DNA of 34,699 nucleotides from Vicinamibacteria bacterium (GCA_022821235.1 JAJEEA010000326.1:1-34699); one strand, 5' to 3'; positions 1 to 34,699 are shown, counted from the stretch's first letter. Program-made: numbers and translations. The notes: generated from the sequence alone by a model not told the origin.

Positions 1-155
1 GGCGACCCGACCGGCGTGGTTCGGGCGCCGGCCGCGGGCGGGGTCGACCGGATGACGGCTCAGCGCGGCGACCCGACCGGCGTGGTTCGGGCGCCGGCCG
101 CGGGCGGGGTCGACCGGATGACGGCGCGGCGCGGCGACCCGACCGGCGTGGTTTC
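1..155. repeat. 66-bp tandem repeat, about 2.3 copies
   Basis: Two nearly identical 66-bp units lie at 1-66 and 67-132, and a third begins at 133 and loses identity near 155. The units differ only at their last few bases (CTCAGCGC against CGCGGCGC). The window edge cuts the array, so the true copy number is unknown. The period is a multiple of three, so open frames run through it on both strands, but the resulting peptide (repeats of GDPTGVVRAPAAGGVDRMTA) resembles no protein I know. I read it as non-coding repeat DNA downstream of otsB. Confidence 0.85.
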
Positions 156-221
156 GGCCACCGGCAGCCCCGGGAGCCCGAGGCACGAGCTTCGCGCCAG
201 CGAAACTCCCAACGCGACCGA

Positions 222-270
222 AGGTCGCCCCGTCGCCCCGTCGCCCGGTCGCCCCGTCGCCCCGTCGCCA
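222..270. repeat. Short GTCGCCCC-type octamer repeat
   Basis: About six imperfect copies of an 8-bp unit (GTCGCCCC) run up to the stop codon of the minus-strand trehalose-phosphatase gene. It is a simple-sequence tract beside the 66-bp array and may vary in length between strains. Confidence 0.6.
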
Positions 271-273
271 GGG

Positions 274-1146
274 TCAGCGATCCGCGGTGAGGGACACGAG
301 GCGGTCGAGGAGCTGCTCGACGGCGGCGGGGTCGGGCAGGCGGTGGGCCGCGGCCGACGGGGCCCGGCCGACGATGACGGTCACGCCGCGGTCGCCGACG
401 GCCTCGAACGCGTGCTCGTCGGTGCGGTCGTCACCCAGGTAGACCGTGCGCATGGGCGCCCCGAGCCGGCGGGTCGCGTTCCCTTCTATCCAGTGGACCG
501 CGTTGCCCTTGTTCCAGGCGATGTCCGGGAGCAGCTCGAACACGCAGTGTCCGCGCTGGACCCGCGCGCGCCCCGCGCGGAGGGCGGGAGAAACGAGCGC
601 CCAGAACGTCTCCTCCGCCCGCGCCCGATCCACGGGGGCGGCGGCGCGGACGTGCAGGGCCACCGACAGGTCCTTGTCTTCCAGGAAGACCCCGTCGAGG
701 TGGCGGACGGCGGCGGCGAGCGATGCCCTCAGCTCCTGCAGCCGGCCGCGGTAGGCGGCGAGCTGGCCGACGGTGAAGCCGCCGTCGGGGCCGAGGATCT
801 CCATGCCGTGGAGGCCCGCGTAGTAGACCGGCCCGTCGAGGGCGGCGCGGCCCCGGATGTCGGCGGCCCGCCGTCCGCTGACGATGCCGACGCACAGGGC
901 GGGCCGGCGGGCGAGGGTGGACAGGGCGGCGCGGCGGGGCTCGGCGAGCTGCACGGACTCCGGATCGTTCCGGAACTCGCACAGCGTCCCGTCGAAATCG
1001 CTCAGGAGGAGTATCCGGGACCGGCCGCCAGCGACGACCGCCTCCGCGACGTCCGCCACCGGCGAGAATGCGGTCGGGCCGCCCCGGCGCGAGTCCGGAG
1101 ACCGCCGATCAGCGCCGGGTGGTCCGGGACGACCCGGGTCGGCCAT
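274..1146 (-). CDS. otsB: Trehalose-6-phosphate phosphatase (OtsB family, HAD superfamily)
   Basis: This cytoplasmic enzyme would remove the phosphate from trehalose 6-phosphate, the last step of the OtsA/OtsB route. From the upstream TTG at 1161 the frame has 295 residues. The ATG at 1146 used here gives 290, and a GTG at 1059 would give 261. In the 295-residue numbering the HAD nucleophile motif DFDGT is at 55-59, the second motif is IVSGR at 93-97, the GLHGMEI segment specific to the family follows near 116, the motif III lysine is K218 in WNKGNAV, and GDDRTDEHAF is at 243-252. The ATG start overlaps the upstream DUF6152 gene by 38 nt; the GTG would remove the overlap but lacks a Shine-Dalgarno, so the start is uncertain. 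No otsA is present in the window. Function is clear from motifs. Confidence 0.9.
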   Translation of the reverse strand: MADPGRPGPPGADRRSPDSRRGGPTAFSPVADVAEAVVAGGRSRILLLSDFDGTLCEFRNDPESVQLAEPRRAALSTLARRPALCVGIVSGRRAADIRGRAALDGPVYYAGLHGMEILGPDGGFTVGQLAAYRGRLQELRASLAAAVRHLDGVFLEDKDLSVALHVRAAAPVDRARAEETFWALVSPALRAGRARVQRGHCVFELLPDIAWNKGNAVHWIEGNATRRLGAPMRTVYLGDDRTDEHAFEAVGDRGVTVIVGRAPSAAAHRLPDPAAVEQLLDRLVSLTADR

Positions 1147-1576
1147 TGGAACCGGCGCCAAGCGTGGCCGGCGGGGCCGGCTCGCACAAGTTGTCTTCGG
1201 TGTCCGGAGCCGGCGCGCCAGGGTGAATCCGGGCCACGTTCAGCAGGTACAGCCGGTACGCGCCCGGGTCTCGCCCGGGGTTGCCGCACATCCTCACGCG
1301 GTCGCCGACGTTGATGTCCCCCGCCGTCCAGCCCAGGCGCCGCAGCCGGCTCGCGGCGCGCCACTCGACGGCCCAGGTATGGAGGTCGCCGTCGCGGTCG
1401 GCCACGCGGAGGTGCACCATGGAGTGCGGGTTGCCGAACAGGAAGGACGTCACGTCGCCTTCGAGGACGATGGTGCGTTCCTCGTCGTAGACCTCGGCGG
1501 TGGGGTGATGGGCGTGAACCGGCAGGTCCACGAGGCTGGCGCCCGCGACGATCAGCACGGCCAGGTAGCGCGTCAT
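1109..1576 (-). CDS. Exported DUF6152 family protein
   Basis: The 155-residue product has an N-terminal signal peptide (MTRYLAVLIVAGASLVDLPVHA) followed by HHPTAEVYDEERTIVLEGDV and a small beta-rich domain with FLFGNPHSMVHL. This is the usual pattern of DUF6152, an uncharacterised exported family in which the HH after the signal peptide and the FGNPH segment are typical. A purine-rich Shine-Dalgarno (GGGGAGGGAACG) directly precedes the ATG. The C-terminal 25 residues (after ARIHPG) are proline- and arginine-rich and probably unstructured. It overlaps the downstream otsB start, so the two may be translationally coupled, but a shared function is not evident. Confidence 0.8.
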   Translation of the reverse strand: MTRYLAVLIVAGASLVDLPVHAHHPTAEVYDEERTIVLEGDVTSFLFGNPHSMVHLRVADRDGDLHTWAVEWRAASRLRRLGWTAGDINVGDRVRMCGNPGRDPGAYRLYLLNVARIHPGAPAPDTEDNLCEPAPPATLGAGSNGRPGSSRTTRR

Positions 1577-1629
1577 CGTTCCCTCCCCTCGGAGCCCCCG
1601 GGGGCCCGCGGCCCCGGGGACCGATCGCT

Positions 1630-1658
1630 ATCATACTGCGGGATCCCTCGCGGTTCAT
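1630..1658 (-). promoter_or_regulatory. Possible promoter for the DUF6152 gene
   Basis: On the minus strand TATGAT (1635-1630) lies 17 bp from a weak -35 (ATGAAC, 1658-1653). The predicted leader of roughly 45 nt contains a GC palindrome (CCCCCGGGGG on the plus strand near 1600) before the Shine-Dalgarno. The -10 is good (5 of 6) and the -35 is poor, so this is tentative. Confidence 0.3.
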
Positions 1659-1702
1659 TCCTGAAGTTTGTCTGAACGGACGCCGGCGGGGCAGACCTCG
1701 CG

Positions 1703-1942
1703 CCGTGGACCGGCGCGGACTGCTGTAGGCTTGGTTGGATGGGCAGCGGCGCGGCAAGGCGGCGATGTCCGGGGCGGGCGTTGGCGCCGCAGACCGGCGC
1801 GGCCGGCCGCAGGCATGATTGGGCGGGCAGCGGCGCGGCAAGGCGGCGATGGTCCGGGGCGGGCGTTGGCGCCGTGGACCGGCGCGGCCCGCCGTAGGCA
1901 TGGTCGGGCGGGCAGCGGCGCGGCAGGGCGGCGATGTCCGGA
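1703..1942. repeat. 84-bp tandem repeat, nearly three copies
   Basis: Units start at about 1703, 1787 and 1872, with a period of 84 bp, then 85 bp because of one extra G. The conserved parts are GGACCGGCGCGG, a variable GTAGGC-TGGTTGG/TGATTGG segment, GGGCAGCGGCGCGGCAAGGCGGCGATG and GGGGCGGGCGTTGGCGCC. It fills most of the 458-bp gap between the divergent DUF6152 gene (minus) and the response regulator (plus). Open frames through it read IAALPRRCPP-type peptides and are not credible genes. Within the gap nothing else stands out apart from the weak promoter at 1630-1658. Confidence 0.85.
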
Positions 1943-2034
1943 GTGCGCTCCCTGTACCCGGGCTTCGAGACCGTTGACGCGATCGGGACCGTCAGGCGTG
2001 TTCGACCGCCGGACGCCATCGGAGACCGTCTGAG

Positions 2035-2784
2035 ATGTCGCCGACCACCACGGGCTCGTCCGGGAGCGACCCCGCCGAGGGGCCGCGGCCGGCGCCGGCC
2101 GGCCGCCTGCTCGTCGTCGAGGACGAGGAGAAGGTCGCCCTCGCCCTGCGCGAGGGCCTCGAGGGCGAGGGGTACGACGTCGTGGTCGAGACCACCGGCG
2201 AGGGCGCCTTCTTCCGCCTCGCGCGGGACCGGTTCGAGGTCGTCCTGCTCGACCTGATGCTGCCGGGGCGCGACGGACTCGAGATTCTCTCGGCCCTGCG
2301 CAAGCAGGGGCTCGACACGCCGGTGGTGGTGCTGACCGCGCGCGACACCCTGGAGGACCGGGTCGTCGGGCTCGACGCCGGGGCCGACGACTACCTGGTG
2401 AAGCCGTTCGCGTTCGCCGAGCTGCTCGCCCGCCTTCGCGCCGTCGGCCGCCGCGGACGGGCGAGCGACGCGGAACGGCTGGCCGTCGACACCCTCGAGA
2501 TCGACAGGGCGACCCGGCGGGTCACGCGGGCCGGGCAGGCCATCGAGCTGACCGCCAAGGAGTTCGACCTGTTGCATTACCTGACCGGCAACGCCCGCCA
2601 GGTCGTCTCGCGCGACACGCTGGCGCGCGAGGTGTGGCGCGAGACGGCCCGCAGCACCACCCTCGACAACGTCATCGACGTCCACATCTCCCGGCTGCGC
2701 CGCAAGATCGACCTCGACCATCCCGTCAGGCTGATCCACACCGTCCGGGGGGTCGGCTTCATGCTGCGGGCAGGTGAGCCGTGA
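2035..2784 (+). CDS. OmpR/PhoB-family response regulator
   Basis: This cytoplasmic DNA-binding regulator of a two-component system has 249 residues. The receiver domain spans about 23-140: acidic pair E29-D30 in VVEDEE, phospho-acceptor D73 in LLDLMLPGRDG, T101 in VLTARD and K123 in YLVKPF. The winged-helix effector domain (about 150-246) includes TAKEFDLLHYLTGN, VIDVHISRLRRKID and HTVRGVGFML. The ATG at 2035 follows GGAG at 2021-2024. A proline-rich stretch of about 22 residues precedes the receiver. The domain pattern is closest to the CusR/CopR/QseB branch, but the signal is not shown by the sequence. The stop overlaps the start of the kinase gene in GTGA, so the two are co-transcribed and coupled. 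Confidence 0.95.
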   Translation: MSPTTTGSSGSDPAEGPRPAPAGRLLVVEDEEKVALALREGLEGEGYDVVVETTGEGAFFRLARDRFEVVLLDLMLPGRDGLEILSALRKQGLDTPVVVLTARDTLEDRVVGLDAGADDYLVKPFAFAELLARLRAVGRRGRASDAERLAVDTLEIDRATRRVTRAGQAIELTAKEFDLLHYLTGNARQVVSRDTLAREVWRETARSTTLDNVIDVHISRLRRKIDLDHPVRLIHTVRGVGFMLRAGEP

Positions 2785-4196
2785 GCTGGCGCTGGGGCCC
2801 GCACACCTTGCGGGCGCGGCTGACGTTCCTGTACATGACGGTCATGGTGGCGGTGCTGGGGGTCTACGTCTCGGTGGTGCTGGTCCTGGTGGCCCGCAAC
2901 CTGTCGGACGCCCTCGACGCGCGGCTGCGCAGCGACTTCCGCTGGGCGGCGGAGATGGCCGAGCAGGGCCCGGACGGGTCCCTGTCGTGGTTCGAGGGGG
3001 AGCCGTGGACGGACGGCCCGTGGCTCCAGGTGTGGACCCCCGGCGGCGAGCTCATCTACCGGACGTCGGTCGCGGCGCGGCTGCCGGTGCCGGCGAGCGA
3101 ATCGCTCGTGGCCGAGGCGGACGGCCGGATCCGCTCGATGCCGGACGATCCGGCGCCGTTCCGCATCCTGGGCGGCCGGGCCACCGTGGGCGGGCGGCCG
3201 GTGGTGATACAGGTCGGCCGTTCCGAGGCCTTCACGCGGCTCGAGGTGCGCGAGCTCGCGGTCCTCCTGCTGCTGGGGCTGCCCCTGACGGTGGCGGTGG
3301 CCGGCGCCGGCGGCTATGTCCTGGCGCGGGGCGCGCTGTCGCCGCTGCAACGCATGGCCGAGCGGGCACGCGCCATCACCGCCGCCAACCTCGACGAGCG
3401 GCTGCCCATCGACAGCCCGCGCGACGAGCTCGGCCGGCTCGCGGCGGTGTTCAACGACACCCTCGGCCGGCTCGAGTCCTCGTTCAATCAGATGCGGCAG
3501 TTCACGTCCGACGTCTCGCACGAGCTGCGGACGCCGCTGACGGCCATCCGCAGCGTCGGCGAGGTCGGCCTGCGCGAGCACCGCGACGCCGGCGCCTACG
3601 AGCAGGTCATCCAGAGCATGCTCGAGGAGACCGACCGGCTGACGCGCCTCGTCGACCGGCTGCTGCTCGTGTCGCGCGCCGACCGCGGCGAGCTCGCGCT
3701 GGCTCACCGTCCGGTCGAGCTCGGCGCCATCGCCGACGACGTGGCCGCGCATCTCGGGGTGCTGGCCGAGGAGAAGCGGCAGTCGATGACGGTCGAGCAT
3801 GAGGCCCGGGCGCGATGTCTCGGCGACCAGATCGCGCTGCGCCAAGCGGTGATCAACCTCGTCGACAACGCGATTCGGTACACGCCGGCCGAGGGCGAGA
3901 TCCGGCTCCGCGTGGCCGTCTCGTCCGGCGACGCGGTGCTCGAGGTGAGCGACACGGGGCCCGGCATTCCCGCCCGCGACCGGTCCCGGCTCTTCGAGCG
4001 GTTCTACCGCGGCGCGCACGGCGGGGCCTCCGGGGGAAGCGGCCTGGGCCTCTCCATCGCCAAGTGGGCGGTCGAGGCCAGCCACGGGCAACTCGCCTAC
4101 GAGCGCATCGACGGCCGCGGCAGCCGGTTTCGAATCACCCTCCCGCTGGCGCCCGGGACGCCGGTGGGAGAGCCGGCGGCCGCGGGCGGTGCGTGA
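2781..4196 (+). CDS. Membrane sensor histidine kinase (HAMP-HisKA-HATPase)
   Basis: This inner-membrane kinase of 471 residues is the partner of the preceding regulator; its GTG start overlaps that gene's TGA by 4 nt. Transmembrane helix 1 is about 13-37 and helix 2 about 160-182, leaving a periplasmic sensor loop of some 120 residues. A HAMP linker follows (about 183-235). The dimerisation and phospho-acceptor site is H247 in SDVSHELRTPLTAIRS. The ATPase domain has the N box INLVDNAIRY, the G1 box VSDTGPGIP and the G2 box GGSGLGLSIAK. All residues needed for autophosphorylation appear intact. The periplasmic loop shows no recognisable ligand motif, so the stimulus is unknown. Confidence 0.95.
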   Translation: MSWRWGPHTLRARLTFLYMTVMVAVLGVYVSVVLVLVARNLSDALDARLRSDFRWAAEMAEQGPDGSLSWFEGEPWTDGPWLQVWTPGGELIYRTSVAARLPVPASESLVAEADGRIRSMPDDPAPFRILGGRATVGGRPVVIQVGRSEAFTRLEVRELAVLLLLGLPLTVAVAGAGGYVLARGALSPLQRMAERARAITAANLDERLPIDSPRDELGRLAAVFNDTLGRLESSFNQMRQFTSDVSHELRTPLTAIRSVGEVGLREHRDAGAYEQVIQSMLEETDRLTRLVDRLLLVSRADRGELALAHRPVELGAIADDVAAHLGVLAEEKRQSMTVEHEARARCLGDQIALRQAVINLVDNAIRYTPAEGEIRLRVAVSSGDAVLEVSDTGPGIPARDRSRLFERFYRGAHGGASGGSGLGLSIAKWAVEASHGQLAYERIDGRGSRFRITLPLAPGTPVGEPAAAGGA

Positions 4197-4445
4197 TCTC
4201 CTCCCCGCCCCGAGTGCGTTGCGCCCCGGTCGGAATACGCCCCCGTGCCCTCCCTCGTCGTGCCTTGTCAGACGGGCGCCTCGCCGGTTCGCCGACGCCT
4301 CCGGGGACGATGCAACGCGGGTTTTCGCCACCGGGGTTCCCCGGTTGCGGATCGACGCACCGACCCACGGCTCTCTGCCGCTCCGGGCCGGCGGGAGAAC
4401 GGTGTTCGCGGCCGGTGCGTGGCCGGTCCCGGCGCCGGCGCGCGG

Positions 4446-4475
4446 TTGCCTGCGACGGGTGCTCCGGCGTACGAT
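4446..4475 (+). promoter_or_regulatory. Promoter of mqnE, probably leaderless
   Basis: A -35-like TTGCCT (4446-4451) and a -10-like TACGAT (4470-4475) are 18 bp apart. The GTG start of mqnE at 4482 lies 6 nt after the -10, where transcription itself should begin. No Shine-Dalgarno is visible before the GTG. Both hexamers match the consensus at 4 of 6 positions, so the call rests mainly on spacing. Confidence 0.45.
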
Positions 4476-4481
4476 AGTCGG

Positions 4482-5603
4482 GTGCTGGACGCCGCCGCCG
4501 CTCCCCCGTCGCCCTCGCGGCTCGCGCGGACCGGGCTCCTCGACATCGCCGAGAAGCTCGACGCCGGGGTCCGGCTGAGCCACGACGACGGCGTGAGGCT
4601 GTTCGCCTGCCCCGACCTGCTGGCCCTGGGCTGGCTCGCCAACCGCGAGCGCGAGCGGCGGCACGCGGGGCGGACGTACTTCAACCACAACATCCGCATC
4701 GAGGCGACCAACGTCTGCGTGGCGAGCTGCCTGTTCTGCGCGTTCGCGCGGCTGCAGCCCGGCGACGACGGCGCCTACACCCTGACCCTCGAGCAGGTGT
4801 GGGACAAGCTGCGGTCCCGGCGCGACCAGGCCCTGACCGAGGTGCACGTGGTGAACGGCCTGCACCCGGACCTGCCGTTCGACTACTACCTGGAGCTGCT
4901 GCGGGGGTTCAAGCGCATCCGCCCCGACGTGCACCTCAAGTGCTTCACGGCGGTGGAGATCGCGTTCTTCGCCGACCTCTACGGCAGGACCGACGAGCAG
5001 GTGCTGTGCGAGCTGATGGCGGCGGGGCTCGACTCGCTGCCGGGGGGCGGGGCCGAGGTGTTCGCCGAGCGCGTCCGCCGCAAGATCTGCCACGACAAGT
5101 GCGGCACCGAGCGCTACCTCGACATCCACCGCACCGCGCACCGGCTGGGCATGCGCTCGAACGTGACGATGCTCTACGGGCACATCGAGACCGACGACGA
5201 GCGGGTCGACCACATGCTGCGGGCCCGCGCCCTGCAGGACGAGACGGGCGGGTTCCAGGCGTTCATCCCGCTGGCGTTCCACCCCGACAACAACCAGATG
5301 CGGAAGCTGCCGGCCCCGACCGCGGCCGACACGCTGCGGGTGCACGCGGTGGCGCGGCTCGTGCTCGACAACGTGCCCCACATCAAGGCGTTCTGGATCG
5401 CGACGGGGGTCGAGACGGCGCAGACGGCCCTGTGGTTCGGCGTGGACGATCTCGACGGGACGGTGCAGGAGGAGCAGATCTACCACATGGCCGGCGCCCG
5501 GACGCCGGAGGCGATGACCACCGGCGACATCAGCCGGTTGATCCGCGTCGCGGGCCGCGACCCGGTCGAGCGCGACACGCTCTACAACGTCGTCTCGGCG
5601 TGA
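4482..5603 (+). CDS. mqnE: Aminofutalosine synthase MqnE (radical SAM)
   Basis: MqnE joins the enolpyruvyl benzoate made by MqnA to the adenosyl group of SAM, giving aminofutalosine in the futalosine route to menaquinone. The 373-residue length from the GTG at 4482 fits the family; the frame stays open back to 4245 but that extension is arginine-rich and looks non-coding. The radical-SAM cluster motif CVASCLFCAF supplies three cysteines as CxxxCxxC. Other family signatures are NHNIRIEATNVC before the motif, EVHVVNGLHPD, LKCFTAVEI, GLDSLPGGGAEVF and the C-terminal WFGVDDLDGTVQEEQIYHMAGA. These favour MqnE over its paralogue MqnC. No other mqn gene lies in the window, so the pathway is presumably completed elsewhere. 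Confidence 0.92.
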   Translation: MLDAAAAPPSPSRLARTGLLDIAEKLDAGVRLSHDDGVRLFACPDLLALGWLANRERERRHAGRTYFNHNIRIEATNVCVASCLFCAFARLQPGDDGAYTLTLEQVWDKLRSRRDQALTEVHVVNGLHPDLPFDYYLELLRGFKRIRPDVHLKCFTAVEIAFFADLYGRTDEQVLCELMAAGLDSLPGGGAEVFAERVRRKICHDKCGTERYLDIHRTAHRLGMRSNVTMLYGHIETDDERVDHMLRARALQDETGGFQAFIPLAFHPDNNQMRKLPAPTAADTLRVHAVARLVLDNVPHIKAFWIATGVETAQTALWFGVDDLDGTVQEEQIYHMAGARTPEAMTTGDISRLIRVAGRDPVERDTLYNVVSA

Positions 5604-5886
5604 GTCCGCGCTGCCCGGGCTCGGCTCGAGCACAAGCAGGAACAGTGACGGACACAGACTTGCCGACTGCACGCTAGGCGCTGCCCCGTTTCCGCGGACC
5701 GGCGCTCCCGACACACACGGCGAGGTATTTTCGACGGCGTCCTGAACGCCACGCGTCGGCGTGGGCTCCGGCCACCGGCCCCGCACCAGCGGCCGCGATG
5801 CGCCGGGCGGTGCGCGTTCGCGCGGCTCGAATCCCGAAACGGTCGAAGACCCCTCAACCCAAGAGACACGAAGGAGAGAATCCCGC

Positions 5887-6486
5887 ATGGCGCACGAGCT
5901 CCCCGTTCTGCCCTACGATTTCGACGCGCTGGCCCCGCACATCGACGAGCAGACGATGCGCATTCACCATGGCAAGCACCACGCGACCTACGTCGCCAAG
6001 CTGAACGGCGCCCTCGAGGGCCATCCCGACCTGCAGGGCCGGAGCGTGGAGGAGCTCGTCGGCGATCTCGACGCGGTGCCCGAGGGCATCCGCACCGCGG
6101 TGCGGAACAACGGCGGCGGGCACGCCAACCACACCCTGTTCTGGCAGGTCATGGCCCCGGACGGCGGCGGTTCGCCGACCGGCGCCGCAGCCGACGCCAT
6201 CGACGGCGCCTTCGGCGGCTTCGACGCCTTCAAGGAGAAGTTCGCGGCGGCCGCCGTGGGCCGCTTCGGCAGCGGCTGGGCGTGGCTCGTCAAGGACGGC
6301 GGCTCGGTGGCCATCGAGAGCACGCCGAACCAGGACACCCCGCTCATGAGCGGCCGCGTGCCCGTGCTCGGGCTCGACGTGTGGGAGCACGCCTACTACC
6401 TGAGCTACCAGAACCGGCGCCCCGACTACATCGCGGCGTGGTGGAACGTCGTGAACTGGGACGAGGTCAACCGCCGGCTGGGTTGA
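5887..6486 (+). CDS. sodA: Superoxide dismutase, Mn/Fe type
   Basis: This 199-residue enzyme converts superoxide to oxygen and hydrogen peroxide. The metal ligands are all present: H27 in [10 protein letters not shown]82 in [11 protein letters not shown], and D164 and H168 in [11 protein letters not shown]. The active-site glutamine sits at Q149 (TPNQDTPL) rather than near residue 75, and G76-G78 precede H82. That pattern is known for Mn-dependent or cambialistic enzymes, so sodA is preferred to sodB, though metal use cannot be settled from sequence. AAGGAG at 5871-5876 lies 10 nt before the ATG; the longer open frame from 5761 is upstream non-coding sequence. No export signal is seen, so it is probably cytoplasmic. 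A short imperfect hairpin follows the stop at 6489-6511. Confidence 0.95.
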
Positions 6487-6782
6487 CCGACGGTCCTCCA
6501 TGAAGGCCGTCCGTGCTGCCGCCGCCCTCTTTCCACCGGTTTCGGGCTCGTGTCGGCGGCCGGACGGGAGGTTCGTTCCAGAACGGTCGACCAGAGCCTG
6601 ACCCGTGACGACGGTGCGCTTCCCAACCGTAGGGGGGCAACCCACGCCGTGGGAGCCGACTCCGGGTAGCATTGGCTGGGCGGGCGGCGAAGCCGCGAGG
6701 GTGACGCTGCCTGTGGGAGTTCCGCGCGGGGTAGCCGGGGCTCGCGGCAGCCTCGGTTCACCGTCGTGCGCGGCGCGTCAAG

Positions 6783-7586
6783 ATGACCCTCTCCTTCGTC
6801 CTGTTCCTGTTCCTCGCCCACCTCGGGGTCGGCATCGTCTTCACCCTGGTCCTGGTGGGGAAGGAGGCCGGCGTCAAGTTCTTCCGGTTCAACGCCGGGT
6901 TCGCGGCGGTGCTGCTGCTCGTGGCGCTGGCCATGCGCCCCGAGCCGGTGCGGCTGGGGACGGACGTGCAGGGCGTGGCCTTCGGGCTGCTCCTGACCGC
7001 GACGGCCGCCGTGCTCGTCTATTGGGCGACCATCGGGCGCATGCTGGCGCGATTGCGGCCGCTCTGGGTCTGGACGGCGGTGCTCTCCGGCGGCGCGGCC
7101 CTCGTCGCGCAGGCGATGGCCGCGGCCGGCCCCGGGGGGCTGCCGGCGGCCCTGACCGCAGCGAGCTTCCTGACCTCGGCCGCCCTCCTGGGAGGCACAT
7201 CGACCGCGATGATCCTGGGCCACTGGTACCTCGTGCTGCCGTCGATGGACGTGTCGCTGCTCCAGTCGGTGGTCCGGTTCCACATCGGCTCGACGGCGTT
7301 GCGCATCCTCGTCGTGGCGGCCGCGGTGTGGTGGGGGATCGCGCTGGCCGAGCTGCCGGGGGTTCCCTTCGAGCGCCACATCCTCTCGATCGACGGCGTG
7401 TTCTTCTGGCAGCGGGTGCTCTTCGGCCTGCTGGGGCCGGTCGTCCTGGCCTACCTGACGTGGGAGACCGCCAAGATCCGGTCCACCCAGTCGGCCACCG
7501 GCATCCTCTACGTCGACTTCTTCACCGTCATCGTCGGCGAGGTGCTGGCGAAGTACCTGCTCGTCGCGACTTCGGTCCCGGTCTGA
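6783..7586 (+). CDS. Polytopic membrane protein of unknown function
   Basis: The 267-residue protein is almost entirely hydrophobic, with about seven or eight predicted membrane helices. The first begins at the N-terminus (MTLSFVLFLFLAHLGVGIVFTLVLVG). Histidines lie in or next to membrane segments (AHLGVG, LGHWYLVLP, VRFHIGS), which could bind a metal or haem, but this is a guess. The last third contains LTWETAKIRSTQSATGILYVDFFTVIVGEVLAKYLL. I do not recognise the family. The zinc-ribbon gene starts 5 nt after its stop, so the two are almost certainly one operon. The 296-bp gap before it, after the superoxide dismutase gene, shows no clear promoter. Confidence 0.75.
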   Translation: MTLSFVLFLFLAHLGVGIVFTLVLVGKEAGVKFFRFNAGFAAVLLLVALAMRPEPVRLGTDVQGVAFGLLLTATAAVLVYWATIGRMLARLRPLWVWTAVLSGGAALVAQAMAAAGPGGLPAALTAASFLTSAALLGGTSTAMILGHWYLVLPSMDVSLLQSVVRFHIGSTALRILVVAAAVWWGIALAELPGVPFERHILSIDGVFFWQRVLFGLLGPVVLAYLTWETAKIRSTQSATGILYVDFFTVIVGEVLAKYLLVATSVPV

Positions 7587-7591
7587 TCACC

Positions 7592-8056
7592 ATGGAAGTC
7601 ACCGTTCGTTGCCACCAGTGCGACAGCGCGCTGCCGTTGCGGCCCGACGCCGAGTCGGCGCAGATCGACTGCGGCCGGTGCGGCCAGGCCTTCCTGCTGT
7701 CGTTCTCCGATGCGGTCCGCGCGGACCGCGAGGTCGACCGGTGCCCGGTGTGCAAGGGGGGTGACTTCTACCTGCGGAAGGACTTCGACCCCAAGCTCGG
7801 GGTGACCATCGTGGTCATCGGCGCCTTGATCAGCGCCGGCTTCTACTACTTCGGCCTCGACCTCGTCGCCTACGGCATCCTCGCCGCCGCCACCCTGATC
7901 GACCTCGCGATCTACAGCCGGCTGAGTGACCTCACCGTCTGCTACCGGTGCCACGCCGAGTTCCGCGGCGACTACGAGCGCACCGCGGGGGCCTTCGACC
8001 TGCACACGGCCGACCTGCTCGAGCCCGAGTACGAGCGGCAGGTCGGCAAGCGGTAG
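7592..8056 (+). CDS. Zinc-ribbon membrane-anchored protein of unknown function
   Basis: The 154-residue protein starts with a treble of CxxC pairs: C7/C10 (VRCHQCDSAL), C27/C30 (DCGRCGQAF) and C51/C54 (DRCPVCKGGDFY). The first two pairs can form one zinc ribbon. A fourth CxxC (VCYRCHAEFRGDY) follows a hydrophobic hairpin (LGVTIVVIGALISAGFYYFGLDLVAYGILAAATLIDLAIY), so the third and fourth pairs could make a second ribbon on the same side of the membrane. The start ATG is 5 nt after the preceding membrane-protein stop. The role is unknown; zinc binding and partnership with its neighbour are inferred. Confidence 0.75.
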   Translation: MEVTVRCHQCDSALPLRPDAESAQIDCGRCGQAFLLSFSDAVRADREVDRCPVCKGGDFYLRKDFDPKLGVTIVVIGALISAGFYYFGLDLVAYGILAAATLIDLAIYSRLSDLTVCYRCHAEFRGDYERTAGAFDLHTADLLEPEYERQVGKR

Positions 8057-8109
8057 CTGGGCGCCTGCGGTCGCCTTGGAGCGGGGCGAGTCCTTATCGT
8101 GCAGGCGGT

Positions 8110-8637
8110 CTAGCGGAAGAGCTGCGCTCCGACGACAACCGGGCGGCAATCCTCGATGGCGCCGGAGGGCGGGAATGCACACTCCAGGGCGTGGCCGAAG
8201 CCCCCGCTGATGGTCACTCGCGGCGGACCGATGGCGATCGGAACGTCGGCGTCCACGCCCGGCGCCAGCTCGAAGTCCACCACCTGGGTGGTGGAGACGC
8301 GCACCTCGACGTCGTTCCGCGCGGCCCTGCCGAATCCGGGTAGCCAGAAGGTCACCGAGTAAGTCCCGGCCTGGAGACTCGTGATGCGGTAGCGGCCCTG
8401 TCGGTCGGTCACCGCCAGCCGAGGCGGCTCCGGTTCGGTCGCCCCTGGTTCGACCGCCATGACGGTGACGCCGGGCAGCGGGTCTCCGGCCGGGTCGACC
8501 ACCTGCCCCGCGATCGTGCCGCCTGGCGTCTGCGCGTGGGTCGGCGTGAGGAGGGTGATGCCCAGTGCCGTCGCGGCCGCCACGGCCAACGCGGAACGCC
8601 GTCGCCACCTCCGATTCGCCCGGTCTGTGACGATCAT
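8110..8637 (-). CDS. Exported carboxypeptidase-regulatory-like (CnaB-type) domain protein
   Basis: The 175-residue product has a positively charged N-terminus and signal peptide (RRRSALAVAAATALGITLLTPTHA, cleavage near residue 36). One carboxypeptidase-regulatory-like beta sandwich follows: GTIAGQVVDPAGDPLPGVTVMAVEPG, then VTDRQGRYRITSLQAGTYSVTFWLPGF. After it comes a short region ending in GGFGHALECAFPPSGAIEDCRPV. Such domains are common at the N-terminus of acidobacterial TonB receptors; here the domain stands alone. Start chosen at the ATG at 8637; the open frame extends upstream only as antisense to the next gene. It is convergent with the zinc-ribbon gene, 53 bp apart. Confidence 0.75.
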   Translation of the reverse strand: MIVTDRANRRWRRRSALAVAAATALGITLLTPTHAQTPGGTIAGQVVDPAGDPLPGVTVMAVEPGATEPEPPRLAVTDRQGRYRITSLQAGTYSVTFWLPGFGRAARNDVEVRVSTTQVVDFELAPGVDADVPIAIGPPRVTISGGFGHALECAFPPSGAIEDCRPVVVGAQLFR

Positions 8638-8844
8638 TCCACCAGTATGCCACAGGCGCCGCCCTGCCTGGAACGCCGTTGCCGGCCGCCGGTGCGACCG
8701 GCGGGTTCCCGCGCGTCGCAGGCAGCGGATGGCGTCGCGCGGTGGGTGACGGTGGACGAAACGGGAACGGACGGTGTACCGTGGGCCGGTCGCGCTGAGC
8801 GACGAGAGACACTCGGCGGAACGAACCAGTCCAGGAGGAGAACA

Positions 8845-9312
8845 GTGATTCGAACAGTTGTGCTCGCCGTCGTCATCGGTTTCGGTGTCAGTGGCCTGGC
8901 CGCCGCCCAGGGGCCGCCGGACGCGTGCGGCCCGAAGGTCGACCTGCCGGCCGACCTGCGGAACAACGTGGCGTCCGACTCGCGCTGCTTCGAGGTCCGC
9001 ATGTACACCGCCGAGCCGCAGGCCGAAGACGGCAGCGGCGGCATCGACGAGCTGCACCAGCGGTTCCGCGACGGCGAGGTCGCCATCTTCGAGAAGCACG
9101 GGGCCGAGGTGGTCGCGGTCTGGCAGCGGCTCGACAACCCGAACACCCTGGTCTGGATGCTCGCCTACCGCGACCGCGCGCACCGGGACGAGGTGTGGGC
9201 CGCGTTCCGCGAGGACCCGGACTGGGACGAGCTGATCGGGAAGTACCCGGCCCCGCTCGAGGGCATCGAGGTCTTCTGGATGAGCGCCAGCGACTTCTCG
9301 GCGCTGAAGTAG
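8845..9312 (+). CDS. Exported NIPSNAP-family protein
   Basis: The 155-residue protein starts at a GTG with a strong AGGAGG at 8833-8838, 6 nt upstream. A signal peptide (VIRTVVLAVVIGFGVSGLAAAQ) precedes a ferredoxin-like NIPSNAP domain: CFEVRMYTAEP, a helix with LHQRFRDGEVAIFEKHGAEVVAVWQ, NTLVWMLAYRDRAHRDEVWAAFREDPDW and a terminal strand IEVFWMSASDFSAL. NIPSNAP proteins are alpha-beta-barrel dimers of poorly known role. The gene is single, followed by a probable terminator at 9331-9364. Confidence 0.8.
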   Translation: MIRTVVLAVVIGFGVSGLAAAQGPPDACGPKVDLPADLRNNVASDSRCFEVRMYTAEPQAEDGSGGIDELHQRFRDGEVAIFEKHGAEVVAVWQRLDNPNTLVWMLAYRDRAHRDEVWAAFREDPDWDELIGKYPAPLEGIEVFWMSASDFSALK

Positions 9313-9330
9313 CCGGGAGTCGGACCTGCC

Positions 9331-9364
9331 GGGGGGGACGGCTCATCAGGTGGGCTGCCCCCCC
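9331..9364 (+). terminator. Probable terminator after the NIPSNAP gene
   Basis: Seven G at 9331-9337 pair with seven C at 9358-9364, and CGGCTC pairs with GGGCTG-type bases inside with one bulged A, leaving a loop of about 7 nt. It begins 18 nt after the stop codon. There is no long T run (only TTT shortly after), so it may act as a factor-assisted or bidirectional stop. Confidence 0.5.
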
Positions 9365-9496
9365 ATCCGTTTCGTCGTCGGTGCTTGGCGCGAGCCTTTG
9401 ATGACCGCCGCCGAGTACCGGCTCGCCGTGTCTTCGCGCCGGCGGCCCGCCCGCGCGCCCTCGGCGGTCTTGGCGCAACGCGCGGTTCCCAAGCGC

Positions 9497-10010
9497 TCAG
9501 TCCAGAACCGTCAACGCCACGTCCACCCGAATGCTCTCGCCGGTGAAGCGGTCCGCCGCCGCGGTGTACTGGCGGGACTGCCCGTCCCGCAGCACCAGCG
9601 TGTTGCTCGACCCGAACGGACCGATATTGGTACGACATGCCGGGCAGAAACCGAGCCGGGTCGGGGTCTGCGGCGTTTGCGGGGGTCGCGGGCATCGGCC
9701 GGTTCATCACAGGAATCTCCGCGTCCATGTGGAGGCTGCCTCGACCATCGCGGTCGGTCGTCAGCGCCAGCACGTACGGCAGACTGCTGACCAGGTCGTC
9801 CCCCTGATACCGCGAGATGGTCACCTCCACGCTCAGGTCCACGCCCACGTCGGAGGACGGCGCTCCCGGCGGCGCGGGTGGCGGAGGTGGCGGCAGGGGC
9901 GGCGCTGCCGGCTGCTGCGGGGTAGGCTGGGCCGGCGGCTGCGCGAGCCCGGCGGTTCCCGAAGCGAGGATGGCGGCCACGGCGACGGCAAGCGTCGTTC
10001 TTCGTGTCAT
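9497..10010 (-). pseudogene. Frameshifted exported protein, remnant of an acidobacterial family
   Basis: The N-terminal frame encodes a signal peptide (MTRRTTLAVAVAAILASGTAGLA), a proline-rich linker and a beta-rich domain (VDLSVEVTISRYQGDDLVSSLPYVLALTTDRDG), running on to DPARFLPGMSYQY. Near 9615-9630 the sensible reading moves by one nucleotide: the new frame gives RTNIGPFGSSNTLVLRDGQS and continues to ESIRVDVALTVLD and a stop at 9497. Homologues as I remember them end in a similar S-N-LVLRDGQ...VDVTLTV tail, separated from the N-terminal part by several tens of residues that are missing here. The best reading is a deletion that also shifted the frame. A sequencing indel alone would not explain the missing middle. 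Confidence 0.65.
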
Positions 10011-10219
10011 TGGTCTGCTCCGGTGTCGAGAAGAGCCACGGTCTCGCTCCGGCGCACGGTTTCGACCGTGATCGGCCGAGCGCCCGGGACACGAGGATGC
10101 CGCTGCGGGTCTTCACGCCGCCGGCGGGCCGTGGGTCATGTGCGCCGTCGCCCGGCGGCTCGTGGCGGGGCAACGAGTTGACGGCGGGCCGAGTCTGCCG
10201 TCCCGTGTCCGGGCCTCTT

Positions 10220-10561
10220 TCAGCGCACCCCATCGCGACGTTTCGCGAACAGGTCCGGCGCCAACGTCCCGTAGAACATCATCGTTCCGACGAAGAGACC
10301 GAACCCGGGAATCGACTGGGTGTGGCCGCAGCAGTACTCCCGGATTGTCCCGGACGGGCCGTCGACCGGGACCGACACGGTCGTTGCCGAGAGCAATACA
10401 CCGACCGTCACGAGGGTGACCGGAACCGACATCAGATAGAGGTGCAACCGCTTCACGACGGGGTACAGCGACAGCATGTCGGCAATGAACGTGCCGAAGA
10501 AGCCGGCGGCATAGGGAACGCCGAAGGCCACGACGGGATGACTCATGAGCTCGACGACCAT
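10220..10561 (-). CDS. Small membrane protein of unknown function
   Basis: The 113-residue protein has about three predicted membrane helices (VVAFGVPYAAGFFGTFIADML, LYLMSVPVTLVTVGVLLSA and FGLFVGTMMFYGTLAPDLF) and a CCGH motif between the second and third. An internal ATG at 10546 (MSHPVVAFG) is an alternative start. It begins 9 nt after the stop of the exported-protein gene at 10571-11071, so both are likely one transcript. I do not recognise the family. Confidence 0.65.
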   Translation of the reverse strand: MVVELMSHPVVAFGVPYAAGFFGTFIADMLSLYPVVKRLHLYLMSVPVTLVTVGVLLSATTVSVPVDGPSGTIREYCCGHTQSIPGFGLFVGTMMFYGTLAPDLFAKRRDGVR

Positions 10562-10570
10562 GAGGAAACG

Positions 10571-11071
10571 TCAAGGTCGGCCGTCCCGCATCGGAGCACT
10601 GCCGGCGTCGGCCGCGGTGTTTTCCCAGGCGAAGTGCTCGCTGTCGGTCGTGAACGACTCTCCCCAGTACACCCATCCCGACCTGGGGCCGCCCTCACGT
10701 CCCGCCACCCCCGGCAGCTCGACTTCCGCCCAAGCGTGCGTGGAGGAGAACACGTCGATCTCCAGCGTGCGCAGCAGGCTGTATCGCTCTGACAGCTCCG
10801 TTCGCGCGACTTCCCATCCGGCCAGGCCGAACAACCAGGGCGTCGGGGGGCTGAATCGAATCGGCACCGCCTCCTTCGCCACGATCCGTTGTCGGGTCGG
10901 CTTCCCGGGGTCATCCGCGACGTTGCCGTCGCCACCGCCGCCGTGCGCCGACGCAGCCCGCCGGCCCGTCTGCTCTGACGATACCGGGGGTTGCGCTGTC
11001 GCCAGAAGGCCGGTGAACAGCAACACGCACAACCATGCGATGCTCTTCGGTAGTCGGAGACGCTCCCCCAT
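10571..11071 (-). CDS. Exported protein of unknown function
   Basis: This 166-residue protein starts at the ATG at 11071; the open frame continues upstream to 11554, but that part is antisense to the sialidase-like gene. A signal peptide (LPKSIAWLCVLLFTGLLATAQ) is followed by a glycine/histidine-rich low-complexity stretch and a folded part with tryptophans (TPWLFGLAGWEVARTELSERY, IDVFSSTHAWAEVELPG, SGWVYWGESFTT). No family is recognised. A perfect 8-bp inverted repeat lies just upstream at 11085-11103. It heads a two-gene unit with the small membrane protein. Confidence 0.6.
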   Translation of the reverse strand: MGERLRLPKSIAWLCVLLFTGLLATAQPPVSSEQTGRRAASAHGGGGDGNVADDPGKPTRQRIVAKEAVPIRFSPPTPWLFGLAGWEVARTELSERYSLLRTLEIDVFSSTHAWAEVELPGVAGREGGPRSGWVYWGESFTTDSEHFAWENTAADAGSAPMRDGRP

Positions 11072-11084
11072 CGATCGACCTCTG

Positions 11085-11103
11085 GCGCAGTGTACCACTG
11101 CGC
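11085..11103 (-). promoter_or_regulatory. Perfect inverted repeat, possible operator or promoter
   Basis: GCGCAGTG (11085-11092) and CACTGCGC (11096-11103) are exact inverse copies around a 3-bp centre. The repeat sits 14 bp upstream of the ATG at 11071. On the minus strand it contains TACACT (11094-11089), a possible -10, though no good -35 accompanies it. It could be a repressor site or, in RNA, a hairpin in the leader. Confidence 0.4.
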
Positions 11104-11333
11104 GGGTCTGCGGGTTCGGGCCGGGCGGGCCGGGACGGGGCCGGGTCGTACGGCGGGATACCGCCGGGTTCGGAAGCTCTGTGGCGCTGCTTCCACTATG
11201 ATTCGGTGAAGAGAGCCGAGAACCCGGCCGCCGGTCCCGACGGCAGGCAGTCGGCTCCGACCAGGCGGCGAGAGTGCTCTGCGACGGTCCCCGTCGAGGT
11301 GGGGCGGGCAGGCAGGAGGGGACGGGTGAGATC

Positions 11334-12377
11334 ATGCAGATGCCGGCTGCCTTCGTCGTCTCCAGCTTGGCCCTCGCAACCATCGCGGGCGCGCAGCCGC
11401 CCGAGCACACGCTGCGCTTCATCTGGGACGAGGCGCCCTTTCCGCGCGCCCACGCCTCGACCATCGTCGAAGCGCCCGACGGCTCGCTGGTCGCCGCCTG
11501 GTTCGGCGGCTCGGGCGAGGGGCGCCCCGACGTCGGCGTGTGGTCCTCGCGCAAGCCGAAAGGCGGTGAGTGGTCGCCCCCGCGGCAGCTCTACAAGGAG
11601 CCGGATCAGCCGGCCTGGAACCCCGTGCTCTTCCGCGGCGCGGGCGACGCCATCCACCTCTACTTCAAGATCGGCCCGAGCCCCCGGTCGTGGAGCGGGG
11701 CGCACATGACCTCCCACACCTCCGGCGAGGAGTGGTCCGACCCGGTGTGGCTGCCGGCCGGCATGCTGGGGCCGGTGCGGGCCAAGCCGATCCGGCTCGC
11801 GAACGGCGACATCCTCGCGGGCACGTCGCTCGAGAGCTACCGGACGTGGTCGTCGTGGATGGAGATCAGCCGCGACGGCGGCGAGTCGTGGAGCAAGCAC
11901 GGCCCGATCCTGTTCGGCGACCGGGAGCGCGACCGCCGCGGCACCATCCAGCCGACCCTGCTCGAGGTCGCCCCCGGCGTGGTCCGCGCGTTCTTCCGGA
12001 CGAACCGCATGGGGAAGATCGCGACGTCGCTCTCGCGGGACGGCGGCCGCACCTGGGAGCCGCTGCGGCTCACCGACCTCGATCATCCCGGCGCCGGCAT
12101 CGACGCGCTCCGGCTCGACGACGGGCGGTCGATCCTGATCTACAACCCGTCGACCGCCCGGCGCACGCCCCTCTCGCTGGCGGTGTCGTTCGACGACGGG
12201 GTGACGTGGCGCGACTTCCTCGTCGTCGAGGCCCTCGCCGAGGGCGAGCGCGGCGAGCTCTCGTACCCGGCGATGATCCAGGACGCGGGCGGGGACCTGC
12301 AGATCACCTACACGTGGAACCGCCGCCGCATCCGCCACGCGACGGTGCCGTTCGAGCTGATCCCGAAGGCGCCCTGA
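11334..12377 (+). CDS. Exported sialidase-like BNR-repeat protein
   Basis: The 347-residue protein begins with a signal peptide (MPAAFVVSSLALATIAGA) and then a six-bladed-propeller sequence of the BNR_2 type. Asp-box motifs (S-x-D-x-G-x-x-W) are visible as SRDGGESW, SRDGGRTW and the variant SFDDGVTW. The opening RAHASTIVEAPDGSLVAAWFGGSGEG and the segment DIQPTLLE-like GTIQPTLLEVAPGVVRAFFRTN are shared by exo-alpha-sialidase-like proteins of Acidobacteria and Planctomycetes. I could not confirm the full arginine triad and tyrosine-glutamate pair of true sialidases, so substrate is open. AGGAGGG at 11314-11320 is the nearest ribosome-binding sequence. It acts outside the cytoplasm. Confidence 0.85.
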   Translation: MQMPAAFVVSSLALATIAGAQPPEHTLRFIWDEAPFPRAHASTIVEAPDGSLVAAWFGGSGEGRPDVGVWSSRKPKGGEWSPPRQLYKEPDQPAWNPVLFRGAGDAIHLYFKIGPSPRSWSGAHMTSHTSGEEWSDPVWLPAGMLGPVRAKPIRLANGDILAGTSLESYRTWSSWMEISRDGGESWSKHGPILFGDRERDRRGTIQPTLLEVAPGVVRAFFRTNRMGKIATSLSRDGGRTWEPLRLTDLDHPGAGIDALRLDDGRSILIYNPSTARRTPLSLAVSFDDGVTWRDFLVVEALAEGERGELSYPAMIQDAGGDLQITYTWNRRRIRHATVPFELIPKAP

Positions 12378-12604
12378 CCGGGAGCGCGCCGCGGCGTCAG
12401 TTTCCGAGACCCGCACGTGGCCTTGGGCGTCGCAATCCCAGGATCGGCGTGCGCGAGCCAGATGGCGGCGCACGGTGTCGACCCGGTCCCGTTTCCCCGC
12501 GCCGACGGGCTCGTGCCCGCCGGGCATGTCGGTGCAACGTCGGCGTCGACTTGCAGGTGAGCTCGTCGGATACGTTGCATCGGGTTCCCCCGCCTCCGAA
12601 CCAC

Positions 12605-13480
12605 TCAGATGCCGAGGGCGAAGCCCACCGCAACCCGCATCATGCCGAGATGACGATCGGCGTCGTCCCTCATGAACACCCGCTCCGTCCCTTCGAGCGA
12701 CGGGATGGCGACCCGCCGGTAGTCCGCCGCGACGCGGAGCGCGAGTCGATCGGTGAGGTGGAAGTCCACTCCCGCGCCGGCGGCCAGGGCCCATCCCGAG
12801 GCGAAGGCGTCGAGGCAGCCCGTGTACACGCCGTCGTGGAGCTCTCTCGCCGTCCCGGCGAACGACGCGCGGCCGGCGAGGACCCGGACGAAGCGCGTGC
12901 TGCGCCGGACGCGGGGCAGCCGGTACTGCACGCCGCCCATGAAGGTGTGGAACCCCGCCCGGATGTCGGGACACATTGCCGCCGCCCCGGCTCCGGCCGG
13001 CGTCTCGAGGCGGCCGTCCGCCCACCATCCCCTCCCCATTTCGCCGACGACGGCCAGAGAACGGCTGAGGTGCACGCCCGCGGACAGGAACGTCGCCGCC
13101 TCCGGCTGGGCCGTCGGCTGCTGCCAGAACGACGCGGCGCCGAGGGCGAGATGGAGGCCCCCGCTGTCGAAGTACGTCGCCGGCAGTGGTTGGTCACCCT
13201 GCGCGCTTCGCTCCGGGCGGCCGCCCAGCGCTTCGATCGAGGCGCGACCGAGACGCGGCGCCCGCCCGCCCGACAGCTCCTCCCTGTTGGCCGGCAACAA
13301 TCCGCCCGAGACCCCCTTCCACGCGTCGGCGGGTGACGACTGCGCGTCGGCCGCGGATCCCTCCACGACCCCCTTCCGCCCGTTGGCCGGTAACGACTGC
13401 GCGTCGGCCGCGGATCCGCCCACGACCCCCGTCACCGCCATCAGGGCGGCGGCGCGTCGAACGATGTGACCCATCTGCAT
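12605..13480 (-). CDS. Outer-membrane beta-barrel-type protein with repeat-expanded N-terminus
   Basis: The 291-residue protein starts at the ATG at 13480 (GGAGGAG just upstream); a second ATG at 13474 is possible. The signal peptide (RRAAALMAVTGVVGGSAADAQ) ends with a normal Ala-x-Ala site. Directly after it come duplicated peptides, GSAADAQSLPANGRKGVVE and GSAADAQSSPADAWKGVSG, and then a linker rich in R, G and E to about residue 95. From TYFDSGGLHLALGAASFW onward alternating strands (AGVHLSRSLAVVGEMGRGWW, GGVQYRLPR, WALAAGAGVDFHLTDRLALRVAADYRRV, MMRVAVGFALGI) look like an eight-stranded outer-membrane barrel. Its role is unknown. The repeat inserted the signal-peptide end itself, so more than one cleavage site could be used. 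Confidence 0.75.
   Translation of the reverse strand: MQMGHIVRRAAALMAVTGVVGGSAADAQSLPANGRKGVVEGSAADAQSSPADAWKGVSGGLLPANREELSGGRAPRLGRASIEALGGRPERSAQGDQPLPATYFDSGGLHLALGAASFWQQPTAQPEAATFLSAGVHLSRSLAVVGEMGRGWWADGRLETPAGAGAAAMCPDIRAGFHTFMGGVQYRLPRVRRSTRFVRVLAGRASFAGTARELHDGVYTGCLDAFASGWALAAGAGVDFHLTDRLALRVAADYRRVAIPSLEGTERVFMRDDADRHLGMMRVAVGFALGI
13286..13434. repeat. 57-bp in-frame tandem repeat inside the barrel gene
   Basis: Two complete 57-bp units (13321-13377 and 13378-13434) share long identical stretches such as CTGCGCGTCGGCCGCGGATC. A third copy at 13286-13320 lacks about 19 internal bases. The period is 19 codons, so the reading frame is kept. In the protein it lies immediately after the signal peptide and repeats its AADAQ end. 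Confidence 0.8.
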
Positions 13481-13749
13481 CCTGCTCCTCCTTCGCCGGT
13501 GGAAGCACGCCGGTCGGACGATCCCTGGCGCTCCCCGGCCGCCGAGATTCCTGCAACGGGGATGCCAGAGTGCGCGAGTCCGAACCCGGCGCCGCTCACG
13601 TTCGTGCTCCGCACGGTCGAACGAGGGGTCGGGGCAAGAGCAGTGACCGCACGCATGGCGCTCGGCGCAGGGAGGCCCAGCAGTCGTACGTGTCATGCGC
13701 ATGGGGTGACCATCAAATGTCCGGTCGCCGATGAAGGCGGTGTGTGCGC
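13481..13749. other. Intergenic region between divergent outer-membrane genes
   Basis: This is the left part of a 659-bp gene-free stretch that also holds the repeats at 13750-14026. No protein or RNA gene is recognised. It should contain the promoter of the minus-strand barrel gene, but I find no hexamer pair good enough to name. Confidence 0.4.
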
Positions 13750-14026
13750 CGTCTTCTCTTCGCCGATTTTCGCCGACTTGTCATCGGCCCCGAGGTGACG
13801 CTCATGCTGACGCGGTGCGACTGCGGGTGGCGGTCTTCGGCCGACTTGTCGTCGACCCGAGAGACTGCGGCGCCGGCACCGACGTGCACATTCGCCAACT
13901 GGCGTCATCCATGCCCCCGCGGCGCCGTTGCAGGTGGCCGTCTTCGGCCGACTTGTCGTCGGCTCGAGACATTGCGGCGCCGGCACCGACGACGTGCACA
14001 TCCGGCTGGCATCATCCATGCATCGT
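13750..14026. repeat. 107-bp repeat array with CGGCCGACTTGTCGTCG core
   Basis: Two tandem units of 107 bp (13827-13933 and 13934 to about 14026) share the core TCTTCGGCCGACTTGTCGTCG, then GCGGCGCCGGCACCGACG, GTGCACAT and GGC(G/A)TCATCCATG. A third, more diverged copy of the core (TTCGCCGACTTGTCATCGG) is at about 13768-13787. Open frames through the array differ on all six frames and match nothing known. It lies just upstream of the plus-strand outer-membrane gene at 14140. Confidence 0.8.
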
Positions 14027-14139
14027 TCGGAGTCGCTGGCGACGATCCGCCAGACCCGACTCGACGCCGGGTTCGGCCTGCCACGCCGCCATCGGCGGCT
14101 CTCGCTCGTGAGGCCGCCTCGGCGGCCGCCAGACGGAAA

Positions 14140-14778
14140 ATGAGCATGTTCACTTCGAGCCGCTCGCGATTCGGCCGCATCGTGCTGCCGGTCCTCTGCC
14201 TCGGGTGCGTGGTCGAGGGCAGCGCCCAGCCGTCCAGGACGCAAGGATGGATGGCGGGTGTGCACTCAGGTGCTGCGGCCGTCTCGTTCGGGAGCGATCC
14301 GAGCGACGGGGCAGCGCTCGTGGGCGCCCGGATCGGTCATGGCATCGACCCCGTCGTCGCCCCGTACGTGGGGGTAGCCTACGCGGCGATCGACAGCCGC
14401 GGGCTCGAGGCGTTCGACAGCGTGACCTTCGGCTACGTCGACCTCGGCGTGAGGCTGCACCTGGCCCGTGGCCCCCGCCGGTGGGTTCCCTACGGCGACC
14501 TCGCCCTGACGCTCTGGCCGGTGACCGACGTGATCGAGAAGGACGAGCGGGCTGCCGACTTCAGGAGCATGCCGATCCTCGGCGTCGGCGGCGGACTCCT
14601 CATCTACCTGTCCGAGGCGCGGGCCCTGGACCTGAACGTCAAGTGGGGTCAGGGTACGTTCGAGGACGTTCCCGCGGGCGACGTCCCGGCGCACGGGGCG
14701 CGCGGCCGACCGGACGCCCTGCTCGATCTCGACGCGGTGTCGGTCCGTCTCGCCGTCGGCATCTCGTGGTGGTGGTAG
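14140..14778 (+). CDS. Putative outer-membrane beta-barrel protein
   Basis: The 212-residue protein has a signal peptide (FGRIVLPVLCLGCVVEGSAQ) and then alternating beta strands typical of a small porin-like barrel: GWMAGVHSGAAAVSFG, ALVGARIGHGIDPVVAPYVGVAYAAI, VTFGYVDLGVRLHLA, WVPYGDLALTLWPV, ILGVGGGLLIYLS, ALDLNVKWGQGTF. It ends in aromatic residues (VRLAVGISWWW), as expected for proteins folded by the Bam complex. The start is ATG 14140 or 14146; no clear Shine-Dalgarno is present. An inverted repeat (GGCCGCC-T-CGGCGGCC) lies about 10 bp upstream. Function is unknown. Confidence 0.7.
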   Translation: MSMFTSSRSRFGRIVLPVLCLGCVVEGSAQPSRTQGWMAGVHSGAAAVSFGSDPSDGAALVGARIGHGIDPVVAPYVGVAYAAIDSRGLEAFDSVTFGYVDLGVRLHLARGPRRWVPYGDLALTLWPVTDVIEKDERAADFRSMPILGVGGGLLIYLSEARALDLNVKWGQGTFEDVPAGDVPAHGARGRPDALLDLDAVSVRLAVGISWWW

Positions 14779-14822
14779 CTGCTACGGCTCCGATCCGTTC
14801 AGGACGGTGGCCGCTGCGGCGA

Positions 14823-14842
14823 AGGAGGTTCCCGCTCCTCCT
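14823..14842. terminator. Possible bidirectional terminator between convergent genes
   Basis: AGGAGG (14823-14828) and CCTCCT (14837-14842) form a 6-bp perfect hairpin with an 8-nt loop. It lies between the convergent stops of the outer-membrane gene (14778) and the PIN toxin gene (14841). There is no T tract. Confidence 0.35.
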
Positions 14843-15269
14843 ATGCGGGCCTCAGGCGGACGAGGTGCTCCCATGCGGTTCGTGGCGACCACACCGTGAC
14901 GGGTCCCCGACAGCGGGGCGGAAAGTGCCTGACGTTTCCGGTGACCAGGGTACGCGCGGGGGTGCGAATGGCGACCTCCAGGAACATGACGTCGTCCTCG
15001 TCCGGGGGCGGACGGCGCGTCCAGGCCGGAGCGGCGACGTGTTCCTGGAACTGGAGGATGGCGAGGAATGCGTCCCGCCGGATGCGCTCGATGCCGAACT
15101 TGGGCCGCGCCAGAACGTCGCGGTACTCCGCCTCGATCCGGTCGTCGGTCGCCAGCCTCAGTCCGCCCGCCTGCAGTGCGTCGACGAGCCGGCCGGGCGG
15201 CCCGAAGGGCGACAGGAGGCCGGAAACCAGGACGTTGGTGTCCACGACCCAGACGGGCGGGTCATCCAC
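14841..15269 (-). CDS. PIN-domain ribonuclease toxin (COG1569-like)
   Basis: The 142-residue protein is a PIN-fold RNase of the type labelled 'putative toxin component, PIN family'. The metal-binding acids visible are D10 (VVDTNVLVSGLLSP), E46/E48 (IEAEYRDVL) and D92/D93 (DEDDVMFLEVA); TGNVRHFP near 110-117 takes the place of the usual TGDxDF loop. Its start lies inside the upstream antitoxin gene, overlapping by 8 nt, so the two are translated together. The product would cleave RNA in the cytoplasm when freed from its antitoxin. Target RNA is unknown. Confidence 0.85.
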   Translation of the reverse strand: MDDPPVWVVDTNVLVSGLLSPFGPPGRLVDALQAGGLRLATDDRIEAEYRDVLARPKFGIERIRRDAFLAILQFQEHVAAPAWTRRPPPDEDDVMFLEVAIRTPARTLVTGNVRHFPPRCRGPVTVWSPRTAWEHLVRLRPA

Positions 15270-15564
15270 GCCGGACTCTCTGATTGCGCGCCTGCCTGGC
15301 CGCCTTGATTTCCCGCTCGATGTCGGCTTGCGTCAGATCGGCGGCGCCGGTCTCGACGGCCTGCAAACGAATCTCGCGGACCGCCTTGCGCGCGCGTGCG
15401 AACACTATCTCCTGGATGTCCTCGACGAGCGTGGCGTCGCTGGTCGGCACCATGATGCTCCGCGGGACCCCGTCCTTGGTGACCACCAGGGCGCCCTCTC
15501 TTTCGAGGGCGGCCCACACCTGCCCGGGGCTCGCCGCCAGCGTCCGTGAAGCGATGGTCTTCAT
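15262..15564 (-). CDS. Phd/YefM-type antitoxin
   Basis: The 100-residue protein has the Phd/YefM fold at its N-terminus: MKTIASRTLAASPGQVWAALEREGALVVTKDGVPRSIMVPTS, where KDGVPR corresponds to the family's turn before the third strand. The C-terminal half (VEDIQEIVFARARKAVREIRLQAVETGAADLTQADIEREIKAAR) is helical and should wrap around the PIN toxin. Known members bind their own promoter as dimers, and a short inverted repeat (ACGATGAATCGT, 15579-15590) lies in the promoter. The transcript appears leaderless. Confidence 0.85.
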   Translation of the reverse strand: MKTIASRTLAASPGQVWAALEREGALVVTKDGVPRSIMVPTSDATLVEDIQEIVFARARKAVREIRLQAVETGAADLTQADIEREIKAARQARNQRVRRG

Positions 15565-15570
15565 GCACTA

Positions 15571-15599
15571 CTCTTAGACGATGAATCGTTGTGCGTCAA
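15571..15599 (-). promoter_or_regulatory. Promoter of the Phd/PIN operon, leaderless
   Basis: On the minus strand TTGACG (15599-15594) and TAAGAG (15576-15571) are 17 bp apart. The ATG at 15564 is 6 nt past the -10, at the expected start of transcription, and there is no Shine-Dalgarno. The inverted repeat ACGA-TTCA-TCGT lies in the spacer and could be the antitoxin operator. Confidence 0.5.
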
Positions 15600-15803
15600 G
15601 AAAGGGGTCGCGTTGCCGGTGAACCGCCCTTCCCCGGCCACTATGGCGCGGCCCCCTCCGGCATCCCCGCCGCCGCGCTCCGCTCCCCGAGGCGAGCATC
15701 GAGTCCGATGCCCTCGATGTCCTCGGGCGCTGCCCCAGGGACTTCAGCAGGAGAAGCGCGCTGCGGGGGCGCGAACACGGTCTCCCTCACGGCGGGTGCC
15801 CGG

Positions 15804-18335
15804 CTACTCGGCGCGGAGGATGTCCATCGGATCGATCCGCGCCGCCCGGCGCGCTGGCAGCCAGCACGCCACGAGCGCGACCGCGGCGAGCGAGAGGGGC
15901 GCTGCGACGAAAGTCAGGTGGTCGTACGGGGTGACCCCGAAGAGGAAGCTCTCGAGAATGCGGCTTGCGGCGGCGGCGGCGAGCAGGCCGGCGAGGGCGC
16001 CGGCCGCGGCGAGGGCGGCGCCCTGCCGGACGACGAGGGCGAGGATGTCGCGGGCCTGCGCGCCAAGGGCCATCCGGACGCCGAGCTCGCGCCGGCGCTG
16101 CGCGACGGTGTAGCTGAGGAGGCCGTAGATGCCGGCCGCGGCGAGGAACGCGGCGAGGGCCGCGAAGAAGCCGGCGAAGACGGCGTAGAAGCGCGGCTGC
16201 GCGACCCGGGCCGACAGACGCGCGTCCATCGTCGTCACGTCCGCGATCGACGCGCGCGGGTGCGCGCCGACCGCCGCCTCGCGGAGATGGGGGATGACCG
16301 CGGACGGGTCGACGGCGGTCCGGACGGAGATGAACGGACTCGATGTCGAGCCGAACGACCGGGTCTCGAGCTGGTGCATCGACAGGAACGCCTCCGCCCA
16401 GGACTCGCCCGCCGCCAGGCCCGAGTACCGGATGTCGGCCACCACGCCAATCACCTCCAGCGGCTCGTCGCCGGTGCCGCGCCCGAGCCGGACCCGCTGC
16501 CCGACGGCCGGCGCGTCGCCGAAGACCTGGCGGGCGAAGGTCTCGTTGACCACGACGACCCGCGGTCCGCCCGCCCCGTCGAGACGGGTGAACAGGCGTC
16601 CGCTGCGGAGGCGCAGCCGCATCACGTCGAAGTAGCCCGGGCTGACCACCTGAATCCACGACTCGCTCCAGTCGCCCGCCGCCGTCCGATCCGCGGCGAG
16701 CACCTGCGTGCCCAGGAAGCCGCCCATGAGCGGCAGGCCCGAGGACAGACCCACCGCATCGACGGCGGGGAGACGCGTCATCCGGTCGGCTTCCACGAGC
16801 AGAGCCTGCCAGAAGCGCCGTCCCGCCGCCCGGCGCTCGGCCTGGGCTTCCGAGGTCCGCCGGTCCGACCTCAGCGCCAGGTCGGGATTGCGGGTCTCGG
16901 CGGCGACCACGCCGGCCGGGTCGTAGCCGCGATCGAGCGTGACGAGCCCCACGAAGCTGCGCAGGAGCAGCCCGGCGCCGACCAACAGGACGATCGCGAG
17001 GGCCGCCTGGGCGGCCGCGAGCGCCGCGCGGGTCCGGCTCGATCGCAGCAGGCGAAAGCCGCCGGTGGCCAGCGGGCTCCCCTCGTTCAGAGTGTCCACG
17101 AGACCTCTGCCCGACCACTGGAACGCCGGCGCGGCGCCGAACGCCAGCCCGACCAGGACCGACAACCCGAGGGTGAATGCGAGCACCGCGCCGTCGATGG
17201 CCACCTCGTCGAGCCGGGCGACGTCGCCCGGGACCAGCGCCGGCACCGCGCGGAGCACCGCCGCGGCCACCGCCAGCCCGACCACGCCGCCTCCCACGCC
17301 CAGCACGACGCTCTCGGTCAGCAACTGGCGCACGACCCGCCCGCGTCCCGCGCCCAGCGCCGCACGGAGGGCCAGCTCTCGCTGGCGCGTCACGCCGCGA
17401 GCGAGCAGCAGTCCGGCGACGTTGCTGCAGGCGATGAGCAGCACCAGCGCCACCGCCGCGGTCAATGCCAGGAGCGCCGGCCGGTACTCGCCCACCATCT
17501 GTTCCTGCAGGGGAATCACCCGGGCGTCGACCTCGAGGGCGTCTCCCCGGGTGCCGTCGCCGTCCATTCTGCGGATGGCCCTCAGGAAGTCGTCGTCGAC
17601 CCGCTGAAGGATGGTGCGGACCTCGACCGCGGCCTGCTCCGGCGAGACGCCGGGGCGGAGCCGTCCCAGCGCGTCGACGGCGATCATGATCCGCTGGCTT
17701 CCCGCGGGCGGGATGGCCGGCATCGCCCACGGCGTCCAGACCTCCGCGTCCGGGCTGGGAAAGTGGAAACCCTCGGCGAGCACGCCGACCACGGTGTGCG
17801 GTGCGTCGTCGAGCACCAGGACCGTCCCGACGACGTCCGGATTCGCCCCGAAGCGGCCGGTCCACGCCTCGTGGCTCAGCAGCACGACCCGCTCCGCCCC
17901 CGCGCGGGCGTCCGCCTCGGTGAAGAGGCGCCCGAGCCGCGGCGTCGCCCGCAGCAGCGGCAACAGCGAAGGCGAGACCCACGCGCCGGTCAGGGCGGTC
18001 GCGCCGTCGGGAGCGGACCAGTCGAACCGGCGCGTCCGATACGCGGCGAGCTGCTCGAACGACCGGGCCTCGGCCTGGAGCGCCGGCAGGGTGGTGTTGG
18101 TGAGGACCACGCCCGGCGACTCGCCGACCCGCACGATGGCGCCGGGGTCGGGATACGGCAGCGGCCGGATCAGCATGCCGTGGACGATGCCGAACATCGC
18201 GCTGTTGGCGCCGATGCCGGCCGCGAGGACGCACACCACCGTGGCGGTGAAGGCGGCGTTGCGGCGCAGCCCGCGCAGGGCGTGCCGCACGTCCCGTCCG
18301 AGGTCGTCCAGCCAGCGCCAACTCGAGACGGTCAT
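15804..18335 (-). CDS. ABC transporter permease of the ADOP (MacB/FtsX-like) family
   Basis: The 843-residue inner-membrane protein has the duplicated MacB_PCD plus FtsX layout known from 'acidobacterial duplicated orphan permeases'. Half 1 has an N-terminal helix (FTATVVCVLAAGIGANSAMFGIVHGML), a periplasmic domain, then helices around ALLALTAAVALVLLIACSNVAGLLLARG. Half 2 begins near ALAAAQAALAIVLLVGAGLLLRSF and ends with helices around FYAVFAGFFAALAAFLAAAGIYGLLSY and VAAPLSLAAVALVACWLPARRAARIDPMDILRAE; that last motif is the family's usual end. The coupling segments RQRELALRAALGAGRGR and QRRRELGVRMALGAQARD should contact an ATPase, but no ATPase gene is adjacent. The cargo is unknown. It follows a HEAT-repeat gene by 24 nt. 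Confidence 0.93.
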   Translation of the reverse strand: MTVSSWRWLDDLGRDVRHALRGLRRNAAFTATVVCVLAAGIGANSAMFGIVHGMLIRPLPYPDPGAIVRVGESPGVVLTNTTLPALQAEARSFEQLAAYRTRRFDWSAPDGATALTGAWVSPSLLPLLRATPRLGRLFTEADARAGAERVVLLSHEAWTGRFGANPDVVGTVLVLDDAPHTVVGVLAEGFHFPSPDAEVWTPWAMPAIPPAGSQRIMIAVDALGRLRPGVSPEQAAVEVRTILQRVDDDFLRAIRRMDGDGTRGDALEVDARVIPLQEQMVGEYRPALLALTAAVALVLLIACSNVAGLLLARGVTRQRELALRAALGAGRGRVVRQLLTESVVLGVGGGVVGLAVAAAVLRAVPALVPGDVARLDEVAIDGAVLAFTLGLSVLVGLAFGAAPAFQWSGRGLVDTLNEGSPLATGGFRLLRSSRTRAALAAAQAALAIVLLVGAGLLLRSFVGLVTLDRGYDPAGVVAAETRNPDLALRSDRRTSEAQAERRAAGRRFWQALLVEADRMTRLPAVDAVGLSSGLPLMGGFLGTQVLAADRTAAGDWSESWIQVVSPGYFDVMRLRLRSGRLFTRLDGAGGPRVVVVNETFARQVFGDAPAVGQRVRLGRGTGDEPLEVIGVVADIRYSGLAAGESWAEAFLSMHQLETRSFGSTSSPFISVRTAVDPSAVIPHLREAAVGAHPRASIADVTTMDARLSARVAQPRFYAVFAGFFAALAAFLAAAGIYGLLSYTVAQRRRELGVRMALGAQARDILALVVRQGAALAAAGALAGLLAAAAASRILESFLFGVTPYDHLTFVAAPLSLAAVALVACWLPARRAARIDPMDILRAE

Positions 18336-18359
18336 GGTGCGGTTGCGAGCGGGGCACTG

Positions 18360-18857
18360 CTAGCCGCGCTTCTCCTGCTGCCGGAGCCCCCATCCCGCAA
18401 CGCGAAGTGCCTTCTCGTCCTGCTCGGTCGCGAGCACCTTGCGCAGGAGCCGCGCGACGCGGCGCGCCGGCGGCTGGAGGAGGAGGGCGAGGACGGCGAC
18501 GCGGCGGACCCGCACCGACGGGTCGTGCAGGGCGCTGTGGGCGAGATGCGGTACGGGGTCGATGGGGTCCCGGTCGTCCTTGCGCAGCATCCGGCCGAGG
18601 CCGAGCGAGAGGACGGCCATCTTGCGCACCTTCTTCCTGGGATCGCGGGTCAGGAGCGCGAGCCGGCGCAACGACTCGACGTCGTCGGTGTAGCCGAGCA
18701 CCGCCGCGCACCCGCGGCGGATGCGCCAGTCGGAGTGGCTCATCGCCGCATGGACGGCGGGCAGCGCGTCGACGCCGCTACGCGCCAGCTCCAGGACGTG
18801 CGTGTAGAAGTCCGTCCCGTTCAGCCTGGCGGCGAGCTCTTCATAGCGGGTGCTCAT
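18360..18857 (-). CDS. HEAT-repeat protein
   Basis: The 165-residue protein is made of alpha-helical HEAT-like units: VDALPAVHAAMSHSDWRIRRGCAAVLGY, VESLRRLALLTRDPRKKVRKMAVLSLGL and VPHLAHSALHDPSVRVRRVAVLALLLQ, each with the D-x-x-V/I-R-x-x-A pattern. A last unit (ARRVARLLRKVLATEQDEKALRVAGWGLRQQEK) closes it. No signal peptide is seen. It is a probable protein-binding scaffold and is in one operon with the permease. In many acidobacterial loci the gene before an ADOP permease encodes a PadR-type repressor; here it does not. Confidence 0.8.
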   Translation of the reverse strand: MSTRYEELAARLNGTDFYTHVLELARSGVDALPAVHAAMSHSDWRIRRGCAAVLGYTDDVESLRRLALLTRDPRKKVRKMAVLSLGLGRMLRKDDRDPIDPVPHLAHSALHDPSVRVRRVAVLALLLQPPARRVARLLRKVLATEQDEKALRVAGWGLRQQEKRG

Positions 18858-19118
18858 GGCGGGCGGCCGTCAGTCGGGAAGTCCGTGGTGCGGGCAGCGG
18901 TGTCGGCGAGGCCTCCTGCGCACAAGCGTCCATGACTGCCAGACGTCTTCCGGCGCTCGAAGAGCACTCCGGAGTCCCCCGTGACAGGCATGGACGGGGC
19001 CATCGTATCGCATCGCGATCGGCCGGACAACGCGGTCACGGAGTCTCCGCCGCAGAGCGGTGCGCGCTCCGGGCGGGTTGAATGAGTGGGCGGATCGCAG
19101 CCGTGAGCGACCGTGCCC

Positions 19119-19140
19119 GCTATGCTGAGCTCTGCATAGC
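19119..19140. repeat. Near-palindrome abutting the RIT element
   Basis: GCTATGC and GCATAGC flank an 8-bp centre and end 4 bp before the left end of the element. Each arm matches the element's own 12-bp motif (ACTATGCGGAGT) at 9 of 12 positions. It may be the pre-existing insertion site recognised by the recombinases or a decayed further motif pair. Confidence 0.6.
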
Positions 19141-19144
19141 GGCA

Positions 19145-19176
19145 ACTATGCGGAGTTCCGGACTATGCGGAGTTGG
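19145..19176. repeat. Left terminal inverted repeat of the RIT element
   Basis: The repeat contains two direct copies of ACTATGCGGAGT at 19145-19156 and 19162-19173, 17 bp apart. A third copy in inverse orientation is internal at 19218-19229, where it touches the stop codon of the third recombinase. The right end has the mirror arrangement. Confidence 0.9.
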
Positions 19177-19228
19177 CTCGGCGGCCCGCGTTGACTCGGG
19201 GATTTGTCCGGAGCGGTACTCCGCATAG

Positions 19229-20230
19229 TCAGAGGCCTTCCAGGAAGTCGAGGAGCCGGTCGGTGGCGGTGAAGCGGAGCGGCTGAGGTGCGGGATCGTC
19301 GACGCGCCGGAGTGCCGCCTCCTTCATGGCGAGGTCGGCTTCGACGTACTGGTGGGTGGTGACGGGGTTCTCGTGGCCGAGCCAGAGGGCGATGACGGTG
19401 ATGTCGACGCCGGACTGTAGGAGGTGCATCGCGGTCGTGTGGCGCAGCGTGTGGGGCGAGATCCGCCGCGTCGCCAGCGATGGGTGACGCTCGGCGGCCT
19501 TTCGGCAGGCGACCCGCAGTTGATGCTCGACCCCGGAGCGCGACAGGGGCTTGCCCGCGCGATTGGGGAACACGGGGGCGTCGGGGGTTCCATCGATTCG
19601 GGGGAGCCACCTCCGCAGTTGCGCGGCGGTGCTCTTCCAGAGCGGGACGACACGCTCCTTGCGTCCCTTGCCGTGCAGAAGCAGCGAGGACGCTCGGTCG
19701 ACGAGCACGTCGGCGACGTGCAGCCGGGTGATCTCCGAGACGCGGGCGCCGGTGTTGTAGAGCACGGCGAAGAGGACGGAGTCGCGCTGCCCGCCCCAGG
19801 TGGACCGGTCGGGCGCGTCGATGATCGCCGTGATCTCGTCGCGGGACAGGTAGCCGAGGACGGGCCGGTCGAAGCGCTTGACGGGAATCGCGAGGACGCG
19901 TTGCGCGACGGGCAGCAGGGAGGGCTCGCGCAGCGAGGCGTAGCGCATGAACGACCGGATGGCGGTGAGCCGGAGGTTGCGGGTGCGCGCAGAGTTGCCG
20001 CGTTCGGCCTCGAGATGGTCGAGGAAGCCGAGGACCATGGGCGCACCGAGATCCGAGAGGGTCAGCGCCGAGGGAGTGCGTCCGGTGCGCTCTGCGGCGT
20101 ACCCGAGGAACAACGTGAAGGTGTCGCGGTAGCTGGCGATGGTGTGCGCGCTGGCGCCCCGTTGTGCGATGAGGCGCCCGTGGAAGAACTCCTGCAGGAG
20201 TGCGGGGAACGCCCGCTCGACGGAGGTCAT
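19229..20230 (-). CDS. Tyrosine recombinase, third gene of the RIT element
   Basis: The 333-residue protein is a phage-integrase-family recombinase. The N-terminal SAM-like core-binding domain (about 10-95) includes ASAHTIASYRDTFTLFLGY. Catalytic residues visible are the first arginine in NTGARVSEITRL, the beta-hairpin lysine in GKGRKERVVPL, HTLRH, LGH in ALWLGHENPVTTHQY, and the nucleophile tyrosine in that same segment (HQYVEA). The C-terminal tail (MKEAALRRVDDPAP...) resembles that of transposon Tn554-like recombinases. The ATG overlaps the preceding gene's stop in ATGA. It occupies the position called RitC in descriptions of RIT elements. Confidence 0.93.
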   Translation of the reverse strand: MTSVERAFPALLQEFFHGRLIAQRGASAHTIASYRDTFTLFLGYAAERTGRTPSALTLSDLGAPMVLGFLDHLEAERGNSARTRNLRLTAIRSFMRYASLREPSLLPVAQRVLAIPVKRFDRPVLGYLSRDEITAIIDAPDRSTWGGQRDSVLFAVLYNTGARVSEITRLHVADVLVDRASSLLLHGKGRKERVVPLWKSTAAQLRRWLPRIDGTPDAPVFPNRAGKPLSRSGVEHQLRVACRKAAERHPSLATRRISPHTLRHTTAMHLLQSGVDITVIALWLGHENPVTTHQYVEADLAMKEAALRRVDDPAPQPLRFTATDRLLDFLEGL

Positions 20231-21186
20231 GACGGGCGCTCCGACGCTCGGTGGGCGAAGCGTTCGAAACGCTGTCCGGTGCTGGCGAGCAACTCGGGGA
20301 CGGCGGTGCAGTACCAGTAGGTGTGGGCGACCTTGGCGTGGCCGAGGTAGGTTGCGAGAGCCAGGACCTTGCGATCCACATCGGCGCCTTCCTGGTACCA
20401 GCGCAGCAGCCGGCGGACGACGAAGCTGTGGCGAAGGTCGTGGATGCGCGGTTGGGACGTACGCCCTTGCGCGGTCCAGTCGAGACGCAGCTTGATCCGG
20501 CGGAACGTCGACTCCACCGCGGTGCGGGTGAGCCGGGGCGACTGCTCGGTGCGGAAGAAGTACTCGGACCGGGGCGCAGCAAGACACGCGTCACGGCGGT
20601 CGGCGTAGCGACGCAGTGCCCGGGTCGTGGTCGGATGGAGCGGGACGAGTCGGGACTTGCGGAACTTGGTCTCGCGGATGGTCAGGATGCCGTCGACGAG
20701 GTCGGCGTCGTTGGTGGTGAGATAGCGGGCCTCGGACAGCCGCAGGCCGGTCGACGCCAGCAGGGCGAAGAACGCGACATAGGTGGCGGGTCGCAACCCG
20801 CCTTGGGGCAGCAAGCAGCGTGCCTCCTGCAGGAGCGCGGCGATCTCCGCCTCGGTGTAGATGTGGGGCGTCGAGCGGCGCGTCGGGATGCGTCCCAGGA
20901 GCCCGACCGGCGGCACTTCGGTGGCCGGGTCGATGAGTGCGCGGTACCGGGCGAACTGCCGCACGATCGACAGTCGGCGTGCGGCCTGCACCGGATTGCT
21001 GGAGCGTGAGGAGGATCGTGCCCACTGGACCGCGAGCTCGATTGTCACGGGCCCGCTGTGTCCGATCCGTTCTGCATGGCGGGCGAAGTCCCGCAGGAAC
21101 CCTTCCTGCGTTTCGAGGCCGAAACCCAGTCCGCGACGCGCGTTGAGGTACTCGTCGACCAGATGATGGAAGCTGGGAGGCGTCAT
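20227..21186 (-). CDS. Tyrosine recombinase, second gene of the RIT element
   Basis: This 319-residue recombinase has the first arginine in STGLRLSEARYL, the lysine in ETKFRKSRLVPLH, HDLRH in RIHDLRHSFVVRRL, LGH in ATYLGHAKVAHTYWYC, and a candidate nucleophile tyrosine in TYWYCT. The insertion RWYQEGADVDRKVLALATYLG between the HxxR and LGH motifs is longer than in XerC/D. Both ends overlap neighbouring genes by 4 nt, so all three are coupled in translation. It corresponds to RitB by position. Confidence 0.93.
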   Translation of the reverse strand: MTPPSFHHLVDEYLNARRGLGFGLETQEGFLRDFARHAERIGHSGPVTIELAVQWARSSSRSSNPVQAARRLSIVRQFARYRALIDPATEVPPVGLLGRIPTRRSTPHIYTEAEIAALLQEARCLLPQGGLRPATYVAFFALLASTGLRLSEARYLTTNDADLVDGILTIRETKFRKSRLVPLHPTTTRALRRYADRRDACLAAPRSEYFFRTEQSPRLTRTAVESTFRRIKLRLDWTAQGRTSQPRIHDLRHSFVVRRLLRWYQEGADVDRKVLALATYLGHAKVAHTYWYCTAVPELLASTGQRFERFAHRASERPS

Positions 21187-22106
21187 CGGAGCACCTCCGG
21201 CCAGGGAAGCGCGACCTCACGCAACCGCGGCAGGTCGAGCTTGGCGTAGATCGTCGTGGAGTCGAGACTGCGATGGCCGAGCACGTCAGCGACCTCCTTG
21301 AGGCTGGCTCCCGCTCGCACCATGCGGCTGGCTGCCGTGTGCCGGAAGACGTAGGCGCTGGCGTGCGGCGCGTCGACTCCCGCCCGGCGAACCGCGAGTG
21401 TCGCGATACGCGAGACGGCAGGGCTCGAGAGCGGCTTGCCGCGACGATCTCCCAGGTGCTCGACGAACACCCGGCGTTCGTCGGTCGCCGGACGTTCCCC
21501 GCTCAGATAGGCGACCAGCGCCTGCCCCACACCGCGGGGCAGCGGCAGCACGGCGCCCCGCCGGTTCTTTCGGGTGCGTATCTGCAGGGTGCCGACGCGC
21601 CAGTCAATGTCGTCCAGACACAGGTCGGCCACCTCGCCGGGCCGCAGCCCCAGGGTCGCCAGGCACTGCACGATCGCCTGGTCGCGTTGCCCGCACGGAG
21701 TGGAGGGGTCGAACGACGCGAGCACTTGCTCGAGCTGTTGCTCGGTCAGAGAACGAGGCAGCATCGCCAGCCGCCAATGGGCAACGGTCGGGAGAGCCGC
21801 TTCGAGTGCGTCGCCGCAGAAACCCTCGACGCGCAGGAACCGGAAGAACGAGCGCAACGCTGACCGCGCGTCGATCATCGACGTGGGGCGGCGCCGGTGA
21901 CTCAACGACGTGATGAACGCCACCACGTCGGCCGGCGTCAGGCGGCTGGGGTCGATCGGGTCCGCGCCAAGAGCGGCCCGGACAAGCTTCCGGGCGAACC
22001 AAGCGCGTTTGCGCAACGTGTGAGGGCGCAAGCCGCGCGTACGTCGTTGGTGGTGCGTGTATGCGTCGACGAGGCGGTCGACGGTCCACGAGCCGTGAAC
22101 GGTCAT
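21183..22106 (-). CDS. Tyrosine recombinase, first gene of the RIT element
   Basis: The 307-residue protein starts at the ATG at 22106, 6 nt after AAAGGAG. It has an N-terminal core-binding domain (VDAYTHHQRRTRGLRPHTLRKRAWFARKLV) and a catalytic domain with the arginine in ATLGLRPGEVADL, a basic hairpin RTRKNRRGAVLPL, YVFRH, LGH in VADVLGHRSLDSTTIYAKLD and the tyrosine in TIYAK. The HxxR histidine is replaced by tyrosine (SAYVFRH), a change seen in many active recombinases. Its ribosome binding site lies in a strong hairpin. It corresponds to RitA by position. Confidence 0.93.
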   Translation of the reverse strand: MTVHGSWTVDRLVDAYTHHQRRTRGLRPHTLRKRAWFARKLVRAALGADPIDPSRLTPADVVAFITSLSHRRRPTSMIDARSALRSFFRFLRVEGFCGDALEAALPTVAHWRLAMLPRSLTEQQLEQVLASFDPSTPCGQRDQAIVQCLATLGLRPGEVADLCLDDIDWRVGTLQIRTRKNRRGAVLPLPRGVGQALVAYLSGERPATDERRVFVEHLGDRRGKPLSSPAVSRIATLAVRRAGVDAPHASAYVFRHTAASRMVRAGASLKEVADVLGHRSLDSTTIYAKLDLPRLREVALPWPEVLR

Positions 22107-22148
22107 GGGATGCTCCTTTCCGGCCCATCAGGCCGGACAGAGCATCCC
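22107..22148 (-). promoter_or_regulatory. mRNA hairpin covering the ribosome binding site of the first recombinase
   Basis: Plus-strand GGGATGCTC (22107-22115) pairs with GAGCATCCC (22140-22148), and inside it TCCGGCC (22119-22125) pairs with GGCCGGA (22131-22137), with a 5-nt loop and an unpaired CTT/CA interior. In the mRNA the Shine-Dalgarno AAAGGAG is in the 3' arm and the ATG begins at the foot of the stem. Such a structure should repress translation initiation of the whole coupled operon. Confidence 0.75.
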
Positions 22149-22225
22149 AAACTATGCGGAGTACCCCGAACTGGTCAGCTCACGTAACCCTCGTTCTGAC
22201 AGGTACTTGAGAACAAGACCCTCCA

Positions 22226-22257
22226 CCGACTCCGCATAGTCCAGAACTCCGCATAGT
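22226..22257. repeat. Right terminal inverted repeat of the RIT element
   Basis: It is the inverse of 19145-19176 with two mismatches. It holds two inverse copies of the 12-bp motif (22229-22240 and 22246-22257, again 17 bp apart), and a third copy in the opposite orientation is internal at 22151-22162, next to the hairpin. Confidence 0.9.
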
Positions 22258-22284
22258 GCCCAGGTTGTCGCCGCCAAGTCGCCG

Positions 22285-22518
22285 TCAGTCGAAACCGGGA
22301 ACCGCCTGGGCCGCCATCAGGCCCTCGAACTCGTCGGGGCGAACCGGACGGGTCTCGTAGCCCGCCCGGTCCTCGGCGTTCTGCCGGCTCCTCCGGGCGT
22401 CCAGCCACTCCTGCAGGGCCAGTCGGAACAGCTCGGACCGCGTCTCGCTGGCGGTCCTGGCCGCACGGTCCAGGCGGTCCAGCAGCGGCTCGTCGATGGT
22501 GATGGAGATGATCTTCAT
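22285..22518 (-). CDS. Ribbon-helix-helix (CopG/MazE-like) regulator
   Basis: The 77-residue protein begins MKIISITIDEPLLDRLDRAARTASETRSELFRLALQEWLD, a standard ribbon-helix-helix DNA-binding domain (beta strand, then two helices). The tail (RRSRQNAEDRAGYETRPVRPDEFEGLMAAQAVPGFD) resembles the toxin-binding tails of type II antitoxins. No toxin gene follows: 27 bp after its stop the RIT element begins, and no MazF-like or PIN-like gene is seen on the far side. It starts 26 nt after the NHL-gene stop. It may be an orphan antitoxin or a plain regulator. Confidence 0.75.
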   Translation of the reverse strand: MKIISITIDEPLLDRLDRAARTASETRSELFRLALQEWLDARRSRQNAEDRAGYETRPVRPDEFEGLMAAQAVPGFD

Positions 22519-22544
22519 GTCGCGTTGATCCACACCGCCGCCGG

Positions 22545-23753
22545 TCAGTCGCTCACCAGGGCGAACTTCTGGTTCCGGCGCCCGCCGATGGTCTCGGCCG
22601 CGTAGAGGTTGCCGTCGGAGTCGGTGACGACGGTGTGGGGGAAGGTGAACTCGCCCGCCATGTGCCCCGACCCGCCGATGCTGCCGACGATGTCGCCGGA
22701 CTCCCGTTCGAGAATCCAGATGCGGTTGCTGCCGAGGTCGACGACGAACATGAAGCGCTGCTCGGGGTCGCGGGAGAGCTCGATGTCGGTGGCCCGCAGG
22801 GTCGCCTCGCCGTACTCCGCGGGGTCGATGCGGACGATGCGCTGCAGGTTGCCCTCGCGGTCGAACACCTGGATGCGGTTCTGGCCGCGGTCGCAGGCGT
22901 AGACGAGGCCGTCGTTCCCGAGCACCACGCAGTGCGGGTGCCCCCCGCCGCCCTCGACGAACTGCCCGTCGCCGCTGCCGGCCGAGCCCCACTGCCGCAG
23001 GTAGTTGCCCTCGCGGTCGAAGACCACGATGCGGTGGTTGCCGTAGCCGTCGGCGATGTACACCGAGCCGGGCTCGCCGGTCACCGGGTCGGGGTTGGGG
23101 TCGACGGCGACGTCCGCCGGCGCGTTCAGCAGGGTGCGGCTGCTGTTGTTGCCGGGCTCGCCGCAGGTGGGGTGCGGCGAGTTGGGGTTAAGGGTCGGCG
23201 GGCCGTCGCAGAGGCCCTTGGTGCCGATCTGCAGCAGCATCTCCGAGCCGTCGTGGGTCCACTTCTGGACCACCCCGTCCGAGTTCCCCGCGATCTAGAT
23301 GTTGTCCATCTCGTCGGTCGCGCAGCCGTGGATGCCGTGGGGCAGCACCGCCGCCGCCCCCGCCTCGGTGAGGGTCGGGTCGCCCCAGCTCGCGGCCACG
23401 TCGCCGTCGGTGTCGTACAGGATGACGGGCGGCGAGGGGACCGACTGCGAGCCCTCCTGCGGCAGCAGGCCCCCCGGCAGGAAGCCCCGGTTGACGGTGA
23501 TGACGTGGTCGTGCGAGTCGATGCAGCTCGCCCCCACCATGCCCGTCACCCACTGGCGGGCGAGGCCGTCGGCGTCCGTCATCGTGGGCAGCGGCTTCGG
23601 CCAGAAGGGATCGACGCGGTACTCGGGGGCGGAGGCCGGCGTCTGCGCTTCCGGCACGGCCATCCAGAAGGCGGCGGCGGCCAGAGCGGCGAGCAACGCG
23701 ATGGCCGGCAGGCGCCGGACGAGGGGAATGTCGTCGCGTAGTCTTCGAGTCAT
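22545..23753 (-). pseudogene. NHL-repeat exported beta-propeller protein broken by one in-frame TAG
   Basis: A continuous frame of 402 sense-plus-stop codons encodes a signal-anchor (AIALLAALAAAAFWMAVPEAQ), a first part up to HGIHGCATDEMDNI, then a TAG at codon 153 (23297-23295), then IAGNSDGVVQKW and several NHL/propeller repeats (GSVYIADGYGNHRIVVFDREGNYLRQWG, GLVYACDRGQNRIQVFDREGNLQRIV, GNLYAAETIGGRRNQKFALV). A tyrosine is expected at the stop (DNIYIAGN is the usual form of such strands), so TAC or TAT changed to TAG. The rest of the frame is undamaged. Restart at the GTG at 23273 could give only the C-terminal part without export signal. A sequencing error is possible. The intact form would be a secreted propeller similar to acidobacterial 6-bladed NHL proteins. 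Confidence 0.8.
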
Positions 23754-23920
23754 GGCTGTCCTGATTCCACTTGGGCGCGGCCGCCGCGACGCGAGCACGT
23801 TCCAACCGCCATGCCTGACGTGGAAGTCCGTCCGAACCGGAGTCCGCCCGACGCAGACCGGGCCGCATCCCCCGCCAGTCCCTTCAGTATAGACGGGGCC
23901 CCGCGGCGAGGCGGTACCGC

Positions 23921-25111
23921 TCATCGCGCGGCCCCTCCATGGAGGTGAAACGTGACCCGCACGAACCGGTTGCGTTCATCCTGCACCAACTCCGGCTCCG
24001 AGCCGTTGAACGCGCGCATCGCCCGGCGCATGATCAGCCAGCCGCGGCCGCGCCTTTCCATGAAGCCCATTCCGGCCATGAAATGCCCCATGGAGTCGTT
24101 CCTGGCGCGCGGGTTGGCGCCGGCCCGCACCTGGGCCACCGTCATGTGGTTGGGGAGCGCGCCGGGACTGGTCACGTCGACCCGGGCGGCGAACACCTCG
24201 AGAAATGTCGTCGACCCCGTGATCGCATAGTCGCGGTGCATCACGGCGTTCACCAGCGCTTCCCGAATCGCCGGCCTGGGCAGCAGATGCCGGTCCTCCC
24301 GGACGAGACTCCGGTACGACTCGAACCGGCCGAGACCCAGAAACCACCCGAGCGCCCTGTCGACCTGCTCGTCGAGGCGCCCCGCCCCCTCGGCGACCTG
24401 CAGGACCTCGGAGGCGCGGTCGTCGCCCGCGTAGGCGACGCATTCGATGCGGAAGTTCCGGGTCTGCGGGTAGCGCTGCGGGGTCTTTCCGAACGCGAGG
24501 ACCCCGTACAGCGTGGCCCGGGCCTCGCCGCCGATGTCGACGAGCACGCTGCGGTTGCGGAGATCGTGCTCGGGGTCGGGCTGCGGTTCCTCGTCGGTGT
24601 CGAATCCGAGGCGTTTCAGGTAGGTGTGAAACGCCTCGACGTCGATGTGCCCCATCGCGGCGTCCTGAATCGCCCGCTCCTCGGTGAGGATGTAGCCGAA
24701 GGTGTTGTAGAGCTCCTGCAGCTCGGTGGGCGACGGCTCGACGCTGCTGCGTTCGCGGCGAATCCAGACGCGGCCGTCGTACCGCAGGGGCTCGAACCCG
24801 CGCTGACGCGGAACCTCCACCCAGTGAACGCGTCCCTGCGGATCCCGGTGGCGTCCGGTCCGCGCAGAGACGGGCGAGCTGCATCCGGTGTGCAGGAACG
24901 CAGTCAGACGCTCTTCGACCTTCTCCGCATCCTCCTTCACGCCCACGATCTCGCGTGCGTCGGCGACCCCCAGAACGATGACGCCGCCCTCGGTGTTGGC
25001 AAAGGCGCACATCGCCTTGCCGACGGCCGACAGATCGCCGAGTCCACGCTTGAACTCCGTGTAACGGTTCTCGCCGCCTTCGATGCGGCGCAGGATGTCC
25101 AGCCACTCCAC
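23921..25111 (-). CDS. AlbA_2/Schlafen-like ATP-binding protein
   Basis: The 396-residue cytoplasmic protein begins with an AlbA_2 (Schlafen AlbA_2) domain at about 10-130: ENRYTEFKRGLGDLSAVGKAMCAFANTEGG-like sequence, VIVLGVADAREIVGV and VPRQRGFEPLRYDGRVWIRRERSSVEPSP. The C-terminal part (about 270-385) is of the HATPase_c_4 type: RPAIREALVNAVMHRDYAITG, VTSPGALPNHMT and RARNDSMGHFMAGMGFMERRGRGWLIMRRAM. This arrangement is common in proteins annotated as putative transcriptional regulators or helicase-like, and AlbA_2 proteins recur in defence islands. The start is GTG at 25111, 22 nt after the stop of the SMC-like gene, so both are one operon. Confidence 0.88.
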   Translation of the reverse strand: MEWLDILRRIEGGENRYTEFKRGLGDLSAVGKAMCAFANTEGGVIVLGVADAREIVGVKEDAEKVEERLTAFLHTGCSSPVSARTGRHRDPQGRVHWVEVPRQRGFEPLRYDGRVWIRRERSSVEPSPTELQELYNTFGYILTEERAIQDAAMGHIDVEAFHTYLKRLGFDTDEEPQPDPEHDLRNRSVLVDIGGEARATLYGVLAFGKTPQRYPQTRNFRIECVAYAGDDRASEVLQVAEGAGRLDEQVDRALGWFLGLGRFESYRSLVREDRHLLPRPAIREALVNAVMHRDYAITGSTTFLEVFAARVDVTSPGALPNHMTVAQVRAGANPRARNDSMGHFMAGMGFMERRGRGWLIMRRAMRAFNGSEPELVQDERNRFVRVTFHLHGGAAR

Positions 25112-25133
25112 GGTCGGAATCCCCCCTCGCCGG

Positions 25134-27896
25134 TCAGAATCCGTACTTCAGCCGCCGCAGGCGGAACGCGTCGTCTCCGCCGTCCACGGTGCGCACGATC
25201 GCGTCTCGCACGGCGGGGTCCTCGATGGCCCCGGCTTCGGCGACCCGTCCCCTGTTGGCCGTGGCCGCGAGCTGAATGACCTGATCCGCGTCGCCGTTCA
25301 CGACGATGTTCGCGTTGTGGGTGGCGACGATGATCTGCCGGCGACCCTTGAGTCGTTTCAGCGCCGGCAACACCGTGTCGAACAGGAACCGGTTGTCCAG
25401 CTCGTCCTCCGGCTGATCGATCACCAGAGGGCGGTCGTCGTTGGTCTTCAGCAACAGGGACAGAAGAACGCTGACCCGCTGGCCGCCGGACAGATCATCG
25501 AGTCGCCGCCGGGTGCCGTCGTCCACGGTGAGCTCGAGCACGTAGTGGTCGCCGCTGCGGATGGCCGCCAACTGCCTGCGCTTCGACCGGCTCAGCGTAT
25601 CGCGAAAGGTCTTCTGCACGGCATCGCTCATGCCGACATCCGCCAACCAGTCCTTCTCCAATGCGGCCATCAGAACGTGGGGCGCAGGTCTCTTGCTCTC
25701 TGCCAGATCGTTCCACCAACGCGTGATGCCGCGCTGATTCAGGCCCTTGAGAAAACGCTCCAGCGGTTCCCGATCGCCATGATCGATCCTGCGAGCCGAT
25801 ATTCGTCCCCGAGAGTCAGCCTCGACCACGGCCATCACGCGATCGAATGCACGTCGTTGTTCCGCGATCAGCAGCCCGCGCTCGGCCAGCAGCTCTGCGA
25901 ACATGCCCTCCGCGTGATCGCATCGGTCGCGTGTCGACGCGAGATTCGCTTCGTAGCTCGCCAGGAGGGAGGCTTGGCTGCTCAGCGACTGAAACTCCCT
26001 GATCCTCGCGCCCTCGACTCCACGGTCAGCCAGCTTGCGCTCGACGTCCACGCGAACGGCTCTCTCGTGGTTCTGCAAGGCGGTGACGATGGAACGGATC
26101 GAGTCGTTCACTTCCGACAAGTCGTCCTTCACGGACTGAAGGCCGAGGCGAATCCGGTTCCAGTGCCTGCGAATCGGCTCGGCGCCGTCGGAAACGCCGG
26201 CGGCGCGCAACACGGCTTCCGGGAGTTCGTCCGCGTCGGGCGTCTCCAGGGAAGCCGCGGACTGGAGCACGCTGCCCAGTCGGGTGGCCAGTTCGGTCCC
26301 CGCATGTGCCGTGTCCTGCCAGTTCCGAGAGTCCCGCGACGCCCGGTGGAGGCCTGAGATGCCGGCATCCGAGAAGGCGGCCAGCTCGGTGGCGGCGCGT
26401 CGGCAGCGCTCGACTGCCTGCTCCGCCTCGGCAAGGTCGTCATCCAGCTTGGTGAGACGTCCGACGATGGCTGCCAACTCCCGGTCCACGTCGGCCACTC
26501 TTTCCTCTCGTGCAAAGATCCCGTCCGTCTCCGTCGCCGCCAGGCGGGCAAGGATGTCGTGGACCGCGTCCGGATCCTGGGCGAGCCGCTGCAACTCGTT
26601 CTGCGCGTAGAACACCGCCGGCCAGCGCTCGTGGGGGGGCGCCGTTCGATCTCGCCCGGGACACTCGAGCGTGATTTCCGGGGAGCCGCCGAGAAACCTG
26701 TCACGCCCGCGCGCCGTGACCTGTGCCCTGATGCCCTCGTCCTGCGGCAAGGATGCCTCCACGTGCACGCGCAGGCCGTCGAGCAGGGTGCTCTTGCCCG
26801 TCATGCTGCCGCCGATGATGCACGTGAGGTCGGGGCTGAGCTCGAAGCGGCTGCCCTTGCCACCGACATGCCCGAAGAATGAAGCCATTCCCGTGACCGT
26901 CACCGCCTTCAGCCACGGCCGCTTGCTGACGGTGACGTCCGGGGGATCCGGTATTTCGTGGAGTCGACCGTCCACGCGTCGTTCGTACGCGATGCGTATC
27001 CGGGAGTCGCTGGCGATGAAGGCTTGACGGAGGGACTCCACCCGAGGGCTGGCGAGCTTGAACCACGTGTGGCGCTTTCCGATGTCGTTCACCACGTACG
27101 CGTCGCTGCCATGGAAGAACGCCTGTCGGTACCGGTTCATGGCGTCCTTCAGCCAGGGACGGTTCTTCTCGGTGTCTTCGGGCCGTTGATCGTCGCCGAG
27201 CTCGAGACCGGCGACCGCCCCATGCTCGAAGCGCTGCAGTACCTGCGCCTTCTGCGCCCCCAGCAGACCCTTGTCGTTGTCGATGTGCGGCGCGAGCGTG
27301 ATGTAGCTCCACTTGGCGGAACCCTCGATCCCCGCGGCCTCGGCGTGAAACTCGCGGAGCTCGCGAAAGGCCTCCTCGGCACTCCTGGAGGACAGTTGGA
27401 GCCGGTTGTCGGACCAAGGTGAGGGTGTGGTTCCCATGACTAGATCGAAAGCCCTGAAGAAATGCTCCGGCCCGATTTCGGGATCGAACAGGAACAAGAG
27501 GTGCAGACCGCTCTTGCCCTGCTTCAGTGAGGGCTCGAATCCCGGGAAGACGGCGTAGATTTTCTCCCGGAACGGCACGCCGTCGTCGTCCGATCCGTCG
27601 TTCCACTCTTCGACGATTCGCCATACCGCGCTCGTGTCGACGGTGCCCCCGGTACGGATCGCGTGCGGCGTGACCCCCAACACACGCACCTCGCGCACGA
27701 CCGCGCTCTGCAGGAATCGCCGTGCGTACGCTGCGATCGTCCTGGCTGAATCGACCGCACCATCGAGGCCGGTGGGCATCTTCGCTCTGCCGCCACGATG
27801 GTCGTCAATCGTATGGATGTGCAGATCAGCCTTGAACCAGCGCGCGCCGGGCACGTTGCGATGCCAGCCCACCGCGTCGTTGCGTCTGAAGGTCAT
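25134..27896 (-). CDS. PHP-domain SMC-like ATPase (TrlF family type)
   Basis: The 920-residue protein joins a PHP-type phosphoesterase to an SMC/RecF-like ATPase. PHP metal-binding motifs are DLHIH (24-28), APHID with H204, and FHGSDAY (261-267). The ATPase has Walker A GGSMTGKST (362-370), a central region of about 420 residues rich in coiled-coil helices (460-505 and 590-690), the ABC signature LSGGQ (802-806), Walker B PLVIDQPEDELDN (823-835) and the H-loop H860 in VATHNAN. All key residues are intact. NCBI names close relatives 'TrlF family AAA-like ATPase'. A nuclease or phosphatase gated by an SMC-type motor fits a defence role, but this is inference. Upstream a weak CTGACG/AACGAT pair ends 6 nt before the ATG, another possible leaderless start. 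Confidence 0.9.
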   Translation of the reverse strand: MTFRRNDAVGWHRNVPGARWFKADLHIHTIDDHRGGRAKMPTGLDGAVDSARTIAAYARRFLQSAVVREVRVLGVTPHAIRTGGTVDTSAVWRIVEEWNDGSDDDGVPFREKIYAVFPGFEPSLKQGKSGLHLLFLFDPEIGPEHFFRAFDLVMGTTPSPWSDNRLQLSSRSAEEAFRELREFHAEAAGIEGSAKWSYITLAPHIDNDKGLLGAQKAQVLQRFEHGAVAGLELGDDQRPEDTEKNRPWLKDAMNRYRQAFFHGSDAYVVNDIGKRHTWFKLASPRVESLRQAFIASDSRIRIAYERRVDGRLHEIPDPPDVTVSKRPWLKAVTVTGMASFFGHVGGKGSRFELSPDLTCIIGGSMTGKSTLLDGLRVHVEASLPQDEGIRAQVTARGRDRFLGGSPEITLECPGRDRTAPPHERWPAVFYAQNELQRLAQDPDAVHDILARLAATETDGIFAREERVADVDRELAAIVGRLTKLDDDLAEAEQAVERCRRAATELAAFSDAGISGLHRASRDSRNWQDTAHAGTELATRLGSVLQSAASLETPDADELPEAVLRAAGVSDGAEPIRRHWNRIRLGLQSVKDDLSEVNDSIRSIVTALQNHERAVRVDVERKLADRGVEGARIREFQSLSSQASLLASYEANLASTRDRCDHAEGMFAELLAERGLLIAEQRRAFDRVMAVVEADSRGRISARRIDHGDREPLERFLKGLNQRGITRWWNDLAESKRPAPHVLMAALEKDWLADVGMSDAVQKTFRDTLSRSKRRQLAAIRSGDHYVLELTVDDGTRRRLDDLSGGQRVSVLLSLLLKTNDDRPLVIDQPEDELDNRFLFDTVLPALKRLKGRRQIIVATHNANIVVNGDADQVIQLAATANRGRVAEAGAIEDPAVRDAIVRTVDGGDDAFRLRRLKYGF

Positions 27897-28265
27897 GTCG
27901 GTATCGTTCGGTGCGCGGTCGTCGGTCGTCAGGCTCGGGCGATGAGCATCAGCGGCTCCGGCTCCGCGACGACGACCTCGGCTTCACCGTGCCGCCGGGG
28001 GCCGCCAGGGCCGGTCCGCGGGCTGGATCAACAGATCTATCGGCGCGAGATCGGCGATCGCCATGTCGCCCGTAGCGTACCGCCCGCCGGCGGCGCGTGC
28101 CCCCGCAACCGGCATGAGATGATCGCGGCCGGCACGAGTCCGCCGTCCCGCGGCACGCGGGTTCCGGTCCCTCGGGCCGACCGCCTCGCGCGAATCGAGA
28201 GTACGGCGGCCGGCGTCGCGGGGCCGGTTTCACGGTCCGTCTGCCGCAACCCAATCGAGTCTACA
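27897..28265. other. Intergenic region between divergent SMC-like and TonB-receptor genes
   Basis: This 369-bp stretch has open frames on both strands (for example 27949-28254 minus) but they are arginine-, proline- and glycine-rich without recognisable domains. It should hold the promoters of both divergent genes. I see no convincing RNA gene or repeat in it. Confidence 0.45.
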
Positions 28266-30401
28266 GTGACGCACCGCATCGTTCTCGCCGCCCTGCTCGC
28301 GACCGTCGCTTCTGCCGCCGCCGCCCAGGAGCCGGGCCGCGTCCGGGTCGAGGTACGGGCCGGGGCGGACGCGGTGGCGGGAGCGGCGGTGGTCGTGGCG
28401 GGCGAGACGCAGGTGACCGACGCCGCCGGGGTCGCGCTCCTGCCGGCCCCGGCCGGGCAGGTGCAGGTCACGGTGGTGCGCGAGGGGTTCGTCCCCTTGA
28501 CCGTACCCGTGACCGTGGCCCCCGGTGAGGAGCGCGTCGTGCGGGTCGACCTCGGGCCGGAGCTGACCGTCGAGGAGGAGGTCACCGTCGTCGCCACCAC
28601 CCGCACCGGACGCCGCATCGAGGACCAGCCGATGCGGGTCGAGGCCCTCGACCGGGAGGAGATCGAGGAGAAGATGCTCATGACGCCCGGCGACATCGTC
28701 ATGATGCTGAACGAGATGGGTGGCATGCGGGTGCAGGCCACGTCGCCGTCGCTCGGGGCCGCGAGCGTCCGCATCCAGGGCATGCGGGGCCGCTACACCC
28801 GCATCCTCTCCGACGGGCTGCCCCTCTACGGCAGCCAGCCCGGCGGCCTGGGGCTGCTCCAGATCCCGCCGATGGACCTGGGCCAGGTGGAGGTCGTCAA
28901 GGGCGTGGCGTCGGCCCTCCACGGGGCGGGGGCGATGGGCGGGGTCGTCAACCTGCTGTCGCGGCGGCCCGGCGACGAGGCCGAGCGCGAGATCCTGCTC
29001 AACCAGTCGACCCGCGGCGCCACCGACGGCGTGCTGTGGCTGTCGACGCCGCTCTCGGAGACGTGGGGGATGACCCTGGTCGGCGGCGGCCACCGGCAGA
29101 GCCGGGCGGATGTCGACGGCGACGGGTGGACCGACATGGCGGGCTACGACCGCGGCGTCGTCCGCCCGCGGCTCTTCTGGGACGACGGGGAGGGCCGGTC
29201 GCTCTTCTTCACGGCCGGCGCGACCCGCGAGACCCGTAGCGGCGGCACCGAGCCGGGGCGCGTGCTCCCCGCGGTGGAAGCGCCCTACCGGGAAGCCCTC
29301 GACACGCGCCGCCAGGACCTCGGCGTCCTGTGGCAGACCCTGGCCGGGCGCGCCGTGGTGACCGCCCGCGCGGCCCTCGCGCGGCAGTGGCACGAGCACC
29401 GGTTCGGGGCGACCCTCGAGCGCGACCGCCACGATACGAGCTTCGCCGAGGTCGCGGTGCGGCGGACGGCGGGGCGGCACACGTGGGTCGCGGGGGCCGC
29501 AGTCGAGCACAACGCCTACCGCCCCGACGACGTTCCCCGGTTCGGCCACGCCTTCACCACCCCGGGCCTGTTCGTGCAGGACGACGTCGACGTGCGGTCG
29601 TGGCTGGCCCTGTCGATGAGCGGCCGGCTCGACCGCCACAGCGCCTACGGCTGGTTCCTCAGCCCCCGCGTGTCCGCCCTGCTGCGGTCGGGCGACTGGT
29701 CGACCCGCCTGTCGGCGGGGACCGGGTTCTTCGGGCCGACAGCGCTGACCGAGGAGACCGAGGCGGCCGGCCTGACCCGCCTCACGGTGGACGGCCCGCT
29801 CCGGGCGGAACGGGGCCGCAGCTTCTCGATGGACCTCACCCGCACCCAAGGCCCCGCCGCCTGGACCGTCACCCTCTTCGGCTCGCGCATCGCCGACCCC
29901 GTTCACGTCGACCGCGCGACCTACGTCCTGCGCAACCTCGAGCAGCCGACCACGAACCTCGGCGCCGAGCTGCTGGGCACCTTCCGCCGGCCGCCGTTCG
30001 CCCTCACGGCCAGCTACACCTACGTGCGGTCGCGCGAGCACGTCGACGGCATCGCCGCCGACGTCGCCCAGACCCCGCGGCACGGCCTCGGCCTCGTGGC
30101 CATGGCCGAGAACGAGGACGGGCGCATCGGCTTCGAGCTGTACTACACGGGGCGGCAGCGGCTCGAGGCCAACCCGTACCGCGGCCTCGGCGAGCCCTAC
30201 ACCCTGATGGGGGTGCTGGTCGAGCGGCGGCTCGGCCCCCTCCGGCTGTTCGCCAACCTCGAGAACCTCACCGACGTGCGGCAGCACCGGTGGGACCCCG
30301 TCCTGCGCCCCGACCGCGCCCCCGACGGCCGCTGGACCGTCGACGCCTGGGCGCCCCTCGACGGCCGCGTCGTCAACGGCGGCGTGCGGGTGCAGTTCTA
30401 G
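28266..30401 (+). CDS. TonB-dependent outer-membrane receptor
   Basis: The 711-residue protein starts at a GTG directly before the signal peptide (THRIVLAALLATVASAAAA, cleavage before Q21); the frame is open back to 27798 but that part is non-coding. A carboxypeptidase-regulatory-like domain (22-100) precedes a TonB-box-like EEVTVVATT (104-112), the plug (about 115-233: ASVRIQGMRGRYTRILSDGLPLYG, VEVVKGVASALHGAGAMGGVVNLLSRRP) and a barrel of about 480 residues ending in GGVRVQF with terminal phenylalanine. The plug and barrel resemble siderophore/vitamin B12-type receptors; a DVDGDGWTDMAGYDR loop could bind calcium. The ligand is unknown. No TonB or ABC importer gene is nearby. Confidence 0.93.
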   Translation: MTHRIVLAALLATVASAAAAQEPGRVRVEVRAGADAVAGAAVVVAGETQVTDAAGVALLPAPAGQVQVTVVREGFVPLTVPVTVAPGEERVVRVDLGPELTVEEEVTVVATTRTGRRIEDQPMRVEALDREEIEEKMLMTPGDIVMMLNEMGGMRVQATSPSLGAASVRIQGMRGRYTRILSDGLPLYGSQPGGLGLLQIPPMDLGQVEVVKGVASALHGAGAMGGVVNLLSRRPGDEAEREILLNQSTRGATDGVLWLSTPLSETWGMTLVGGGHRQSRADVDGDGWTDMAGYDRGVVRPRLFWDDGEGRSLFFTAGATRETRSGGTEPGRVLPAVEAPYREALDTRRQDLGVLWQTLAGRAVVTARAALARQWHEHRFGATLERDRHDTSFAEVAVRRTAGRHTWVAGAAVEHNAYRPDDVPRFGHAFTTPGLFVQDDVDVRSWLALSMSGRLDRHSAYGWFLSPRVSALLRSGDWSTRLSAGTGFFGPTALTEETEAAGLTRLTVDGPLRAERGRSFSMDLTRTQGPAAWTVTLFGSRIADPVHVDRATYVLRNLEQPTTNLGAELLGTFRRPPFALTASYTYVRSREHVDGIAADVAQTPRHGLGLVAMAENEDGRIGFELYYTGRQRLEANPYRGLGEPYTLMGVLVERRLGPLRLFANLENLTDVRQHRWDPVLRPDRAPDGRWTVDAWAPLDGRVVNGGVRVQF

Positions 30402-30521
30402 CCGCTACTCGGTCGTTACGGCACAGGACAACACGAACGGCGTGGCCTGCGGGCAGGTGGATCGAAGGTGACGGCGGCGTCAAGATTCGCACTGGGCGAT
30501 AGAATCGTCGCAGGAGGCGAC

Positions 30522-31115
30522 ATGAGCGAAGCGGTCACCGCGACCTTGCGGCATGACTCGGCTGAGCGCCGTCGGGCGACCTATCAGGACGTGCTCGATG
30601 CCCCTCCCCATCGAGTCGCCGAGATTGTTGACGGCGTGCTCCACACGAACCCGCGGCCAGCCATGCGCCACGCGCACGCCAGTTCGTCGCTGGGCACGAA
30701 GATCGGCGGTCCATTTCACCACGACGCGGGTGGCCCCGGGGGCTGGTGGATCATCGACGAACCGGAGCTGCATCTGGGCGAGGACATCCTCGTACCCGAC
30801 CTCGCCGGTTGGCGGCGGGAGCGGATGCCCGTCTTTCCCGACGCGCCGTACGCCACGCTGCCCCCCGACTGGGTGTGCGAAGTGCTCTCGCCCTCGACCC
30901 GCAAGCTCGACCTCCACGGCAAGCGCGCCGCCTATGGGCGCGAACAGGTGGGTCATCTGTGGCTCGTCGACCCCGCCGACCGCACCCTGGAGGCCTTCGA
31001 GCTGCGCGAGAGCGAATGGGTGCTGATCGCCACCGCGCAGGATGACGCTCCCGTCCGCATCCGACCATTCGACGCCGTCACCTTCAGCCTCGGCGCCCTC
31101 TGGCCGCCGAAATAG
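30522..31115 (+). CDS. Uma2 family endonuclease-like protein (DUF820)
   Basis: The 197-residue protein has the PD-(D/E)XK-like pattern of Uma2: E35 (AEIVDGVLHTNP), PD at 92-93 (LVPDLAGWRRER), E120 in CEVLSPSTRKLD, then K134 and Y138 (DLHGKRAAYGREQVGHLWLVDP). The family is very abundant in Cyanobacteria, Acidobacteria and similar groups and is named for nuclease folds, but its biological role is not established. AGGAGG at 30512-30517 is 4 nt before the ATG, and TAGAAT at 30500-30505 is a possible -10. It stands alone. Confidence 0.88.
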   Translation: MSEAVTATLRHDSAERRRATYQDVLDAPPHRVAEIVDGVLHTNPRPAMRHAHASSSLGTKIGGPFHHDAGGPGGWWIIDEPELHLGEDILVPDLAGWRRERMPVFPDAPYATLPPDWVCEVLSPSTRKLDLHGKRAAYGREQVGHLWLVDPADRTLEAFELRESEWVLIATAQDDAPVRIRPFDAVTFSLGALWPPK

Positions 31116-31239
31116 GTCGAGGGGGCCTGGCGACCTCGGGACACGTTCACGCCGGCGCAAAAGGGCTGATGTCGCCCGGGGTTGAGCGTCCGGTCGGTCC
31201 GGGAGCGCGTTTCGGTCGCGGCCGAAGCTGGACGACATC

Positions 31240-31272
31240 TTGACAGTGTGCGTGCATGAAGGTACTTTCATG
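31240..31272 (+). promoter_or_regulatory. Promoter and operator of the VapBC operon
   Basis: A perfect -35 TTGACA (31240-31245) and TACTTT (31263-31268) are 17 bp apart. The inverted repeat CATGAA-N6-TTCATG (31255-31272) covers the -10, as expected of an antitoxin autoregulatory site. The VapB ATG at 31278 lies 9 nt past the -10, so the leader is at most a few nucleotides and lacks a Shine-Dalgarno. Confidence 0.65.
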
Positions 31273-31277
31273 ATGTC

Positions 31278-31523
31278 ATGCCTTCGACGCAACTGACGCT
31301 ACGCAACGTCGACCCGGAGCTGGCGAACAGGCTACGCGCCATCAGTCAGGAACGCGGCGACAGCTTGAACAGTACGGTGTTGCGCCTTCTGCGCGACGCC
31401 GTGGGGCTGAACGCGCGTCGCGAGCGCCTTCGCCGCTACACGGGCTGGACCGCCGACGATCTCGAAGAGTTCACGACCGCGATGCAAGCTCAGCGGGTCG
31501 TCGACGCACGGTCCTGGGAATGA
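31278..31523 (+). CDS. vapB: VapB-type ribbon-helix-helix antitoxin
   Basis: The 81-residue protein starts MPSTQLTLRNVDPELANRLRAISQERGDSLNSTVLRLLRDAVGL, a FitA-like ribbon-helix-helix DNA-binding domain. The tail (RRYTGWTADDLEEFTTAMQAQRVVDARSWE) is the expected toxin-binding segment. Its stop overlaps the toxin start by 4 nt. It should repress its own promoter through the inverted repeat at 31255-31272. Confidence 0.88.
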   Translation: MPSTQLTLRNVDPELANRLRAISQERGDSLNSTVLRLLRDAVGLNARRERLRRYTGWTADDLEEFTTAMQAQRVVDARSWE

Positions 31524-31927
31524 CATCAGCCGCGAAGATCGTCCTGGACACCAGCGCGTACTCCCACCTTCGTGCCGGTCATGCCCAGGTGCTCGAGTGC
31601 GTGGCGGCAGCGCGCGTCGTCATCGTGCCGGTGACCGTGCTCGGGGAGCTCGATGCCGGATTCGAGCTGGGCCGTCGCGCTCTCGAAAACCGGCGCATTC
31701 TCGCCGAGTTTCTCGACGAGCCCTTCGTCAACGTCCTCGACGTGACCGCCACGACGGTTCGGCACTATGCGCGGATCTTCGCGGCCTTGCGGCGGGCCGG
31801 TACTCCCATTCCCATCAACGACGTGTGGATCGCGGCCGCCACGGTGGAGTGCAACGGCCATCTGCTGACTTTCGATCGCGACTACTCCCGCATCCCCGAT
31901 CTCGATCACACGCTCTACACGCCTTGA
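31520..31927 (+). CDS. vapC: VapC-type PIN-domain ribonuclease toxin
   Basis: The 135-residue protein is a compact PIN ribonuclease with all conserved acids: D10 (IVLDTSAYSHL), E43 (TVLGELDAGF), D101 (INDVWIAAAT) and D119 (LLTFDRDYSRIP). This is the VapC/FitB layout. Start ATG overlaps the vapB stop as ATGA. The toxin would cut RNA, often tRNA or rRNA in known VapC proteins; the target here is unknown. Confidence 0.93.
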   Translation: MTSAAKIVLDTSAYSHLRAGHAQVLECVAAARVVIVPVTVLGELDAGFELGRRALENRRILAEFLDEPFVNVLDVTATTVRHYARIFAALRRAGTPIPINDVWIAAATVECNGHLLTFDRDYSRIPDLDHTLYTP

Positions 31928-32023
31928 TCGAGCGGGATCCACGGGTCGACGAGCGCCACGGCGCCCTTCTTCAGGCAACGAGTTCCAAGATTGGCCGGAG
32001 ACACCCAGGCGCAGGGTGCCGCT

Positions 32024-34578
32024 TCAGGAATCGCGGGGTTCGCGAGCGCGCCGCCACCAGCGGCCGCGGCGCGGCGACGCGTCGGGGAACGCCGTCTTCG
32101 CGGGCACGTGAATCTCGACCTCGGTGCCGGCGCCCACGCGGCTCCAGAGCCGCAGGACCGCGCCCATCTGCTCGGCCCTCTCCCGCATGCCGGGCAGCCC
32201 GAAATGGCCCGGGCGCCCTGCGTCGACGATGTTCGGCGCCATGCCGCGGCCGTCGTCGCGCACACGGACGGTCAACTCGTCGCGCGAGTACTCGACGTCG
32301 ACTTCCACGTGCTTCGCCCGCGCGTGCCGGAACGTGTTGGCGAGGGCCTCGCGGCTGATCTGGTAGACTGCGTCGCGGACGAGCGGATCGAGCGGCCGCG
32401 GGTGGCCCTTGACGGCCAGCCGGACATCGATCTGCCGGTCGCCGTTGAAGTGCTCGGCGTCGCGGGCGAGGGCGCTCTCGAGGTTGTCGTCGTCGTCCGG
32501 GACGCGGAGCCCGCTGACGCTCTCGCGGCCCTCCTCGATGATCCGGCTCATGCGCTGCAGCACGCGGGTGAGCTTCGATCGAGCCCCCTGGTCGACGATC
32601 TCGTCGGCCACCGCATGGAGCTGCATGGAGCTGCTCACGAACCCCTGGAACAGCGTGTCGTGCAGGGCCTGGGCGACGCGCGCACGCTCGTCCAGCCGCT
32701 CCTGGAGCCGGGCGTGCAGTTGGGCGGTCACACGGCGCAGGCGCAGGCGATACAGCAGCGTCAGGCCCAGGAGCACGCTCGCGACGACGGCCAGCCTGAA
32801 CGCGTTGGTCTGGTAGTAGGCCGGCGCGATCGAGAACGCCCAGGCCGCTCCGTCCTCGTTCCAGAGCCCCCGATCGTTGGCGGCGATCACCCGGAACCGA
32901 TACGACCCGGGAGGGAGATCGGTGTAGAACGCCTGGCGCCGGTTTCCGGCCTCGACCCAGTCGTCGTCCCTCCCCTCCAGCCGGTAGCGGAACGCCACCT
33001 TCTCGGGCGCGCCGAGGCTCAGCGCCGTGTACTCGATGCTCACGTCGCGCACGCGGGCAGGCAGGCGCGCGACTGCCGGCGGAGCATGGGGCACGCCGTC
33101 GGCGACGATCTGCTTGATGTGCACCGGCGGCGGAACCGGGTTCGACGGCAGCGTCCGTGGATCGACGATTCCCACGCCGTCGAAGCCGGCGAACCACAGG
33201 CGTCCGTCGGCGGCCCTGGTCACCTTCGGACCGTAGGATCCGAGATCGGCGTAGCCCACGGCGCCGTCGCTCGCGTCGTAGGCGAGGAGGTCGACGCTGG
33301 ACGCCGTGTCCGAGATCCACCCATCCAGATCGTCTCGTTCGACGCGGACCAGCCCGCAGTCCGTCTGCAGCCACAGGGCGCCCGCGTCGTCTTCGATGGA
33401 CCACTTCACGGCGTCGCACGGCAGCCCGTTGCGCACGTCCAGCGTGTCGACGCGCCCTCCCGCGATTCGACTCAGCCCGCCCTCGGTCGCCACCCACAGC
33501 GCGCCGTGCCGGTCGTCGTGGATGCTGTTGACGTCGCCGGCGCCCAGCCCGTCGGTGCTCGTATACCTGCGCTGCACCCGCCCGTTCTCGAGACGGGACA
33601 CTCCGCCGCCGACGAAGCCGAGCACAGCCCGCCGGACGGATCCGCGAAGAGCGCCCGCGCGTAATTCCCGCCGAACGTCGACCAGGGCACGACCTCGGCG
33701 TCGTCGCCGCGCAGGCCGAAGAGCCCGCTCGTCGAGTCGCTGATCCACAGGGTGCCGCCGGTATCCTCCGCCAACGCCTGGACCTGACCCGCGGGCAGGC
33801 CTACGCGCACAGGCCGGCTCGCCCCGGGCTCGAACGAGAACAGCCCCAGCAACGAGGACGCCCACATCCGGCCGTGACTGTCCTCGAAAAGCGAGCCGAC
33901 GCCCCCGTTGTCGCCAGGGCCCGGAAGCGAGTAGCCCTGCAGGACTCCTTCGCTCCACCGCTCCAGGCCGCCGAGAGTGCTGATCCACACGTCACCGTCG
34001 GAAGTCGCCAGCACCGAAAGGACTACGTCGTTGTCCAGCCCCTGACTGGTCGAGAGTCTACCCACGGCAACGTCGCGAAAACGATCCAGACCACCCGCTG
34101 TCCCCGCCCAGACGTTTCCTTCGCGATCTTCGAAGATGTCGAGTATGAAGTCGCCCGACAGCCCGTCGTTGCGCGAGAATCGATCCGTCCGACCATCGTG
34201 GACGTGGAGGATTCCGTTGTCCTGCGTCCCGATCCAGAGTCCGCCGCGGCGGTCACGCAAGAGCGAGGTCGGCGTCACCTGCTCGAGATCGGTGTCGACC
34301 GGAAACGGTTCGAGTGTTCCATCAACGAGACGCCTGAGCTGCCGCGTCGTGGCCACCACGATCGCCCCGCCACCGTCGTCGACGAACGCGTTGAGGTCGC
34401 TGAAGGGGTCCGTCACCGCGTACTGCGTCGGTGCCGCCTCCCCCCAGCGCCAAAGGCCGCTGTCCGCGCCGACCCAAAGTTCGCCGGCAGCGTCTTCGTG
34501 CAGAGCGAGGACGAAACGCCCCAGCCTGCCGCCATCGCCTTCGCAGTCGACGTTCTCACCCTCAGAGATCCCCTCATT
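32024..34578 (-). pseudogene. Reg_prop/Y_Y_Y sensor histidine kinase, frameshifted and 5' truncated
   Basis: The N-terminal part (34578 to about 33621) is a beta propeller of Reg_prop repeats: AGELWVGADSGLWRWGE, GGLWIGTQDNGILHVHDG, GNVWAGTAGGLDRFRD, GDVWISTLGGLERWSEG. At about 33621-33626 one base is missing: the sense passes from DPSGGL into the next frame at LGFVGGGVSRLENGR, where W should stand between L and L. The C-terminal frame (to 32024) completes the propeller, then Y_Y_Y domain (YTALSLGAPEKVAFRYRLEG), one membrane helix (FRLAVVASVLLGLTLLYRL), HisKA_3 (VAQALHDTLFQGF) and HATPase (EALANTFRHARAKH, DDGRGM). Upstream a TAA at 34579-34581 stops the frame with no start codon before the GTG at 34416, so signal peptide and first blades are absent. 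The usual LuxR-type partner gene is not adjacent. A base-calling error could explain the frameshift but not the missing start. Confidence 0.8.
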
Positions 34579-34641
34579 TTATCATTTGAATCGATGGAAG
34601 CAAGTCCCGCGCGGAGAGGTACTTCCGGGGATCTAAACGGT

Positions 34642-34669
34642 TTGCAAATGTGCGCAAGTGGATTAGAAT
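34642..34669 (+). promoter_or_regulatory. Promoter of the gene leaving the right edge, leaderless
   Basis: TTGCAA (34642-34647) and TAGAAT (34664-34669; 5 of 6 to consensus) are 16 bp apart, in a markedly AT-richer stretch than the rest of the window. The ATG at 34677 follows 7 nt later, so transcription should start at or next to the start codon. Confidence 0.55.
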
Positions 34670-34676
34670 ACACTCC

Positions 34677-34699
34677 ATGGTGCGAGACAAGAGTCGACA
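34677..34699 (+). CDS. Start of a protein-coding gene cut by the window edge
   Basis: Seven codons (MVRDKSR) are visible after the promoter at 34642-34669. The promoter's position makes this ATG a likely leaderless start. Nothing can be said about the product. Confidence 0.4.

Follow-up and report, generated by a model that had tools for sequence, protein, structure and literature searches.

A RIT transposon of a Vicinamibacteria genome extends beyond its inverted repeats to a 20-bp palindrome and probably moves as a circle with two equivalent 6-bp joints

Comparison of a three-recombinase RIT element from a Vicinamibacteria bacterium with some 40 relatives revealed the extent of the unit that moves, sites without insertion, a 6-bp duplication, a 20-bp palindrome (P20) on one side of the element or the other, and a solo copy of P20. 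Judging from these sequences, we are fairly confident that this RIT transposon has a mobile unit made up of P20, an inner 6-bp spacer and the element proper (E), and that it would move by a 6-bp staggered tyrosine-recombinase crossover through a circle with two equivalent joints. The window, that is, the whole 34,699-nt stretch of DNA that was analysed (GCA_022821235.1, JAJEEA010000326.1:1-34699), is contig C421 of a 552-contig, 6.6-Mb assembly, and the named relatives of this genome are Vicinamibacterales MAGs. We write the structure of an insertion as f-O-P20-I-E-D-g, where O, I and D are 6 bp each. The features of the window copy are as follows:

19114..19119, no strand: outer 6-bp spacer O, TGCCCG, the left copy of the 6-bp target duplication, 5/6 identical to 22257-22262
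19120..19139, no strand: P20, 20-bp palindrome CTATGCTGAGCTCTGCATAG, 9/10 pairs, arms matching the inner tip repeat t2 at 9/10 positions, within the mobile unit
19140..19145, no strand: inner 6-bp spacer I, CGGCAA, between P20 and the ritC-side tip, an offset kept in 29/33 elements
19146..22256, minus strand: element proper E, 3111 bp
19146..19156, plus strand: t1, ritC-side tip repeat CTATGCGGAGT
19163..19173, plus strand: t2, ritC side, direct copy 17 bp further in
19218..19228, minus strand: t3, ritC side, inverted copy right after the ritC stop codon
19229..20230, minus strand: ritC, tyrosine recombinase of 333 aa, catalytic residues all present
20227..21186, minus strand: ritB, tyrosine recombinase of 319 aa, ATGA overlap with ritC
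21183..22106, minus strand: ritA, tyrosine recombinase of 307 aa, short form, ATGA overlap with ritB
22152..22162, plus strand: t3, ritA side
22229..22239, minus strand: t2, ritA side
22246..22256, minus strand: t1, ritA-side tip repeat
22257..22262, no strand: distal 6-bp spacer D, TGCCCA, the right copy of the target duplication; the sequence beyond it aligns to the insertion-free locus of genome G001

A preliminary description of this DNA had recognized three intact tyrosine recombinases, two ATGA overlaps and 32-bp inverted repeats, all of which we confirmed in the sequence. The ritA, ritB and ritC reading frames contain no internal stop and meet in an ATGA overlap at each of the two junctions; ritA is preceded by an AAGGAG ribosome site. 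All three proteins match Phage_integrase (PF00589, E 5e-23 to 1e-33) as well as XerC/XerD/XerA structures, and R, K, R, H and Y are kept in each. The HxxR histidine of RitA is replaced by Tyr252, as it is in every close relative down to 59% identity; because the replacement is common to the whole branch, it is a character of that branch and not a sign of decay. A tblastn comparison showed each gene to be homologous to the RitA, RitB or RitC of trios from other phyla, in the same order. The assignment to RIT elements in the preliminary description is thus borne out by the ritA-ritB-ritC trio, the catalytic motifs, the inverted repeats and the homologous gene order. As in the RITs of Cupriavidus metallidurans CH34 and others (Van Houdt 2009/2012; Ricker 2013), the overlapping trio stands in the same order with ATGA overlaps; terminal inverted repeats and insertions in IS66 transposase genes are further points of likeness (PMC2864759, PMC3414803). 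Unlike those elements, the window copy encodes a RitA of 307 aa that lacks the additional N-terminal domain seen in the 394-413 aa proteins and has Tyr in place of the HxxR histidine. In an alignment with plasmid RitAs, it is the N-terminal segment of the long proteins that is absent from the window RitA, and absent likewise from the Thiodictyon RitA; the window copy belongs to a short-RitA branch. A RitA with two sequential core-binding domains and a RitC with an extra C-terminal helix have been described as general to RITs (PMC8138268), and the window RitA does not have this two-domain form. The two-domain RitA is, however, a later structural generalization that stands outside the founding definition (three overlapping recombinase genes with inverted repeats), by which the window element is a RIT: it has an overlapping trio, the catalytic motif in all three proteins, terminal inverted repeats and an E within about 3-3.5 kb.

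The inverted repeats (19145-19176 and 22226-22257) are 32 bp long and 94% complementary. Within and beside them the 11-mer CTATGCGGAGT occurs three times at each end, as the tip t1, the direct copy t2 and the inverted copy t3, the last lying ~72 bp inside on the ritC side and ~94 bp inside on the ritA side; Vicinamibacterales, Planctomycetota and Gemmatimonadota relatives have the same t1/t2/t3 layout. The last outward base of each 32-bp arm is already part of a variable 6-bp spacer, which puts the true tips at 19146 and 22256. Further out lies P20 (19120-19139), which had been overlooked when the boundaries were first described, and spacer I together with the arms on both of its sides has the form of a YR-type core site, arm-6-arm. 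By comparison with the relatives, the mobile unit is P20 + 6 bp + E (19120-22256), set between the 6-bp near-duplication TGCCCG/TGCCCA. The spacers of the window copy agree in part, O with D at 5/6 positions and O with the reverse complement (rc) of I at 4/6.

P20 was counted in 33 RIT elements with a recognizable inverted repeat, from hosts among the Acidobacteria, Planctomycetota, Gemmatimonadota, Myxococcota, Desulfosarcina, Actinobacteria and alpha-, beta- and gammaproteobacteria. It was present at the exact 6-bp offset in 29 of the 33, where 7-10 of the 10 pairs are complementary; among background 20-mers, 8 pairs are reached by about 0.1%. The palindrome is one-sided in 27 of these 29 elements (ritA side 15, ritC side 12) and stands on both sides in two (G023:C34 and L048). 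These two, and the four elements with no P20 at the offset (G018:C3, G012:C228, L051 and L067), count against our model. The arms of P20 match each element's own t2 at 8.31/10 positions, against 6.86 when shuffled (0/10000); because the arms follow the t2 of their own element, P20 evolves with the element.

Spacer statistics were drawn from 29 elements, the 27 one-sided ones plus two (G136 and G028) read by hand. O agreed with D at 5.03/6 positions and with rc(I) at 4.86/6, whereas shuffles gave 2.0 (0/20000 for each comparison); O and I compared in the direct sense gave 1.5. In 12/29 elements I was exactly rc(O).

Several insertions could be compared with sites that lack the insertion. A second copy of the element in the same genome, C306, could be compared with uninterrupted repeats in the same-genus genome G002, where GTCGGAGTGCTTC-AGCCGA-TGTCGTTGCC corresponds to ...AGCCGA-[P20-TCGGCT-E]-AGCCGA... 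in the occupied copy. This target of the C306 insertion is a ~107-bp intergenic repeat present in about 25 copies in G002:C1 and C2 (for example L131-L134; AGCCGATGTCGTTGCC...GGGATTCGCACCCGC). In Ensifer canadensis, pT173b carries an insertion for which pT173e of the same strain has the empty site, with a single TTTCTC and no P20; Rhizobium hidalgonense compared with R. etli likewise gave an empty site without insertion or P20; and S. meliloti LMB1 pB compared with its own pA gave a site lacking both, whose uninterrupted sequence equals D (ACGGCA). Contigs C138 and C343 flank a single insertion, one on either side, because they are contiguous in same-genus G001, and there too the site has neither insertion nor P20. 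At the window locus both flanks align to G001, which has no RIT or P20, although the locus is diverged and contains extra sequence further right; G001 shows the absence of the insertion, and the exact join at the window site would follow by analogy with the other sites. Since the insertion-free sites lack P20, the palindrome is imported and is not part of the target. The recent arrival proposed in the preliminary description finds slight support in this absence from G001, but no identical copy is present in the genome, and intact frames alone give no date. A solo P20 was found on the genome's own contig C45 as CGCGCC-P20-CGCGCC, and these 26 bp are absent from four paralogous repeats; with its 6-bp duplication, it looks like a scar left after E was excised.

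From these arrangements we infer the following mechanism. The recombinases would join the outer P20 arm to the far tip, producing a circle whose joint would read ritC tip (t1')-N6-P20-N6-ritA tip (t1), in effect two core sites (arm-6 bp-arm) back to back. Either core site could then cross over with a 6-bp target, which would place P20 next to either the ritA tip or the ritC tip. The exchange would be staggered by 6 bp and its heteroduplex resolved, with one outer spacer coming from the target and the other from the circle; where target and circle have the same sequence, the two would match and resemble a target duplication. The inner spacer would be the relic of an earlier target. If the inner spacer crossed over with the far tip, E would be released by itself and a solo P20 would stay behind. 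A search for the P20-plus-tip pattern over 396 genomes of the phylum returned mainly junctions of the genome itself, and no circle or tandem joint. Extended to RIT transposition in general, the scheme would comprise a circle with a 20-bp palindrome between two interchangeable 6-bp joints, fixed polarity with free orientation, and an E that may leave alone and deposit a portable attachment palindrome; we lean only slightly towards this wider reading.

Joints could be compared between identical copies in one rhizobial lineage only (E about 3.4 kb, long RitA). E is identical (0/3398 mismatches) on several rhizobial plasmids, and the order of the joint, ritC tip-N6-P20-N6-ritA tip, is kept. S. meliloti LMB1 pB and pC both give ritC-ACCTGC-P20-GGCGGT-ritA, but opening at different joints has left P20 on opposite sides; two copies in R. 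leguminosarum ATCC 14479 give ritC-ACGAGC-P20-GCAGGT-ritA, again opened at opposite joints. In R. leguminosarum TP16, the same IS66 sequence holds E in one orientation on pRlX3 and in the other on pRlX4, with P20 toward the same target side, as it is in 7/7 insertions at this first IS66 site. At a second IS66 site, recognized from translated flanks by its GRKNW motif (L140, L056 and L145), the P20 side agrees in 3/3 while the orientations of the element differ. With P20 on the same side at both IS66 sites despite differing element orientation, target polarity therefore looks fixed and element orientation free. The rhizobial joint spacers ACCTGC, ACGAGC, ACGTGC, ACGGCA and ACCGCC all fit the codons of the IS66 site, which suggests that they were left over from targets used earlier. 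That one strain has identical copies on several of its replicons implies that a related element has moved recently.

The first reading of the locus, a plain transposon bounded by its inverted repeats with ends at 19145 and 22257, retains almost no credence. The 32-bp repeats on which its 'clean ends' were based are real, but every checked insertion includes P20 and six further bases, so that the true unit reaches beyond the ritC-side end; the empty site it predicted, joining 19144 to 22258, would strand P20 at the site and was wrong. With P20 and its spacer counted as part of the unit, the empty site would join 19119 to 22263. Annotation of RIT ends is corrected accordingly, to about 26 bp further out on one side, plus the 6-bp duplication. 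It is very improbable, too, that P20 was there before the element, as a REP-like or terminator palindrome that RITs target by inserting into it or next to it. Its palindromic form would suit such a role, as would the two elements with P20 on both sides (G023:C34 and L048), where it lies within longer inverted flanks, and the adjacency to an element of 4/5 P20 matches in the genome itself; yet insertion-free sites lack P20, its arms track the element's own t2, and identical elements at different sites have identical P20. We dropped P20 as target on the evidence of the G002 repeats and the same-strain plasmid sites, none of which has it. A 32-bp target duplication, considered on account of the same two-sided elements, was also dropped, as one-sided elements and empty sites show 6 bp only.

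Two further explanations concern the spacers. P20 and the inner spacer might be made anew at each insertion by foldback (hairpin) copying, the inner spacer being rc(target), and the elements in which I is exactly rc(O) would be expected from this; we nevertheless consider it quite improbable, as P20 and the spacers of the joint stay unchanged between sites in identical elements, the inner spacer of L063 and L149 is unrelated although O = D, and the P20 arms (those of L057, for example) do not copy t1. The idea that the inner spacer is copied from the target was dropped in view of the joint kept in identical rhizobial copies. A strand-biased copy-out as in SEs (strand-biased circularizing integrative elements), perhaps also Tn554, in which one strand is exchanged and the donor spacer always lies at the same end, would share with RITs the 6-bp spacer, left as a footprint in SEs (PMC10214605), the enzyme superfamily and the use of multiple recombinases. 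In identical rhizobial elements, however, the inferred donor spacer has no fixed end: L157, L158 and L189 have it on the side of P20, L188 and L191 at the far tip. We regard copy-out of this kind as unlikely, although the variation counts against the fixed end and not against replicative excision.

The proposed circle with two joints can be set beside known systems. GInt islands (ginABCD) also use several recombinases, and 6-nt staggered cuts with heteroduplex spacers resolving either way have been proposed for them (PMC5385486); unlike the window element, which has neither a fourth gene nor cargo, they have ginD, cargo DNA and no described palindrome. Between the tips we found three genes only and no counterpart of the fourth conserved gene of GInts or SEs (ginD/srap). 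SEs and Tn554 resemble RITs in that a 6-bp donor spacer is carried to the new site as a footprint (PMC10214605), but SEs have four core proteins and place this spacer at one fixed end, whereas the RITs compared here use either joint. In donor-spacer placement the identical rhizobial elements are unlike SEs with their fixed end (PMC10214605) and like GInts with their heteroduplex resolution (PMC5385486). A 2012 RIT paper mentioned a 28-9 bp inverted repeat with an 'overlapping palindromic sequence', giving it no role (PMC3414803); this one sentence is the only mention of palindromes in the RIT literature compared, which did not include the main RIT survey (Ricker 2013). Within that literature, Ricker 2013 aside, the two-joint palindrome layout would be new among tyrosine-recombinase transposons, although priority is uncertain. 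The same 2012 paper noted that three recombinases are hard to reconcile with a four-strand reaction and did not identify convincing binding sites (PMC3414803), and the authors of a 2023 paper knew of no laboratory-reproduced RIT transposition (PMC10214605). RIT elements are widespread, and the true unit, the core site (P20 arm-6 bp-tip), the 6-bp spacers and the apparently fixed target polarity turn their movement into a question that can be tested at the bench, on substrates and in strains that can now be named.

Further copies, which the preliminary description had proposed to seek in the source assembly, were found, none of them identical: C306 is a full copy (81%), C138/C343 a copy split over two contigs (93%), C60 a remnant and C98 a distant RIT. 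Given these copies and the insertion-free sites in relatives, the element is, by sequence comparison, mobile. The C60 remnant (G000:C60:5127-5413, L010) retains 263 bp of the ritA-side end and on its other side runs exactly up to the spacer and P20; the remainder of the element is lost. The distant RIT (G000:C98, L013:2659-6084) differs in its tip motif, TTATGACNAG, and has a P20 of its own, TTATGACCAGCTGGTCATAA, with spacers that are identical (CGCGGC). Genome-wide, five P20-like sites were found at <=2 mismatches and none with a reversed control pattern; four of the five adjoin an element end. The three genes in the same place across distant species without inverted repeats, the finding named beforehand as contrary to the RIT reading, were not encountered: the one related insertion common to another genus at the same place, that of C306, has its inverted repeats. 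This insertion (L009) lies at the same repeat in G012:C121/C202 (L137 and L138), in a different genus, and is either old or has moved together with its flanks. C138:1-139 and C343:1-138 both end about 138 bp inside the element, as assemblers do at repeated or polymorphic nodes; as a guess, this copy may be multi-copy, polymorphic or active.

Three relatives showed unusual arrangements. On a Myxococcaceae contig (L053), P20 and about 80 bp of the same flank stand on both sides of the element in inverted orientation and the contig ends there, either an assembly effect or an inverting element. S. meliloti pRRI128_3 (L192) has a longer hairpin, TTGGACTAACCCGCTCC...GGAGCGGGTTAGTCCAA, instead of P20, followed by a second RIT-like tip. 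On a Marinobacter plasmid (L139), a RIT apparently lies inside the recombinase gene of another RIT, and three more recombinase genes adjoin it.
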